Assembly (NCBI RefSeq): GCF_030769565.1
Contig: NZ_JAVCAP010000002.1
Span: forward strand, 62,001 to 126,000
DNA: 64,000 nucleotides
From: Methylophilus aquaticus
GTDB lineage: Bacteria; Pseudomonadota; Gammaproteobacteria; Burkholderiales; Methylophilaceae
Direction of reading: 5' to 3'
This document shows positions 1 through 64,000 of this stretch, in pieces. The notes beneath the pieces are model-generated. The model ran no database searches. It was not told the DNA's origin and saw only the letters and a list, made by a program, of their open reading frames with translations. How positions within the stretch are numbered: position 1 is the first letter of the stretch; the number at the start of each line of letters is the position of its first letter. Both the position numbers and the translations under genes were made by a program.

Positions 1-344
1 AGGATCTGAAAGGTGTTGGGCAAGCCAGCTTCGCGGTAATGGGCGCGCAACATGCGGTTACACAAGCCATGGAAAGTGCCGGCCCACATGCCACGCGTGT
101 TGATCGGCAGCATACTGGTCAAGCGGGTGAGCATTTCTTTGGCGGCTTTGTTGGTAAACGTCACCGCCATCAGGCCCATGGGCGAGGTTTGCCCGGTTTG
201 AATCAGCCAGGCAATGCGGGTGGTCAGCACGCGGGTTTTGCCACTGCCAGCTCCTGCCAGTATCAGTGCAGAGACATGCGGCAGGGTGACCGCTTGCAAC
301 TGTTTATCATTTAAGCCCTGTAATAAATTATTTTCAGAATACAT
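1..344 (-). CDS. UvrD/Rep-type DNA helicase, N-terminal part (cut by the window edge)
   Basis: Only the first 114 or so codons are present; the gene continues beyond base 1. Read on the minus strand from an ATG at 344, the protein has the superfamily 1 helicase start: a Q-motif-like region (LNDKQLQAV), the Walker A loop AGAGSGKT at about residues 30-37, and motif Ia (VTFTNKAAKEM). These are hallmarks of UvrD, Rep and PcrA, ATP-driven 3'-5' helicases used in repair and replication restart. The fragment is too short to tell UvrD from Rep, so no symbol is given. It is divergent from the small RNA candidate that follows. Confidence 0.85.
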   Translation of the reverse strand, partial: MYSENNLLQGLNDKQLQAVTLPHVSALILAGAGSGKTRVLTTRIAWLIQTGQTSPMGLMAVTFTNKAAKEMLTRLTSMLPINTRGMWAGTFHGLCNRMLRAHYREAGLPNTFQI

Positions 345-447
345 GTCGCTATTATCGCATGATGCAGAGGGTGCGGTGCAGGGACGTTGACTATCATGAC
401 TCGTGCGGAGTTGTTTGAGACTCAATTGATTCGTTTAGATTTCTTCG

Positions 448-581
448 GAACTTTTCAAAACGCGATGCACTCATACTTGCACGATGATGATGAGTCATCT
501 TTCCGCTTCTTTCCTCCCTGAGCGGAAGCCTTTACGATGAGGCCTGTTGCCCCGATTTACCCCTTAATCGGGGCTTTTTTT
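448..581 (+). ncRNA. candidate small RNA with an anti-Shine-Dalgarno loop
   Basis: No open reading frame explains this interval, but it holds a perfect 7-bp hairpin (501-507 with 521-527, TTCCGCT/AGCGGAA) whose loop displays TTTCCTCCCT, a sequence complementary to ribosome binding sites, followed by a strong intrinsic terminator at 549-581. The 5' end is a guess: TTGAGA at 415-420 and TAGATT at 436-441 form a weak promoter with 15-bp spacing. Pyrimidine-rich CCUCC loops are known from regulatory RNAs such as the neisserial NmsR/RcoF and alphaproteobacterial cuckoo RNAs. Homology to those is not claimed. Confidence 0.5.
549..581 (+). terminator. intrinsic terminator of the small RNA candidate
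   Basis: A perfect 9-bp stem, GCCCCGATT (549-557) with AATCGGGGC (566-574), is followed by seven T residues on the plus strand. There is no T-run on the minus strand, so it does not serve trmL, and no plus-strand protein gene lies upstream. Confidence 0.85.
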
Positions 582-597
582 GTCTATCGATTGTGTA

Positions 598-1062
598 TCA
601 GATACCGCCGGTAAATCCAACTTGCCGCCAGGCTTCGTATAGTAAAATGGCTGCTGAGTTTGACAGGTTTAAACTGCGGCTATGCGGCATCATTGGCAGA
701 CGTATTCGGTATTCTGGTAAAAACTCGGCGCGAATATCTTCTGGCAGACCCCGCGACTCGGGGCCAAATACAAACACATCTTCATCCTTAAATTGCAAGT
801 CAGTGTGGCGTGTACTGCCTTTGGTGGTCAGTGCAAACATGCGTTTTCCTGCCAGTGCCTGCTGGCAGGCAGGCCAGTGTTCATAGACTTGCAGGTCGGC
901 ATACTCATGGTAATCGAGGCCTGCGCGCTTGAGGTGTTTGTCCGTGAGTTCAAAGCCCAGTGGCTTGACCAGGTGCAGTTTTGCCCCTGCATTCGCACAC
1001 AGCCGGATGATATTTCCGGTATTTGGGGGAATTTCTGGTTCGAAAAGCACGATATGAAACAT
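598..1062 (-). CDS. trmL: tRNA (cytidine/uridine-34 2'-O)-methyltransferase TrmL
   Basis: This is a 154-residue SPOUT-family methyltransferase. TrmL methylates the ribose of the wobble nucleotide in tRNA-Leu isoacceptors using SAM. The sequence shows the family signatures in order: PPNTGNIIRL near residue 10, FGPESRGLP near residue 100, and the knot-forming SLNLSNSAAILLYEA near the C-terminus. A longer frame begins at 1158, but the start at 1062 (MFHIVLFEPEIPPN) matches the usual TrmL N-terminus and leaves the extra 32 residues as 5' leader. It is divergent from mshE with about 90 bp between the start codons. Confidence 0.93.
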   Translation of the reverse strand: MFHIVLFEPEIPPNTGNIIRLCANAGAKLHLVKPLGFELTDKHLKRAGLDYHEYADLQVYEHWPACQQALAGKRMFALTTKGSTRHTDLQFKDEDVFVFGPESRGLPEDIRAEFLPEYRIRLPMMPHSRSLNLSNSAAILLYEAWRQVGFTGGI

Positions 1063-1151
1063 TTTTTGCAGCTTGTTTGTGAACGTCAAGTTAGAATGTA
1101 GGTGATATGATAGACCATAAAAGTCTGTTTTAAGAGAACAATTACAACGCC

Positions 1152-2858
1152 ATGGCACGTCCCGAAAAAATCAGATTAGGTGAAATTCTGGTCAGACAGA
1201 ATTTCATGAACCCTGCGCAGCTTGAGCAGGCGCTAGAAGAACAGCGAAAAACGGGGCGGCGACTTGGGCGGGTGATCGCCGAAAAAGGCTATGCCAGCGA
1301 GCGTCAAATTGCAGAAGCCGTTGCGCACCAGTTAAATATTCCATTTCTTGACCTGGGTCAGTACGAGCTCGATGTCAAACAAGTCCATAAGCTGCCAGAG
1401 GTACAGGCTAGACGGTTTCGCGCCATTTTACTTGAAGAAAAAATAAACAGTTTCGTAATCGGCATGGTGGATCCTTCGGATGTCTATGCGTATGACGAGC
1501 TGGTCAGACTGCTTAAGCGTGACATTGAAATTGTCGTTGTGCAGGAAAGCCTGCTGATGCAGACGATAGACCGGTCCTATCGCTTGACTGAGGAAATATC
1601 CTCACTGGCACTGGAGCTACAAGAGGATCTGGCGGCCAGCAATGTCGATCTGGCCAGCCTGATGGGCGTGGATCTCGGGATTGATGATGCGCCAGTGGTT
1701 AAGTTGCTGCAAACAATCTTCGAGGATGCAGTGCAGGTTCGCGCTTCGGATATTCACATTGAGCCTCAAGAAAATAAGCTGCTGATCCGGTTCCGGATTG
1801 ATGGTGTCATGCATTTTCAGACGCAGTCCGACATTAAAATTGTGTCTGCCCTGATTATGCGTCTCAAAATTATGGCGGGCCTGGATATTTCGGAAAAACG
1901 GCTGCCACAGGATGGTCGTTTTGGCTTTACGGTCAAAGGCAAGTCAGTGGATATGCGTATCTCCACCATGCCTACCCAATATGGCGAAACGGTCGTGATG
2001 CGCTTGCTGATTCAAAATACTGCTCACTTTCAACTGGATAATCTGGGTATGCCGGCACCATTGCTGGCAAGCTTTCGCAGAATGATTCAGCGACCGAGTG
2101 GTATGGTGCTGGTGACCGGCCCAACGGGTAGTGGTAAAACGACCACACTGTATTCCGCGTTGAATGAACTCAACACGCCAGAGACCAAGGTCATTACGGT
2201 TGAAGATCCGGTAGAATATCGCTTGCCGGGCATTATACAAACGCAAGTGAATGAAAAAATCGAGCTCGACTTCCCCCGACTATTGCGTTCCATTTTGCGT
2301 CAGGATCCGGATATTGTGCTGGTGGGGGAGATGCGCGATGAAGAAACTGCACAAACCGGTTTACGCGCTGCGATGACGGGGCACCTGGTGTTGTCTACGT
2401 TGCATACCAACGATGCCTCTACCGCACCAGTACGCTTGATTGATATGGGTGTGCCACGATTTATGGTGGCCATGTCTTTACTGGGCGTGCTGGCGCAGCG
2501 ATTGTTGAGGCTGGTCTGTCCGCACTGTGCGGTCGAACATACACCAACCGAGTCGGAGGCCACATGGTTGCGCCAGGTCGTGCAATCGGGAGATGTACAG
2601 GGTACTTTTAGGCATGGTCGCGGCTGTCAGCATTGTAATCGTACTGGATATTTGGGGCGCGTCGGTCTGTATGAGTTTCTTGAAATGACTAACGATCTTG
2701 CCATGGCTGCAAACATGCAGGACACCAACATCTTTATTCAAAAAGCACGTGAGCGTTTGCAGGGTAAAACGCTGCGTGATCAATCATTGCAACTGGCCTT
2801 GCAGGGCAAAACCACGCTTGATGAAATTATGCGTGCAGATAACCAGTTTGAAGAGTAA
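1152..2858 (+). CDS. mshE: MSHA pilus extension ATPase MshE (GspE/PilB family)
   Basis: This 568-residue cytoplasmic hexameric ATPase powers pilus extension. It has two N-terminal MshEN-type repeats (RLGEILV... from residue 8 and RRLGRVI... from about 36, each ending in a conserved Q), the fold that binds cyclic-di-GMP in Vibrio MshE. The ATPase core follows: Walker A GPTGSGKT near residue 322, and the Asp/Walker B segment DPDIVLVGEMRD near 388, then STLHTND. A CPHC...CQHC tetracysteine lies near 456-496. The first MshEN repeat has Asn where Gly is common (RQNF), so ligand binding needs testing. It starts the msh locus and lies 5 bp from mshG. Confidence 0.95.
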   Translation: MARPEKIRLGEILVRQNFMNPAQLEQALEEQRKTGRRLGRVIAEKGYASERQIAEAVAHQLNIPFLDLGQYELDVKQVHKLPEVQARRFRAILLEEKINSFVIGMVDPSDVYAYDELVRLLKRDIEIVVVQESLLMQTIDRSYRLTEEISSLALELQEDLAASNVDLASLMGVDLGIDDAPVVKLLQTIFEDAVQVRASDIHIEPQENKLLIRFRIDGVMHFQTQSDIKIVSALIMRLKIMAGLDISEKRLPQDGRFGFTVKGKSVDMRISTMPTQYGETVVMRLLIQNTAHFQLDNLGMPAPLLASFRRMIQRPSGMVLVTGPTGSGKTTTLYSALNELNTPETKVITVEDPVEYRLPGIIQTQVNEKIELDFPRLLRSILRQDPDIVLVGEMRDEETAQTGLRAAMTGHLVLSTLHTNDASTAPVRLIDMGVPRFMVAMSLLGVLAQRLLRLVCPHCAVEHTPTESEATWLRQVVQSGDVQGTFRHGRGCQHCNRTGYLGRVGLYEFLEMTNDLAMAANMQDTNIFIQKARERLQGKTLRDQSLQLALQGKTTLDEIMRADNQFEE

Positions 2859-2863
2859 TCAGT

Positions 2864-4084
2864 ATGCCAACTTTTGAATATAAAGGCCGTAGTGAAGACG
2901 GTATGATTGTTAGCGGGGTGCAAGAGGCCGCTGATCTTGACGCACTGGGTTCGGCCCTGATGCTCTCCCGCATTACGCCAATTGAAATTAAACAGAGAAA
3001 TGCAGGTGCAGCGGTTGCATTTAATTTGTTTCAAGAAAAAGTCACCAGTCTTGACGTGATGCTATTCAGTCGTCAGATGTATACCCTGCTCAAAGCCGGT
3101 ATCCCTATCATGCGTGCCTTGAATGGTATTCAAAATACGGTTGGGAATGCGCAACTTGCCCGTGTGGTTGGCCAACTCAGGACCAGCCTGGATTCCGGGC
3201 GGGAATTGTCGGTGGCGATGAATGAGCATCCCAAAGTATTTGATGGCTTTTATATCAACATGATCAGGGTGGGAGAAACCACAGGCAACCTGGATAATAT
3301 TTTTTTAAGGCTTTCGGATCATATCGAGTTTGATCGCTTCATGCGCGGCCAAATTAAATCTGCATTGCGTTATCCAACGTTTGTGATTACTGCAATGGCC
3401 ATCGCGATTGTGGTAATTAATGTGATGGTGATTCCACAATTTGAAAAAGTATTTGCCAGCATGCACGCCGAATTGCCATTAATTACCAAAATGCTGATTG
3501 CGTTTTCGAGCTTTATGCGTAACTACTGGTTTGTGCTGATTGCGCTTATTTTTGGGGCATTCTGGGCGTTTAAAAGTTATATTTCAAGCAAACTTGGCCG
3601 TTCAAATTGGGATCAGTTTAAAATGCGCATCCCGATTGCAGGAAAAATTATATTTAAAGGCACGATGGCCAGATTTGCACGTAGCTTCGCCCTTTCTACC
3701 CGCAGTGGCTTGCCCATTCTTTCATCTTTGAAGCTGGTATCGCAAACGGTCGAAAATGAATATATTTCCGCGCGCATTATGAGCATGTCGGCTGGCATTG
3801 AGCGTGGCGAAACCATTTTGCGTACCGCCACGCAAACCGGCGTATTCAATCCGTTGGTCTTGCAAATGATCGCCGTGGGGGAGGAGTCTGGCTCTCTTGA
3901 CGAATTAATGCAGGAAATCGCCGACATGTATCAGTCGGATGTGGAGTACGACGTCAAAACACTGGGTGCGCAAATTGAGCCGATTTTAATTATCTTTTTG
4001 GGTGTGCTGGTCCTGATATTGGCATTGGGCGTTTTCTTGCCAATGTGGGATATGAGTTCAGTAATGTTGAAAGGGGGAGGCTAA
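2864..4084 (+). CDS. mshG: MSHA pilus inner-membrane platform protein MshG (GspF/PilC family)
   Basis: This 406-residue polytopic membrane protein belongs to the GspF/PilC family, the inner-membrane platform that links the cytoplasmic ATPase to the growing pilus. It contains two copies of the T2SSF helical domain (about residues 65-190 and 270-390) separated by a transmembrane segment, and ends with a hydrophobic helix (ILIIFLGVLVLILALGVFL). Motifs such as LLKAGIPI and VGEESGSLDELM are typical. It starts 5 bp after mshE and is surely co-transcribed with it. A 230-bp gap then separates it from the pilin genes. Confidence 0.95.
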   Translation: MPTFEYKGRSEDGMIVSGVQEAADLDALGSALMLSRITPIEIKQRNAGAAVAFNLFQEKVTSLDVMLFSRQMYTLLKAGIPIMRALNGIQNTVGNAQLARVVGQLRTSLDSGRELSVAMNEHPKVFDGFYINMIRVGETTGNLDNIFLRLSDHIEFDRFMRGQIKSALRYPTFVITAMAIAIVVINVMVIPQFEKVFASMHAELPLITKMLIAFSSFMRNYWFVLIALIFGAFWAFKSYISSKLGRSNWDQFKMRIPIAGKIIFKGTMARFARSFALSTRSGLPILSSLKLVSQTVENEYISARIMSMSAGIERGETILRTATQTGVFNPLVLQMIAVGEESGSLDELMQEIADMYQSDVEYDVKTLGAQIEPILIIFLGVLVLILALGVFLPMWDMSSVMLKGGG

Positions 4085-4225
4085 AGGTGACGATTTTTGC
4101 TGGTGTGTTGATGGAATGGCTTAATGCGGTTTCTAAATGATTGGAAACCTCTCCTGGGCTGTAGCATTTTATGAATGTATTGGTGTGAGATGTTAATGAT
4201 TTTTACCAGATACGACCAAAAGTGG

Positions 4226-4242
4226 CTGGTACAACTTTTGCT
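4226..4242 (+). promoter_or_regulatory. sigma-54 promoter of the major pilin gene mshA
   Basis: CTGGTACAACTTTTGCT matches the sigma-54 consensus TGGCACG-N4-TTGCW with the invariant GG (-24) and GC (-12) exactly ten bases apart. Transcription would begin near 4253, giving a leader of about 62 nt before the mshA start. Sigma-54 control is common for type IV pilin genes. It implies an activator with an AAA+ domain, which is not in this window. Confidence 0.75.
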
Positions 4243-4314
4243 TATTGGAAAATAACGCAGTTTAGACCTGTCGCTGTGTTAATAAAGGCAGGATATTTTG
4301 ATTAGGAGTGTTAA

Positions 4315-4758
4315 ATGAAAAAGCAGGCTGGTTTTACATTGGTTGAGTTGGTGGTAGTAATTGCAGTGTTGGGTATTTTGGCGGCAACTGCATTACCAAG
4401 ATTTGTGAATGTGCAGTCTAATGCACGCGTCGCAGCAGGTAATGGCCTTGCCGCGTCACTCAGGTCTTCGGCAAATCTTGCACGCGCTGCTTGGATAGCG
4501 GCTGGTAGCAATGCAGCGGTATTATCTGTACCAATGGATGGTAATAACGTGACAGTGACTGCCAACGGTTATCCAACTGCTGATGCAGCTGGAATTGTCG
4601 CTGCTCTTCAAGCAGTTGATGGTCAATTTGTTCCAGCTCACAATGCTGGTGTAACGACATTCACGGTAGGTGGTTTTGCCAACTGTACAGTCGTTTATAC
4701 TGCGGCAACAGGTGTCGTGACTACGCCTACTTTAAACGCTGCAAATTGCGGTGGTTAA
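4315..4758 (+). CDS. mshA: MSHA major pilin MshA (type IVa prepilin)
   Basis: This 147-residue type IV prepilin has a short class III leader (MKKQAG) cut by PilD before FTLVELVVVIAVLGI, with the essential Glu at mature position 5 and a hydrophobic N-terminal helix. The C-terminal region has a Cys pair (residues about 124 and 145) that would form the usual D-loop disulfide. The start is supported by AGGAG just upstream. It follows a sigma-54 promoter and heads the pilin cluster, so it is the likely major subunit. Its assignment as MshA rather than MshB rests on position and size. Confidence 0.85.
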   Translation: MKKQAGFTLVELVVVIAVLGILAATALPRFVNVQSNARVAAGNGLAASLRSSANLARAAWIAAGSNAAVLSVPMDGNNVTVTANGYPTADAAGIVAALQAVDGQFVPAHNAGVTTFTVGGFANCTVVYTAATGVVTTPTLNAANCGG

Positions 4759-4770
4759 TCTCCGTTTTTT

Positions 4771-5226
4771 ATGAAGCGTTCTTGTGGCTTCACTTTGGTC
4801 GAATTGGTGGCAATCATTGCAACTGTAAGTATTTTAGCCGCGGTTTCTGGATCAAGATATGTCAGTAGCGATGTTTTCGAAACCCGCGGCGATGCGGGTT
4901 TGTTGTCCTCAACGCTGCGCTATGCACAGAAGACTGCCATTGCCCAGCGCCGGGTAGTGTATACAGTGTATAGCGCGACCGTGCCGCCCAGTCTAAGAGT
5001 CTGCTTTACTCTGGATTGCAGCCAGACTGTGACAAACCCCGAGAACGGCAATCCGTATGCTTTTGTGTTTTCGCGCAATGTACAGGTCGATGCCGCAACG
5101 ATAGGTTTCGACTCATTAGGTCGGCCTGTGCCTAATGCCAATGCCGCTTTTGTGGTGACAAATAAAAACAACAACAGTCAGTTGGTGACAATTAATGTTG
5201 AGGCTGATACAGGGTACATACGTTAA
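4771..5226 (+). CDS. mshC: MSHA minor pilin, GspH/MshC-like
   Basis: This 151-residue prepilin begins MKRSCG followed by FTLVELVAIIATVSILAAV, so it keeps the prepilin peptidase site and Glu5. The body (a pattern of RGDAGLLSSTLRYAQKTA, then a beta-rich end) resembles GspH/FimT pseudopilins. It lies 12 bp after mshA in the position where mshC occurs in Vibrio. It is probably part of the pilus tip complex with MshD, MshO and MshP. The symbol is assigned mainly from gene order. Confidence 0.75.
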   Translation: MKRSCGFTLVELVAIIATVSILAAVSGSRYVSSDVFETRGDAGLLSSTLRYAQKTAIAQRRVVYTVYSATVPPSLRVCFTLDCSQTVTNPENGNPYAFVFSRNVQVDAATIGFDSLGRPVPNANAAFVVTNKNNNSQLVTINVEADTGYIR

Positions 5227-5259
5227 TCCTTTACCGGCTGGCCGGGTTAATCATCAAAC

Positions 5260-5868
5260 ATGGGCAATTTCATAAAAAAACAGCATTATTGCCAGTCCAA
5301 AAATGCCAGTGGATTCTCATTGGTTGAGTTGGTGGTGTTCATTACCATTGTGTCCGTGACATTGGCTGGTGTGATCGGTGCTTTAAGTTATATGGTCGGC
5401 CACAGCGCGGACCCATTGGCGCGCAAACAGACTTTGGCGATTGCCGAGTCCATTTTGCAAGAGGCCATGCAAATGCCTTTTACCTATTGTGATCCCGACG
5501 ATGTCAATGCCCCGACGGCCAATAGTGCGGCGGATTGTACCGTTGCACAGAACAGTGTGACCGGCCCAGTGCCCAATACCGAAAGTCGTTACAGCGCCAC
5601 CGAGCCGTTGGACAATGTGGCAGATTATGCCGGTTTCAGCATGCCTGATGCGCAATGTGCAGGGATTTGCCGTGTGGGAGATGTCACACCCATCACCGGG
5701 CTGACGGGGTATCAAGTTTCAGTTTCAATGGCAAATGTGGGGGGCGCGGGCAGTTTTGCAGGCGTACCTGCCAATGATGCCTTGCAAATTACCGTGACTG
5801 TAACCGGCCCGGCCAACGCGCGCGTTACGCTCACAGGCGTCAGGTTCAGATATGCGCCGCGCGTATAA
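5260..5868 (+). CDS. mshD: MSHA minor pilin MshD-like
   Basis: This 202-residue protein has a prepilin signal with a longer leader of about 18 residues ending in ASG, then FSLVELVVFITIVSVTLAGV. The conserved Glu5 is present. It then shows IAESILQEAMQMPFTYC, a feature of MshD and PilV-type minor pilins, and several Cys residues that may pair. Its last 17 bases overlap the start of mshO, which implies translational coupling. It likely initiates or caps the pilus together with its neighbours. Confidence 0.8.
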   Translation: MGNFIKKQHYCQSKNASGFSLVELVVFITIVSVTLAGVIGALSYMVGHSADPLARKQTLAIAESILQEAMQMPFTYCDPDDVNAPTANSAADCTVAQNSVTGPVPNTESRYSATEPLDNVADYAGFSMPDAQCAGICRVGDVTPITGLTGYQVSVSMANVGGAGSFAGVPANDALQITVTVTGPANARVTLTGVRFRYAPRV

Positions 5869-6679
5869 GTCAGTATTGCCAGGCACACAGCCCGGCTTCA
5901 CCTTGGTGGAGCTGGTGGTCGTGATTGCTGTCATGGGCATTCTTGGCGGCATGTCCATGATTTTTATTCAGCGTGTCGTGCAAGGCTATGCCAACTCCGA
6001 AACGTATTTTCAGTTGGTGGATATGTCTGACAATGCCTTGCGACGAATCAAGCGCGATATCCGAAATGCGGTGCCAAATAGTGTCAGAATTTCAGCCAAC
6101 GGCCAAATCATCGAGTTTCTGCCCATTACACATGGTGGGCGTTATCGTAATGGCACGACCAGCACAGGTGCTGGGAATCCTCTGGACTTTGCTACCAGCA
6201 ACGATACATTTGATGTATTGGGCCCGCCGGTACCAAATGTGAGTGCTGGTGATGGCCTGGTTATTTATAACATGGGCATTGCCGGGGCCGATGTCTATAA
6301 TGGTGACGATTACCGCAGCTTGACCAGCTTAGGCCCTAACCAGTCTCAGCTAACTTTTAGTGGCCTACCTTTTCCGTATGTCTCACCTGGCAGGCGCTTT
6401 TATGTGGTGAGTACTGCTGCACTGTATGTGTGTGACCTTGCAACCGGACGCTTGCTGATGTATACCGGGTACCCTGTGGTTGCAGGCTTGCCCGCGAGTG
6501 TGGCAGACCTAGCTGCTTATACGCCCCATGTGATTTCCGAGTTCGTCAGTGAATGCAGATTTAGTCTGGATAATGGCGTGATGGAGCATAGTGGTGTGCT
6601 GAGCGTGAACCTCAGGCTGCTCAGAAATGGCGCGATGATCAGACTGTTTCATATGATTGATTTGGTGAATTCAGCATGA
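5852..6679 (+). CDS. mshO: MSHA minor pilin MshO-like (PilW/GspJ type)
   Basis: This 275-residue prepilin starts MRRAYKSVLPGTQPG before FTLVELVVVIAVMGILGG, with the cleavage Gly and Glu5 intact. The long beta-rich body and the segment DNALRRIKRDIRNAVPNSVR fit the GspJ/PilW group, to which MshO belongs. It overlaps mshD upstream by 17 bp and mshP downstream by 4 bp (ATGA), so the minor pilins are translationally coupled and probably made in fixed ratio. Confidence 0.8.
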   Translation: MRRAYKSVLPGTQPGFTLVELVVVIAVMGILGGMSMIFIQRVVQGYANSETYFQLVDMSDNALRRIKRDIRNAVPNSVRISANGQIIEFLPITHGGRYRNGTTSTGAGNPLDFATSNDTFDVLGPPVPNVSAGDGLVIYNMGIAGADVYNGDDYRSLTSLGPNQSQLTFSGLPFPYVSPGRRFYVVSTAALYVCDLATGRLLMYTGYPVVAGLPASVADLAAYTPHVISEFVSECRFSLDNGVMEHSGVLSVNLRLLRNGAMIRLFHMIDLVNSA

Positions 6680-7113
6680 GAGCCTATTTCAACAGAGGCA
6701 TTGCCTTGCCTATGGCGATTTTTGTGCTGGTGGTGCTGTCTGCCATGGTCGGCTATTTAATGCGCATGTTTTTACTTGCCAATGTGACGGCTACGCAGGA
6801 AATATTGGCTACCCGCGCTTATTTTGCAGCCAGGGCAGGGGTTGAGTGGGCTGCCTATCAGGTGTTACTCCCTGGCTCAACCACGATGCAAGCCTGCCCT
6901 GCCAGTCAAACACTTACGATTAACGGTTTTGCAGTGGTACTATCTTGCCAGTCGTATAATTACAGTGATACCTCCGGTACAGAAAATGTGACAATCTATC
7001 AACTGATTGCGACAGCCTCTCAAGGTGCGCAAGGCGCACAAGATTATGTCGAGCGGCAGGTGCAGGTGTCATTGAGCCGTTGTCTGTTTGCCACCGGCGG
7101 TGAGTGTAGTTGA
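6676..7113 (+). CDS. mshP: MSHA biogenesis protein MshP
   Basis: This 145-residue protein has an N-terminal hydrophobic segment (GIALPMAIFVLVVLSAMVGYLMRM) like that of PilX/GspK-type minor pilins but without the canonical Glu5, as expected for MshP. The motif ATQEILATRAYFAARAGVEWAAYQ follows, which is typical of the family. Two Cys pairs lie in the C-terminal half. Its start overlaps the mshO stop by four bases. A 228-bp gap before mshQ follows, so mshQ may need its own promoter. Confidence 0.8.
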   Translation: MRAYFNRGIALPMAIFVLVVLSAMVGYLMRMFLLANVTATQEILATRAYFAARAGVEWAAYQVLLPGSTTMQACPASQTLTINGFAVVLSCQSYNYSDTSGTENVTIYQLIATASQGAQGAQDYVERQVQVSLSRCLFATGGECS

Positions 7114-7334
7114 TACTAGACATTGATTTTATTGAAAAAAATACGTGGTTTTTCTATTCTTACTCAGTGAATTGTAATTAAATAATAGAATTAGAATAAA
7201 GTAGTAATATCAAGAGTCCTTGTTTTAAAGTGGCGCCCCTTAAAGTAAGGGCTGTTAATGGCAAAATCATATGCTGGCAATGATTGGTTGTGGTCATGAG
7301 AGCCCTTTAAATGGGTATGCCAAGTATAAGGTAA

Positions 7335-7520
7335 GCAAAAGATGATGAAACCAACAAACATGCGATCTCTTTCGGTTCACTCTCAAATGGTTACATTGCG
7401 TCTCCGGTCCAGCAGCATGATGAATTGCTTGATCTCGTCGCTTCTGCAAGCGCTGGAAAGCATGGTAATGTATTTTCCAACATACATTCTGCACCGGGTA
7501 AAAAAAGCCTTTCTAAAACT
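7335..7520 (+). pseudogene. out-of-frame coding-like remnant at the 5' end of mshQ
   Basis: A 62-codon open frame in a different phase from mshQ gives a natural-looking protein with ordinary codon use (for example NKHAISFGSLSNGYIASPVQ, then HDELLDLVASASAGKH) and stops at 7521. It has no ATG and is preceded directly by TAA at 7332. By contrast, the mshQ frame here reads as an unlikely Met/Ser/Leu-rich string. It may be the end of a lost gene or a frameshifted N-terminus. The call rests on sequence quality only. Confidence 0.3.
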
Positions 7521-10500
7521 TGATGTCTTGCATCGGCCTCTTTCTGATTGTTTTTTAGTGCAAGCGGCGCTATTGCTGATTGTACTCACAAGTGCTGTTA
7601 ACACTGCCAATTCTGCTACGGCTCAGGGAACCTTTGTGCCTGTGCCTTTGCCGACGGACCAGCTTAATGCTGACATTCGTACATTTGGAGATGGAGACGT
7701 TTATGAGGGGAAAATGTCTGGGCCTGTGAACTACGAGGGCGTGCCTTTTGAAATGCGCACGAACGCGTCTGGAAACAATGTCATTTGGGCCACTTCAAAC
7801 GGTGTGAATGCGCTTGGGCTGAGTACCTACAGCAAAACAGTCACTCTGAATACCAACAGTTATGGCACGCGATCTGTCTACACATTGATTAATACGGCTT
7901 ATAGTTTTGCTGGTGCCAATGTAGGGTCTATTACCTTTTTGGCTAATGACGGTACTAGTTATTCCGTCAATCTGGTGATCGGCAACAATGTCAGAAATCA
8001 CTACTATGGCATTGAGCCGTCTGCCAATTACGTCACAACCAACGTACTTGGCTCGAATCTTGGCGCCCACCTCGATATGCAACGTTTTGATTTGCCAGCG
8101 AGTTTTGCAACGAAACGATTAACTGGCATCAGGTTTACCACTACAGGCAGTGCGGTTATAGGGATTCCGTTTTTGGCAGGCGTTACCTTGGATGCGCAAG
8201 CAGATCTGATTGCCAAATATACTTTAGAGGAGCCTATTGCCTGGAGTGGTTTAAGCGGCGAACTTAAAGACAGTGCTGGCTTCACTGGGGGCCCCTTTAA
8301 TGGCCGGGCGGTTGGTAGCTCGGTCCCTGTTCGAGGGTTGCTGACACCAGCACGCACCGGCGCTGCCAATGGTACATGTGCTTACGCCCAACTCAACGGC
8401 CCATCTAACAACGGCGGGGCATTTCAAATCAATAATTTACCCGTCACTACTTTTGCCTCTACACAAAACAGCATTACCTTCTGGATGTACTGGAATGGCA
8501 CAAGTGGGGTTGTCCCTGCCGGGTGGAACGGCTATAACCTTGCGATCAAAAATAATATTTTCGGGTTTGACGCCGACGGTCTGGTGTATGGCGTTTCTAC
8601 CAATGGATTGGCCAATGGCTGGCATCATATCTCGGCGGTATTTACCAATATTGATGTCACTTCGAATAAATTATATATCGATGGCGTGTTGCAAACTCTT
8701 TCACTTTCTGGCTCGCAAAAACTGGTTTCCTTTTTTAATCCGGATGCCATTTCTACCAATGTGACGCCGCCAAATACGTGGGGCACGGGAGCGCCCCCTG
8801 ACGGCTGGTTTACTGATAACCCAAGCAGAGTGATTGAAGTGAACCCCCCTTCGGTATATGGCGCCACTGGCTCTACCTCACTCAATGTGATTGAGATTGA
8901 AGGGAGTCCTGGCGACTACAATTTGTATACGAACTTTACCCCTAACGCAGGTGAGAAGCTGACACTCAGTGTCGATTATGCTGGCCGATCAGGCTATATG
9001 AGCGGTACGGATTCAGCCATCGATATATACATTAACAATGCATTGTTAAGTCGTCTAAATACACGCTCCGCAGCGTTCCGAAACTTTACTTTTCCGCTTG
9101 GCTTTGCAACAGGGAGCCCTATTAAGCTTGAGTTTCGATCGGTGGATAAAAATAGCTATGGTGGTTTGATTACCAATATCCAGATTTTCCGCAATCGCGC
9201 CGTTGCCAGTTCTTCATTGGTGGTCGGCGGGACATCGGTAGATAACAGTAGTCGTTTTACTGGCAATATTGATGAGGTTAAAGTCTATAACGGCGCAGTC
9301 ACGCAGGCGCAAGTGAATGCAGATTATGCGGAGACGCATCAGTGCTTGTTATTGCACCATGCTCGCCTGAATCATAGCGGAAACGGGTTAACCTGCGCGC
9401 CCACGCAAGTCACCGTTCAGGGCTGTATCGGGGACGACTCAAATGGCACCTGTTCGTCAAGCTTTGTCTCGTTTGCAGGAACGGTGGTTGCACAAAGCAA
9501 TGGTGTGACAGTCGCCACTGCGGCTTTTGTGGTGCCTGCCGGATCAAGCTCAGCATTGGTTGAACTCGATGTGGCAAACCCGCAAACCTTGACGTTAGAT
9601 GTGGTGAATTACAGTATTCCGCCCTATGGCAACCCGCAAACCACGTGCTGGGATTCCTCAACCAATACCGCCAGTTGCCAATATACCACCAGCGACGCCG
9701 GGTTCATCATCTCCAATGTAGCGAATGGACCGTCAGTGAATATAGCCAATCAGGAAGCGGGTGTGAATTCTAGCGTGTATGTTTTGCGGGCAGTAAAGAA
9801 AAACACAACAACCCGTGCTTGCGAAGCCGCGTTGAAGGGGAGTCAGGATATCAATTTTGGCTATGTATGTAACAACCCTACAACTTGTTCGGCAGGGAAT
9901 CGGATGAAGATAGGCATAGTCTCACAGCAAGGCGCAATTATTGAGAGCAGCAATTTTTTTGCAGCAAACAACAATGCCAGTGGTTTTGCCAGTACATTAC
10001 CTATCACGCTTAATTTTGATGATAATGGCAATGCTCCATTTTGGCTGAATTATTATGATGTTGGTCAGACAACATTGTTTATGCAAAAAACTTTACCTAA
10101 CGGGGCACGGTTGGCTGGAAATAGTAATGCATTCGTCACCAAACCATTTTCTTTGATTGTTAATAGTAATTCTATTTTTAGCAGTGTTGGCAATATTGCC
10201 AATCCTGCTGCTGCTAACGCGGCGGGACCAAAGTTTATCAAGTCGGGCGAGTTGTTTAAAGCGACAGTTACCGCCTTTGCTGCAAACGGGGACCCTACCG
10301 CCAATTTTGGTAAGGAAATCATCCCTGAGGCCATCAGATTAAATGCATATCTTGAGGCGCCAGCGGGGGGGGCAGAAGGGGTGCTGAGCAATAATACAAC
10401 TGCTTCTGTGAGCTTCAATAATGGTTCTGCGACCATAGATACGTTAAGCTGGAGTGAGGTTGGCATTCTCAGGCTCATTCCTGTGATGGCTGACGATGAT

Positions 10501-11442
10501 TATATGGGCGCTGGTAAAGTTGTTGGGGTTGGTGCGTCTGGAAATATTGGCCGTTTTTATCCTGATCATTTCAATATTACTGCAGGCAGTAATACCTTAG
10601 GATGCAGCAACCAGTTCACTTATTTTGGTCAAGATGGTTTGTACACCGCTTTTACAATCACAGCCAAAAATAAAACAAATGGCACGACCCAGAATTACGC
10701 GGGTAATTATGCGGCTAATAGTTTTATGAAGTTCAATACAAGTGTACGTGACAGTTATCGTTTCACCACTAGCTCAGCCTTTACGCTGGACCCCAGTGCA
10801 ACGCCGGCTTCCGGCAGTTGGACCGGTGGTGTCGGCTCGATAAGTGCCAAACATATTGTCAGAAAGCCACCAGCATCGGCGAAAGCTGCACCCACCAACA
10901 TTACTTTCTTTACACAGCCTTTGGATGATGATGGTGTGACAACGACTTCACCAGTCACCATTGCAGCGGGCAGTCCTTTCCGTTATGGGCGGATGTTCCT
11001 GCAAAGTCAGCATGGCTCTGAACTGCTAAACTTACCAATGTTGCTTGAAGCACAATATTGGGATGGCAATGGGTATATCAGAAATGCGGCCGATAGTTGT
11101 TCGACAGTGCCCTTGTCGAGTATCGCTATGAAAAATTATCATGGCAATTTAAATGCCTGCGAGACAGGGTTGTCGGGTTCAGCAAGTTTGATCAATGGCA
11201 TTCAAACGTTGCGACTGAGTGCGCCAGGCGTCACAGGTGGGATTCCAAACACCGGCAGTGTTGATCTGGAGGTGAATCTGAACGCGGCTATCGCAGGTGA
11301 AAAAGTGTGTTTGCCGACTGCCGAAGCGAACGCAACCAGTGCTGGTATGCCATGGTTAATCGATGGCAGTGCCGAACCTGCCGGGCGTGCCACTTTTGGA
11401 CGAAGCCGGATGCCGGTCATTTACATGCGTGAAGCGTTTTAG
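7342..11442 (+). CDS. mshQ: MSHA biogenesis protein MshQ, large secreted adhesin-like protein
   Basis: This 1366-codon frame encodes a giant exported protein in the mshQ position. A signal-like hydrophobic stretch (FLVQAALLLIVLTSAVNTA) lies only at about residues 71-90, so the first 50 or so codons are doubtful; starts at 7462 or 7468 (after GGAAAG), or the TTG at codon 64, are alternatives. A LamG/concanavalin-like fold is seen at about residues 375-455 (SITFWMYWNGTSG, WHHISAVF, KLYIDGVLQ) with a second piece near 635-665. The C-terminal third resembles DUF6701, found in MshQ proteins. It probably acts at the pilus tip or cell surface in attachment. Confidence 0.8.
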   Translation: MMKPTNMRSLSVHSQMVTLRLRSSSMMNCLISSLLQALESMVMYFPTYILHRVKKAFLKLDVLHRPLSDCFLVQAALLLIVLTSAVNTANSATAQGTFVPVPLPTDQLNADIRTFGDGDVYEGKMSGPVNYEGVPFEMRTNASGNNVIWATSNGVNALGLSTYSKTVTLNTNSYGTRSVYTLINTAYSFAGANVGSITFLANDGTSYSVNLVIGNNVRNHYYGIEPSANYVTTNVLGSNLGAHLDMQRFDLPASFATKRLTGIRFTTTGSAVIGIPFLAGVTLDAQADLIAKYTLEEPIAWSGLSGELKDSAGFTGGPFNGRAVGSSVPVRGLLTPARTGAANGTCAYAQLNGPSNNGGAFQINNLPVTTFASTQNSITFWMYWNGTSGVVPAGWNGYNLAIKNNIFGFDADGLVYGVSTNGLANGWHHISAVFTNIDVTSNKLYIDGVLQTLSLSGSQKLVSFFNPDAISTNVTPPNTWGTGAPPDGWFTDNPSRVIEVNPPSVYGATGSTSLNVIEIEGSPGDYNLYTNFTPNAGEKLTLSVDYAGRSGYMSGTDSAIDIYINNALLSRLNTRSAAFRNFTFPLGFATGSPIKLEFRSVDKNSYGGLITNIQIFRNRAVASSSLVVGGTSVDNSSRFTGNIDEVKVYNGAVTQAQVNADYAETHQCLLLHHARLNHSGNGLTCAPTQVTVQGCIGDDSNGTCSSSFVSFAGTVVAQSNGVTVATAAFVVPAGSSSALVELDVANPQTLTLDVVNYSIPPYGNPQTTCWDSSTNTASCQYTTSDAGFIISNVANGPSVNIANQEAGVNSSVYVLRAVKKNTTTRACEAALKGSQDINFGYVCNNPTTCSAGNRMKIGIVSQQGAIIESSNFFAANNNASGFASTLPITLNFDDNGNAPFWLNYYDVGQTTLFMQKTLPNGARLAGNSNAFVTKPFSLIVNSNSIFSSVGNIANPAAANAAGPKFIKSGELFKATVTAFAANGDPTANFGKEIIPEAIRLNAYLEAPAGGAEGVLSNNTTASVSFNNGSATIDTLSWSEVGILRLIPVMADDDYMGAGKVVGVGASGNIGRFYPDHFNITAGSNTLGCSNQFTYFGQDGLYTAFTITAKNKTNGTTQNYAGNYAANSFMKFNTSVRDSYRFTTSSAFTLDPSATPASGSWTGGVGSISAKHIVRKPPASAKAAPTNITFFTQPLDDDGVTTTSPVTIAAGSPFRYGRMFLQSQHGSELLNLPMLLEAQYWDGNGYIRNAADSCSTVPLSSIAMKNYHGNLNACETGLSGSASLINGIQTLRLSAPGVTGGIPNTGSVDLEVNLNAAIAGEKVCLPTAEANATSAGMPWLIDGSAEPAGRATFGRSRMPVIYMREAF

Positions 11443-11681
11443 TGTTGCTGATGATTAAATAATCGCATCAATATAGTAAACAAGACCTCACAAGCCTATT
11501 TTTTTATGGATATGAATCTCAATGACGCGGATTAAAATTCATATTAAATCAGTGTATTTTGAAGATGGGTCATTAATGGCCGTTTGTCGCGGGACGATAG
11601 GGCCTGTGGTGGTTTAATAGGTGGTTGTATTAAGTGTATACGAGTGCGTCATATTACCTCTCGAAGGAAGGCCGTCATTGC

Positions 11682-12620
11682 ATGAAATGGTTAAAGAAAA
11701 ACAATAACAAAGGCCGGATTGGGCTTGGCTTTACTGATAAGTTTGTGAGTGTGGTCGTAATCTCTGCAGCCGCCCAAAGCAAGCCGAGAGTGACGTTGGC
11801 CAAAGTGTTACAAACCAGTTTACTCAAAGGCGCGGAGTTAAAGCAATTAGTCACACAGGCTGCGTTGAAATCCTTGCCATGCAATGTTGTACTGAGTGCC
11901 GAGCAGTACCAGATACTGCAGGTTGATAAACCCAATATGCCCGAAAATGAGATTAAGTCCTCTCTCAAATGGAAAGTCAAAGAGTTGATTGAGTATCAGG
12001 TTGAGCATGCGTCTGTCGATGGCATTGATATCCCTGGCGACCCCGAGAGCCCTAATCGTTTGCCGCTGATGTTTGCCATTTGCGCGCGCAATAATCACTT
12101 GGCAGAGGTGAGCAATGCGGTGCTTGACGCAGGCTTAAACCTGAAGTCAATTGATGTCTATGCGATGGCGCAACGCAACGTTGCAGCATTGCTTGAGCAC
12201 GAGCAACGTGCAATCGCCATGGTCAGTATTCTTGAGCGTGGCTTTTTAATTACCTTTTCAGCCAAAGGCGAGCTTTACCATACCCGGTTTATTGAGCTCG
12301 ACAAAAGCTTTCTGAGAAATCTGGATGACGAGTTGTTTTCAAATAACTTTGATCGGCTTGTGCTGGAGCTGCAGCGGTCTTTGGATAGCTTTGATCGGCA
12401 GTTTCCATTTTTGTCTATCAACAAATTATTAGTCACGCCTGATTCCGGTGCCCTGAGACTGGTGGAGGGGCTGAAGAAAAGTCTCTATGTGCCGGTCGAC
12501 AGTTTTAACTTGACCGACATTGTCGATTTTCCGGAAGGGCAGGACTTCAGTGGCTTGGAACTTCAAAGTATGCTGATGCCAGCGCTTGGTGCAGCTTTGC
12601 GTATTGAAAGTGTCTTATGA
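11682..12620 (+). CDS. mshI: MSHA biogenesis protein MshI (PilM-like)
   Basis: This 312-residue cytoplasmic protein is related to PilM/GspL-N actin-like proteins that form the inner-membrane assembly complex with MshI2 and MshJ. The start at 11682 (MKWLKKNNNKGRIGLGF) is chosen because AAGGAAGG lies 10 bases upstream; the frame itself extends 16 codons further. It shows the VLSAEQYQILQVDKPNMPENEI and SSLKWKVKELIEYQVEHASVD segments typical of MshI. It overlaps the next gene by four bases. About 240 bp free of genes lie between it and mshQ. Confidence 0.85.
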   Translation: MKWLKKNNNKGRIGLGFTDKFVSVVVISAAAQSKPRVTLAKVLQTSLLKGAELKQLVTQAALKSLPCNVVLSAEQYQILQVDKPNMPENEIKSSLKWKVKELIEYQVEHASVDGIDIPGDPESPNRLPLMFAICARNNHLAEVSNAVLDAGLNLKSIDVYAMAQRNVAALLEHEQRAIAMVSILERGFLITFSAKGELYHTRFIELDKSFLRNLDDELFSNNFDRLVLELQRSLDSFDRQFPFLSINKLLVTPDSGALRLVEGLKKSLYVPVDSFNLTDIVDFPEGQDFSGLELQSMLMPALGAALRIESVL

Positions 12621-13390
12621 GCCAGCAGATTAATTTATTTAATCCCGGCCTAGTGAAGGTCAAGGATCAGCTTTCGCTACGCAATGTCGGACTGATTTAT
12701 GTGACTATTTTTACACTATTGAGTCTTTATCAATCTCACCTGGAGTCAGGCCTTGCCGAGGCCAATGCCGAGTATGAGAAAGTGCATACAGAGCTGACTG
12801 CTACACAGAAAACGCTTGATCAGTTATCTGACACATTTAAACCGCCCGCTAACTCGCAAGAGGATGAAAAATTGCTCAGTAAGCTGCAGCAGAGCTACAA
12901 GAATCAATCCAATATTATTGAAATATTTAAACTGACGCAATCCGGTGAGCAAGCACATGTTGCAGATTATTTGCGTGGTCTTGCGCATCGTCCCGTTGAG
13001 AATGTGTGGCTGACAGGGATGAAGCTGGAACCTTTCAAGAAAAACGTCACCTTGCGAGGCAATAGTTTAAGTGCCGATCTTGTCCCTGCGTATATGCAAG
13101 CTCTTGGTAAAGAGCCTGTTTTCAGCGGTCAGCTCTTTGATGGCCTTAAGCTGAAAGAGGTAGATGTGCCAGTGAGTCCTTCGCTGGCGACGCCTTCTGC
13201 CTCGACAACAGAAGCAAACAAGCGTCCGCCGGCAACTGAGCCTGCGTCCAAAGTGGCAGGGAATGCTCACAATAAATTGATTGAGTTTGAAATGACGGGG
13301 TTTGATGCGAACTCTGAACCCCGACACGAAACAGAAAAAATGGGCGCCACAACCGTTGATCATGCAGTCAATCAAGGGGGGGCAAAATGA
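12617..13390 (+). CDS. PilN-like MSHA assembly protein (MshI2)
   Basis: This 257-residue bitopic membrane protein has a short cytoplasmic start with the PilN-type tag INLFNP (residues 5-10), one transmembrane helix at about 25-42, a coiled coil at about 45-75 and a periplasmic ferredoxin-like region. PilN docks on PilM (here MshI) through the INLLP-like tag, so INLFNP fits that role. The tail after residue 190 is rich in Ser, Ala, Pro and Thr and of low complexity. It overlaps mshI and mshJ by four bases each. Confidence 0.8.
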   Translation: MSQQINLFNPGLVKVKDQLSLRNVGLIYVTIFTLLSLYQSHLESGLAEANAEYEKVHTELTATQKTLDQLSDTFKPPANSQEDEKLLSKLQQSYKNQSNIIEIFKLTQSGEQAHVADYLRGLAHRPVENVWLTGMKLEPFKKNVTLRGNSLSADLVPAYMQALGKEPVFSGQLFDGLKLKEVDVPVSPSLATPSASTTEANKRPPATEPASKVAGNAHNKLIEFEMTGFDANSEPRHETEKMGATTVDHAVNQGGAK

Positions 13391-14073
13391 GTGTGTTGCA
13401 AGACTATCAGAACAAATGGTCCGTGATGTCCAAACGTGAGCGCTGGATGCTATTTGGGACCGGCTTGCTTGGAATCATAGGGCTTTATGATACTTTTATC
13501 TTGGAACCTCTTCGCCAGCAGAGCGCTGTGATGACGAATGACCAGGTAAAAATGCAGGAAGATATTGCAAAAACAAAAGTGCTGATTGCAACAGCCTCAA
13601 CGCAAGCCTCAGTGGTCAAGTCTCCCGTCCAGTTGGAGATTGAACGTTTAACTCAGGCGATCATAGAGCAAAGAAATGGTTTGGTTGATGTCGCCAACAT
13701 CATGGTGGGTGCTGGCGAGATGTTGCCGCTGTTGAAAAATATGTTGAAAAAGCATGACAATATTCAACTGGTGAAGTTTGAATCACTGCCGCCTCAGAGT
13801 TTTGTCAAAAATCATCTTCAGCAGGCTGAGGCAGTGGCTGAGGCGGCTCAGAGTGCTTCTGACATGTCAGGTCTGGATGATATTTATCAGCACACGATTT
13901 CATTAACCATCAAGGGTAGTTATCTTGCGGTCTTGAATTACGCTGAAGATCTAAAATCCCAGCACGAGAAAGTGGCTTGGGAAACCGCGGAATTGAAAGC
14001 AGACTTTCCTGTGGTTGAGCTGACAATCCACCTGTATACCTTGAGTATGCAAAAAGCCTGGTTGGGGATTTAA
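13387..14073 (+). CDS. mshJ: MSHA biogenesis protein MshJ (PilO-like)
   Basis: This 228-residue protein has one transmembrane segment (about residues 22-38, LFGTGLLGIIGLYDTFIL), a coiled coil, and a periplasmic domain of the PilO/GspM type. It is expected to pair with the PilN-like protein in the periplasm and to connect with MshK and the secretin MshL. It overlaps the PilN-like gene by four bases and ends three bases before mshK, so it lies in a tightly packed operon. Confidence 0.85.
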   Translation: MSVLQDYQNKWSVMSKRERWMLFGTGLLGIIGLYDTFILEPLRQQSAVMTNDQVKMQEDIAKTKVLIATASTQASVVKSPVQLEIERLTQAIIEQRNGLVDVANIMVGAGEMLPLLKNMLKKHDNIQLVKFESLPPQSFVKNHLQQAEAVAEAAQSASDMSGLDDIYQHTISLTIKGSYLAVLNYAEDLKSQHEKVAWETAELKADFPVVELTIHLYTLSMQKAWLGI

Positions 14074-14076
14074 TCC

Positions 14077-14454
14077 ATGCCACATTTGACATCACGTTGT
14101 TACATAAAAGCGTTTTTGACGGTGTGCGTCTTCATCGCACCCATGGCGTCGGCGTTTTCAGAAATACTGAATGATCCGACCAGACCGCCTGAAAGTATTA
14201 TCAAGATGCTGCCGGAGGCGATGAGTGAGCAAGACACTACACTTACGCTTTCGGCCGTTAAAGTGGATGGTAAGCGCAGTTTTGCCATTATCAATGGAAA
14301 GCTGGTGCGTTTGGGCGAAAAACTCGATAACTACACCCTAGTCGCTGTAAATGGTAAGCAGGCTGTGTTGGTGAATAAAGAGCGCAATAAATTAAAGTTA
14401 ACCCTCGATGTGGTTGATTATAAAAATGCCACGATAAAGCCGGTGAAGAAGTAA
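14077..14454 (+). CDS. mshK: MSHA biogenesis protein MshK (PilP-like)
   Basis: This 125-residue exported protein has an N-terminal signal peptide (FLTVCVFIAPMASAF, cleaved near residue 26) and the short motif LNDPTRPPE seen in MshK and in GspC/PilP relatives. The rest is a small HR-type domain (TLTLSAVKVDGKRSFAIING...). It probably bridges the inner-membrane MshJ complex and the outer-membrane secretin. It sits between mshJ (3 bp) and mshL (110 bp). Confidence 0.8.
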   Translation: MPHLTSRCYIKAFLTVCVFIAPMASAFSEILNDPTRPPESIIKMLPEAMSEQDTTLTLSAVKVDGKRSFAIINGKLVRLGEKLDNYTLVAVNGKQAVLVNKERNKLKLTLDVVDYKNATIKPVKK

Positions 14455-14564
14455 TGTTGTTGAATGTGAGGCAGGATTGCGGGATAAAATTTCTGCTTGT
14501 AACTACAGCTGTAATGCGGTCAACTGCCTGGCAGTGAGACCTTAAAATAAAAGAGAGCAAGTCC

Positions 14565-16316
14565 ATGAAAAATAACACTTATCTGTTAGTAGTCGCAGGC
14601 CTGATGGCATGCTTAACAAGCTGTTCCGAGATGGTCACCAAGCCTGCTTATCCCACTGTGAAGCCAAAAATGCATGAGGCTTTGCGCGAGAGTATGGACA
14701 ATATGAAAGGTAAAACATTGCCGGTGCCTAAAGAGGTCACGGATGAAATGTTACAGCCATTAAAGATTGAAGCGCCCAAATCGATCACCAAAAAAATGGA
14801 GCCTCGTTTTGATCTGGTGGTGACCAAAGCCTCTACCAGTCAGGTATTGGTGGGTATTGTCAGCGGTACGCCTTATAGCATGGTGCTCAGTCCAGAGTTG
14901 ACGGGCGAAATCACAGTCAATCTAAAAGATGTGACCTTGTTTGAAGCCTTGAATGCGCTGCGGGAACTGTATGGACTGGAATATCGTATGCAGGGCAGGC
15001 AGATTTATGTAGAGCCGCAAACATTACAAACGCGCGTGTTTCAGGTGAATTATATTGCTGGCCATCGTAAAGGTGAGTCTGGTACTAAAGTTTCTTCTGG
15101 TAGCCTGAGTATGCCCAATAACGCAAGTGGTTCCAGTGCCTCATCAGCCACAGGTGGCACCCCCCTTGCGGGCAGTACGGGCAATAATACACAGCAGAGC
15201 TTCGCCTCAACGGTAAGCACGTCAACAGATACCGATTTTTGGGCCGAGATGGAAATTTCACTTGGTAGTATTGTGGGCAACGCAACCGGACGCAGTGTGA
15301 TTGTAAATAAACAGTCCGGGCTGATTATGGTAAAAGCGCTGCCTAAAGAAATTAGGCAAGTTGAAAAGTATTTGAGTCTGATGCAGGTGACGATTGATCG
15401 ACAAGTGATTCTTGAAGCAAAAATCCTGCGCGTGCAACTGAATAAAGGCTCACAGCAAGGTGTGAATTGGGCGGCGTTCCGCACATTTGGCAACACCGAT
15501 TTTACTTTTGGTAATGTATCGGGCAATACTAGCCTTGGCACGACAGGTACGAATACCAATGGTGTATTGAGTGCCACGCCCAATTCTCTGGCAAACACTA
15601 ACTTATCTAACAGCAGTTTGGCATACACAGGTGCCACTGCTATTGGCAGCTCTATGTTCGCATTGGCCGTGCAAGGGTCCAAGTTTTCTGCATTGCTTAA
15701 CTTTCTTGAAACGCAAGGCAATGTTGAGGTGTTATCCAGTCCACGCATTTCCACCTTGAACAATCAAAAAGCGGTGCTCAAGGTGGGTACGGACGAGTTG
15801 TTTGTGACCAATGTGAGCAACAACACCACTGCGACCACAGCGGGGACGACTTCCTTCCCGCAAGTGACATTGCAACCTTATTTTTCCGGAATTTCACTAG
15901 ATGTTACCCCGCAAATTGACCGTGATGACAATATCATCTTGCATATCCACCCACTTGTGAGTAGCGTAGTGAGTGTGAACAAGCAAATCAGCCTGGGCGC
16001 AACTTCAAACTTTAATATCCCGGTGCCCTCTTCAACCATTAATGAAACGGACAGTATTGTGCGTACACGGGATGGCAATGTGATTGCGATTGGTGGTTTG
16101 ATGACAGAATCTGTTTCAAACGCCCGCTCCAAAGTGCCGCTGCTGGGCGATGTCAAATTCCTGGGCAATCTCTTCCGTCAAAAAGAAGAAGGTTCTGTGA
16201 AGTCGGAGTTGGTTATTTTGCTGAAATCAACCGTGGTTAAAGGCGGCGATAACTGGGCTGAGGATATGCTGAATACTCAGCAACACCTCGAAAGTATCAA
16301 TAGTCGGGAATTTTAG
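14565..16316 (+). CDS. mshL: MSHA outer-membrane secretin MshL
   Basis: This 583-residue secretin forms the outer-membrane pore for the pilus. It has a lipoprotein signal with lipobox LTSC (Cys20), an STN-like domain at about residues 95-150 (VNLKDVTLFEALNALRELYG), a Ser/Gly/Asn-rich insert near 180-225, an N-domain (SGLIMVKALPKEIRQVEKYL) and the C-terminal secretin core with VEVLSSPRISTLNNQKAVLKVG and the late motif GNVIAIGGLM. The lipobox suggests it does not need a separate pilotin. It is followed by mshM after 11 bp. Confidence 0.93.
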   Translation: MKNNTYLLVVAGLMACLTSCSEMVTKPAYPTVKPKMHEALRESMDNMKGKTLPVPKEVTDEMLQPLKIEAPKSITKKMEPRFDLVVTKASTSQVLVGIVSGTPYSMVLSPELTGEITVNLKDVTLFEALNALRELYGLEYRMQGRQIYVEPQTLQTRVFQVNYIAGHRKGESGTKVSSGSLSMPNNASGSSASSATGGTPLAGSTGNNTQQSFASTVSTSTDTDFWAEMEISLGSIVGNATGRSVIVNKQSGLIMVKALPKEIRQVEKYLSLMQVTIDRQVILEAKILRVQLNKGSQQGVNWAAFRTFGNTDFTFGNVSGNTSLGTTGTNTNGVLSATPNSLANTNLSNSSLAYTGATAIGSSMFALAVQGSKFSALLNFLETQGNVEVLSSPRISTLNNQKAVLKVGTDELFVTNVSNNTTATTAGTTSFPQVTLQPYFSGISLDVTPQIDRDDNIILHIHPLVSSVVSVNKQISLGATSNFNIPVPSSTINETDSIVRTRDGNVIAIGGLMTESVSNARSKVPLLGDVKFLGNLFRQKEEGSVKSELVILLKSTVVKGGDNWAEDMLNTQQHLESINSREF

Positions 16317-16327
16317 GGTTTATTCGC

Positions 16328-17218
16328 ATGTATTTGCAACATTTCGGCTTGAAAGAATATCCGTTCTCTATCACGCCGGATACCAGCTTTTATTATGCAA
16401 CACGTAGCCTGCAAGAGGCATTGAATACTTTGCTGGTGGCCATTGATTCTGGCGAAGGGTTTGTGAAAATCACTGGCGAAGTGGGTACCGGTAAAACTTT
16501 ATTGTGTCGCCGCTTGCTCAGGGCGCTTGAGCCTGTGTGCAAGGTAGCTTATATCCCTAATCCTTATCTGGATCCACATGCGTTGCTGATGACGCTGGCG
16601 ACCGATTTTGGCGTCGCTTTCAAGCCCGATTACACGCATCATGACATGCTGGATGCACTCAATCGCAAATTGCTGACCTATGCCGAGCAGGGGCAGCGTG
16701 TCATTGTGTGTCTGGACGAAGTGCAGGCGATGCCGTTGGAAACGCTGGAGGCCTTGCGTTTGCTGGGCAATCTCGAGACCGAAAAACGCAAATTGTTGCA
16801 GGTGGTAATTTTTGGTCAGCCCGAGCTTGAGGAGCGACTCAACCACTCTTCCATTCGACAGTTGAGGCAGCGCATCAGTTTTGAATATCGTTTAAAAGGT
16901 TTGCAATGGTCGGAGCTGGGATTTTACCTCAACCACCGTATGCATGTCGCAGGCTATCAGGGGGGGATGGTGTTTACTGCCGCCAGCATGCGTTTGCTTT
17001 ATCGGTATGCCAACGGTATTCCCAGACTGCTGAATATTCTCTCACATAAATCCTTATTGTCTGCGTATGGCCGCGGCCAGCATGCCGTGACTGTGGTGGA
17101 TGCCAAAGCAGCGATTTTGGATACGCAAGCCAGCGTCAAAGCGCAACATCGCAGTTTGCGTCATGGTTTCCGCTGGTGGCTGGGTGTGCATGCTGCCATG
17201 GCCGCCATCGGGCGCTGA
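16328..17218 (+). CDS. mshM: MSHA biogenesis ATPase MshM (ExeA/GspA family), probably frameshifted at its 3' end
   Basis: This 296-residue AAA ATPase starts MYLQHFGLKEYPFSITPD, the ExeA/GspA signature, with Walker A GEVGTGKT near residue 53, Walker B VIVCLDEVQAM near 125-135 and a sensor region. ExeA-like proteins normally continue into a transmembrane helix. Here the frame ends AAMAAIGR. One extra G in the GGG at 17210-17212 would instead give IGALSMWAFYCGAMV, a convincing membrane helix, ending at TGA 17251-17253 and overlapping the GTG start of mshN. A one-base deletion, a sequencing error, or -1 frameshifting could explain this. Confidence 0.85.
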   Translation: MYLQHFGLKEYPFSITPDTSFYYATRSLQEALNTLLVAIDSGEGFVKITGEVGTGKTLLCRRLLRALEPVCKVAYIPNPYLDPHALLMTLATDFGVAFKPDYTHHDMLDALNRKLLTYAEQGQRVIVCLDEVQAMPLETLEALRLLGNLETEKRKLLQVVIFGQPELEERLNHSSIRQLRQRISFEYRLKGLQWSELGFYLNHRMHVAGYQGGMVFTAASMRLLYRYANGIPRLLNILSHKSLLSAYGRGQHAVTVVDAKAAILDTQASVKAQHRSLRHGFRWWLGVHAAMAAIGR

Positions 17219-17249
17219 GTATGTGGGCCTTTTATTGCGGAGCGATGGT

Positions 17250-18467
17250 GTGAGTTTAATTAATCAGGTGCTACAGGATGTTGAAAAGCGCCAGGCGGGC
17301 GATGCGCACGCAAGCTGGGCGGGACAGGTGCGTCCTGTGTTGCAGGTGTCGGCAGCCGATACGGGACGAAACTGGTTGAAGTACTCGCTCTGGCTATTAT
17401 TGCTGGTAGGCATGGGCTATTTAATCGTGCATACCCGTACTGACTGGTTGCAGTGGCTTATCCGCTGGAATGCTCCTGAGCAACGCTCGTCGCCAATCGC
17501 TGCGTTGCCTGGCGTCAATATGAAGGGTGCATCTCCCCAGGCAGCGCCTGCAGGCGCTGTCAATCCGCCCGCGCAGTCCGTCCATCTGTGGGACGGTTTG
17601 GCCAGAAGCTTATCCGGCAACTGGCAAAGCGAGTCGCAGCCGTTAGCGAAGACGTTGCCTAAGGTTGCCACCGCTACGGCAGATGCGTTGCTCTCGCCTA
17701 AAAAAATATCCCAGAACACACAAGATGTTTCATCCGCAGGGGATGCTGCCGAAGTGCCAGCGGCTAGCGAACCAGTGCTTAAAGGCGTCAAACCCGAGGC
17801 CATCACCATGGTTGCGTCCAAAGTGACCGGCCAAACTGGCGGTCAAGTGGATAAAGGTTCAGTGAATAAACAAGTCAAGCCCGATCAGGAAGTGAATGTA
17901 CTGATTCAGCAGGCGGTAGATCAAGAGCAGAAAGGGCGCAGCAGTGAAGCGCTGGCTTTGTTGCGGCAGGCCGTGGCGGCCTATCCGCAGTCTGAAGATG
18001 CGCGGCAGCTACTTGCCAGCTATTTGTTTGAAGCAAAACAGGATGCCGAGGCCGTTGCTTTATTGCGCGTCGGCCTCAAAAGCTATCCGGAGCAACGTAG
18101 CTTGCGAAAATCCCTGGCCAAATGGCAGTTGTCACATGGTCAGCCTGAGGCTGTGCTTGAAACCCTCAAGCCCATGCTGCAAGAGGCTGCCCCAGATGCA
18201 GAATTGAACTGGATGCTGGCGATGGCAAACCAGCAAAGCGGCCAGCATGGGCAGGCATTGCCCTATTTTGAGCGTGCAATTACTTTGCAACCTGGCCACG
18301 CACAATGGTATGTGGCCTATGCGCTCTCATTACGCGCCGCAGGCCAGGCAAATCAGGCCTTGCAGCAACTGCAAATGGCGCAGAACTTGCCGCTCAGTGA
18401 GCGCATGTCAGAGTTTGTGACTCAACAGATCAGGCAGCTCAGTGGCGGTCGTGCTGAAATGCAATAA
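17250..18467 (+). CDS. mshN: MSHA biogenesis TPR protein MshN
   Basis: This 405-residue protein is read from a GTG at 17250, which has GCGGAG seven bases upstream and gives the family start SLINQVLQDVEKRQ. A frame from 17100 is open but contains nothing MshN-like. One transmembrane helix lies at about residues 43-63, followed by a Pro/Ala/Lys-rich periplasmic linker and at least four TPR-like repeats at about 215-395 (for example KGRSSEALALLRQAVAAYP, GQHGQALPYFERAITLQP). MshN likely scaffolds the assembly complex. It ends the msh locus. Confidence 0.85.
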   Translation: MSLINQVLQDVEKRQAGDAHASWAGQVRPVLQVSAADTGRNWLKYSLWLLLLVGMGYLIVHTRTDWLQWLIRWNAPEQRSSPIAALPGVNMKGASPQAAPAGAVNPPAQSVHLWDGLARSLSGNWQSESQPLAKTLPKVATATADALLSPKKISQNTQDVSSAGDAAEVPAASEPVLKGVKPEAITMVASKVTGQTGGQVDKGSVNKQVKPDQEVNVLIQQAVDQEQKGRSSEALALLRQAVAAYPQSEDARQLLASYLFEAKQDAEAVALLRVGLKSYPEQRSLRKSLAKWQLSHGQPEAVLETLKPMLQEAAPDAELNWMLAMANQQSGQHGQALPYFERAITLQPGHAQWYVAYALSLRAAGQANQALQQLQMAQNLPLSERMSEFVTQQIRQLSGGRAEMQ

Positions 18468-18490
18468 CGCGCTCAATTAACCTTGATTGC

Positions 18491-19216
18491 TTAATCAATC
18501 GCCTCTTTTAATGTACGCGCCAGTACCAGCGCGGTCACCTGTCGTGCGCCTGCACGTTTAATGGTTTTCGCCAAGGCATGCATGCTGGCGCCGGTGGTCA
18601 TCACATCATCCACAATCAATACATGTTTGCCCTGCCAGTTTTTTTCCGTCGCAAACGCGCTGCGCAAACTAAGGATACGGGTCTTCAGGTCCAGCCTGGC
18701 TTGGGTGGGGGTGTCTGTCAGTCTGCTGCAGCCATCAGTGATCAGCGGGATCTTCCATTCTGACTGAATGACTTTGGCGATTTCCAGTGCGTGATTAAAT
18801 CCACGTTGCTGTAGTCGATGCGCATGCATGGGCATCGCAATCATGCTGTCCGGCAAGACTGCTGGAGGCTCTGTTGCCTGCAGCAATAATCCGGATAACA
18901 GCGCCCCAGCTGCCAGATCTTGCTGGTATTTAAACTGATGCAACAATCGATTGAGCGGAAACGCATAACGCAAGCTGGCAAGTGTATGGTCAAAAGCCGG
19001 GGCATGTTGCAGGCATATGCCGCAGTAGGCATTGTTGCCTGTGGGGAGCGCGCATTGCGGACAACGTGCGGATCGATACCAGGGCAGGTCAGCGTGGCAG
19101 GCATGGCACAGTGATATTGATATATGTGCTGTCTGCGTGTGTGTGGACGACCGGCCGCCACATAGCATACAGGGCAGCGCCGCCTGCCAAACCCGCTTCA
19201 AACTACTAAAGTGCAT
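18491..19216 (-). CDS. comF: ComF family protein (competence-associated phosphoribosyltransferase)
   Basis: This protein has an N-terminal zinc ribbon with four CxxC pairs (CMLC, CHAC, CPQC, CGIC) and a C-terminal phosphoribosyltransferase fold with the PRPP loop VLIVDDVMTTGAS. ComF proteins act in DNA uptake in naturally competent bacteria, perhaps with ComFA/PriA-like helicases. The start at 19216 (MHFSSLKRVWQ, 241 residues) places the first CxxC near residue 17 as is usual; an in-frame start at 19255 is also possible and neither has a clear ribosome binding site. It is convergent with mshN, 23 bp apart. Confidence 0.88.
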   Translation of the reverse strand: MHFSSLKRVWQAALPCMLCGGRSSTHTQTAHISISLCHACHADLPWYRSARCPQCALPTGNNAYCGICLQHAPAFDHTLASLRYAFPLNRLLHQFKYQQDLAAGALLSGLLLQATEPPAVLPDSMIAMPMHAHRLQQRGFNHALEIAKVIQSEWKIPLITDGCSRLTDTPTQARLDLKTRILSLRSAFATEKNWQGKHVLIVDDVMTTGASMHALAKTIKRAGARQVTALVLARTLKEAID

Positions 19217-19250
19217 GCATTGATTAAGAAATAAGCAGTTGTAAAATTTA

Positions 19251-19279
19251 TTCACGATAGTTTTTAAACAACTTATAAT
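19251..19279 (+). promoter_or_regulatory. sigma-70 type promoter of the biotin operon
   Basis: TATAAT at 19274-19279 lies 17 bases after TTCACG at 19251-19256, about 43 bp before the bioB ATG. A start of transcription near 19286 would give a leader of some 36 nt. No BirA operator-like palindrome was recognised. Confidence 0.55.
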
Positions 19280-19321
19280 GCCATCCGTCGATTACGCAAT
19301 TTTCACTTGATAGAAACCATT

Positions 19322-20353
19322 ATGGAACAACACAATTCTACACAGGCCTCCGGCAACGAAATCCACACTTCGGTGATTAATGTTGATGGCTTGAAGGCGT
19401 CTGCAAGCTGCCACGCGACGGTTGAGCGCTGGCAGGTAGAGGACATCATGGCACTGTTTGCCTTACCTTTCAATGATTTGATGCACCGTGCGCAAAGCGT
19501 ACATCGCGAGTACTTTGATCCGAATGCCGTACAGGTCAGCACCCTGCTCTCAATTAAAACCGGTGGATGTTCGGAAGACTGTGGCTACTGCCCGCAAGCG
19601 GCGCGTTATCATACCGAGGTTGAAAACGAGCCCTTGATGCAGTTGGATGAGGTTTTGGCCGCCGCCAAAGCTGCCAAGGAAAGTGGTGCCAGCCGTTTTT
19701 GCATGGGTGCGGCCTGGCGTGGACCTAAACAAAGAGATCTGGAGCCGGTGCTGAAAATGATTTCGGAAGTGAAAGCCATGGGGCTTGAAACCTGTGCCAC
19801 TCTGGGGATGCTCAAGGATGGTCAGGCCGAACAACTGAAAGAAGCTGGTCTGGATTATTACAACCACAATCTGGATACCGCCCCGGAATTTTATGGCGAT
19901 GTGATTTCTACCCGTACCTATCAGGACAGGCTGGATACACTGGATCGCGTGCGCAGTGTCGATATCAATGTCTGTTGCGGCGGCATTATCGGCATGGGCG
20001 AAAGCCGTGCCCAGCGCGCCGGATTGCTGGCGCAACTGGCCAATATGGAACAGCCGCCCGAGAGCGTTCCCATCAACCTGCTAACGCAAGTCGAGGGTAC
20101 GCCGCTGCATGGCACTGAAGCACTGGATCCGCTGGAGTTTGTGCGTACCATCGCAGCGGCGCGCATTACCATGCCGCAGAGTTTTGTCCGCTTGTCAGCT
20201 GGCCGTCAAAGCATGGGTGACGCGATACAGGCCTTGTGTTTTCTGGCAGGTGCCAACAGTATCTTCTACGGTGAAAAGTTGCTGACCACCGGCAACCCGG
20301 AAGCCGAGGCGGATAATGCCTTGTTTGCCAAGCTGGGATTAAAAAAGATCTAG
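19322..20353 (+). CDS. bioB: biotin synthase BioB
   Basis: This radical SAM enzyme (343 residues) inserts sulfur into dethiobiotin to make biotin. The radical cluster ligands Cys83, Cys87 and Cys90 (CSEDCGYC) are intact and the downstream segments [24 protein letters not shown] and GIIGMGES are diagnostic. The N-terminus has about 30 residues more than is usual before the conserved [10 protein letters not shown], and the TTG at 19307 is a possible upstream start. It begins the operon bioB-F-H-C-D and lies 11 bp before bioF. bioA is not in the window. Confidence 0.96.
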
Positions 20354-20364
20354 GACAAGCCATC

Positions 20365-21540
20365 ATGCTGGATTATTTACAGGCCGATCTCGACAAGCGC
20401 CAAACGCAGGGGCTGATGCGCCAGCGCCGCTTGCTGGATTCACCACAAGCTGAACATATCACTGCCAATGGCCAGCCATTTTTGTCTTTTTGCAGCAATG
20501 ACTACCTGGGGCTGGCCAATGACCCTGCGCTGGTGCGTGCTTTGCAGCATGCGGCTGCTGAGGCAGGTGTGGGCAGCGGTGCCTCTAATCTGATTACCGG
20601 TCACCACCGTTACCATGACCAGTTGGAGCAGGCGCTGGCGGCCTTTGTAGGCAAGCCGGCGGCCCTGCTGTTTTCAACCGGGTATATGGCGAATATTGGC
20701 GTCATCAGTGCCTTGATGGGCCGTGACGATGCGGTGTTTTCGGATAAGCTTAATCATGCCTGTTTGAATGATGGGGCGTTTTTATCGCGCGCCAGCCATC
20801 ATCGCTTTCCACATAACGATGTAGTCGCACTGGAAAAATTGTTACAAGCCAGTACCGCACGCCATAAACTGATTGCGGCGGATGCCGTGTTCAGCATGGA
20901 TGGCGACATCGCGCCGCTGGCTGCCTATCTGGCCTTGTGCGAGCGTTATGATGCCTACCTGTATGTGGATGATGCCCATGGTTTTGGCGTGTTGGGGCCA
21001 CAGGGACGTGGTTCCTTGCAACATCTGGACTTGCAGTCACCGCGCCTGATCATGATGGGCACGCTGGGTAAAGCGGCGGGTGTGGCCGGGGCCTTTGTTG
21101 CCGGTGAAAGAATCGTGATTGATTACCTGATTCAATCGGCCAACAGTTATATCTATACCACACCAGCGCCACCGCCGCTGTCAGCAGCCTTGCTTGCTTC
21201 ACTGCATGAAATTGAGTATGGCGATGCGCGTAGAGCGCAATTGTTTGCCATGATTGCTTTGCTCAAGGCTGAGCTGAAACTGACACGCTGGCAGTTATGG
21301 CCGTCTGAAACAGCCATCCAACCCCTGATAGTCGGTGATAACCATGAAGCGCTGGCGCTGAGTCAGTATCTGCAGGCGCAGGGCATTCTGGTGCCTGCCA
21401 TTCGCCCACCGACGGTGCCTGTGGGCACTTCACGGTTACGTATTTCACTTTCTGCTGCGCATAGCATGGATGATGTGCGTAAACTGGTTAGTGTGTTGCA
21501 TGCGGCAGAAGCCGCAGTGCCAGCCGGGATAGCGCAATGA
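20365..21540 (+). CDS. bioF: 8-amino-7-oxononanoate synthase BioF
   Basis: This 391-residue PLP enzyme of the alpha-oxoamine synthase family condenses pimeloyl-ACP with alanine in biotin synthesis. It shows SNDYLGLANDP near the N-terminus, GSGASNLITGHH, DDAHGFGVLG and the PLP-lysine segment GTLGKAAGVAG, with the catalytic Lys near residue 237. It overlaps bioH by four bases (ATGA), so the two are translationally coupled. Confidence 0.96.
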   Translation: MLDYLQADLDKRQTQGLMRQRRLLDSPQAEHITANGQPFLSFCSNDYLGLANDPALVRALQHAAAEAGVGSGASNLITGHHRYHDQLEQALAAFVGKPAALLFSTGYMANIGVISALMGRDDAVFSDKLNHACLNDGAFLSRASHHRFPHNDVVALEKLLQASTARHKLIAADAVFSMDGDIAPLAAYLALCERYDAYLYVDDAHGFGVLGPQGRGSLQHLDLQSPRLIMMGTLGKAAGVAGAFVAGERIVIDYLIQSANSYIYTTPAPPPLSAALLASLHEIEYGDARRAQLFAMIALLKAELKLTRWQLWPSETAIQPLIVGDNHEALALSQYLQAQGILVPAIRPPTVPVGTSRLRISLSAAHSMDDVRKLVSVLHAAEAAVPAGIAQ

Positions 21541-22328
21541 ATTGCTATGTAGAAATCATGGGTCAGGGTCAGCCGTTGGTATTGCTGCATGGTTGGGGCA
21601 TGAACAGCGCTGTCTGGCAATGTGTTACCAAACGCTTGGCTGCAAATTATCGATTGTATCTGGTGGATTTGCCTGGCATGGGTCAAAGCAAACCAGTTTA
21701 CCCTTATCACTTGCATAGCTTGGCGGATGCCGTTGCTGAAGTCATTCCTGGTGTCTCTACCATTATGGGCTGGTCAATGGGGGGGCTGGTGGCACAGCAG
21801 ATTGCCCTTAACCAGCCAGACCGCGTTGAAAAGCTGATTCTGGTTGGCACCAATCCTTGTTTTGTGACAAAACCTGGTTGGGCACATGGCATTCCAGCCA
21901 AGTATTTTGAGCAGTTTAATGAGCGGTTTGCCCAAGATTTTAACGCGACACTGCTTAACTTTCTAACGCTACAGTGCATGCATGCCAAAGATACCCGTAG
22001 TACAGTGCGGCAACTACGTGCTGCATTTGCCGCTAAACACACACCCTCTCAGGATGCGCTGAATCAGGCACTACAGATCTTATTGCAAACGGATTTGCGC
22101 GAAGAAGTTGCTCGCGTGCTTCAGCCGACGCTGATTGTACATGGTGACCGAGACACTTTGGCCCCTCTGGGGGCTGCACACTGGTTGGTCATGCATTTGC
22201 ATCGAGCGCGTTTACGCGTCATGGCGGGTGCCGCCCATGCACCTTTTCTCTCGCATGCAGATGCGTTTTGTGACAGCGTAGAAGAGTTTATGGCTGAAAA
22301 TGCCCCGCTACGCACGGGTGACCGTTAA
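21537..22328 (+). CDS. bioH: pimeloyl-ACP methyl ester carboxylesterase BioH
   Basis: This 263-residue alpha/beta hydrolase removes the methyl group from pimeloyl-ACP methyl ester, ending the pimelate branch that BioC opens. Visible motifs are the oxyanion-hole segment LLHGWGMNSAVW, the nucleophile elbow GWSMGG, the acid loop VHGDRDTLAPL and the His in GAAHAPFLSH. It overlaps bioF by 4 bases and bioC by 1 base. Presence of bioH next to bioC shows the E. coli type BioC-BioH route. Confidence 0.92.
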   Translation: MNCYVEIMGQGQPLVLLHGWGMNSAVWQCVTKRLAANYRLYLVDLPGMGQSKPVYPYHLHSLADAVAEVIPGVSTIMGWSMGGLVAQQIALNQPDRVEKLILVGTNPCFVTKPGWAHGIPAKYFEQFNERFAQDFNATLLNFLTLQCMHAKDTRSTVRQLRAAFAAKHTPSQDALNQALQILLQTDLREEVARVLQPTLIVHGDRDTLAPLGAAHWLVMHLHRARLRVMAGAAHAPFLSHADAFCDSVEEFMAENAPLRTGDR

Positions 22329-23203
22329 TGCACGATGCATACTGGATAGACAAGGCACGTGTGCGGCAATCATTTCACCGTGCATCCAAATCGTATGATG
22401 CAGCTGCCATTTTGCAGCGTCAGGTGCGAGAGGAAATGCTGGCACGTTTGGAAGTGGTCAAGTTACAACCTGATCGCATACTGGATGCCGGATGTGGCAC
22501 AGGCCATGGCTTGCAGGCTTTATTGCAAAAATTTAAAGGGGCGCATGGCGTCGCGCTGGATATTGCTGAAGGCATGCTGGAGCGGGCTCAAACCTTGTTC
22601 CCACGTTATCGCTTCTGGCAAACGCGTCCACAATTTCTGTGTGGAGATATTGAAGCATTGCCACTGGCGACTGCCAGTGTTGATATGGTGTGGTCTAACC
22701 TAGCGGTGCAGTGGTGCAATGATCTGGATGCCGCCTTGCAAGAGTTTCGCCGTGTATTGCGCCCTAACGGATTATTGATGTTTGCTACTTTTGGACCAGA
22801 TACGCTCAGGGAATTGCGTGCTGCGGGTGGTCAACAACACACCCATGTCAGTCGTTTTATTGATATGCATGATATCGGTGATGCACTGACCCGCGCAGGA
22901 TTTACTGCGCCTGTGCTTGATGTCATGCATTACACGCTGACTTACGACTCGGTGGAGTCAGTGATGCGCGACCTAAAGACCATCGGTGCGCACAATGCGA
23001 CTGCCGGGCGTGCACGCGGTCTGCTCGGCAAGGGTTTTTTACAACAATTACGAGAGGGCTATGAAGTCTTTCGCCAGCAAGGCAAACTGCCAGCCACTTA
23101 TGAGGTTGTATTTGTGCATGCTTGGGTGGGCAATCAGCCTTACGCTGCCCCTGGCAGCAGTTCAGTACAATTTGTACCACGAAAGTCAGCTTCTACGGTG
23201 TAA
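22328..23203 (+). CDS. bioC: malonyl-ACP O-methyltransferase BioC
   Basis: This 291-residue class I SAM methyltransferase has the motif I ILDAGCGTGHGL near residues 51-62, motif II ALDIAEGML, and the later DMVWSNLAVQWCNDL that is characteristic of BioC. The N-terminal RQSFHRASKSYDAAAILQ is also diagnostic. BioC methylates the free carboxyl of malonyl-ACP so that it can enter fatty acid elongation. It starts on the last base of the bioH stop codon. Confidence 0.95.
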   Translation: MHDAYWIDKARVRQSFHRASKSYDAAAILQRQVREEMLARLEVVKLQPDRILDAGCGTGHGLQALLQKFKGAHGVALDIAEGMLERAQTLFPRYRFWQTRPQFLCGDIEALPLATASVDMVWSNLAVQWCNDLDAALQEFRRVLRPNGLLMFATFGPDTLRELRAAGGQQHTHVSRFIDMHDIGDALTRAGFTAPVLDVMHYTLTYDSVESVMRDLKTIGAHNATAGRARGLLGKGFLQQLREGYEVFRQQGKLPATYEVVFVHAWVGNQPYAAPGSSSVQFVPRKSASTV

Positions 23204-23209
23204 GAAGAG

Positions 23210-23857
23210 ATGACCGATTTGCCACGTCACTTTTTTGTTACAGGCACGGATACCGGTGTTGGTAAAACCACGGTGACGGTACATTTAATGCAGAGGCTGG
23301 TTGCACAAGGCTTGTCTGTGATTGGGATGAAACCAGTGGCTTCCGGCTGCGAATGGATAGACGGTGTTTGGCAAAATGAAGATGTGAGGCATTTAACTGC
23401 AGCCGCCAATGTTGCCGCTCCACCAGAGATCATCAACCCTTATTGCTTTGCACCGCATATTGCACCGCATATTGCAGCTGCGCAAGCAGGGGTCGAAATT
23501 GAGTTTAAAGTGATTCAAAATGCCTACGTGCAGTTGAAAACATTGGCGGACGTGGTGATTGTAGAAGGTGCGGGTGGGCTGCTGGTTCCGCTGAGCCCCG
23601 CGCAACACACAATGGTTGATTTAATCCAGAGCTTGCGCATGCCTGCCCTGATGGTGGTAGGCATGCGCCTCGGCTGTATTAACCATGCACTGCTCACGGC
23701 TCACATGCTCAAGCAACGAGGAATTCCTTTATGCGGCTGGGTGGCTAATTACATCGATCCGCAGATGTCTATGCCACAAGAAAACTTGCAGACACTGATC
23801 ACTTATTTGCAACAACCGCCCTTGTTGGAAGTGCCTTTTCAAGAATCGCTTGCCTAA
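23210..23857 (+). CDS. bioD: dethiobiotin synthetase BioD
   Basis: This 215-residue ATP-dependent carboxylase has the P-loop GTDTGVGKTT near residues 11-20, the substrate loop KPVASGCE and the late VEGAGGLLVPL segment. It forms the ureido ring of dethiobiotin from 7,8-diaminopelargonic acid. It lies 6 bp after bioC, and its stop codon abuts the ATG of the rhomboid gene (TAAATG). A short duplication (APHIAPHIAAA) is seen near residue 85. Confidence 0.95.
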   Translation: MTDLPRHFFVTGTDTGVGKTTVTVHLMQRLVAQGLSVIGMKPVASGCEWIDGVWQNEDVRHLTAAANVAAPPEIINPYCFAPHIAPHIAAAQAGVEIEFKVIQNAYVQLKTLADVVIVEGAGGLLVPLSPAQHTMVDLIQSLRMPALMVVGMRLGCINHALLTAHMLKQRGIPLCGWVANYIDPQMSMPQENLQTLITYLQQPPLLEVPFQESLA

Positions 23858-24919
23858 ATGGAACAGTCATTATTCACCCGGATAGCATTACATGCATCAG
23901 TGCCGTTGGTCACCCGCATCTTGATTTTCCTGAATATGCTGGTGTTTGTGCTTATGTTACTGGGCGGGGCAGGTTTTTGGCATTCTCCCAATACAGTACA
24001 ACTTGTTTGGGGTGCGAATTTTGCGCCAGCCACCGCAGACGGTCAGTGGTGGCGTTTGGGCTCAGCTATGTTTTTGCATTTTGGGGCATTGCATCTGGGC
24101 ATGAACATGCTGGCCTTGTGGGATGGTGGAAAACTGGTTGAACGTATGTTTGGCGCCTACCGTTTTCTCGTTATTTATTTGATCAGTGGGGTGGTTGGCA
24201 ACTTGCTCTCGCTGGTGATACAAGGAAATGATGCGGTTTCAGGCGGCGCTTCTGGGGCTGTTTTTGGTATTTATGGTGCGCTGATGGTGTATGTCTGGTT
24301 TGCCAGGCACCAGATGCAACAAGTTGAGTTTCGCTGGTTATTTTTGGGAGCACTAGCGTTCTCGGCACTGACAATTGCCATGGGGTATATCGTCCCCGGG
24401 ATTGATAACTCTGCGCATATTGGAGGCTTTGCTACCGGTATTGTCGTGGCCGTAATGCTTCTTCCTGCGACGGTTACGTCGCATCAAGCGTTACGCCATG
24501 AATTGCACTGGGTGCAATGGATAGCAGGCGCGGCATGGGTGATCGCAACTTTTTGGATGCTGGCCCATTTACCAACCCCTAAATATCGATGGCAACAGGA
24601 GCTTGCCATTCAAAAACAAGTACAAAAACTCAGTTTGGTTGATCAGCAGGCCCAGCGTAAGTGGCAAAGAATAGTGCTCGAAGGCCAGGAAGGGAATGTG
24701 AGCTTTGATGACATGGCTTCGCAAATTGACGCACAGGTGGCAACCCCTTATGAAGAAAGTTTTGAAAAGCTGTCCTCTTTGTCTGATGACCCGAAACTAC
24801 CTTCTGCCGCTTTGCTGGAACAAGCCAAAGCCTATGCCCTAAAACGTAGTGAGGCAAGCAAGGCTGCCGCAGAACGGTTGCGCAATATTCCTTTTATGCC
24901 TGAAAAGCCAGGCTCATGA
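23858..24919 (+). CDS. rhomboid family intramembrane serine protease
   Basis: This 353-residue polytopic membrane protein has the rhomboid core: the WWRL segment, FLHFGALHLGMNMLAL, the catalytic Ser in SGGASGAVFG (near residue 132) and the catalytic His in NSAHIGGF (near 187). Beyond the six-helix core it has one more helix (about residues 215-232) and a roughly 110-residue soluble tail. It begins with no gap after bioD, so it is probably translated by re-initiation in the biotin operon, though no biotin role is known for it. Substrates are unknown. Confidence 0.9.
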   Translation: MEQSLFTRIALHASVPLVTRILIFLNMLVFVLMLLGGAGFWHSPNTVQLVWGANFAPATADGQWWRLGSAMFLHFGALHLGMNMLALWDGGKLVERMFGAYRFLVIYLISGVVGNLLSLVIQGNDAVSGGASGAVFGIYGALMVYVWFARHQMQQVEFRWLFLGALAFSALTIAMGYIVPGIDNSAHIGGFATGIVVAVMLLPATVTSHQALRHELHWVQWIAGAAWVIATFWMLAHLPTPKYRWQQELAIQKQVQKLSLVDQQAQRKWQRIVLEGQEGNVSFDDMASQIDAQVATPYEESFEKLSSLSDDPKLPSAALLEQAKAYALKRSEASKAAAERLRNIPFMPEKPGS

Positions 24920-25002
24920 TGTGGGGTAATGTGCGATTGTGGATGCGTTGATTTTATACGTGATGGTATTTTACAGCGCTTGGGTGTGAGATCGCTCATG
25001 TA

Positions 25003-26148
25003 TTAAGTGTTAGATAGTTTCTTTCTCTGGGCTAGGCGTATCAATATATTTGCTTCTGCACTGCCATCATTTTCCTGCATCAACGTCATGGCTTTGGCGT
25101 GTCCGTTTTGTCCCCATTGTGATCTGGTTTTTGCACTACTCATACGCATTTCTGCAAATAGCGCGTTGAAATCAGCTTGTTGATACGGAGCGCTACATAC
25201 AATGCCCGCGTTGGCTTCTTGGACGTAATGCGCATATCCACAGGTCTCTGTGACCAACATGGGCGTATCGCTGGCCATTCCTTCCAGAATCACCAGCCCA
25301 GTGTTTTCGCGCCTTGCTGGATGAATGCAAACATCCGCACCTTGCATCAACTGTGGAATATCTGGACGTCCTTTAGAGATTACCACATGCTCTGTTACCC
25401 CTAGTTGTTTGGACAGCCGTTCAAAGTCGCGCGGATTATCTTGTCCGACCGCAATCAGGCGTGTGTTGCGTCGTTGCTCATAAGGAAGGGCTGCAAGCGC
25501 TATGATGGCACGGTCCAAGCCTTTCATATGAAACCCTGAACCTGTGAGCAGAAATACGAAATCTTCCGCGTCGAAATGAAATGACTGGCGCAGATGTGCT
25601 CGCATCTCGGTCTTGTCATGCAGTTGCAAGCGCTCTGAAGAAAGGAATGGTGGAATATAGTGGAAGCGCCCATCTTGGGTTGCATACCAGTGCTGGAAGT
25701 GCGGTTTTTCAGTCAATGATACAGCCAGAATTTCAGTCGCAGAGTTGGCATCGAAAACAGCTTTCTCACATGCAGTAAACCAGCGGTAGCGCGGCAGAAG
25801 GCGATACCAGAAGCTGCGCTGTGTATGTGCTCTTTCAATAAAACATGGATCGGCCGCAAAGTGAGCATCCAATCCTTGCATGCGGTTGTAGCCAAAAATG
25901 TAATCGAAATTGTTTTGGGTGATATGCTCAAAAGCAGCATGAATGAATTTTTGATAGCGCTGATAGTTGAGCCATCCTGTTTGCGGCATGACATGTACCG
26001 CTATGTCAACAGGAGAGTCACCTTGCCAGCGCATGGTAAATATCTCTACTTGGTGCCCCTGTTTTACCAAATGTTGCGCCGTACGCAACATATCACGCTG
26101 CATGCCGCCGAAAGGAAAGTATTTAAAAATAAGGAATGCGAATTTCAA
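25003..26148 (-). CDS. waaG: LPS core glycosyltransferase, WaaG-like (GT4 family)
   Basis: This 381-residue GT4 glycosyltransferase starts LKFAFLIFKYFPFGGMQRDM, which matches the WaaG/RfaG signature for the enzyme that adds the first hexose to heptose II in the LPS core. It has the donor-site segments GSGFHMKGLDRAI and AVGQDN, and the ENTGLVILEGMA nucleotide-sugar motif near the C-terminus. The TTG at 26148, with AAGG upstream, is preferred; an ATG at 26211 would add 21 unusual residues. It is divergent from waaC with an IS element between them. Confidence 0.85.
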   Translation of the reverse strand: MKFAFLIFKYFPFGGMQRDMLRTAQHLVKQGHQVEIFTMRWQGDSPVDIAVHVMPQTGWLNYQRYQKFIHAAFEHITQNNFDYIFGYNRMQGLDAHFAADPCFIERAHTQRSFWYRLLPRYRWFTACEKAVFDANSATEILAVSLTEKPHFQHWYATQDGRFHYIPPFLSSERLQLHDKTEMRAHLRQSFHFDAEDFVFLLTGSGFHMKGLDRAIIALAALPYEQRRNTRLIAVGQDNPRDFERLSKQLGVTEHVVISKGRPDIPQLMQGADVCIHPARRENTGLVILEGMASDTPMLVTETCGYAHYVQEANAGIVCSAPYQQADFNALFAEMRMSSAKTRSQWGQNGHAKAMTLMQENDGSAEANILIRLAQRKKLSNT

Positions 26149-26356
26149 AGCTGGCACCTTGCGTCTACTTGATAAATGGATCTTGAATGAAAGCTTAAAA
26201 TAAATGCGCATTGTAGTCTGTTTGCATCTAAGTTGCGAAGAGGCTTTGTCGTCAGATGGTTTGGGCTGTCTCCACAGTTGTTGAGCACTTTGTAGGGAGG
26301 TGATGACCTGCCCCCAAAAACCATACCATTTTTAAGTTAGCAAAGTCCGTTAAAAA

Positions 26357-27136
26357 TCATTTTGCATGCCTTAATTTCTGGGCGTAAATTGCTGGCGGAA
26401 TCCTGCCACAACTACTGTGAGGTCGAACTTCATTGTAGTCCTGTCGCCACAGCGCAATTGTCTTTCTCGCTTGTGCGAGTGTCTCAAACCATTGCTCGTT
26501 TAAACACTCATCACGGAATTTACCATTGAACGATTCAATGTAGGCATTCTGCGTGGGTTTACCTGGCTGAATCAATAAATGCTCAATCCCATGGGTATGC
26601 ATCCAAGCCATGAATGCCCGACTGGTGAATTCCGGTCCACCATCTGTTCTAATCGCTTTGGGAAATCCTCTGAACCTGGCCGCCTGTTCCAATACTCTGG
26701 TCACGTACAGTCCGCCAATGCCGTGGTCTACTGCAATATCAACACACTCATGTGTCTTGTCATCTGCAATTGTTAGACATTTAAGCTTTCTGCCATTGGC
26801 CAGACTGTCCATGACAAAGTCAATACTCCATACCTGATTAGGGGCATCAGGCACCAGCAATTCAGCACGTTCAGTGACAGGACGCTTTGCTTTCTTACGG
26901 CGCTTAACCCTGAGTTTTTGCTCTGTATACAAGCGATAAATACGCTTGTGATTGACTGTAACGCCTTGGAATCGCAGTAGGTCGTGAATACGTCGATAAC
27001 CAAAGCGGCGACGCTGATGAGCAATTACCTTGATACGCTCACGTAACTCAGCTGTTTGATGCGAATCCTGTGGCGTTTCACGCCAGCTGGATCTGGATAA
27101 CCCCACTAAACGACAAGCACGCCGTTCTGACAGCAT
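26357..27136 (-). CDS. IS3-family transposase OrfB (DDE integrase domain)
   Basis: The catalytic part of the transposase spans at least 259 residues. It shows the HTH_21-like segment (RRRFGYRRIHDLLR), the rve core with Asp in VWSIDFVMD, Asp in IRTDGGPEFTS and Glu in NAYIESFNGKFRDECL, so the DDE triad is complete. The frame is open for about 20 codons upstream of the ATG (KALTPQAKRDGIQRILDAQ), so OrfB is probably made as an OrfAB fusion by -1 frameshifting near TTTTGGGG at the end of orfA. Confidence 0.93.
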   Translation of the reverse strand: MLSERRACRLVGLSRSSWRETPQDSHQTAELRERIKVIAHQRRRFGYRRIHDLLRFQGVTVNHKRIYRLYTEQKLRVKRRKKAKRPVTERAELLVPDAPNQVWSIDFVMDSLANGRKLKCLTIADDKTHECVDIAVDHGIGGLYVTRVLEQAARFRGFPKAIRTDGGPEFTSRAFMAWMHTHGIEHLLIQPGKPTQNAYIESFNGKFRDECLNEQWFETLAQARKTIALWRQDYNEVRPHSSCGRIPPAIYAQKLRHAK

Positions 27137-27183
27137 CTGAGCATCCAGAATGCGCTGTATGCCGTCACGTTTCGCTTGTGGGG

Positions 27184-27450
27184 TTAGCGCTTTACCCCAA
27201 AAGCAACCTTGAGTGCTGCCATATCCAGATGTGCTTCTGCCAGCAATTTCTTAAGCTCCGAGTTCTCTCGCTCAAGTGCTCTGAGCCGTTGCGCCTCAGT
27301 CGCCTCCATGCCGCCAAACTTGGCACGCCACTTATAGAACGTAGCATCACTGAAGCCACCTCGACGACAAATGTCAGTCACTGGTGCGCCAGCTTCTGCT
27401 TCCTTCAAAAAACCAATAATTTGCTCTTCGGTAAATCTGCTCTTCTTCAT
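27184..27450 (-). CDS. IS3-family transposase OrfA (DNA-binding)
   Basis: This 88-residue protein has a helix-turn-helix (FTEEQIIGFLKEAEAG, then FSDATFYKWRAKFGGM) and a C-terminal leucine zipper-like helix (LRALERENSELKKLLAEA) used for dimerisation. The start at 27450 (MKKSRFTEEQ) has GGAG upstream; a GTG at 27459 is in frame. The OrfB phase is -1 relative to this frame. It binds the element ends and regulates transposition. Confidence 0.92.
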   Translation of the reverse strand: MKKSRFTEEQIIGFLKEAEAGAPVTDICRRGGFSDATFYKWRAKFGGMEATEAQRLRALERENSELKKLLAEAHLDMAALKVAFGVKR

Positions 27451-27614
27451 TACATCCACTCCATTGAGTGGACTTTACTAACTTTTAATTGGTAGGGCAA
27501 ACGGGGAGCAGGTCAGTGACCGCAAACTTTTCCAATATGTTTATCCACTCCGAGCGCGCAGAAGAACGCAAAGAAGCCGGTGACAAGCAGGTTTTGTATG
27601 CGAAAATAGCGCCC

Positions 27615-28562
27615 ATGAAACGTATTCTTCTGGTTAAAACCACCTCTATGGGGGATGTCATCCATGCGCTGCCTGTTGTTGAGGATATCCTGCAATATTT
27701 TCCCGATGCGCAGATTGACTGGCTGGTTGAGGAGAGTTTTGCAGATATTCCGCGTTTGCATCCGCAGGTTAAACAAGTGTTTACAGTAGCGGTAAGGCGC
27801 TGGCGCAAACACTGGTGGCGCTGCCAGACCTGGCGTGAAATTGCTACAGTGAGGCAAGCTGTCTCTGCCCAGTCCTATGACGCGGTGCTTGATTTGCAAG
27901 GATTGCTCAAAAGTGCAGTCATGGCTTGTTGGGCGCGTGGTCCGCGCCATGGCTATGACGCACGGTCTATCCGTGAACCTCTGGCTAGTCGCTGTTATCA
28001 GCATGCTTACCCAATTGCCTATCATCAGCATGCCGTAACAAGGATGCGCACGCTTGCCGCCATGGCGCTAGGGTATGCAGTGCCGCAGGATCGCCCGAAT
28101 TATGGTCTTTCCAAACAACATGAGTGCTCTAAAAGAACTGCCTTTCTCGCGTTTCACGCCACCAGCCGTGACAGCAAGTTATGGCCAGAAAACCATTGGG
28201 TTGCGCTTGGTCAGCACTATGCGGCACAAGGTCTGCAGATGTGGTTGCCATGGGCTAGTGCCAGTGAACAGGTCAGGGCGCATCGTATCGCTGTTCAGGT
28301 GCCGCATGCTGTTGTGTTACCTAAACTATCATTGCAACAACTGGCCAATGAAATCCCGCAAGTCTGTTTTGCCGTAGGCGTGGACACCGGCCTCTCTCAT
28401 CTGGCTGCTGCATTGGATGTGCCAGTGGTGGCGATTTATACGGATACTGATCCCGCATTTACCGGGGTGGCAGGTGGTCGTGTTGCAGTTGCAGTCAATA
28501 TTGGTGGCAAAGGGCAGGTGCCTGCGGTCACCACGGTGCTGACACAACTCCGCGCAATTTGA
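27615..28562 (+). CDS. waaC: lipopolysaccharide heptosyltransferase I WaaC
   Basis: This 315-residue GT9 glycosyltransferase adds the first heptose to Kdo2-lipid A. The start at 27615 gives the canonical MKRILLVKTTSMGDVIHALP. Later motifs are IDWLVEESFADIPRLHP, the core ATSRDSKLWPENHWVALG, and the ADP-heptose site VGVDTGLSHLAAALDVPVVAIYT. The frame is open upstream to 27489, inside the end of the IS element. The IS insertion lies about 100 bp upstream and may have altered its promoter. Confidence 0.92.
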   Translation: MKRILLVKTTSMGDVIHALPVVEDILQYFPDAQIDWLVEESFADIPRLHPQVKQVFTVAVRRWRKHWWRCQTWREIATVRQAVSAQSYDAVLDLQGLLKSAVMACWARGPRHGYDARSIREPLASRCYQHAYPIAYHQHAVTRMRTLAAMALGYAVPQDRPNYGLSKQHECSKRTAFLAFHATSRDSKLWPENHWVALGQHYAAQGLQMWLPWASASEQVRAHRIAVQVPHAVVLPKLSLQQLANEIPQVCFAVGVDTGLSHLAAALDVPVVAIYTDTDPAFTGVAGGRVAVAVNIGGKGQVPAVTTVLTQLRAI

Positions 28563-28595
28563 GTTGCACCGCCGATGCTAGCGTTTAAAAAGTGA

Positions 28596-28748
28596 CTTTA
28601 GGGCGCCTCTACTCATTCATGTTGCCCAGCAAGCCTTGGCGCGATTAAAAAATTTAGATGCCGCATATAGAGGATATGTAAGGAGAAATTTTTTATGCGT
28701 AACGAAGTATCGCAACGGAATTTGAATGATTAGAGGTGCCTTCTAAAG
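28596..28748. repeat. small inverted-repeat (MITE-like) element
   Basis: A 153-bp segment is bounded by imperfect terminal inverted repeats of about 25 bp. The left end reads CTTTAGGGCGCCTCTACTCA and the reverse complement of the right end reads CTTTAGAAGGCACCTCTAAT, with both continuing into TTCA. The interior has an AAGGAG ribosome binding site and a 12-codon frame (MRNEVSQRNLND), perhaps a relic of a transposase gene. No target duplication was obvious. The ends recall IS5-like elements, but the family was not established. Confidence 0.6.
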
Positions 28749-28807
28749 ATTTCCAGTCGAGTTGCCCCTGTCGTTAAATAAAAATCCATAGTTAATCAAG
28801 TGTTACC

Positions 28808-28835
28808 CTTGAAATAAACAGGGATATCCCCAACA
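28808..28835 (+). promoter_or_regulatory. sigma-32 heat-shock promoter of grpE
   Basis: CTTGAAA (28808-28814) and CCCCAACA (from 28828) are separated by 13 bases, a close match to the sigma-32 consensus CTTGAAA-N11-16-CCCCATNT. Transcription would begin about 65-70 bp before the grpE ATG. Confidence 0.85.
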
Positions 28836-28908
28836 TTGTGAAATATTGAGATGAAATTTTTTATTAAACCTTCTCAGGTAGAACAGTGTTGAATTAAAGG
28901 GGAGCCCC

Positions 28909-29457
28909 ATGCAAGAACCAAATACACCTTCCGAGGTGACAGCAAACGAGACCGCAGTGAACGACGGTAAAGTGAATGATGGTACAGAAGCCACTGGTGT
29001 TGGTGCAAACGAAGCACGCATAGCCGAACTGGAGGCCGCGCTGGAAGAAGCCAAAGCACAAGTCCTGTATGTGAAGGCCGAGGGGGAGAACATCCGCCGC
29101 CGCGCCATGGATGATATCGATAAAGCGCGCAAGTTTGCGCTGGAGAAATTCAGCGGCGAGTTGCTGGCAGTCAAGGATAGTCTGGATGCGGCACTGGTGG
29201 TAGAGAGTGCCGATGTAAACAGCTATAAAAGTGGTGTCGAACTGACCTCAAAACAATTGCTCAGCGTGTTTGAAAAATTCAATATTGCTGAAATCAATCC
29301 TGTTGGCGAGAAGTTTGATCCAAACAAACATCAGGCGATCAGTATGGTGCCTGCTGAAGGTGAACCCAATACGGTCTTAAGTGTATTGCAAAAAGGGTAC
29401 GCCTTGAATGAGCGTGTATTGCGTCCGGCACTGGTAACCGTGATTCAAGCCCAATAA
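28909..29457 (+). CDS. grpE: nucleotide exchange factor GrpE
   Basis: This 182-residue protein is the exchange factor that releases ADP from DnaK. It has an acidic, low-complexity N-terminus, a long coiled coil (about residues 40-85, [20 protein letters not shown]) and the C-terminal beta domain with [15 protein letters not shown] and [18 protein letters not shown], which are diagnostic. GGGGAG lies just before the ATG. It is the first gene of grpE-dnaK-dnaJ. Confidence 0.95.
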
Positions 29458-29477
29458 ACCCATATTAAGATCAGGGA

Positions 29478-29505
29478 CTTGAAATCTGCTCAGGCATCCC
29501 AATTA
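29478..29505 (+). promoter_or_regulatory. second sigma-32 promoter, in front of dnaK
   Basis: CTTGAAA (29478-29484) is followed after exactly 13 bases by CCCAATTA (from 29498), giving the same element spacing as the grpE promoter. It would start dnaK transcripts some 40 nt upstream of its ATG. Confidence 0.75.
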
Positions 29506-29550
29506 TTAGAACATCGGTATTGAGATTAACGAATTTAAGGAAATAACAAC

Positions 29551-31473
29551 ATGGCTAAAATTATTGGCATTGATTTGGGGACGACCAACTCCTGCGTCGC
29601 AGTGATGGAAGGCGGCAAACCTCGCGTGATTGAAAACGCTGAAGGTGCGCGCACCACCCCATCCATTATCGCTTATCAGGAAGATGGTGAAATTCTGGTT
29701 GGCGCGCCTGCAAAACGTCAGGCAGTGACTAACCCCAAGAATACTTTGTTTGCGGTCAAGCGTTTAATTGGCCGTCGCTTTGATGAAAAAGAAGTGCAAA
29801 AAGACATCGATCTGATGCCTTATACCATTGCCAAAGCCGATAACGGCGATGCCTGGGTAGAGGTGCGTGGCAATAAACAGGCGCCACCACAGATTTCTGC
29901 CGAAGTCTTGCGCAAAATGAAAAAAACCGCCGAAGACTATCTGGGCGAAGAAGTGACCGAGGCCGTGATCACAGTACCGGCTTACTTTAACGACAGCCAA
30001 CGTCAGGCAACCAAAGATGCAGGCCGTATTGCTGGTCTGGATGTAAAACGTATCATCAACGAACCTACCGCAGCGGCGCTGGCCTTTGGGATGGACAAGC
30101 AGGAAGGTGATCGCAAGATTGCTGTCTACGACTTGGGTGGCGGTACCTTTGATATTTCGATTATCGAAATTACCGAAATTGATGGCGAGCACCAGTTTGA
30201 AGTATTGTCTACCAACGGTGATACTTTCCTCGGTGGTGAAGACTTCGATAACCGTATCATCGACTTCTTGGCTGATGAGTTCAAGAAAGAAAACGGTCTG
30301 GACCTGCGCAACGACTTGCTGGCTAAACAGCGTCTGAAAGAAGCCGCTGAGAAAGCCAAAATTGAGTTGTCAGGTGCGCAACAAACCGAAGTGAACCTGC
30401 CTTACATTACGGCAGATGCCACCGGACCTAAACACTTGGTGGTGAAAATCACTCGCGCTAAACTGGAATCTCTGGTTGAAGAGTTGATCGAGCGCACCAT
30501 TGCGCCTTGCAAAACTGCATTGAAAGATGCCGGAGTGTCTCCTTCAGACATTTCTGATGTGATTCTGGTCGGTGGTCAAAGCCGCATGCCAAAAGTGCAA
30601 GAAAAAGTGAAAGAGATTTTTGGCAAGGAACCACGTAAAGACGTGAACCCGGATGAAGCCGTGGCCGTGGGTGCTGCGATTCAGGGTGGTGTGTTGAAGG
30701 GCGACGTGAAAGACGTCTTGCTGCTGGACGTGACACCGTTGTCGCTGGGGATTGAGACCCTGGGCAGCGTGATGACCAAGCTGATCAAGAAAAACACCAC
30801 GATTCCGACCAAGGCATCGCAAGTGTTTTCAACAGCCGAAGACAACCAGAATGCGGTGACCATTCACGTGTTGCAAGGTGAGCGTGAAATGGCGTCTGGC
30901 AACAAGAGCCTGGGGCAGTTTAACCTGAGCGACATTCCACCATCCCCACGTGGCATGCCGCAAATTGAAGTGACATTCGATATCGATGCCAACGGTATTT
31001 TGCACGTGTCTGCCAAAGATAAAGCCACCGGCAAAGAGAACAAAATCACCATCAAGGCCAACTCCGGTTTGTCTGAAGAAGAAATTCAGCGCATGGAAGA
31101 AGATGCGGCTAAATATGCTGACGAAGACAAAAAACTGCGTGAACTGGTGGATGCCCGCAACCAGGCTGACAGCGTGTTGCACAGTGTGAAGAAGTCGCTG
31201 GCTGAACATGGCGACAAGATTGAGGCTGAGGAAAAAGCCAAGATTGAAGACGCGATTAAAGAGCTGGAGGCGGTAGCCAAGGATGGCGATGATAAAGAAG
31301 TCATCGAAGCCAAAACCAATGCCTTGATGGAAGCTTCACAAAAATTGGGTGAGAAGGTTTACGCTGAACAACAGGCGCAGGCTAACACTGAGAGCGCACA
31401 GCAGCCTGAAGGTGAAAAGACGGTTGAAGGCGATGTAGTGGATGCCGAGTTTGAAGAAGTGAAAAAAGACTAA
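29551..31473 (+). CDS. dnaK: chaperone protein DnaK (Hsp70)
   Basis: This 640-residue Hsp70 chaperone begins [19 protein letters not shown] and keeps all signature segments: [52 protein letters not shown] and the linker [16 protein letters not shown]. The C-terminal lid is followed by the typical [12 protein letters not shown] tail. It folds and refolds client proteins with DnaJ and GrpE. AAGGA precedes the start. Confidence 0.98.
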
Positions 31474-31522
31474 TCGTGACAGGGTGTGGGTGCTGTGCGC
31501 CTACACTGATTCTTGATGCTGG

Positions 31523-31554
31523 CAAACACACCTCGCTGATAACGGGTGTGTTTG
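31523..31554 (+). promoter_or_regulatory. stem-loop between dnaK and dnaJ
   Basis: A perfect 10-bp stem, CAAACACACC (31523-31532) with GGTGTGTTTG (31545-31554), encloses a 12-nt loop. No T-run follows, so it is not a standard terminator. It could be a partial attenuator, an RNA processing site or a stability element that lowers dnaJ relative to dnaK. Confidence 0.55.
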
Positions 31555-31587
31555 TCTATATGGCGCATGCGCTTAAACGGAAGAATT

Positions 31588-32721
31588 ATGGCAGCTGCAA
31601 AAAAAGATTACTATGAAGTGTTGGGTGTGAATCGCGATGCCAGTGATGAGGAAATTAAAAAGTCCTTTAAAAAGCTGGCGATGAAGTTTCACCCGGACCG
31701 TAACCCTGATAACCCCAAAGCCGAAGAAAGTTTTAAAGAGGCTAAAGAAGCTTATGAAATATTGAGTGACGAGGAAAAGCGTGCAGCGTATGACCAGTAT
31801 GGTCATGCTGGCGTGGATCCAAGCATGGGCGGCGGTAATGGTTTTGGCGGCTTTAATGGTGGCGGCTTTAGTGATGCTTTTGGTGATATTTTCGGTGATA
31901 TTTTCGGCGGTAGCCGAGGAGGTCAACGTTCAAATGTCTATCGTGGTGCTGACTTGCGCTACAACCTTGAAATTACGCTGGAAGAAGCTGCCCGAGGCGC
32001 CGAGACCAAGATTCGGATTCCGGTACAAACGGCATGCGAAACCTGTCATGGCTCTGGTGCACGTCCTGGCACTTCGCCTGTTACGTGTACCACCTGTAAC
32101 GGACACGGTCAGGTGCGTATGCAGCAGGGGTTCTTCTCGGTACAGCAAACGTGTCCAAAGTGCCATGGCACCGGGAAAATGGTCAAAGACCCTTGTCCAA
32201 CCTGCCATGGTAATGGTCGTGTCAAACAAAACAAAACGCTTAACGTTAAAATTCCTGCAGGGGTAGATGAGGGTGATCGTATTCGTCTGAGTGGTGAGGG
32301 TGAAGCCGGTGTGAATGGCGGTCCTACAGGTGACCTCTACGTAGTTGTGCATTTAAAAGAGCATTCAATTTTTCAGCGAGATGGAGCCAATTTGCATTGC
32401 GAAATGCCAATCAGTTTTAGTACTGCGGCATTGGGGGGGGAAATAGAAGTACCAACGCTGGATGGTGCTGCGAAAATGAAAATTCCTGCCGAGACCCAAA
32501 CTGGTGGCGTATTCCGGTTGCGTGGTAAAGGCATCAAGCCATTGCGCTCAAACGAGTACGGCGACTTGATGGTGCATGTAGTGGTAGAAACACCGGTTAA
32601 ACTGACTGAAAAGCAGAAAGACTTGTTGCGCGAGTTTGAGAGCAGTACGCAGGCCGATGCTGGAAAACACAGTCCGAAAAACAAAAGCTGGGTAGACAAG
32701 GCCCGTGATTTTTTTAGCTAG
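31588..32721 (+). CDS. dnaJ: chaperone protein DnaJ (Hsp40)
   Basis: This 377-residue type I Hsp40 has the J domain ([20 protein letters not shown], with HPD at about residue 33-35), a Gly/Phe-rich linker (about 75-110), four CxxCxGxG zinc repeats ([32 protein letters not shown]) and the C-terminal substrate domain. The start at 31588 follows GGAAG; an upstream frame from 31546 adds residues unlike DnaJ. It has no sigma-32 site of its own. Confidence 0.97.
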
Positions 32722-32929
32722 CCGCTGATTTTCTAACCAGTTTTGGTCGCATTCGTTGATTCAGGGTATGGTGGCCAGTCTGGTTATCGTACCCTGTTCC
32801 AATCACTTGCATGGAGATAAGTAATTGTTTTTATTAAAGTTACAATTTGATAACAATTGAATTTTAACTTTTACAATTCAGTTACAGCTTCGTCAAATTG
32901 CTGCAATAACTCCCTCTTAAAATGAACTC

Positions 32930-33050
32930 ATCTTTAAACGAAACACACAATGCTTCGTTTGATGGCTAGATTTAGTTGATTTTGTCAACACTAGCATTGA
33001 TTTCCTCCTGATCCAAACCCCCTTTTGCCCGCAATAGCGGGCATTTTTTT
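32930..33050 (+). ncRNA. second candidate small RNA with a TTTCCTCC motif
   Basis: The region has no reading frame but a chain of stems: AAACGAA/TTCGTTT (32936-32960), a nested GCTAG...GTTGA/TCAAC...CTAGC structure (32965-32995), then TTTCCTCC (33001-33008) in a loop closed by a weak bulged stem (TTGAT/ATCCAA), and an intrinsic terminator. The size (about 120 nt) and the arrangement mirror the candidate at 448-581. TAAAAT at 32918-32923 may be a -10 element; no good -35 was seen. Confidence 0.5.
33027..33050 (+). terminator. intrinsic terminator of the second small RNA candidate
   Basis: GCCCGC (33027-33032) pairs with GCGGGC (33037-33042) and is followed by seven T residues. It lies some 300 bp after dnaJ, too far to be its simplest terminator. 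Confidence 0.85.
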
Positions 33051-33194
33051 GTCCGTTAATACATTTTATGCTGATTTTAAGGGCTGACTGGCTATCAAAG
33101 ATAGCCTAAGTATTTGAATTGGTTTATGCTTGAAGCGATTGGGGGCGCTATTGACAGCTCTAAGGCGCAGAGATGGTTTGTATGAACGTTTACT

Positions 33195-33986
33195 ATGACA
33201 AGAATAGCCATTTTTAATCAAAAAGGAGGCGTGGGGAAAACCACGACTACGCTTAATCTGGCAGGTGCTTTTCATCGCCAACAACATCAGGTTGCATTGC
33301 TGGATTTTGATCCGCAAGCACATTTGACCAGTATCTATAAACACATCGGTCTCGATCACCACAAGCATTTATTTCATTTTTATCAGTCAGATGTGCCCCT
33401 TGCTCAGTTAATGCAGCCTGTACGCGCAGAGATGATGCTGTTGTCTGCGAATGCAGAATTGATGAAAGTTGACTCCCACTTTGGGCGTGGTCCCATCATT
33501 CTCAAAAAACTTAATCACGGTTTGAATGTATTGTCTGAAACACACCCTGACACGGATATTTTTATTGATTGCTGTCCGTATGTCGGTGTGATTTCACTGA
33601 ATGCGGTATTTGCCAGTGATTTAATTATTATTCCAGTTTCATCAGATTATTTTTCTATCAACTCTGCGGTGAAGGTCGAAAAAGCATTGCGTGCACTGGA
33701 GCCTGTCTTAAAGCGGCGCATTGAACGACGTTATTTGCTGACACGGGCAGACAAGCGCAAGAAAATGACCGTGGAAGTCGAGCAGGAAATGCGGCGCCTG
33801 TTTGGGCGCGAGGTGTTGGTCACCAAGATCTCTGAAAATATTGCCTTGGCCGAGAGTCCGCGCATTGGCAAAAATGTATTTGATTATGATGCAGGCAGCC
33901 CCGGTGCCCGTGACTACATGGCCTTGTATTTTGAGTTGCAGGATGTCAGCAAGCAGCTACCCGAGAAAGCTGTGGCTGTTGCATAA
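33195..33986 (+). CDS. ParA/MinD-family ATPase, orphan
   Basis: This 263-residue deviant Walker ATPase has the P-loop KGGVGKTTTTLNLA near residues 10-23, the switch segment LLDFDPQAHLT, and DIFIDCCPYVGVIS in place of the usual DxxxIDxPP. It ends with an LAESPRIGKNVFDYD segment as in plasmid-type ParA/Soj proteins. No ParB or parS partner is nearby, so it is probably not the chromosome-partition ParA; positioning of another cargo is possible. No clear ribosome binding site was seen. Its stop abuts the corA stop. Confidence 0.85.
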   Translation: MTRIAIFNQKGGVGKTTTTLNLAGAFHRQQHQVALLDFDPQAHLTSIYKHIGLDHHKHLFHFYQSDVPLAQLMQPVRAEMMLLSANAELMKVDSHFGRGPIILKKLNHGLNVLSETHPDTDIFIDCCPYVGVISLNAVFASDLIIIPVSSDYFSINSAVKVEKALRALEPVLKRRIERRYLLTRADKRKKMTVEVEQEMRRLFGREVLVTKISENIALAESPRIGKNVFDYDAGSPGARDYMALYFELQDVSKQLPEKAVAVA

Positions 33987-35072
33987 TCATTGCTGATGAC
34001 GGCTGCTTAGCCATTGTCGCCGCCAGAATACCAGCAGCATCGCGATGGCGATGGTCAGCATGATCAGAATCGCCCACCAGAAACCATAGGTGTCATCTAT
34101 CCAGGGCATTTTGCTGAAATTCATGCCAAAAATACCAGCGATGAGGGTGGCAGGCATAAACAGCATGGCCACCACGGTGAGTGCCCTGACCTCAAGATTG
34201 ACGCGCTGGCTGAGGCTGGTCATGTAGATATCCATCAACCCGCTCAGCGTATCGCGAATCGCTTCCAGTGACTCGGTAAAGTGCACCGTATGATCATACA
34301 GGTCGCGCAGATAGGGCACCGTTTGCGGGCTGAAAAAACCGTGCTCATTACGTATCAGGCTGTTCAGGACTTCGCGTAAAGGCCACACTGCCCGGCGTAA
34401 TTCAATACTCACATGTTTTAAGCGATGAATATTTTGCAGGTCTTCAGGGCTGGGATTGTCCAATAAGTGGGCCTCCAGGCGCTCAGCATCCTCGTTGATC
34501 GCTTCCAGTACCTGGAAGTAACGTTCCATCAGGCTGTCCAGTAGCGCATAACAAAGATAATCCACGCCGCTTTTGCGCAGTAATGCCTGTCCCTGACGCA
34601 AACGCTCCCTAACGGGCTCAAAGCTTCCTGATGGACGCTCCTGAAAGGTCAGTAACCATTCTCGGCCTAATGCCATGCTGATTTGTTCGGAACTGACGCT
34701 CAAGCTTTCTGCATCGTAGTAGAACAGGCGTGTTTCAAGAAATAGATATTCCGGATAGCTATCCAGCTTGGCGCGTTGTTCCGTATTCAGGATATCATCC
34801 AGCACCAGTGGATGCAGGCTAAACCGCTTGGCAACCGCTTGCAGCAAGGCAATGTCCAGTACACCATGCACATTGATCCAAGCCACGTGTGCAGGCGGGG
34901 CTTGCCAGTGGGTAATCTCCTGCATGGTGAGTTGCTGTGAAACCAGCTCTTCAGCGTTGTAGCACATTTTATGGATGCAGGCTGTGGCTTCAGCGCTGGC
35001 GGGCGAGGTGATTACCTTGTTGTCAGTGCCGAGCAAGCGGTGCTTGCGGTGCATGTGTTTGCGTTTGGACAT
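33987..35072 (-). CDS. corA: magnesium/cobalt transport protein CorA
   Basis: This 361-residue CorA-type Mg2+ channel has a large cytoplasmic N-terminal funnel, a long helix, and two C-terminal transmembrane helices with the selectivity motif GMN in GIFGMNFSKMPWID between them. The N-terminal 35 residues, rich in basic residues, are more extended than in E. coli. It is convergent with the ParA-like gene with no bases between the stops, so no terminator fits between them. Confidence 0.93.
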   Translation of the reverse strand: MSKRKHMHRKHRLLGTDNKVITSPASAEATACIHKMCYNAEELVSQQLTMQEITHWQAPPAHVAWINVHGVLDIALLQAVAKRFSLHPLVLDDILNTEQRAKLDSYPEYLFLETRLFYYDAESLSVSSEQISMALGREWLLTFQERPSGSFEPVRERLRQGQALLRKSGVDYLCYALLDSLMERYFQVLEAINEDAERLEAHLLDNPSPEDLQNIHRLKHVSIELRRAVWPLREVLNSLIRNEHGFFSPQTVPYLRDLYDHTVHFTESLEAIRDTLSGLMDIYMTSLSQRVNLEVRALTVVAMLFMPATLIAGIFGMNFSKMPWIDDTYGFWWAILIMLTIAIAMLLVFWRRQWLSSRHQQ

Positions 35073-35178
35073 GTTAAGTATCTATCACAGTAGGAATGTA
35101 TGCATGTCGGAAAAGCCCGGACAGGTGTGCAAGCAGTCTATGATAAAATAAAACAAAATTTTTCAGTGAGAAAATCGC

Positions 35179-36273
35179 ATGTCTGGCAATACCTTGGGTA
35201 CCTTGTTTACTTTGACGTCCTTTGGTGAATCTCATGGCCCTGCCATCGGTGGTATTGTGGATGGTTGCCCGCCAGGTCTTGAACTGTCTGCAGAGGACTT
35301 GCAAGTAGATCTGGACAGGCGCAAGCCTGGCACTTCCCGTCATGTCACGCAACGCAATGAAGCTGATCAGGTGGAGATTTTGTCCGGCCTGTTCGAGGGG
35401 AAGACCACTGGCGCGCCTATCGGATTGTTAATCCGCAACACAGACCAGCGTAGCCAGGATTACAGCAAAATTATGCACACGTTCCGTCCGGGACATGCCG
35501 ACTATACCTACACCCAAAAATACGGCATCCGTGACTATCGTGGCGGTGGCCGTTCCAGCGCTCGTGAGACCGCCGTGCGTGTGGCTGCAGGGGCCATTGC
35601 CAAAAAGTGGCTGAAGCAACAATATGGCATACAGATTCGTGGCTACCTGAGCCAGTTGGGCGAGATTCCGGTGCCATTTGTCGGCTGGGATGCATTGGCC
35701 CACCCTGATAATGTGTTTTTCTCCCCAAATGTCGAAATGTTGCCGGAACTTGAAGCCTATATGGACCAGGTCCGGGGGGAACGCGACTCGGTAGGCGCGC
35801 AAATTACGGTAGTGGCTGAGCAGGTTCCTGTGGGCTTGGGTGAGCCTATTTTTGACCGGCTGGATGCCGACATCGCGCACGCTATGATGGGGATCAATGC
35901 GGTCAAGGGCGTCGAGATTGGCGCAGGATTTGATTCGATTGCCCAGCGCGGCAGCGAGCATTGTGATGAGCTGACGCCAGAAGGCTTTGTGGGTAATCAC
36001 GCAGGCGGTATTTTGGGCGGCATCTCGACCGGACAGGAGATTATCGTCCATGTGGCTTTTAAACCGACCTCGAGCATTCCGCAGGAACGCCGCTCGATCA
36101 ATATGGATGGCGAAGCAGTCATGATGCAGACCACAGGGCGTCATGACCCATGTGTGGGTATTCGGGCCACACCGATTGTCGAAGCGATGCTGGCATTGGT
36201 GCTGATGGATCACGCCCTGCGCCATCGTGGGCAAAATGCCGATGTGCGCACCACTGTGCCTGTGTTGAAGTAA
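35179..36273 (+). CDS. aroC: chorismate synthase AroC
   Basis: This 364-residue FMN-dependent enzyme makes chorismate from EPSP, the last step of the shikimate pathway. It begins [20 protein letters not shown], contains the signature RPGHADYTY and [19 protein letters not shown], and ends with [18 protein letters not shown]. The start follows an AT-rich promoter-like region (TATGATAAAAT). An unrelated MFS gene follows 96 bp later. Confidence 0.97.
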
Positions 36274-36369
36274 TGATGCTGCATTATCGATGCGTCATGC
36301 TCTCCGGTCTCGTCCAGCGGTCAGCGTAAGTGCAGCGCTTCATCTTCGTGTCATGACCGGGTTGAATTG

Positions 36370-37542
36370 ATGAGCCGTGCCCTGCATTTCAACCTTTCCC
36401 GTTTTTATTTTATTTATTATTTCTTTGTCGGTGCTTTTGTCCCCTATTGGGGCCTGTACCTGACTTCCGAATCCTTCAGTCCGGCCGATATCGGCATTTT
36501 GATGTCGTTGTTTCAACTGAGCCGTATCGTAGCACCTAACCTGTGGGGGTGGCTGGCGGACCATACCAGGCAGCGTGTACGCTGGATACGCCTCACGGCG
36601 TTTCTCGGCTTGCTGGGCTTTGTCGCTATTTTCTGGGCACACGGCTTTGTCGCCATGTTTGTGGTGATGGTCGCACTCAGCTTGTTTACCAGTTCCACCT
36701 TGCCACTGTCAGAATCCCTTTTGCTCGCACATTTGGCAAGCACTAATGGCCATTACAGCAACATCCGCTTGTGGGGGTCGTGGGGGTTTATTGTGGCTTC
36801 TGTTGTAGTCGGTTACTTGACTGACCGCTTTGGTATTCAAAGCCTGCTCTGGTTTATTTTGATGGTGCAGTGTGTCTTGTTTGGACTCACCTTTAAACTG
36901 CCTGAGGCGCATGTGCCACCGCATGCGCACGATACTTTTTCAGTGTGGCAGATTTTAAAGCAACGTACAGTGATTACCTTGCTCGTCGGGTGTGCCATGA
37001 TGGTGACCGCGCATGGCCTGATGTACAACTTTTATTCCATTTACCTTGTAGAGCATGGTTATAGCAAAGGGACCATCGGCTGGCTGTGGTCAATCGGCGT
37101 GATTTGCGAGATCGGCATCTTTATGAAAATGCCCTGGTTGATGGCGCGCTTTAAATTAAAAACAATTTTGCTGGTCAGCCTCGGTCTGGCCGTGGTCAGA
37201 TTTGCAATGATGGGCCTGGTGCCAGATCATTGGGGCTTGCTGATCATTGCGCAGACCCTGCACGCTTTCACCTTTGGCAGTTTTCACGCGGCCTCGATAG
37301 AAGTGATCACTCAGTATTTCAATGGACGTCATCAGGCCAAGGGGCAGGCCATTTATAATAGTGTGGCTTATGGTGTGGGCGGGGCATTGGGCGGTTTGTT
37401 AGGTGGATTCGCGTTGCAAACCCTGGGTGGGCAGCTCACGTTTACACTGGCGGCGCTGTTTCCGTTGCTTGGTGCGATTGTCATCGCGCTTGGACTCAAA
37501 CTTGCGCAACCTTATGCTGCCAGAGGCATGTTTAGCCATTAG
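36370..37542 (+). CDS. MFS transporter (MFS_1-like, HcaT-related)
   Basis: This 390-residue protein has about 12 transmembrane helices and belongs to the MFS_1-like group that includes the putative phenylpropionate transporter HcaT. It shows FYFIYYFFVGAFVPYWGLYL at the N-terminus and GWLADHTRQRVRW, the family A-like loop. The substrate is unknown; in this genome it may be a metabolite exporter or permease. The ATG at 36370 is used; a TTG directly before it is also in frame. A strong terminator follows. Confidence 0.8.
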   Translation: MSRALHFNLSRFYFIYYFFVGAFVPYWGLYLTSESFSPADIGILMSLFQLSRIVAPNLWGWLADHTRQRVRWIRLTAFLGLLGFVAIFWAHGFVAMFVVMVALSLFTSSTLPLSESLLLAHLASTNGHYSNIRLWGSWGFIVASVVVGYLTDRFGIQSLLWFILMVQCVLFGLTFKLPEAHVPPHAHDTFSVWQILKQRTVITLLVGCAMMVTAHGLMYNFYSIYLVEHGYSKGTIGWLWSIGVICEIGIFMKMPWLMARFKLKTILLVSLGLAVVRFAMMGLVPDHWGLLIIAQTLHAFTFGSFHAASIEVITQYFNGRHQAKGQAIYNSVAYGVGGALGGLLGGFALQTLGGQLTFTLAALFPLLGAIVIALGLKLAQPYAARGMFSH

Positions 37543-37572
37543 TGGGAGGTTTTTATCAGTACCGCAAAAATC

Positions 37573-37597
37573 AAAAAGCCCGGAAGCCGGGCTTTTT
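37573..37597 (+). terminator. intrinsic terminator after the MFS gene
   Basis: AGCCCGG (37577-37583) pairs with CCGGGCT (37587-37593), flanked by A5 and T5 runs, so it can act in both directions and may also stop folE2 transcription. Confidence 0.85.
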
Positions 37598-37620
37598 AGT
37601 GAAGAGTGACTGCAAGTTTA

Positions 37621-37689
37621 TTATTGAATGCGTTTGTCTTTCTCAATTAAAGCATAGGCACTATGGTTGTGAGTACTTTCAAAGTTTTA
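37621..37689 (-). pseudogene. fossil 3' end of a second folE2 copy
   Basis: On the minus strand this stretch reads [19 protein letters not shown], then IQ and a stop, nearly identical to the C-terminus of the intact FolE2 upstream ([20 protein letters not shown]). An in-frame TAA lies directly before it at 37687-37689, so it is not translated from folE2. DNA identity is lower than protein identity, so the copies have diverged. It is probably a relic of duplication or of allele replacement. Confidence 0.8.
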
Positions 37690-37753
37690 GTTTCGGCCGC
37701 TACGCTTAACATCGAAATCGATGTGAGCCTACACTGAAGTTTCGAGTCTAATG

Positions 37754-38563
37754 CTATGCGTTGTCTCTTTTATCCTTCTCAATCAATGCATAAGCTGAAT
37801 GATTATGGATAGACTCGAAATTTTCAGATTCGACGACGTATTTGATGATACGTTTTTCATTGTTGAGCTGCGCTGCGACATCGCGCACCATGTCTTCGAC
37901 AAATTTTGGGTTGTCGTAAGCGCGTTCAGTCACGAATTTTTCATCAGGACGCTTGAGCAGTCCATATAACTGGCAAGAGGCTTGTTCCTCGATCAGAGTG
38001 ACCAAGTCTTCCAGCCACATAAATTCATTGAGCAAGGCCGTTACTGTGACATGGGAGCGTTGGTTGTGCGCGCCGTAATCAGAGATTTTTTTGCTACATG
38101 GACACAGGCTGGTGACCGGAACCATCACCTTAACTGTGATTTCAAATGTGCCGTTTTTAATTTCACCAATAAAGGTAACTTCATAATCCAGCAGGCTCTT
38201 TACCCCTGAAACCGGCGCAGCTTTGTTAATAAAATACGGAAACCGCATTTCAACATAGCCTGATTCTGCTTCCAGACGCCCCACCATTTCACGCAATATG
38301 GTTTCAAACGAATCAATCGAAATCGCACGCTCGTTCATGTTGAGAATTTCAACAAAACGTGACATGTGGGTGCCTTTGAAGTTGTGCGGCAAGTGCACGA
38401 ACATATCAAACATCGCCACTGTATGTTGCTCACCGCCGGTTTTGTCTTTGACGATCACCGGGTGACGAATGGACTTGATGCCGACTTTGTTGATATCGAG
38501 ACGACGTACATCCGGGGTGTTTTGTACATCTTCGATCGCTGTGGGGATAACTGGTTGATTCAT
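37754..38563 (-). CDS. folE2: GTP cyclohydrolase FolE2 (type IB)
   Basis: This 269-residue enzyme makes dihydroneopterin triphosphate from GTP, the entry to folate and, in methylotrophs, tetrahydromethanopterin-type cofactors. It is the FolE2 (COG1469) type, with [23 protein letters not shown] bearing the metal-binding Cys and His residues, and the [11 protein letters not shown] signature. The start at 38563 ([15 protein letters not shown]) fits the family; an ATG at 38584 adds seven residues. FolE2 can work with metals other than zinc. It lies downstream of dxs on the same strand. Confidence 0.95.
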
Positions 38564-38613
38564 CAGGGTTCCATGGCGATGCAAAGCCGCCTGTTGGTTA
38601 ATAGTTGAGTATA

Positions 38614-40458
38614 CTACTCGGATATTAAATTCTCAATAGCCGACCGTATGCCATACGCATCTAGACCGCATTCTGCCAGCATAGTTTCATGATTGCCATG
38701 CTCAATAAATTGGTCAGGCAAGCCCAAGCATAATGTTGACATGACTACACGGTTTTTCTGTAGGCACTCCAGCACAGCAGCGCCAGCGCCTCCCATAAGC
38801 GCATTTTCTTCAACTGTGATTAAATAGTCGTGAGATTCAGCCATTTTGAGCACCATGGTTTCATCCAGCGGCTTGATAAAGCGCATGTTGACCACGCTCG
38901 CATTTAGTGTTTCTGCTGCTTGCAGGGCAGGCAGTAGCATGCTGCCAAATGCAAGAATGGCAATGTGCTTGCCCTGTCTTCTGCATTCAGACTTACCGAT
39001 TTCCAATGGCGCCAGCGACTTTTGCACGGGGGCGCCCACTCCACTGCCTCGCGGGTAGCGCACTGCTGCCGTACCCCGGTGCAGGTAGCCGGTGCTGAGC
39101 ATTTGGCGGCATTCGTTTTCATCGCTGGGTGCCATGAGCACTATATTGGGAATGCAGCGCAGGAAACTCAAATCAAAGCTGCCAGCATGGGTCGGCCCGT
39201 CGGCCCCGACCAGACCAGCACGGTCGATTGCCAGCAGCACATCGAGATCTTGCAGCGCAATATCATGAATTAACTGGTCGTAAGCCCGTTGCAAAAACGT
39301 AGAGTAAATTGCAACTACCGGTTTCAAGCCATCACAGGCCATGCCTGCTGCAAAGGTCAGCGCATGCTGTTCGGCAATGCCAACATCGAAATAGCGTTGT
39401 GGGAAAGCCTCGGCAAAACGATTCAAGCCGGAGCCATCACACATGGCCGGGGTAATGCCGACCAGTTTGTCATCGGCAGTGGCCATGTCGACCAGCCAGT
39501 CGCCGAAAATCTCGGTGTAGCTGGGTTTGCCAGCGTGACTGACACTATGGCCATTTTGCGGGTCAAACTTGCTGACACCGTGGTATTTGTTCGGGTTGTC
39601 TTCAGCCGGGCTATAGCCTTTGCCTTTTTGTGTGACCACATGCAAGAATTGTGGTCCCTGCAACTGGCGGATATTGCCCAAGGTGTCTACCAGTGTATCG
39701 ATATCATGGCCATCAATCGGGCCGATGTAGTTAAAGCCAAATTCTTCAAACAGGGTGCCCGGGGTGACCATGCCTTTTGCATGCTCTTCTGCCCTGCGTG
39801 CAAATTCTTTCACTGGCGGCATGATATCCAGCACTTTTTTACCGCTGCGGCGCACGCTGTCATACAATTTGCCCGACATCAGGCGCGCCAGATAATTGTT
39901 CAGTGCGCCCACATTGTTGGAAATACTCATGTCGTTGTCATTGAGTATCACTAGAATGTTGGTATCCATATCCCCGGCATTATTCAATGCTTCAAACGCC
40001 ATGCCCGCCGTCATGGCGCCATCGCCGATAATGGCCACGCTTCTGCGGTGGAGTCCGGCCGCTTTGGCTGCAACCGCCATACCGAGTGCTGCCGAAATTG
40101 AGGTACTGGAATGTCCGGTACCAAACGTGTCGTATTCGCTTTCGTCGCGTTTTGGAAAACCGGCGATGCCGCCCGGTTTACGCAGGCTGGCCATGGCTGC
40201 ACGGCGGCCAGTCAGAATTTTGTGTGGATAGGTCTGGTGGCCAACGTCCCATACCAGCCGGTCATCCGGGGTGTTGTACACGTAGTGCAGGGCAATGGTC
40301 AGCTCAACCACGCCCAGATTGGAGGCAAGATGCCCACCAGTTTGCGCAACGCTTTGCACCAGAAATTCGCGCAACTCGGCCGCCAGCACTTTCAATTGCA
40401 TTTTATCCAGCTGGCGCAAGTCCAGTGGCGAATCAATCTGATGGAGTAATGAAGTCAT
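38614..40458 (-). CDS. dxs: 1-deoxy-D-xylulose-5-phosphate synthase Dxs
   Basis: This 614-residue thiamine-diphosphate enzyme opens the MEP isoprenoid pathway by condensing pyruvate and glyceraldehyde 3-phosphate. It has [16 protein letters not shown], the TPP-binding [18 protein letters not shown], and the transketolase C-terminal parts with [18 protein letters not shown]. It lies three bases after ispA, in the order xseB-ispA-dxs common to many Proteobacteria. Confidence 0.97.
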
Positions 40459-40461
40459 GGT

Positions 40462-41352
40462 TTAAAACGACCGTTCACAGATAAAGCTGGCAATCCCGCG
40501 TAATGGATCCGCTGCCTGGTCGTAAGAGGATAATAATTGCATGGTGTCATCGTGCAGTTTTCTGACCAGCGTCCGGGCTTCCGTAATGCCGAGCAGGCTG
40601 ACATACGTCGATTTGTCTTGTGCCTGATCTTTGCCCGCCGTTTTGCCAAGCGTTTGGGTATCGGCAGTGGCATCCAGAATATCATCCACCACCTGAAAAG
40701 CCAGCCCCATATTGCGACTGTACTGGTCGAGTGTCATCAGCAGCGCATGGTCAGTACTTGCGGCACTATAGGCGCCAAGCATGGTGGCTGCGCGAATCAA
40801 TGCTCCTGTTTTATATTGGTGCATGGTTTCCAACGCTGCCAGTGACAGATGCTGCCCGGTACTTTGCAAATCGATGCTTTGTCCACCACACATGCCACGC
40901 GAGCCAGTGGCTTGCGCCAATACCTGCACTTGTATCAGCGCTTGCGGTGCCTGCGATGCCGCTATTTGCTCAAACGCCAGGCTTTGCAGCGCGTCACCGA
41001 CCAGCAGCGCAGTGGCATCATCAAACTGTTTGTGGCAGCTGGGTTTTCCACGGCGTAAATCATCATTATCCATGCATGGCATGTCATCATGTACTAGCGA
41101 AAAGGCATGAATCAATTCCACCGCCGCCGCAGGGGTGTCAGCCGCAATGATGTCTGTGCCAACGAGTTTGGCAGCTGCATAACAAAGCAAGGCACGCACC
41201 CGCTTACCTCCACCCAGAACGGCATAGCGCATCGCTGAGTGCAAACGTTCTGGTAACAGTTCATCCGTTGGAAGCACGCCAGACAATACCTGCTCAATAC
41301 GCTGCTGGTGTGTGTTTGCCCAAGGCTCGAATGCAAAGGATGAAGCTGTCAT
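40462..41352 (-). CDS. ispA: polyprenyl (farnesyl) diphosphate synthase IspA
   Basis: This 296-residue trans-prenyltransferase has the first aspartate-rich motif DDMPCMDNDD, the second DDILD in QVVDDILDATAD, and GGGKRVRALLCY near residue 50. It makes farnesyl diphosphate (or geranyl diphosphate) from the MEP pathway products. It sits between xseB and dxs and is likely co-transcribed with them. Confidence 0.95.
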   Translation of the reverse strand: MTASSFAFEPWANTHQQRIEQVLSGVLPTDELLPERLHSAMRYAVLGGGKRVRALLCYAAAKLVGTDIIAADTPAAAVELIHAFSLVHDDMPCMDNDDLRRGKPSCHKQFDDATALLVGDALQSLAFEQIAASQAPQALIQVQVLAQATGSRGMCGGQSIDLQSTGQHLSLAALETMHQYKTGALIRAATMLGAYSAASTDHALLMTLDQYSRNMGLAFQVVDDILDATADTQTLGKTAGKDQAQDKSTYVSLLGITEARTLVRKLHDDTMQLLSSYDQAADPLRGIASFICERSF

Positions 41353-41402
41353 GAAGTCGTGAAATCTGGTTGTGCTGGTTTTTGGAGATGGATGTTGGCA
41401 GA

Positions 41403-41651
41403 TTACTCTTGTGAGTCAAAGGGGGTGAGTTGTTGCTGCTGGTTAAGGATCATGACAGACTGCTCTGCCTGCTGCAGTGCAACTTGGCAAGCTTGCAGTA
41501 ATTGTGTGCCTTGCGCATAGGCGCTGAGAGCCTCTTCCAGAGGCAATTCGCCAGACTCCATTTTTTTGACAATGCTTTCGATGGTCGCCATGCGTTCGGC
41601 AAACGTGCCAGCGTCAAGTGTATTGGATGGAGGGGGCTTCTGGATGCTCAT
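41403..41651 (-). CDS. xseB: exodeoxyribonuclease VII small subunit XseB
   Basis: This 82-residue helical protein carries the XseB signature FAERMATIESIVKKMESGEL followed by PLEEALSAYAQGTQLLQAC. It forms exonuclease VII with XseA. The ATG at 41651 (MSIQKPPP) is used since the frame upstream would need a GTG at 41675. It heads the xseB-ispA-dxs group. Confidence 0.93.
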   Translation of the reverse strand: MSIQKPPPSNTLDAGTFAERMATIESIVKKMESGELPLEEALSAYAQGTQLLQACQVALQQAEQSVMILNQQQQLTPFDSQE

Positions 41652-41732
41652 CAAAATAGGGCCTGTAAAATCCACACTATTTTAACAAAAGTCCCTGCTC
41701 TTGAGGGATTATTCTATGCTTGCAGCTAAGTG

Positions 41733-42386
41733 TCAGACAGGTAATACACTGCTCAGAAATTTTCTGATGTCATCAATTTCTTGCGCACATACGCTGTGTG
41801 GCATCTCATATTCTTGCCAAATGACATTAAAGCCTGCTTCAAGCAATGAGTCTCGCGCTATCAGCGCGGTTTGTATAGTGATGACGCTGTCAACGAGACC
41901 ATGCGCCATCCAGATAGGCATATGCTTATTTGCCGGGTGTTTCTCAGTCGCAAGTTGGGTACGTAATGGCAAATAGGTTGAAAGTGCCAATACGCCTGCA
42001 AGTGTCTCCGGGTAGCGCACCGCAGTATGTAAAGCTATCGCCCCGCCTTGCGAAAATCCGGCCAGTAAAATGCGATGCGCAGGAATCCCGCGCACAAGTT
42101 CAGCAGCAATCATGGCCTCAATTTCGGACGCCATGGCGCGAATGCCAGTTTCATCTTGCTGACTCTCAGGTTGCAGACCAAAAATGTCATACCATGCACG
42201 CATTTCGTAACCGTTATTTAATGTGACGGGGCGATAGGGGGCGTGTGGCAAAATAAAGCGAATATGCGGCAAATTGAGCATATGCACGACAGGCTCGAAG
42301 TCGTGACCGTCTGCGCCTAGGCCATGCATCCATATGATTGCTGCTGATTCATTGCTTTTGTTATTAATGGTGATGTTATTCAGCAT
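41733..42386 (-). CDS. phospholipase/carboxylesterase family hydrolase
   Basis: This alpha/beta hydrolase (217 residues from 42386) belongs to the Abhydrolase_2 group of carboxylesterases and acyl-protein thioesterases. It has WMHGLGADGHDFEPVV near the start, the nucleophile elbow AGFSQGGAIAL, the Asp in AHGLVDSVI and the His in YEMPHSVC. A start at 42452 is also possible but would sit within a few bases of the upstream terminator. Substrates are not predictable. It follows pilA across a terminator. Confidence 0.85.
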   Translation of the reverse strand: MLNNITINNKSNESAAIIWMHGLGADGHDFEPVVHMLNLPHIRFILPHAPYRPVTLNNGYEMRAWYDIFGLQPESQQDETGIRAMASEIEAMIAAELVRGIPAHRILLAGFSQGGAIALHTAVRYPETLAGVLALSTYLPLRTQLATEKHPANKHMPIWMAHGLVDSVITIQTALIARDSLLEAGFNVIWQEYEMPHSVCAQEIDDIRKFLSSVLPV

Positions 42387-42460
42387 AGGTATTTTGACTT
42401 TAGGAGCCTCTGCGTAAAAGCGCAATACGAATTCAATAGGAAATTTGGACATATTAAAAC

Positions 42461-42489
42461 AAAAAAACCCCGCTTTGGCGGAGTTTTTT
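42461..42489. terminator. bidirectional terminator after pilA
   Basis: CCCCGC pairs with GCGGAG with one mismatch around a TTTG loop, flanked by A7 on the left and T6 on the right. On the minus strand it ends pilA transcription and separates it from the esterase gene. Confidence 0.8.
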
Positions 42490-42509
42490 GTTTTAAATCC
42501 TAATCAAAA

Positions 42510-42872
42510 TTATGGCGTTACTGCTGCAGTTTTGGTGCAAGTGGCACCGGCGGCCAAGTCACAAGAAATCGATGATGTACCTGGTGATTTTGGCGTAGCA
42601 GCAATTGCAGCCAAAGTTGTAGCTGTCATTGCTGCAGCGGATCCAATTGAAGTGCACGCTTTATTAACAGGTGCTGCTGGTGTTTTTCCAAGCTGGATGT
42701 CCGCAAATGACTTCTTAGCGTAAGCACTTGCCTCCGCCATACATGCATTATCAGCCGCATCTTTTGTGTAATCCTGATACGCCGGAATCGCCACAGAAGC
42801 CAAAATACCAATAATGGCCACTACAATCATCAATTCAATCAGGGTAAAACCTTTTTGCATTTGTTTTTTCAT
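42510..42872 (-). CDS. pilA: type IV pilin PilA
   Basis: This 120-residue prepilin has the leader MKKQMQKG cut before [20 protein letters not shown], with Glu5 present, and a small C-terminal domain with Cys residues. The ATG at 42872 is chosen because AAGGAA lies seven bases upstream; the ATG at 42878 is too close to it. It stands alone, unlinked to the msh locus, with its own sigma-54 promoter and terminator, so it is probably the major subunit of a classical type IVa pilus used for twitching or DNA uptake. Confidence 0.9.
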
Positions 42873-42956
42873 TGTCATTTCCTTTTAGTCTTAAAGTTGA
42901 ATGTCACTACTTTATGGTTCATTCACTGCTTTTCCAACAGTGTTCGGATAAGCATT

Positions 42957-42972
42957 AGCAATAGGCATGCCA
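42957..42972 (-). promoter_or_regulatory. sigma-54 promoter of pilA
   Basis: On the minus strand TGGCATGCCTATTGCT fits TGGCACG-N4-TTGCW with GG and GC ten bases apart. It places the start of transcription near 42946, some 74 nt before the pilA start codon. Confidence 0.8.
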
Positions 42973-43156
42973 AATTTTTAATGGCTATGTAACTTGCTGA
43001 TAAATATGAATTAAAATGGTTTTTCCCCTTAGTTCGTTGATTTGAATCGTAGATGCTAATGCGTATGGTGTCTAGACGACTTTGGGCATATGTGACAGGA
43101 TTAGTCAGCGAACGTAAAGGCAAGTGATATTTTTTGTCAGGGCTAGGTGGACATGC

Positions 43157-43187
43157 AAAAAAGGGATTGTGTTGTACACAATCCCTT
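43157..43187 (-). terminator. intrinsic terminator of the MxaD-like gene
   Basis: AAGGGATTGTGT pairs perfectly with ACACAATCCCTT (12 bp) around a 3-nt loop, followed on the minus strand by a run of six T residues. Confidence 0.85.
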
Positions 43188-43327
43188 CATTGTTGTCAGC
43201 GCCCAACTTTTGGTGTGGCGCTGAATTTGCAAAAACAAAAAACTGCTAAACGACTTGTGGGGCTATTACCAAAACTTCCACCAGGGTTTTTTACCGCTAT
43301 TTGAGTTTGCGCCAGTTGCCTGGCGAA

Positions 43328-43873
43328 TTACTTTCCCGATTCGGCCACCGATTTCAAACTGGCAAAGCCAGTATCAAAAAATTCGTTAATCGCTTTGGTC
43401 GCGGCATCATCGTTTTGTTCCGGTTTCGGAATGTTGGAGGAGTCAGCGCGCGTGTAGCTGCCTTTGACAGTCACTACAGTGTCACCGCCATTAGCGGTCA
43501 CGCTGATGGTTGGGTAGAAGTTGGAGAATTGCAGGGTGCTTTTTTCCAGCACGTATTCATATTTAAGGCGCATGCCGGCATCATCAGCTGAGCGCAGTTT
43601 TTCATACATGGTGCCGCCATTTTTCAATTTGACGGTACGGTAAGTGGCATCGTCACCGTTCTCATCTTTTTTGGTTTCTACTTTGGTAGATTCAACGCCT
43701 GAATGCCAAGCTTGTTCGTTACTAAAGTCTTTGAGCAGAGCCCACACTTTAGCAGCGGGGGCTTTGATGGTGACGCTTTTTTCAAAACGCAATGCGGCGG
43801 CGCCGTGGGCTGCTGCCGTTAAGGGCGCCAGCGGCAATAAAGTGATGGCAATCATGCCGAGTAGTTTTTTCAT
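43328..43873 (-). CDS. MxaD-like SRPBCC family periplasmic protein
   Basis: This 181-residue protein has a signal peptide (MKKLLGMIAITLLPLAPLTA, cleaved near AAAHG) and an SRPBCC/START-like domain (TIKAPAAKVWALLKDFSNEQ, then a conserved FFDTGFASLK end). It resembles MxaD, a periplasmic protein that aids electron transfer from methanol dehydrogenase to cytochrome c in methylotrophs. The start at 43873 has GGAGAA upstream. No methanol dehydrogenase gene is in the window, so a role in methanol oxidation is inferred from the family only. Confidence 0.75.
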   Translation of the reverse strand: MKKLLGMIAITLLPLAPLTAAAHGAAALRFEKSVTIKAPAAKVWALLKDFSNEQAWHSGVESTKVETKKDENGDDATYRTVKLKNGGTMYEKLRSADDAGMRLKYEYVLEKSTLQFSNFYPTISVTANGGDTVVTVKGSYTRADSSNIPKPEQNDDAATKAINEFFDTGFASLKSVAESGK

Positions 43874-44055
43874 TGAGTTTCTCCTGTACGGACTAAATAT
43901 CATCATTGCATCGTTGCTTGTTTTAGCCATCAGGCAGCACAAGCTTGCATGTAAAAAGAACACGTGACTTTACCTAAAAAATTGTGATTTTGCGACACTC
44001 TCCTGAATATTTCTTGAAAAAAACCAATAATCTGCGTGATATCAGATAAAAATGC

Positions 44056-45030
44056 TTACTTCGAGGCGCCGGTGTTAAAAATAAACCGGCCAAATGCGCG
44101 GCAAAGCTTTTCGCAGGGCACTATGCTGGTGACTTCGTTGGTGCGGGTGTCTATCAGCGACAGGTTGTCTGTCCCCCAGTTGGCGACGATCACCAACTGA
44201 CTGACTGGATCGTAGTCTATGCCTTCGGGAAACTCGCCGACGGCGATGGTTTTCACGATTTTTCCGGTGGCAGACTCAATCACCGACACGCTCTCAGCGT
44301 GGTTATTGGTCACGTAGATCCAGCGGCCATCTGGAGTGGCAGCCGCACCGTAAGGATGCTGGCCGGTTTTCATGGTCTGCGTCTGATAGGTTTCAACATT
44401 GAGCAGACTCAGACTATTGCTGACTACATTCACTACGTAAACTGTTTTGCCATCGGGGCTCAGGGTGAGTGCAAAAGGATGGATGCCGACTGGAACGCGC
44501 GTGATTTGTTTGAGTGTGCGGGTGTCTATGACGGTAATGTCGTCGCTGTCACGGTTGGCAATAAAGAGTTTTTTGTTGTCGGCGCTGACCACCATGCCTG
44601 AAGGCGTTTTTCCCGCTTTGAATGCCGTTTGCTTTTCCGGATGTGCTGTCTCGATCGCGATTACCTGCGCACCTTCCCAGTCTGCGGCATACAGAGTTTT
44701 TTCATCACGACTAAGCGCAATGCCAACTGGTTGAATGTTTACGCGGATTTCCTGAAGTTGCTGTTTGCTGCGGTGGTCAATAACAGAGATGGTCTGGCTG
44801 TTCGCGTTGGAGATATAAATGCGTTGCTGTTTGTCGGCAATGGCGACGCCTACCGGCGCTTTGCCGACAGCAATGGTATGTGTCACTTTGCGGCTATCAA
44901 TGTCGAGCACAGAAACCGTATTGCTACCCTGATTGGTTATGTAGGCAAAGTTGCCAGCCGCAGCGTTGTTTGCCCAGAGCATCAGTGATAGCAGGTATGT
45001 GAATAGATTCCAGGATATGTAATCTCGCAT
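44056..45030 (-). CDS. YVTN-type beta-propeller repeat protein, periplasmic
   Basis: This 324-residue exported protein has a signal peptide (YLLSLMLWANNAAAG) and about seven YVTN/YncE-type beta-propeller blades with repeats such as FAYITNQGSNTVSVLDI, RIYISNANSQTISVIDH, LFIANRDSDDITVIDT and WIYVTNNHAESVSVIES. Similar propellers often occur with PQQ- or cytochrome-dependent oxidation genes, though a role here is unknown. It is read upstream of, and in line with, the MxaD-like gene, so the two may work together. Confidence 0.85.
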   Translation of the reverse strand: MRDYISWNLFTYLLSLMLWANNAAAGNFAYITNQGSNTVSVLDIDSRKVTHTIAVGKAPVGVAIADKQQRIYISNANSQTISVIDHRSKQQLQEIRVNIQPVGIALSRDEKTLYAADWEGAQVIAIETAHPEKQTAFKAGKTPSGMVVSADNKKLFIANRDSDDITVIDTRTLKQITRVPVGIHPFALTLSPDGKTVYVVNVVSNSLSLLNVETYQTQTMKTGQHPYGAAATPDGRWIYVTNNHAESVSVIESATGKIVKTIAVGEFPEGIDYDPVSQLVIVANWGTDNLSLIDTRTNEVTSIVPCEKLCRAFGRFIFNTGASK

Positions 45031-45264
45031 AGTCAATAGGTGTTAGTTGAGCGTGAGTAAACTAGCATGATATATGCAGCAGAACGTCTTGAATTGGATT
45101 GCGTTGACAAGTGTAGATGTGGTGACAGTATTCAACCAATGCAATGGTGGCTCTTTGTACATGTAAATTAATAATAAATTCAGTTACTTAAGATGATTCT
45201 GTATTGCGACTCTACTGGTGGCTAACGTAGAATCAAAGACAATATTAATATCAGGGAGATTAAA

Positions 45265-45987
45265 ATGAGTAAATTAGTGTATTACTGCTTAAGAACATTG
45301 TTTGTCTTTTCATTAATGACCGCGTCAAATGCCGCTCTTGCCATCACTTCTGATACGGTCACAGGTTCAAATTTCGTAGATGGGCAAACGGTTTACACCA
45401 TTACTTTTGCTGATAACTTGACGGCCACTTTCACAGGCAGCCGTGCATTTAAACAGAAAACACAAGATTCAATGACTGGCGTAGGTGTTGCCGCCGGTAG
45501 AACCGCGGGTGAGATTGATATTGATGAAACAATAACAGCTAGCTTTTCCAAAGAAGTGATTGTTTCTTCATTAACATTGGGACTATTGTTTGATGGTCCA
45601 GAGTACTCGGATGTACAAGAGGTTGCCAAGTTGCTGGTCAACTTTGCTGATGGCGGCTCTGACATTTTTTACTTGACTGCTACTGGCGCGCATTCAGCTA
45701 CCTGGACAGGGCCTGGTTCAGTGTCGCCACTTGGAAGTGGTGCCGTTGACGGGGGTACGGGTGCGTGGGAGTTAACGAATCCATTTGGCTTTCGCTCTGT
45801 AACCAATATTCAATTCACTGCTGCGACTGGTGTTGCAAAATCTTCGTGTTCTTCCTGTAATAACCAGTCTGACTATACCTTTGTCAGCATGACGGTGACT
45901 CCAGTCCCTGAAGTTAATTCTTTGGCAATGTTCACGGTAGCGTTGTTTATGTTTGGTGGTATTGCTGCCCGCAAAAGCGCACTTTGA
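45265..45987 (+). CDS. PEP-CTERM sorting domain protein
   Basis: This 240-residue exported protein has an N-terminal signal (LRTLFVFSLMTASNAALA) and a C-terminal tripartite tail: VPEVN, a hydrophobic helix (MFTVALFMFGGIAA) and a basic RKSAL end, as in PEP-CTERM substrates of exosortase. The middle is beta-rich with no recognised domain and a Cys cluster (SSCSSCNN) near residues 193-198. The motif is PEV rather than the usual PEP. GGGAGA precedes the start and a terminator follows. Confidence 0.8.
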   Translation: MSKLVYYCLRTLFVFSLMTASNAALAITSDTVTGSNFVDGQTVYTITFADNLTATFTGSRAFKQKTQDSMTGVGVAAGRTAGEIDIDETITASFSKEVIVSSLTLGLLFDGPEYSDVQEVAKLLVNFADGGSDIFYLTATGAHSATWTGPGSVSPLGSGAVDGGTGAWELTNPFGFRSVTNIQFTAATGVAKSSCSSCNNQSDYTFVSMTVTPVPEVNSLAMFTVALFMFGGIAARKSAL

Positions 45988-46003
45988 TTTTTCACATTGA
46001 TGA

Positions 46004-46034
46004 TAAAAAAGCTCACGGTTCGTGAGCTTTTTTG
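46004..46034 (+). terminator. intrinsic terminator after the PEP-CTERM gene
   Basis: AGCTCACG pairs with CGTGAGCT around a 3-nt loop, flanked by A-rich and T-rich runs, so it can act in both directions. Confidence 0.85.
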
Positions 46035-46129
46035 TTTCTGTAGGTGAATTTTATAGAGGCCGTGATGGATGTTCTTTCATTAAACTGTAAAGTGTGAAAA
46101 AATTGCATTAACTATTTAAGGCAGTTTTT

Positions 46130-46678
46130 ATGTTAGATCGTGATGGATACCGTCCAAATGTGGGAATTATTTTATGTAATACCCACAATCAGGTGTTTTG
46201 GGGCAAGCGTATCAGAGAGCATGCCTGGCAGTTTCCGCAAGGCGGCATTAAGTATGGCGAAACTCCTGAGCAGGCCATGTATCGTGAGTTGATGGAGGAA
46301 GTGGGGCTCAAGCCTGAGCATGTCAAAATTCTCGGTCGCACGCGTGACTGGTTGCGTTATGAAGTGCCTACCAGCTGGATCAAGCGTGAATGGCGAGGCA
46401 GTTACAAAGGCCAAAAGCAGATATGGTTTTTGTTGCGTCTGGTTGGCCGAGACAGTGATGTTTCTTTGCGTGCCAGTGATCACCCGGAATTTGATGCATG
46501 GCGCTGGAGCGAGTACTGGGTGCCCTTGGCGGATGTCATTGAGTTCAAGCGCGAAGTCTACCAGCTTGCGCTCAATGAACTGGTTAATTTTCTGCATCAT
46601 CCGGCCAAGCGCTATGGTACGCAATCTCGCAAACCAGTACACAAGGAAAAGCTGGCGCCTGCTGTGAAGGATGATTAG
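46130..46678 (+). CDS. rppH: RNA pyrophosphohydrolase RppH
   Basis: This 182-residue Nudix hydrolase removes pyrophosphate from 5'-triphosphate RNA and so triggers RNA decay. It begins [17 protein letters not shown] and has the Nudix box [20 protein letters not shown] with VG following. WQFPQGG and the later DWLRYEVP and QIWFLLRL segments are typical of RppH. The C-terminal 25 residues are basic and polar. It is followed by a long palindromic terminator. Confidence 0.95.
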
Positions 46679-46693
46679 TTTGGCAAGGGTAGG

Positions 46694-46747
46694 TAGGCGT
46701 AGACAAAAAAGCAGAAGGAGATCCTTCTGCTTTTTTGTCTACGCCTA
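46694..46747. terminator. 54-bp perfect palindrome, bidirectional terminator
   Basis: Two perfect 26-bp arms meet around a 2-nt centre (GA). The inner GCAGAAGGA/TCCTTCTGC stem is followed by T6 on each strand, and the arms continue outward through GTAGAC to TAGGCG/CGCCTA. It ends rppH on one side and psd on the other. The stem is much longer than termination needs. Confidence 0.9.
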
Positions 46748-46754
46748 ATAAGGG

Positions 46755-47609
46755 TTAAACTTCAGTGCTCATTGCTTCACCCAGGCGAATGACTTTGCCT
46801 GGATGCCAGCTTGGGTGAAATGTGCAGACGTTTTTTTCAAACAGCATGACCACGGTGGACCCCAGTAAAAAACGGCCCATTTCATTGCCTTGTTTTAGTG
46901 TAATGGCTTGATCGCTGTAATCCCATTTCACGGTTCTGCCAAAGCGGGGAGGATTGATAATCTGATCTTTAGACTCGTGCCAGATGGTCGCCATGCTGCC
47001 TACAATCGTGGCGCCTACCAGTACCATGACGAATTTGCCGTATGCTTCGGATTCGAACACACAGACGACGCGCTCATTGCGTGCAAACAGACCGGGTACG
47101 TTAGCCGCAGTATTCGGATTTACCGAAAACAGGTCTCCTGGCACATAGGTCATTTCCAGCAGTTTGCCATCGCAAGGCATATGGATGCGGTGGTAATCCC
47201 TCGGACTTAAATACAGGCAGGCAAAGCTCCCGGCATTAAATCTGGCAGCAAGCGCGGCGTCACCCCCTACCAGTGCCTGGGCAGTGTAATGGTGTCCTTT
47301 GGCCTGGAAGATTTGGCCTTGTTCTATTTGCCCAAATTGGCTGATGGCGCCATCTACCGGGCAAATCAATGCGGATTTTGCCAGCGGTCTGACACCTGAT
47401 CGCAGGGGGCGGGTAAAAAACTGGTTAAAGCTTGCATAACTGGCAATGTCACTATTGGCCGCTTCATCCATGTTCACATGGTATTTACGTACAAACCAGC
47501 CAATAAAAGCGGTGGTGAGGCTGCCGCCTTGCCAGTGTGCCAGTGTGCCGGCGACGACTGTCAGTAATTGTTTGGGGGCGATGTATTGCAATAATATCGA
47601 GAGTTTCAA
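46755..47609 (-). CDS. psd: phosphatidylserine decarboxylase Psd
   Basis: This enzyme makes phosphatidylethanolamine. The LGST motif (FLLGSTVVML), where Psd cleaves itself to form its pyruvoyl group at Ser, is intact near the C-terminus. The preferred start is the TTG at 47609, with AAGGA seven bases upstream, giving 284 residues and the family start LKLSILLQYIAPKQLL; the open frame continues to 47699 but adds Cys-rich residues unlike Psd. It is downstream of the ilv operon across a terminator. Confidence 0.93.
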   Translation of the reverse strand: MKLSILLQYIAPKQLLTVVAGTLAHWQGGSLTTAFIGWFVRKYHVNMDEAANSDIASYASFNQFFTRPLRSGVRPLAKSALICPVDGAISQFGQIEQGQIFQAKGHHYTAQALVGGDAALAARFNAGSFACLYLSPRDYHRIHMPCDGKLLEMTYVPGDLFSVNPNTAANVPGLFARNERVVCVFESEAYGKFVMVLVGATIVGSMATIWHESKDQIINPPRFGRTVKWDYSDQAITLKQGNEMGRFLLGSTVVMLFEKNVCTFHPSWHPGKVIRLGEAMSTEV

Positions 47610-47644
47610 GTGGAAATCCTTATGACTTGCACAGCTGCATGTGT

Positions 47645-47683
47645 AAAAAAACAAAGCACAGAATAGTAAACTATCCTGTGCTT
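47645..47683 (-). terminator. intrinsic terminator downstream of ilvC
   Basis: AAGCACAGAATAGT pairs with ACTATCCTGTGCTT with one A-C mismatch. On the minus strand it is followed by TTTGTTTTTTT. It lies about 160 bp after the ilvC stop, beyond the repeated ilvC-tail segments, and some 35 bp before the psd start. Confidence 0.8.
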
Positions 47684-47707
47684 CAGATTTTACATGCATG
47701 TAGTGAA

Positions 47708-48877
<1,170 letters not shown>

Positions 48878-48915
48878 TCAATACAAATGCGTAGGTATAT
48901 ATAAAATAATGTCGA

Positions 48916-49407
48916 TTAAACTTTGAGGATGCGGTCGCCACGACCAATGCCGGACGCGCCGGTACGCACGGTTTCCAGAATCGCGCTGCGATCTATGGCT
49001 TCGATAAATGCATCCAGTTTGCTGCAAGAGCCGGTAAGCTCTATGGTGTAGCTATTGTCGGCCACATCGATAATACGGCCGCGAAAAATGTCGCACATGC
49101 GCTTCATTTCGTCTTTATAAACGCCGGTCGCTTTGACCTTGACCAGCATCAATTCGCGCTCAATGTGCTTGCCATCGTTGAGGTCCAGCACTTTGACCAC
49201 GTCAATCAACTTGTTGAGTTGCTTGATAATCTGTTCAATCACATCGTCAGAACCCGATGTCACAATGGTCATGCGTGACAGAGTTGGGTCTTCGGTGACT
49301 GCCACCGTCAGTGATTCAATATTGTAACCACGCGCCGAAAACAGGCCGGCAACACGTGACAGTGCGCCTGCTTCGTTCTCCATCAGCAAGGAAATAATAT
49401 GGCGCAT
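48916..49407 (-). CDS. ilvH: acetolactate synthase small subunit IlvH
   Basis: This 163-residue regulatory subunit starts with an ACT domain (RHIISLLMENEAGALSRVAG, FSARGYNIESLTVAVTEDP) followed by the C-terminal ALS_ss_C domain (ELTGSCSKLDAFIEAI). It raises the activity of the large subunit and confers valine feedback. Its first base overlaps the last base of the large subunit gene, so they are translationally coupled. Confidence 0.97.
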   Translation of the reverse strand: MRHIISLLMENEAGALSRVAGLFSARGYNIESLTVAVTEDPTLSRMTIVTSGSDDVIEQIIKQLNKLIDVVKVLDLNDGKHIERELMLVKVKATGVYKDEMKRMCDIFRGRIIDVADNSYTIELTGSCSKLDAFIEAIDRSAILETVRTGASGIGRGDRILKV

Positions 49408-51170
49408 TATTGGTCCCCTTTCAGACGGCTTTGTGTCATTGGGCTCAATACCATTTCGGATAGGCCCTTGCCGTTTTCAACCATGGGGAATACGTTTTCG
49501 CTTTGATCGGTGACAAAATCCATAAATACAAATTTATCTTTTTTATCGAATGCTTCTTTCAGCGCGCCTTCAACGTCGGCCGGATTGGTAATGCGCATAC
49601 CCACGTGCCCATAGGATTCTGCCAGTTTGACAAAGTCAGGCAGGCTGTCCATGTAGGATTCTGAATAACGGTTCTCGTAGAAGAACTCCTGCCACTGGCG
49701 TACCATGCCCAGGTAGCGGTTATTGAGCAGAATAACCTTGATCGGCAGGCCATACTGCGCACAGGTTGAAAGCTCCTGGATGTTCATCTGGATGCTGCCT
49801 TCACCGGTCACGCAGGCCACTTGCGCATGTTTGTCAGCAAACTGGCAACCCATAGCATAAGGCAGGCCAACCCCCATAGTGCCGAGGCCGCCCGAGTTGA
49901 TCCAGCGTCGAGGCTTGTCGAATTTGTAGTATTGCGCCGCCCACATCTGGTGCTGACCCACATCCGAGGTGATATAGGCATCGCCCTTGGTTACTTCCCA
50001 CAGCTTCTGGATCACGTATTGTGGCTTGATCACGCTATCGGAGGTGGCGTAATCCATGGATTCTACGCCACGCCATTCGTTGATCTGTTTCCACCAGTCG
50101 GCGATTTCAGTGTGCTGGTTTTCTTCCTGCGCCAGAATTTCATTCATGTCCGTCAGCACGGAATGCACGTCACCGACAATCGGCACGTCGACCTTCACGC
50201 GTTTGGAAATGCTGGAAGGATCCACATCGATATGAATGATCGTGCGTTTCTGGCTGGTGAAGTGCTTTGGGTTACCAATCACACGGTCATCAAAGCGTGC
50301 ACCTACCGCAAGCAACACATCACAGTGCTGCATGGCCATATTGGCTTCGTAAGTGCCGTGCATACCTAGCATGCCGACAAACTGTTTGTCGGTTGCAGGG
50401 TAGCCGCCCAACCCCATCAGTGTGTTGGTGACCGGAAAGTTGAGTGCTTTGGCCAATTTCACCAGTTCTGCTGCACCGTTGCCCAATACCAAGCCCCCGC
50501 CGGTATAAATCATCGGACGTTTTGCGCTCAGCAATAGTTTGACCGCTTTTTTGATCTGGCCGTTATGCCCTTTCAAAATCGGATTGTATGAGCGCATTTC
50601 TACCGTTTTTGGGTAAATGAAATCCGCGACATGTGCGGTGATGTCTTTAGGAATATCTACAACCACTGGGCCTGGTCGGCCGGTTTTGGCAATAAAAAAT
50701 GCTTTTTTGATGGTCGGTGCAATGTCTTTAACATGCTTCACCAGGAAGTTATGTTTTACACATGGGCGGGTGACGCCCACCATATCCACTTCCTGAAAAG
50801 CATCCATGCCAATCGCCGGAACAGGCACCTGGCCGCTGATCACGACCAGCGGCACTGAATCCATATAAGCGGTGGCAATGCCGGTAATGGCGTTCGTCGC
50901 CCCTGGGCCGCTGGTCACTAATGCCACGCCTACGTCGCCTGTGGCGCGTGAGTAAGCATCGGCTGCATGCACTGCGGCCTGTTCATGACGCACCAGAATG
51001 TGCTTGAAGCCATTCTGTTTGTACAGAGCATCATAAATATGCAAGACCGCGCCGCCGGGATAGCCAAAAACAAATTTGACTTTTTCCTCGTTCAGACAAT
51101 TAACAACAATGTCCGCTCCCGTCATCGATTTGGCGGGAGTGTCGGTCGCGGGGTGGGTTGAAGAATCCAT
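49407..51170 (-). CDS. ilvB: acetolactate synthase large subunit
   Basis: This 587-residue thiamine-diphosphate enzyme condenses two pyruvates or pyruvate and 2-oxobutyrate. It shows FVFGYPGGAVLHIYDALYK, the catalytic Glu in VRHEQAAVHAADAYSRA, and the TPP motif TGEGSIQMNIQEL near residue 460. The first 15 residues are polar and lie outside the conserved domain. The operon order ilvB-ilvH-ilvC is standard. No leader peptide for attenuation was recognised upstream. It may also be called IlvI. Confidence 0.96.
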   Translation of the reverse strand: MDSSTHPATDTPAKSMTGADIVVNCLNEEKVKFVFGYPGGAVLHIYDALYKQNGFKHILVRHEQAAVHAADAYSRATGDVGVALVTSGPGATNAITGIATAYMDSVPLVVISGQVPVPAIGMDAFQEVDMVGVTRPCVKHNFLVKHVKDIAPTIKKAFFIAKTGRPGPVVVDIPKDITAHVADFIYPKTVEMRSYNPILKGHNGQIKKAVKLLLSAKRPMIYTGGGLVLGNGAAELVKLAKALNFPVTNTLMGLGGYPATDKQFVGMLGMHGTYEANMAMQHCDVLLAVGARFDDRVIGNPKHFTSQKRTIIHIDVDPSSISKRVKVDVPIVGDVHSVLTDMNEILAQEENQHTEIADWWKQINEWRGVESMDYATSDSVIKPQYVIQKLWEVTKGDAYITSDVGQHQMWAAQYYKFDKPRRWINSGGLGTMGVGLPYAMGCQFADKHAQVACVTGEGSIQMNIQELSTCAQYGLPIKVILLNNRYLGMVRQWQEFFYENRYSESYMDSLPDFVKLAESYGHVGMRITNPADVEGALKEAFDKKDKFVFMDFVTDQSENVFPMVENGKGLSEMVLSPMTQSRLKGDQ

Positions 51171-51292
51171 AAAACCTTGATTTATTGGCTAATTAATGTT
51201 GAACCCTAAACATTAACTTGGTTTGGGTATTTGGTCAAGATTCAAGCGAAAGTTAACTTTATGCAGTCTGATTAAAAACGCGCACAAATGTT

Positions 51293-51322
51293 TTGACAAT
51301 ACAAATGAGAAGTATTATCATT
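51293..51322 (+). promoter_or_regulatory. Fur-box promoter of the iron/S4 block
   Basis: TTGACA (51293-51298) and TATCAT (51316-51321) are spaced by exactly 17 bp. A Fur-box-like palindrome, AATGAGAAGTATTATCATT (51304-51322), covers the spacer and the -10 element, so bound Fur would block RNA polymerase. It lies 25 bp upstream of the first gene of the block. Confidence 0.8.
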
Positions 51323-51346
51323 TACAAAAAATGCGAGGAATGACTG

Positions 51347-51655
51347 ATGCAATGCAATCACGAAGCTGAACAGACAGGCGTGTTTGATCCTGATTTACCT
51401 AACGCGAGTGCAGTGCTGGTGTCGCTGAGTTGTGTTGCCACCCGCTATGCCTGTAATCCTTCTGAGGATCTTGCTTTGCTTGGGTGGAGTCTGGCGCAAA
51501 CGCTGACTGCACCAGAGTATGCCGAGAGCGGGTTGGTGGTGTCGGCGGCAAGACAGTTGATGCAGGAATGGCGCAACTTGCTGGATGCGCATCGCGAGTT
51601 TGCCATGCAGCAGGTCGTTACAGAGTTTATTCCGCAATCAGCCACTATGCAGTGA
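51347..51655 (+). CDS. small protein of unknown function, Fur-promoter proximal
   Basis: This 102-residue protein is not recognised. It is soluble, mostly helical by appearance, with three Cys residues in the first 37 positions (Cys3, Cys29, Cys36) and a central WSLAQTLTAPEYAESGLVVS stretch. GAGGA lies eight bases before the ATG, and the gene directly follows a Fur-box promoter, so it is likely made under iron shortage. It precedes the S4 paralogue by 91 bp. A link with iron or with ribosome remodelling is inference from position only. Confidence 0.75.
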   Translation: MQCNHEAEQTGVFDPDLPNASAVLVSLSCVATRYACNPSEDLALLGWSLAQTLTAPEYAESGLVVSAARQLMQEWRNLLDAHREFAMQQVVTEFIPQSATMQ

Positions 51656-51746
51656 GTGATTGGGAGGTGAGCGGCAGGTTTGCGAAATGCCGGGCAGTCA
51701 TGGCTACCCGGGGATGATTAATATTGAATGAGTTAAGGGTATGTAA

Positions 51747-52364
51747 ATGGCAAGAACAACGGGACCAAGATTAAAGATTATGCGTGCATTGGGCGTGGAA
51801 TTGCCTGGGTTGTCGCGCAAATCCATAGAAAATCGTCCTAATCCACCTGGTCAGCATGGCCAGCAGGCTTCGCGCCGTCGTCGCTCCGATTTTGCGGTGA
51901 AGTTGGTTGAAAAGCAGAAAATCCGCTTTAACTATGGCGTCAGCGAAAAGCAAATGCGCCGCCTGATGCTGGAAGCGCGTAAAGGCACTGAGCCTACTGG
52001 TGAAAAGTTGATGTCTCTGCTGGAGCGCAGGCTGGATAATGTGGTGTTCAGAGCTGGGTTTGCACCCACGGGTGTGGCTGCGCGCCAATTGGTCACCCAT
52101 GGCCATGTGCTGCTGAATGGCAGGGCTGCCAACATTCCATCCATCCGGTTACGTGTAGGCGATGAGGTGGTGGTGAAGGAAAATAGCCGCAAGATTCCTA
52201 TGGTGGTGGAGTCGCTGAAGGCCCCTGCACTCGATCGGCCAGAGTGGCTGTCAGTGGATACAACGGCTGCATCGGTGAAGCTTGGGCATTTACCATCCAT
52301 CGCGGATGTGCCTTTTCCGATAGATGTGCAGCAGGTGGTCGAATATTACGCAAATCGCGTGTAA
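51747..52364 (+). CDS. cysteine-free paralogue of ribosomal protein S4
   Basis: This 205-residue protein is a full-length S4: an N-terminal domain (MARTTGPRLKIMRALGVELP, PPGQHG), then the S4 RNA-binding domain at about residues 95-155 (LLERRLDNVVFRAGF, ARQLVTHGHVLLNGR). It contains no Cys, whereas housekeeping S4 of related bacteria carries a Cys-based N-terminal site. It is not in a ribosomal protein operon but in an iron-uptake locus behind a Fur-box promoter. It may replace standard S4 under iron limitation, by analogy with Zur-controlled C-minus ribosomal proteins. That role is inference. Confidence 0.9.
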   Translation: MARTTGPRLKIMRALGVELPGLSRKSIENRPNPPGQHGQQASRRRRSDFAVKLVEKQKIRFNYGVSEKQMRRLMLEARKGTEPTGEKLMSLLERRLDNVVFRAGFAPTGVAARQLVTHGHVLLNGRAANIPSIRLRVGDEVVVKENSRKIPMVVESLKAPALDRPEWLSVDTTAASVKLGHLPSIADVPFPIDVQQVVEYYANRV

Positions 52365-52384
52365 CAACGCTTTTGTGTTGCAGA

Positions 52385-52523
52385 ATTTGAGCAATGTCCC
52401 TAATCCCCCGACACATGTCCATTGCTCAAATACGGTGTTGCTTGCGACGCCGCAATCACCCCTGGTAAGGGTGTTCCTTGAAATCTGTGCCGCATTGTTC
52501 GCGCATGTAAGTCGGCTTTTTTT
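52385..52523 (+). promoter_or_regulatory. structured leader upstream of hemP, possible attenuator
   Basis: The 178-bp gap between the S4 gene and hemP holds a perfect 12-bp inverted repeat, ATTTGAGCAATG (52385-52396) with CATTGCTCAAAT (52420-52431), a smaller CACCC/GGGTG stem near 52456-52475, and a weak GCCG...CGGC stem followed by seven T residues at 52517-52523, just 19 bp before hemP. This could be a terminator or attenuator that sets hemP expression apart from the S4 gene. Confidence 0.45.
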
Positions 52524-52542
52524 ATTAATGACAGGGGTAAGG

Positions 52543-52782
52543 ATGACGGAACATGTAAGGCCACTGGCGCGGACTGTCGAGCTCGCGAATGCCGGATATG
52601 TGAGTGACAGGCGACATGGCTTGCCGGAAATTAATGCGGACCAGCTATTTGGCGCATCCAATACCGTGGCAATCATGCATGCGGGTGAGGTGTATCTGCT
52701 CACGCGTACCAAGTTAAACAAGCTGTTACTGACCAAGCAGGGCGGGTTGTCGGCCACCATGCGGTCAGCATACAAGGAGTAA
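52543..52782 (+). CDS. hemP: hemin uptake protein HemP
   Basis: This 79-residue protein has the HemP domain at its C-terminus: INADQLFGASNTVAIMHAGE and then VYLLTRTKLNKLLLTK, close to the family pattern LFG...V.I.H.GE.Y.LR.T..GKLILTK. HemP proteins are small, iron-regulated and found with haem or TonB-linked uptake genes; their mechanism is unclear. The ATG at 52543 is preferred since GGGGTAAGG directly precedes it; a long upstream frame from 52324 overlaps the S4 gene and is not HemP-like. Confidence 0.85.
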   Translation: MTEHVRPLARTVELANAGYVSDRRHGLPEINADQLFGASNTVAIMHAGEVYLLTRTKLNKLLLTKQGGLSATMRSAYKE

Positions 52783-52786
52783 TGGC

Positions 52787-53029
52787 ATGACGGATGAAGC
52801 ACATCAGCGTATATTACTGGCAAAAAATACAGCAGGTACGGTTGAATTTTGTGATAGTTGTGAAGTAGTTGAGTTGAATGTAGGCGCTACCAGCTTGCGT
52901 TTTTATATGGAAGATCTGGCTGTGCTGTCTACGCTGTTACGGGATGCGGATGCCCGGTTGCAGTATTATCAACTGGCGCAGGCCGGCATCGAGCAGATGC
53001 GTCCTACGTCAGCAAAGGAGTTGAATTAA
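52787..53029 (+). CDS. small CxxC protein of unknown function between hemP and tonB
   Basis: This 80-residue soluble protein is not recognised. Its only marked feature is CDSCEVVELNVGATSLRF at about residues 22-39, a CxxC pair followed by what looks like short beta strands, then a helix. It is 4 bp after hemP and overlaps tonB by one base, so it is made with them. The CxxC could bind a metal or be redox-active, which would suit an iron-uptake operon. Confidence 0.75.
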   Translation: MTDEAHQRILLAKNTAGTVEFCDSCEVVELNVGATSLRFYMEDLAVLSTLLRDADARLQYYQLAQAGIEQMRPTSAKELN

Positions 53030-53892
53030 TGACACAGCGCAAAACGTGGGGGCAGTTGTCGTTGTCGCCCTCTCAAGATGTGCCTTCTGAGCTGCCTGAA
53101 CTTAGCTTGCGTCGTCGCCAGCTGGGCGAGTTGGCGGGCGTATTTCGCTGGTCTGTACTGGCGGTAGAGGATATCTGGAGCGCGCACCGTCGCCAGCAAT
53201 CATGGCCTTGTTTTGGCATGTTGGCGGTGGTGGCTGCGCACATCGCATTGATCTGGTGGGCGTTATATGAGATTGAGCCACCACTCTCCAAAGTGGAGCC
53301 GCCGCCGATGACGGTCTCATTGATCACCTTGCCCGCCGAGAAGACTGCACCCGAGCCGGAAATTGTACCTATTATCAAACAAAAGCCGGTTGAAAAACCT
53401 GTGATCAAGCCAAAAGAAACGCCTGTACAAAAAGTGGTTGAGCGGCCTGCTCCGGTAGTCGAGCGTATTGTGGAGCCTGCTGCCGATACGCCGCGTTTTG
53501 AGGCCAGTGCACAAGCAGCACCGCCACCACTGGCTGCGCCTGAGGCGGCGGCACCAGCCAAAGTGGCGGCTACACCGGTGGCTCCTCCCAAGCATGAGGT
53601 TGAGGAGAAAGAGGAGCCGCCAAAGTTTGGGGTGGCTTATCTCAACAATCCGGCACCGGAATATCCGCGGCTGGCGAAGCGCGCAGGTGAGCAAGGGCGT
53701 GTGTTGTTAAAAGTACTGGTAAACGCGGATGGCCTGCCAGGTTCGGTAGAAGTTTCAAAAGGCAGTGGTTTTGAGCGGCTGGATAATGCAGCTTTGGAAG
53801 CGGTCAAGCAATGGCGTTTTGAACCTGCCCGCAAGGGTGGCAAGGCCATTAGTGCTTATGTCATTGTGCCGCTGTCTTTTACATTGAATTAA
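53029..53892 (+). CDS. tonB: energy transducer TonB
   Basis: This 287-residue TonB has a transmembrane anchor at about residues 62-82, a Pro/Glu/Lys-rich spacer (about 100-195), and the C-terminal TonB domain with PAPEYPRLAKRAGEQGRVLL and VSKGSGFERLDNAALEAVKQ, then WRFEPA. The roughly 60-residue cytoplasmic N-terminus is longer than in most TonB proteins. It carries proton-motive energy to outer-membrane receptors, here likely the two receptors downstream. Confidence 0.92.
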   Translation: MTQRKTWGQLSLSPSQDVPSELPELSLRRRQLGELAGVFRWSVLAVEDIWSAHRRQQSWPCFGMLAVVAAHIALIWWALYEIEPPLSKVEPPPMTVSLITLPAEKTAPEPEIVPIIKQKPVEKPVIKPKETPVQKVVERPAPVVERIVEPAADTPRFEASAQAAPPPLAAPEAAAPAKVAATPVAPPKHEVEEKEEPPKFGVAYLNNPAPEYPRLAKRAGEQGRVLLKVLVNADGLPGSVEVSKGSGFERLDNAALEAVKQWRFEPARKGGKAISAYVIVPLSFTLN

Positions 53893-53920
53893 CTAAATTT
53901 TATCTGGAAAGGGTGTTGTT

Positions 53921-54664
53921 ATGGAGTCTATGAACGGGCTGGCATTTATCAGTCAGGGGGGCGCGGTTTCAATTATTGTTGCGCTGATTTTAGCCACCAT
54001 GTCAGTGTCAAGCTGGTATTTTATTGTGGTCAAGACGTGGCAGGCATTCAAGCATCGCAGTGCGGTGAGTGGCTATATTCGCCAGTTCTGGCAAAAATCA
54101 ACCTTGCAGGAGGCCTTGCAAGATGTGCAGTTGCATTCTCCCGCATTTCGTTTGGCATTGACGGCCACCGAGTCTGCACAGCATCACCAGCAATATGCCA
54201 GCCAGTCACTGGCAGCCGTATGTAGTCAGGATGAGTTTATTGTGCGCCAGCTTCGCCGCACTTTGTCGCAAGAGCAGGCCACCATGGAAAGTGGACTATC
54301 TGTGTTGGCCTCGGTCGGTAGTGTGGCGCCTTTTGTTGGTTTGTTTGGGACGGTCTGGGGCATTTACCACGCGTTGACTGCGATTGGTCAATCCGGTGTG
54401 GCGACCATCGATAAAGTGGCTGGCCCGGTAGGTGAGGCGCTGATCATGACCGCGATTGGTTTGGCAGTGGCGATTCCGGCGGTATTGGCTTATAACGCCT
54501 TTATCAAGGCTAACCGCGGCGTGATGGCAGAGCTTGAGGGCTTTGCGCAAGACCTGCACACGTTGCTGACGACGGGGGCGCCACTGATGATAAAGCCAGG
54601 TAGCAAGCCTGCCAATGTGACGGCGATTCATACGAAAGTGGCCAATAAAGGCGGTAATGTATGA
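53921..54664 (+). CDS. exbB: biopolymer transport protein ExbB (MotA/TolQ family)
   Basis: This 247-residue inner-membrane protein has three transmembrane segments (about residues 15-38, 125-150, 165-190) and the MotA/TolQ/ExbB core with VLASVGSVAPFVGLFGTVWG and VAGPVGEALIMTAIGLAVAI. With ExbD it forms the proton channel that energises TonB. It lies 28 bp after tonB and overlaps exbD by four bases. Confidence 0.94.
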   Translation: MESMNGLAFISQGGAVSIIVALILATMSVSSWYFIVVKTWQAFKHRSAVSGYIRQFWQKSTLQEALQDVQLHSPAFRLALTATESAQHHQQYASQSLAAVCSQDEFIVRQLRRTLSQEQATMESGLSVLASVGSVAPFVGLFGTVWGIYHALTAIGQSGVATIDKVAGPVGEALIMTAIGLAVAIPAVLAYNAFIKANRGVMAELEGFAQDLHTLLTTGAPLMIKPGSKPANVTAIHTKVANKGGNV

Positions 54665-55080
54665 TTGGCAATAACCCTTTCAGCAGCGGAGAGCATACGC
54701 AGCCGATGAGTGAGATCAACACCACACCGTTGGTGGACGTCATGCTGGTGCTGCTGGTGATTTTTATTATCACGGCCCCTTTGCTCACACATGCGGTCAA
54801 AATTGATTTGCCGCAGGCCACTTCACAACCTCTGGAAGAAAAGCCGGAAGTGATTGATCTGGCCGTGGATACTGACGGCAAGCTGTATTGGAATGACGCC
54901 GAGATCGATAAAGTCGATCTGGCCGCACGTTTGAGAGAAGCCAGTGCCAAACAGCAGCAGCCTGAGTTGCAGATTCGTGCGGATAAAAACACGCGTTATC
55001 AGGTATTGGCCGAAGTGCTGGCGCAGGCACAAACGGTAGGCATGAAGAAGGTTGGCTTTGTCAGCCAGCCGCAGCCGTAA
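54661..55080 (+). CDS. exbD: biopolymer transport protein ExbD
   Basis: This 139-residue protein has one transmembrane helix (VMLVLLVIFIITAPLLTHA) preceded by MSEINTTPLVDVML, in which the Asp is the proton-carrying residue of ExbD/TolR, and a periplasmic domain ending with VLAEVLAQAQTVGMKKVGFV. It is translationally coupled to exbB (ATGA). Confidence 0.94.
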   Translation: MIGNNPFSSGEHTQPMSEINTTPLVDVMLVLLVIFIITAPLLTHAVKIDLPQATSQPLEEKPEVIDLAVDTDGKLYWNDAEIDKVDLAARLREASAKQQQPELQIRADKNTRYQVLAEVLAQAQTVGMKKVGFVSQPQP

Positions 55081-55123
55081 CTGTGCCATAACTATCACTG
55101 TATAAGTCACAAGGGTAAGCGAC

Positions 55124-56260
55124 ATGACGCCACAGCGACTTCGAACCTGGGTATGGATTCACAAATGGTCCAGTCTGGTGTGCACAGCATTTATGCTGTT
55201 GTTATGCCTGACTGGCCTGCCTTTGATATTCAGCCATGAAATTCACCACTTGCTGGGTGGCGAAATTGAAACGCCCAATATTGCACATCAGGGCCCCAAT
55301 GCCTCGATGGATGACTTGCTCGGCGCTGCGCAGAGTTTGTATCCCAAACTGGTGCCGCAGTATATGTTTCGCGATGAGGATGAGCCGCTGCAGTGGACTG
55401 TCCGTTTAGGCGCCACGCCTACAGACCAGACACAGTTGCAAAATGTAGTGCTGGACGCACGTACGGCACAGGTATTGGGGCAGCCACCCGCCAACGAAGG
55501 CTTTTTATACGTGATGTTCAAGTTGCATGTCGACTTGTTTGCGGGCCTGCCGGGCATGCTATTTCTGGGGCTGATGGGCTTGCTGCTGGTACTGGCCATT
55601 ATCTCCGGCATCGTGCTTTATGCGCCTTTCATGCGCAAGCTAGCCTTTGGTGAAATCCGCCATACACGCGGTGAAAAACTCAAACGATTGGATATTCATA
55701 ATTTTATCGGGATCGTAACCTTGAGCTGGGCGCTGGTGGTGGGGTTAACCGGGGTGATTAATACCTGGTCAGAACTGCTGGTGAAATACTGGCAATTTGA
55801 CCAGATGACGCAAATGGTCGCGCCTTACAAGCACTTGCCGCCGCCCACGCAATTCGCTTCTCTACAGCAATCATTGCAAGTGGCAGAGCGCACAGAGCCC
55901 GCCATGCAATTAGGCTTTATTGCATTCCCAGGTACGCCTTACACCAGTGAACACCATTACGGTATTTTCATGCGGGGTGATACACCACTCACCAAGCGGC
56001 TGTTCAAGCCTGTACTGGTGGATGCACAAACTGCGCAGCTGACTGATAGTCGTGACTTGCCTTGGTATCTGGTGGCTTTGCTGGTTTCGCAGCCTTTGCA
56101 TTTTGGTGATTATGGTGGCATGGCATTGAAATGGATTTGGGCAGTATTGGATGTGTTGACGATTGTAGTCTTGTGGACTGGCTTGAAGTTATGGTGGAAA
56201 AAACGCCACCAATATGTCCCTGATGTCAGCACACGTATTGCATTGAGCGAGGCTTATTAA
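55124..56260 (+). CDS. PepSY-associated membrane protein (PiuB-like), first copy
   Basis: This 378-residue protein has about four transmembrane helices and two PepSY-type periplasmic parts. It starts with the family pattern TWVWIHKWSSLVCTAFMLLL and LTGLPLIF, keeps His residues in helices (HKW, HHLLGG, LHVDLFAG) and ends LDVLTIVVLWTGLKLWWKKR. Such proteins sit with TonB-dependent receptors and may reduce ferric-siderophores or move electrons across the membrane. It follows exbD by 43 bp. Confidence 0.85.
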   Translation: MTPQRLRTWVWIHKWSSLVCTAFMLLLCLTGLPLIFSHEIHHLLGGEIETPNIAHQGPNASMDDLLGAAQSLYPKLVPQYMFRDEDEPLQWTVRLGATPTDQTQLQNVVLDARTAQVLGQPPANEGFLYVMFKLHVDLFAGLPGMLFLGLMGLLLVLAIISGIVLYAPFMRKLAFGEIRHTRGEKLKRLDIHNFIGIVTLSWALVVGLTGVINTWSELLVKYWQFDQMTQMVAPYKHLPPPTQFASLQQSLQVAERTEPAMQLGFIAFPGTPYTSEHHYGIFMRGDTPLTKRLFKPVLVDAQTAQLTDSRDLPWYLVALLVSQPLHFGDYGGMALKWIWAVLDVLTIVVLWTGLKLWWKKRHQYVPDVSTRIALSEAY

Positions 56261-56307
56261 CCGCATACATTGGCGAATGTGAAAAAATAATGGTGACGCA
56301 TTTATTT

Positions 56308-56487
56308 ATGGCAAACAAAAGCTTAAAACATATTTTTCTATGGCCGACAATCATTGCCATATTGACCAGCGCTGGTTTGGTCACTGCATTGCTATTTGAT
56401 GATTCACGCGAGTGGCTATCGAATGCAGCAGTGGCTACACCGGTATTATTCGCGCTGTATTACTACTGGCTAAAACCCCAGCCATAA
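56308..56487 (+). CDS. small membrane protein of unknown function
   Basis: This 59-residue protein (from the ATG at 56308; an in-frame ATG at 56290 adds six residues) has two hydrophobic segments: IFLWPTIIAILTSAGLVTAL and AAVATPVLFALYYYWL. It is not recognised by name. Short two-helix proteins of this kind often lie beside PepSY proteins in iron loci, and it may assist the PepSY protein upstream. No good ribosome binding site is visible for either start. Confidence 0.65.
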   Translation: MANKSLKHIFLWPTIIAILTSAGLVTALLFDDSREWLSNAAVATPVLFALYYYWLKPQP

Positions 56488-56505
56488 GCTTAATTGCCCT
56501 GATTG

Positions 56506-56532
56506 CTTGCCTGTGCATCCTGTACAGGCAAG
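56506..56532 (+). other. stem-loop before the azurin gene
   Basis: CTTGCCTGT pairs perfectly with ACAGGCAAG (9 bp) around a 9-nt loop. No T-run follows. It lies between the small membrane protein and the azurin gene and might be an RNA processing or weak stop site. Confidence 0.4.
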
Positions 56533-56609
56533 GTACTTAACCAGCCAGCCAACGAGTGTTGTACTCCTTTAGCCAGCCAATCTTTCTAGATGGATGAAAC
56601 GGAGCACAC

Positions 56610-57083
56610 ATGAACAAATACACACACTTGCATTGGCATACTCTTTCTATTCTGGCATCCGCCTTTTTTGGACTCCATCAATACGCACTGGCCGCAGACT
56701 CCTGCGAAGTGACGGTAGAAGCGACCGATTCCATGACCTTCACGACCAAGGAAATTGCAGTCCCCAAAAGTTGTAAGGCATTTTCAATTCACCTCAAACA
56801 TACCGGCACGATGAGCAAAAATATCATGGGCCATAACTTGGTGGTCAGCAAGCAGACGGATCAGCAGCCAGTTCTGCAAGACGGCATGAAGGCAGGTGCC
56901 AGCCAATCGTTTGTTAAGCCGCAGGATGTCCGTGTGCTTGCCTTTACCGCGCTCATTGGTGGTGGAGAGCAGGCCAGCACGACATTTAGTCCGGCAAAAC
57001 TTGAGGTCACAGCGAACTATGTCTTTTTCTGTTCTTTTCCTGGGCATGCTTCAGTAATGAAGGGTGCGATCAAATTAATTTAA
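56610..57083 (+). CDS. azurin (type I copper protein)
   Basis: This 157-residue exported cupredoxin has a signal peptide ending in ALAA, then SCEVTVEATDSMTFTTKEIA. The copper ligands of azurin are all visible: His75 in MGHNLVVSK, Cys141 in YVFFCSFPGHASVMKG, His146 and Met150, with the same spacings as His46, Cys112, His117 and Met121 of mature azurin. It would carry single electrons in the periplasm. Its place in a TonB/PepSY iron locus is notable. ACGGAG precedes the start. Confidence 0.93.
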   Translation: MNKYTHLHWHTLSILASAFFGLHQYALAADSCEVTVEATDSMTFTTKEIAVPKSCKAFSIHLKHTGTMSKNIMGHNLVVSKQTDQQPVLQDGMKAGASQSFVKPQDVRVLAFTALIGGGEQASTTFSPAKLEVTANYVFFCSFPGHASVMKGAIKLI

Positions 57084-57211
57084 TCCGTTCCACAAGTTGA
57101 GAGTGCGGCGACGGCGTGTTCCACGTTCTCAGCAATGCATCTTTCAACAGAGCGTAAGGCTCATGCTTAATTAGCGCCTTATCCAAAAGTCACCTTGGAG
57201 CATTAAATTAA

Positions 57212-58180
57212 ATGAATCTGTCAGATTTTATGGTTCGTCCCCAGCACGCTGCCTGGTTGACATGGGCTGTGAGCATGGCGCCGATGACTGTGTTGGCCTC
57301 TGCTGCCAATCAGGAGGATGCGGCAACCCGGGACAGGCAAGCCATTTTGTCCATGCAAGGCGAGTACGAAGTAGAGTTTAAATTTATTGAAACGGTAACC
57401 CTCAAGCCAAACTACCACCGCAAAGGTGAAAAGTTTTCCGGAGCGTTTGAGAAAGTCTATGTCGTTGAGGATACACCGACAAAAATTGTGCTTCAGCATT
57501 TGCTTATTTCTGATAATGGCGATGTGATCAAGCACTGGCGGCAGGATTGGTTATATGAGGCTACCACACGACTAGAGTTTACTGAAGACCAGGTCTGGCG
57601 AGTGAGAAAGATCGCCGACGACAAAATAACAGGCTACTGGACGCAGTGTGTCTATGAAGTGACTGATGCGCCACGCTACTGCGGAACGGGCAAATGGAAC
57701 CACCATTACGGTCATCCTACCTGGACATCGGACCGTACCTGGCGCCCGTTACCCCGTCGCGAATATACCACCCGCAACGACTACAATGCGCTCAATGTCG
57801 AAAATCGTCACACCATCACTCCATCTGGCTGGACACATGAACAAGACAACACCAAAGTCGCGCGCAAAGGCGAAGCCACAGAAGCATTGCTTGTACGTGA
57901 GATTGGATTTAATGATTATCAAAAGGTTAAGGTCATCAATTTCAAAGCAGCAGATGAGTACTGGCAAAAAACATCCAGTTACTGGGCGGGCATCCGTCAA
58001 CGCTGGGAATCGATTTTGCAGCAAAATAAGTGCTTGAAACTCAAGTTTGATCTAAATGATACGCAGCTGATGAATGTCGTGTTTGAGCAAGCGGAACAGC
58101 GCATTCAAGGTCGTCAGGCAGAGCAAGCCGCATTGGACTTGGCATTCTCGACTTGGGTGGCGGCCTGTCCAGCGCAGTGA
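57212..58180 (+). CDS. DUF6607-like exported protein
   Basis: This 322-residue protein has a hydrophobic N-terminus (TWAVSMAPMTVLASA) and a body with many Trp and Tyr residues: VYVVEDTPTKIVLQHLLISD, IKHWRQDWLYEATTRL, RTWRPLPRREYTTRNDY and ITPSGWTHEQDNTK. These patterns recall DUF6607, a family of unknown function often found beside TonB-dependent receptors and PepSY proteins. The family call is from memory and should be checked. It is the last gene before the second Fur promoter. Confidence 0.75.
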   Translation: MNLSDFMVRPQHAAWLTWAVSMAPMTVLASAANQEDAATRDRQAILSMQGEYEVEFKFIETVTLKPNYHRKGEKFSGAFEKVYVVEDTPTKIVLQHLLISDNGDVIKHWRQDWLYEATTRLEFTEDQVWRVRKIADDKITGYWTQCVYEVTDAPRYCGTGKWNHHYGHPTWTSDRTWRPLPRREYTTRNDYNALNVENRHTITPSGWTHEQDNTKVARKGEATEALLVREIGFNDYQKVKVINFKAADEYWQKTSSYWAGIRQRWESILQQNKCLKLKFDLNDTQLMNVVFEQAEQRIQGRQAEQAALDLAFSTWVAACPAQ

Positions 58181-58228
58181 AATGCCTAGCGACTGATTGG
58201 ATCAATAGTTTGTCGGTATAAAAATAGC

Positions 58229-58258
58229 TTGCATTAGTTAATGATAATTATTATCATT
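58229..58258 (+). promoter_or_regulatory. Fur-box promoter of the receptor block
   Basis: TTGCAT (58229-58234) and TATCAT (58252-58257) are 17 bp apart, overlapped by AATGATAATTATTATCATT (58240-58258), a perfect 19-bp palindrome that matches the Fur consensus closely. It lies about 63 bp before the first receptor gene. The layout matches the promoter at 51293. Confidence 0.9.
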
Positions 58259-58321
58259 TAAGACTTTCGCAAGCCAACGAGTCTCACTCCAGTAGCCAGC
58301 TGTTTGTTTACTGGAGTAGAT

Positions 58322-60421
58322 ATGTCCATTTTTCGAAAGAAAACGCTTTCCCTTGCCTTAATGCTGGCGATGCCTGCAACCCCACTATTGGCGGAAGATG
58401 GCCGTGTAGAAGAGCAAGCAACATTGTCAGAAGTGTCTGTGAAGGCACAAAAAGACCGCAAAAAAGATCGGTTTATCACGCAGGACCGAACCACCAGTGT
58501 CGGTAAAAGTCCGGTCAGCGTGCAAGATTCCCCGCAGTCTATCACCGTCGTTGATGTTGAGCAGGCGCGTGAAATGGGCGCACTGAACATTCAGGATGCT
58601 TTAACTTATGCCGCAGGTGCATATTCCGGCCGTTATGGTTTTGATACCAGAGGTGACTGGGTTTCAGTGCGTGGTTTTACACCCTCTATTTTTCTAGATG
58701 GTATTCGTACTTTGTATGGCTCTTACAACAACACGCGCATGGATATCTATACGCTTGAGAGCATAGAGGTTCTTAAGGGGCCATCATCCTCTTTGTTTGG
58801 TCAATCTGATTTGGGCGGGATCGTGAACGCAGTGACCAAGCGCCCGAAAAAAGAAGCTGCTCGCGAAGTTAACATGCAATATGGCATGTACGACCGAAAA
58901 CAGTTGGCTGTTGACTTCACTGGGCCGGTGACTGAGGATGGCGAATGGCTATATCGTTTTGTTGCATTAAAGCGTGACAGTGGTACACAAGTTGACCATG
59001 TCAATGATGATGCTGTCTTGTTTATGCCATCGATTACTTGGCAACCCAGCGACAAAACCAGCATTACGCTGCAATACCTCCATCATGAGGTCGATACTGT
59101 TGTTTCTTCTCAGTTTTTGCCTTCCAAGGGGACAATACAATCCGCTCCGCTCGGCAGAATATCAAGCAGCACTTTCGTTGGTGAGCCTGGGTGGGATCGT
59201 TATGACATGAAAAGAGATGAGCTTTCGTTGTTTGTAGATCAGGCGTTGACCAGCCAAATTAAACTGATTGCCAATATCAGAAAAACCAACTCAAGTAGTG
59301 AAACTCGCGAGCATTGGGCAAGCGTCGGTGCAATTCCTGATAATGCGGGAAACATCACTAGAACAATACATACTGCAGACCGTAGCACGCATGTGTTTGC
59401 GACAGATACGCGCCTGCAGGGTGATTTTAAGCTGGGTGAAACGAAACATTTGGTTTCGCTTGGCATGGATTATCAAGATGCGCTATGGACAGAAAGCAAT
59501 TACGCGTCTACCACCTCTGCTTTTGGTATCAACTTATATAACCCAGTCTATGGCAATGTTGATTACTCAAAGCTGGTTGGCGCTGAGCGCGATAACAACA
59601 AAATCGTGCAGACTGGTTTTTACCTGTCAGACCACATTGAATGGGGACCTTGGGTAGCTTCAGGGGCCATTCGACGCGATCATGCAACTAATACCTTGTT
59701 GCGATTCAATCAAGCGCTGGCTGATGTGGATTCGAGAAATTCGGCAACCACGGGACGCTTGGGTCTGATGTACCGTTTTGACAACGGTATTTCACCATAC
59801 ATTAATTACTCCGAAGCGTTTGTTCCAAATCTGGGAACGGATGGTGCAGGAGGCGTACTCAAGGCTACTGAAGGTGAGCAACGAGAGGCAGGCATCAAAT
59901 ATTTGTCGCATAGTGGCGATACTTCAGTGAATTTTGCCTGGTTTGACATCGAGCAAATCAATCGCGTTGTGCAGGGGAGCACGCCTGGTGGAGTCGCGCA
60001 AACGGGGGCTATTACGCAAGGGTGGGAAGTAGATGCGCGCCAACGTTTTGGCAAGCTTGATTTGCTCGCAAACTATACGCATATGAGCGCTATTAACGAC
60101 GTCACAAAATTCCGTTTAAGTTCAATAGCTGAAAAAATTGGTTCAGCATGGGCACAATATCGATTTAACGATCATTGGCGCGCAGGCGTTGGTACGCGAT
60201 ATATTGGGGATGTGGTTGGTGGAACAGCGAATCTGCTCGAAGTGCCCTCGGTGACGCTATTTGATGCCATGGTTGGATTTACTTATGGCCCTTGGGACAT
60301 TCGTGCAACTGTGAGAAATATCGCAGACAAAGAGTATGTTTCTTGGTGTCGAGGATTGAATCAAGATTGCGGTTATGGTGAACGAAAAAACGCAGTGCTT
60401 TCTGCGAATTACAAGTTCTAA
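58322..60421 (+). CDS. TonB-dependent siderophore receptor (FhuA/FpvA type)
   Basis: This 699-residue outer-membrane receptor has a signal peptide (LSLALMLAMPATPLLA), a plug domain with DSPQSITVVDVEQAREMGAL, the pattern GDWVSVRGFTPSIFLDGIRT and EVLKGPSSSLFGQSDLGGIV, and a 22-strand-type barrel ending in aromatic SANYKF. These are features of ferrichrome/pyoverdine-type siderophore receptors. The ATG at 58322 has GGAG upstream. It is under a strong Fur box. The ligand is not predictable. Confidence 0.92.
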   Translation: MSIFRKKTLSLALMLAMPATPLLAEDGRVEEQATLSEVSVKAQKDRKKDRFITQDRTTSVGKSPVSVQDSPQSITVVDVEQAREMGALNIQDALTYAAGAYSGRYGFDTRGDWVSVRGFTPSIFLDGIRTLYGSYNNTRMDIYTLESIEVLKGPSSSLFGQSDLGGIVNAVTKRPKKEAAREVNMQYGMYDRKQLAVDFTGPVTEDGEWLYRFVALKRDSGTQVDHVNDDAVLFMPSITWQPSDKTSITLQYLHHEVDTVVSSQFLPSKGTIQSAPLGRISSSTFVGEPGWDRYDMKRDELSLFVDQALTSQIKLIANIRKTNSSSETREHWASVGAIPDNAGNITRTIHTADRSTHVFATDTRLQGDFKLGETKHLVSLGMDYQDALWTESNYASTTSAFGINLYNPVYGNVDYSKLVGAERDNNKIVQTGFYLSDHIEWGPWVASGAIRRDHATNTLLRFNQALADVDSRNSATTGRLGLMYRFDNGISPYINYSEAFVPNLGTDGAGGVLKATEGEQREAGIKYLSHSGDTSVNFAWFDIEQINRVVQGSTPGGVAQTGAITQGWEVDARQRFGKLDLLANYTHMSAINDVTKFRLSSIAEKIGSAWAQYRFNDHWRAGVGTRYIGDVVGGTANLLEVPSVTLFDAMVGFTYGPWDIRATVRNIADKEYVSWCRGLNQDCGYGERKNAVLSANYKF

Positions 60422-60446
60422 TAGAACATTTAATCCAGGACTCACC

Positions 60447-62645
60447 ATGAAATGCACCCCTCAAAAACTGTCATTTGCCGTGCTTTATGCTATTTGTCTA
60501 AACCAAGCGGTTGCAGCAGAAAGCAAAACAAATGATGCTCAGGTTGATACCTTGGATGAAGTAAAGGTCAACGCCTCCGCGGATGCCAATGCCAAAGGAC
60601 TGATGAAACCCTATGCCGGTGGTCAGGTTGCCAAAGGCGGCCGCGTGGGGGTGATGGGAAACCAGGATGCAATGGATACGCCGTTTTCCATCAACGCCTA
60701 TACCAACGCGCTCATACAGAATCAGCAGGCGCGCAGTGTGGGCGATGTGTTGCTGAATGATCCTTCTGTACGTGTTGCCCGCGGTTTCGGTAACTTTCAG
60801 GAATCATACTTTATACGTGGTTATATTTTGAACTCGGACAGTGTGGCCTACAACGGCTTGTATGGATTGTTGCCACGTCAATATATCTCTGCTGAATTGT
60901 TTGAGCGGGTAGAGGTGCTGCGTGGCGCTTCTGCTTTCTTGAATGGCGCTAGCCCTAATGGTGACGGAATTGGAGGCTCTATTTCTTTATTGCCCAAACG
61001 TGCCCCTAATGACCCTTTAAATCTGGTGACAACAGGGTGGAGCTCTGGCAACCAGCAGTTTGTTTCAGCTGATATTGCACGACGTTTTGGACCTGATGAC
61101 AGTGCCGGTTTGCGGCTGAATGTTTCCAAGCGTAAAGGGGGAACTGCTGTTGACCGAGAGCATGTTGAGCTTGATTTGATCTCGCTGGGGTTTGACTGGC
61201 GAGGCGAAAATATACGTGTATCCGCGGATGCTGGCTATCAGGACAATAAGCTGAATGAAACCAGAACCAACGTCACTTTAAGTGCCAGCAGTCCAGCAAT
61301 TACTGGCGTGCCAAGCGCACCTGCCAGTGATAAGAACTGGGCTCAACCATGGTCATATTCGAATGAGCGCGATGTGTTTGGTACTTTGCGCGCAGAGTGG
61401 GATGTAAGCGCCCAGTTAACAGCCTATGCCGCAGCAGGCGCTCGCCATACCAAAGAGGCGAATTCCCTGGCAAATCTCACGTTAAGCAATTCAAGTACGG
61501 GTGCCGGGACGATGTCGAGATTCGATAATATTCGTGATGAATCAGTCATTACTGGAGAAGCTGGCTTGAAGGGGACGTTTAATACGGCCTCCATTGAGCA
61601 CGACTGGGTGCTTTCTACCAGTGCGTATTCAGCAGTGCGCAAGATTGACTTTGCATTTCAGCATAGTTTAAACACTAATCTTTATACACCAGTTTATTAT
61701 GCGCAACCCGCTTTCACTGGTGCTAATGCGGCTCCATTTGATCTCTACGTCAACTATGAGGCAAATCTGCAAAGCGTGGCGCTGGGTGATACCTTGTCAT
61801 TGTTTGATAAGCGTTTATTGCTGACATTAGGCGCACGTCAGCAGAATTTGAAGTATATAAATAAAAACGCGACAGGTGCCACGACCAGTCAATACGACGA
61901 AAGCAAGTTAAGCCCAGCATTAGGTATGGTAGTTAAGCCATGGCAAGGGATCTCGCTTTATGCAAACTATATCGAGGCGTTGTCACAGGGTGATACCGCA
62001 CCTGCAACTGCAAATGGGAGTCCGGTTGTGAATGCCGGTCAGGTGCTGGCACCATTTGTTTCCAAGCAAAAAGAGGTGGGTGCCAAATTTGATTTTGGTA
62101 AAGTGCGACTGACAACTGCTTATTTCACCACTGAGAAGCCCAGAGGAGTGACCAACACATCCAATATTTTTAAACAAGAAGGCAGCGAAGATCATCAAGG
62201 CGTAGAGCTGATGACTTATGGAGAGGTTATGGCTGGCCTGCGATTGCTGGGCGGTGTGACATGGCTGGATACCAAACAAAAGAACACCAATAATGCTGCT
62301 ACTGAAGGCAAGCGCACGATAGGCGTCCCTGATAAACAAGCTAATTTGGGCGTTGAGTGGGATGTGCGAGGGGCATCAGGATTGACCTTGGATGCACGCG
62401 TGATTGTAACAGACAGTGTTTATGCCAATGCTGCCAATACACTTGAAGTACCCGGTTGGACAAGGCTGGATATTGGCGCACGCTATGTCACCGATATCAA
62501 AGGTAAATTAGTCACTGTACGAGGCCGTGTAGATAATGTGACTGACCGTGACTACTGGGCCTCCAGTGGCGGGTTCCCTAATAATGGCTATCTGGTATTG
62601 GGTGCGCCACGCATGGTCACCGTCAGTGCGCAACTCGATTTTTAA
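60447..62645 (+). CDS. TonB-dependent siderophore receptor, second copy
   Basis: This 732-residue receptor starts MKCTPQKLSFAVLYAICLNQ with a signal peptide, has a plug with MDTPFSINAYTNALIQNQQA and RVEVLRGASAFLNGASPNGD, and a barrel ending VTVSAQLDF. It is of the siderophore receptor type but quite different from the first receptor, so it may take another xenosiderophore. AGGA precedes the ATG at 60447, and only 25 bp separate the two receptor genes, so both use the Fur promoter at 58229. Confidence 0.92.
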   Translation: MKCTPQKLSFAVLYAICLNQAVAAESKTNDAQVDTLDEVKVNASADANAKGLMKPYAGGQVAKGGRVGVMGNQDAMDTPFSINAYTNALIQNQQARSVGDVLLNDPSVRVARGFGNFQESYFIRGYILNSDSVAYNGLYGLLPRQYISAELFERVEVLRGASAFLNGASPNGDGIGGSISLLPKRAPNDPLNLVTTGWSSGNQQFVSADIARRFGPDDSAGLRLNVSKRKGGTAVDREHVELDLISLGFDWRGENIRVSADAGYQDNKLNETRTNVTLSASSPAITGVPSAPASDKNWAQPWSYSNERDVFGTLRAEWDVSAQLTAYAAAGARHTKEANSLANLTLSNSSTGAGTMSRFDNIRDESVITGEAGLKGTFNTASIEHDWVLSTSAYSAVRKIDFAFQHSLNTNLYTPVYYAQPAFTGANAAPFDLYVNYEANLQSVALGDTLSLFDKRLLLTLGARQQNLKYINKNATGATTSQYDESKLSPALGMVVKPWQGISLYANYIEALSQGDTAPATANGSPVVNAGQVLAPFVSKQKEVGAKFDFGKVRLTTAYFTTEKPRGVTNTSNIFKQEGSEDHQGVELMTYGEVMAGLRLLGGVTWLDTKQKNTNNAATEGKRTIGVPDKQANLGVEWDVRGASGLTLDARVIVTDSVYANAANTLEVPGWTRLDIGARYVTDIKGKLVTVRGRVDNVTDRDYWASSGGFPNNGYLVLGAPRMVTVSAQLDF

Positions 62646-62660
62646 TGTTTGAATCTATTT

Positions 62661-63965
62661 ATGCGTCCATTCTTTCTTAAAGTGCACCGCTGGTTAGGCC
62701 TGGCCAGCGCGCTGTTTTTGCTGCTGACCGGGCTGACCGGGGCGCTCATTTCGTGGGACCACGAGCTCGATGAATGGCTCAATCCGGCGTGGATGCATAG
62801 CAGCGCAACGGGCGCACACTTGCCTTCACTTGCACTGGCACAACAGGTGGCCCATCGCTATCCGCAAGCACAGGTGACCTCGATTCCGCTTGCCGTGGAA
62901 GCCGGGCATACCCTGTCAATTGGCGTGAAGTCGCAGGTTGATCCTAGCAGCGGCCAGCTGTATGACCTCGGGTTTAACCAGGTGTTTATGGACCCGGTCA
63001 CCGGGCAGGAACTGGGTAAGCGGGAGTGGGGTGCAGTGTGGCCGTTGGACCGTACCAACTTTGTCTCGTTCTTGTATAAACTGCATTACAGCCTGCATTT
63101 GCCCGAAATGTGGGGGATTGACCGCTGGGGTATCTGGCTGATGGGAATCGTCGCGATCATTTGGCTGATAGACAGCTTTGTCGGGGTTTACCTCACCTTG
63201 CCAAAGTCGGCAAAAGTGGCCAGACGCAAGCCGGGTGTATCCGCAACGATGTCCCATACGTCATTTGGCAAACGCTGGTTGCCTGCGTGGAAGATCCGCT
63301 GGAACAGTAGCGAGCATAAGCGCTACTTTGATCTGCATCGTGCGTTTGGTTTGTGGACATGGCTGCTGCTGATTATTCTGGCTTTTTCTGCGTTCGCACT
63401 CAATTTACGGCGTGAAGTGTTTATGCCGTTGATGCAATCAGCTTTTACATTGACGCCCACCCCCTTTGATTTACGCAAGCCACTGCCAAAATTGGAACAA
63501 GTGCCGCCTAACGTTGGTTTTGAACAGGTGCTGGCGCTGGCAATCCGTGACGCAAGGGCAAATGGCTGGCACGAGCCTGCCGGGCGCATTTCCTATAGTC
63601 TGCCTTATCAGCTGTTTAGCGTAGATTTTTACTCCCCTGACGCTGATCACGGCGTGGCCGGCGCAGGGCACAAGCGCTTGTACTACGATGCGATCGACGC
63701 CCGGCCATTGGGGCAGCGCATTCCATGGCAAGGGACGGCAGGAGACCTCATTTTGCAAGCGCAGTTCCCCTTACACTCAGGACGCATATTAGGCTTGCCG
63801 GGCAGAATTCTGATTTCTGTCATGGGTGTCGTGGTGGCCATGCTTTCTGTCACTGGCGTGTATTTATGGTGGAAAAAACGCAAGGCGAGAAAAGTATCCG
63901 TCATGATTGCGCAAGGCAGCACACAGCTGCATGCATACCGGCCCGATCGGGTGGATGTTTTTTGA
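62661..63965 (+). CDS. PepSY-associated membrane protein (PiuB-like), second copy
   Basis: This 434-residue protein (ATG at 62661; a TTG at 62649 is in frame) has four or so transmembrane helices with KVHRWLGLASALFLLLTGLT at the N-terminus, HELDEWLNP, LYKLHYSLHLPEMWG, a central FDLHRAFGLWTWLLLII and an end IRILGLPG-like segment followed by GVYLWWKKRKAR. It is related to, but larger than, the copy at 55124. It follows the receptor gene closely and may reduce or release iron taken up by it. Confidence 0.88.
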   Translation: MRPFFLKVHRWLGLASALFLLLTGLTGALISWDHELDEWLNPAWMHSSATGAHLPSLALAQQVAHRYPQAQVTSIPLAVEAGHTLSIGVKSQVDPSSGQLYDLGFNQVFMDPVTGQELGKREWGAVWPLDRTNFVSFLYKLHYSLHLPEMWGIDRWGIWLMGIVAIIWLIDSFVGVYLTLPKSAKVARRKPGVSATMSHTSFGKRWLPAWKIRWNSSEHKRYFDLHRAFGLWTWLLLIILAFSAFALNLRREVFMPLMQSAFTLTPTPFDLRKPLPKLEQVPPNVGFEQVLALAIRDARANGWHEPAGRISYSLPYQLFSVDFYSPDADHGVAGAGHKRLYYDAIDARPLGQRIPWQGTAGDLILQAQFPLHSGRILGLPGRILISVMGVVVAMLSVTGVYLWWKKRKARKVSVMIAQGSTQLHAYRPDRVDVF

Positions 63966-64000
63966 GTCATTCACAAGCATAGTCATGCGATTGCATGGCT

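Follow-up and report, generated by a model that had tools for sequence, protein, structure and literature searches.

A Cys-free ribosomal protein S4 paralogue in a putatively Fur-controlled iron locus of Methylophilus aquaticus: a candidate iron-sparing exchange

Replacement of a metal-binding ribosomal protein by a Cys-free paralogue under a metal-sensing repressor is known from the Zur-controlled S14, L31, L33, L36 and others. The locus described here resembles these systems and differs from them in its Fur-like site, in its neighbours, which serve iron uptake, and in the metal that would be saved, iron. Fur-linked iron-sparing isozymes, e.g., FumC or Mn-SOD, replace iron enzymes when Fur is inactive. 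These switches concern enzymes, whereas an exchange of S4 would concern a structural part of the ribosome.

Pairs of a four-Cys (C+) and a Cys-lacking (C-) S4 were surveyed by Chen, Roberts & Luthey-Schulten (2009; PMC3087516). As far as the accessible parts of that survey go, the same C-(IV) S4 as found here stood beside a four-Cys C+ S4, and Nitrosomonas europaea and Sorangium were already listed with both forms. The C+ form was treated as zinc-binding, and earlier work had assigned zinc to the four-Cys site; Zur sites were sought and, in 26 genomes, none was found near the S4 paralogues, and the control of the pairs was left open. The word iron is absent from the main text in the version available, and Fur boxes, linkage to iron genes and the reading based on Fe4S4 are added here. 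The Steitz group was the first to assign an Fe4S4 cluster to the ‘Zn-finger’ of uS4 from Thermus, and long-wavelength diffraction has confirmed it (Rozov et al., 2019; PMC6555806); an S4 swap is not described in the sections of that paper at hand. A Fur-controlled S4 was not found reported in the open-licence literature.

The window, i.e., the whole stretch of 64,000 nucleotides from the methanol-consuming bacterium Methylophilus aquaticus that was analysed, displays the following features in and around the S4 locus:

51293..51321, + strand: sigma-70-like promoter TTGACA-N17-TATCAT, 11/12 matches, as a consensus match only
51306..51320, + strand: putative Fur box TGAGAAGTATTATCA, overlapping the -10 element, 12/14, i.e., two mismatches to TGATAATNATTATCA, which we take to be the Fur consensus
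51347..51655, + strand: orf102, small helical protein; many relatives have a homologue 5' of S4
51747..52364, + strand: Cys-free ribosomal protein S4 paralogue of C-(IV) type, 205 aa
52385..52431, no strand assigned: 12-bp perfect inverted repeat with a 23-nt loop, 3' of S4
52543..52782, + strand: hemP-like gene (PF10636, 44 bits)
52787..53029, + strand: orf80, 80 aa, weakly DUF6686-like (below cut-off)
53029..53892, + strand: TonB (PF03544)
53921..54664, + strand: ExbB-type proton channel (PF01618)
54661..55080, + strand: ExbD (PF02472)
55124..56260, + strand: PepSY transmembrane protein (PF03929)
58304-60421 and 60375-62645: two TonB-dependent receptor genes
62649-63965: PepSY-like ORF (by eye), following the receptor genes

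The observations from which the sequence-only reading had started held up throughout: a full-length Cys-free S4 (ORF, TIGR01017 and Pfam), its position between a 102-residue protein and hemP (ORF and Pfam calls), and a promoter overlapped by a Fur-like palindrome. The S4 product has zero Cys and matches TIGR01017 over residues 3-202 with 220.8 bits (cut-off 177.2), and the Pfam families Ribosomal_S4 and S4 both score over their cut-offs. Its AlphaFold model has a mean pLDDT of 84.1, with low confidence for the first ~40 residues, and the core fits ribosomal S4 chains (1.3 A over 158 columns to 1qd7_C). The segment bearing the second Cys pair is missing. C-(IV) S4 proteins were defined by the lack of Cys pairs, a missing insert, Leu/Phe 15, Gly/Pro 21 and a retained PGxHG (PMC3087516, accessible portion). 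The paralogue displays these signatures as L15, G21 and PGQHG, and our alignment with the housekeeping S4 shows a gap of six residues where the same source counts seven. The gene is clearly under purifying selection: within Methylophilus, dN is ~0.09 and dS >1 (saturated), compared with 0.02-0.04 and 0.5-1.2, respectively, for the housekeeping rpsD. It seems to evolve faster than the latter, the species pairs being unmatched between the two genes.

The housekeeping rpsD lies on the same contig outside the window, in the order rpsM-rpsK-rpsD-rpoA-rplQ (G000:C12:12192-12821), so that the paralogue is not the sole S4 of the genome; had it been the sole one, the idea of a swap would have failed. 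The two proteins are 42% identical. In the housekeeping S4, Cys 9, 12, 26 and 31 occupy the same positions as the four Cys in the aligned Thermus thermophilus S4 chain, and a four-Cys partner as in Zur-type C+/C- ribosomal pairs is thus present. In Thermus the cluster itself was seen (PMC6555806, as far as available), while here the likeness concerns the Cys positions, by analogy with which an Fe4S4 cluster may be expected in the Methylophilus protein. Around the housekeeping rpsD, a 13-kb stretch contained one loose Fur match (12/14), more than 6 kb away from the gene.

The promoter match alone is weak evidence, because the same scan gave three promoter-like sites in the region and 2.1 in shuffles. 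The palindrome TGAGAAGTATTATCA was equalled in 0/100 shuffles of the upstream 550 bp, and Fur-like sites with up to three mismatches numbered ten window-wide against 2.9 expected. A looser pattern, TGMKAATNATTMKCA, which was devised after the result with the strict consensus was known and was used for the survey of boxes across loci, occurred five times in the window at up to two mismatches against 2.7 expected, and 16/100 shuffles had as many. A fur gene is present in the same genome, so that both marks of a Fur regulon, a box at the promoter and the regulator gene, were found, the box being a consensus match and putative. A perfect Fur box (TGATAATTATTATCA, 58242-58256) precedes the two TonB-dependent receptor genes, by which the stretch can be regarded as an iron island.

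It appears probable from the sequence evidence (roughly 0.7) that the S4 paralogue is a Fur-controlled, iron-sparing protein exchanged into ribosomes under iron shortage. Under iron-replete conditions, Fe-Fur would occupy the box that overlaps the -10 element and keep orf102-S4 off, perhaps together with hemP-tonB-exbBD, and ribosomes would be built with the housekeeping S4, its four N-terminal Cys holding Fe4S4. With iron short, Fur would be released, the Cys-free S4 would be produced together with the iron-uptake machinery, and new 30S subunits would incorporate it as a working ribosomal S4 needing no metal. About four iron atoms per ribosome would be spared by the swap, since the four-Cys site holds Fe4S4 in Thermus S4. 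A Fur-linked swap of S4 had been proposed in the sequence-only reading; the proposal gains from the second rpsD and from the comparative support for the box, and the reason based on Fe4S4, which it lacked, is supplied here.

Within the genus, the paralogue was found in 17/22 genomes (72-100% identical), and the five genomes without it are 80-94% complete. A contig scan confirmed it in 282 relatives, of which 79 distinct loci were kept, spanning Methylophilaceae, Nitrosomonas europaea, Thiobacillus, Thauera, Sorangium and others. The gene order of the Methylophilaceae loci, orf102-S4-(hemP)-orf80-tonB-exbB-exbD, is conserved for the most part, which answers the suggested survey of the S4-hemP-tonB linkage, and hemP or orf102 was not found in some of these loci. 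Counted as Methylophilaceae-type were 41 loci (the window, L071-L109 and L138), comprising 30 with a second, housekeeping-type S4, six with a sole S4 and five unchecked in this respect (L081, L082, L099, L102, L108). Among the housekeeping partners of the 30 loci, four Cys were read in 23, six were assigned by score and identity only, and that of G020 is a fragment. G020 was considered as a genome lacking a full C+ S4 and rejected as such, the contig end explaining the fragment. A Fur box scoring 12/14 or more (TGMKAATNATTMKCA) lies within 700 bp upstream in 30/30 loci with a housekeeping S4 and likewise in 5/5 unchecked ones; five of these 35 boxes reach only 12/14, with 3-8/100 shuffles as good. 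Two of the two-S4 loci, L098 and L105, carry Fur boxes on both sides of S4.

These boxes bear on a classical zinc-sparing swap, in which the housekeeping S4 would bind zinc, the C- copy would serve under zinc shortage and the iron neighbours would be secondary. Zur-like sites, scored against what we take to be the E. coli-type consensus, were no better than shuffles in 11/11 loci (best 7-9/14, reached by 27-60/60 shuffles); in the window the best match was 9/14, with 52/60 shuffles as good. Zur control was thus rejected for lack of a Zur site at the C- gene in the window, the ten other loci being similar. The four-Cys site was, it is true, modelled with zinc, and zinc-driven C- exchange is established for other ribosomal proteins (PMC3087516, in the parts at hand), but the same survey saw no Zur site by the S4 paralogues either, and the conserved sites are Fur boxes instead. 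We regard the zinc reading as unlikely.

Slightly less likely still is a role in oxidant defence or decoding, in which a Cys-free S4 would dispense with a cluster prone to oxidation or would adjust accuracy under iron stress, iron being saved as a secondary effect. According to the excerpts available, Fe-S clusters are sensitive to oxidants (PMC8141631), and mutations in E. coli S4 alter both accuracy and oxidant resistance (PMC8141631; PMC12186496). The visible control element, however, resembles a Fur site, and the adjacent genes serve iron uptake, not peroxide defence. This alternative competes little with an iron-sparing exchange in any case, because the swap itself would be the same.

Eight genomes, 92-100% complete, possess no C+ S4 (G022, G037, G031, G050, G062, G071, G079, G087); six of them correspond by coordinates to named loci, namely five Methylobacillus and Methylovorus sp. 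MM2. In all eight, rpsD is absent from the gap between rpsK and rpoA, which measures 62-90 bp, the corresponding distance in the window genome being 730 bp. Loss of the C+ S4 in Methylobacillus flagellatus was already reported (PMC3087516), and the two C- S4 copies of G079, 143,032 bp apart, fit the M. flagellatus repeat mentioned in the accessible text of that paper. A tree of the proteins, which had been suggested as a check, separated C+ from C- S4 with 100/100 support, subject to a warning about long branches; the sole-S4 genes formed one group (90/64) among the two-S4 Methylophilaceae, and the sole-S4 state therefore probably reflects one evolutionary event. In all eight sole-S4 genomes, the 700 bp 5' of S4 lacked a box scoring 12/14 or more. 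In the six sole-S4 loci, the best match in this range was 9-11/14 (19-100/100 shuffles as good), and a 13/14 Fur box stands 3' of S4 in 6/6. Such a 13/14 box lies just downstream of S4, ahead of iron genes, in seven of the eight genomes; downstream of S4 in G022, none of at least 12/14 was found. At the sole-S4 locus L258, a 13/14 match stands farther out, at -966. Because L098 and L105 are boxed on both sides, it is simpler to assume that the upstream box was lost.

The sequence-only reading had also raised the possibility of an RNA-binding regulator of the locus; the paralogue would then no longer be ribosomal and would bind the mRNA of its own locus. S4 proteins are known to bind mRNA and to influence antitermination, and the inverted repeat at 52385-52431, a form of which is present in 8/9 Methylophilus loci examined (L075 being without it), could be a terminator, an attenuator or an mRNA target. 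Against such a role, an Rfam search of 50800-53600 gave no element at E<=1, the S4 core fold is retained in the AlphaFold model, and the eight sole-S4 genomes depend on orthologues of the paralogue for all their S4, which makes a regulator very unlikely.

The genomes of 50 of the 79 loci were checked for a second S4; 32 had two S4 over the cut-off and 18 had one. In the former, including Nitrosomonas, Thauera, three Sorangium and Nannocystis, the partner was a four-Cys S4 in 32/32. The 18 one-S4 genomes belong mostly to other phyla or to the Methylobacillus group; two betaproteobacterial drafts (L114 and L119, genomes G439 and G444) had one S4 over the cut-off, in the C- form. In a sample of the order, 12/300 genomes gave a C- match at E<=1e-50, ten with a four-Cys partner and two (G031, G050) with the C- form only. 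The housekeeping S4 was read in 74 genomes of the order, 43 having four Cys and 31 not, and one of the 74 (G124) contained a C- paralogue. In a sample of the class, 3/276 genomes had a C- match. Taken alone, this co-occurrence is modest evidence.

Outside Methylophilaceae, the paralogue was found in several different iron or haem contexts. All nine Thauera loci have a Fur box of 13-14/14, located at -95 and -114 from S4 in L120 and L125, respectively. The Nitrosomonas locus shows an orf102 homologue and a TonB receptor upstream; the box of N. europaea scores 10/14 with the strict consensus (28/100 shuffles) and 12/14 with the looser pattern (4/100). In L112, tonB-exbB-exbD stand ahead of orf-S4, with a 13/14 box at -2345; L308 has the order PepSY-orf-S4, and 5.5 kb upstream of it a tonB gene is marked by a 13/14 box; and in L119 a hemP-like gene lies directly 5' of S4, with a 12/14 box at -834. 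Boxes of 13/14 were further found in L306 (-1186) and twice in L310 (-510 and -551), there between the small ORF of S4 and a divergent gene. Boxes of 12/14 occur in L311 (-117, 8/200 shuffles as good) and in the two-S4 Myxococcales locus L136 (-122, 0/100), and one of 11/14 in Nannocystis L140 (-42, 4/100). An ABC ATPase precedes S4 in L115; L114-L116 have 12/14 boxes only, 5.7-6.0 kb away, and such distant boxes are weak evidence because chance alone would give ~2.7 loose matches in the 64 kb of the window. A good near box was not found at L113, L117, L307 and L309, nor at the Sorangium paralogues L129-L131 (best 10/14). L309 represents a CobN-orf-S4-ExbB-DUF2149 type of operon, in which, following a TonB receptor, the C- S4 and its small ORF are flanked on one side by a CobN-type chelatase and on the other by an ExbB-like/DUF2149 pair (L309:5935-11815). 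The least likely alternative, a C- S4 carried into an iron operon by chance as a functionless passenger, would suit the reported mobility of C-(IV) genes between genomes (PMC3087516, available part) and the separate branching of C- proteins, but is opposed by the purifying selection, the box directly 5' of S4 in L120 and L125, the several distinct iron contexts and the lineage that has neither a C+ S4 nor a near upstream box. In a gammaproteobacterial genus (L320, L321), a C-(IV)-like S4 shares ~50% identity with the paralogue; in both loci, no Fur box scoring 11/14 or more lies within 900 bp.

For betaproteobacteria in general, we consider it rather likely that uS4 is an Fe-S protein, that Fur swaps in a metal-free uS4 when iron is lacking, and that Methylobacillus and its kin have made this swap permanent. 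Such an exchange would extend metal-driven remodelling of the ribosome, established for zinc and Zur, to iron and Fur, would lend a physiological meaning to the Fe4S4 cluster in uS4, and would suggest, at least in betaproteobacteria, how C+/C- S4 pairs are controlled. In many bacteria with a four-Cys S4, uS4 would then represent a large iron store under the control of the cell. At one S4 per ribosome and four iron atoms per cluster, tens of thousands of ribosomes would hold an estimated ~10^5 iron atoms per cell.

The companion gene orf102 encodes 102 aa without a Pfam match up to E 10, and its assignment to a known family was rejected for want of a credible match; it might conceivably be a FagA-like protein. 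Its AlphaFold model consists of three helices (mean pLDDT 78.9). The orf102 profile also matches seven other genomes of the 276 in the class sample, and, by eye, orf102-like genes seem to occur without S4, close to ORFs resembling iron-uptake genes, in other gammaproteobacteria (L313, L315, L316, L319). Some of those outside S4 loci are situated near TonB-receptor- or PepSY-like ORFs, as judged by eye without a family search, so that orf102 may be a general iron-operon protein. Inside the iron island of the window, an azurin (TIGR02695) and a DUF6607 protein are encoded at 56610-58180.
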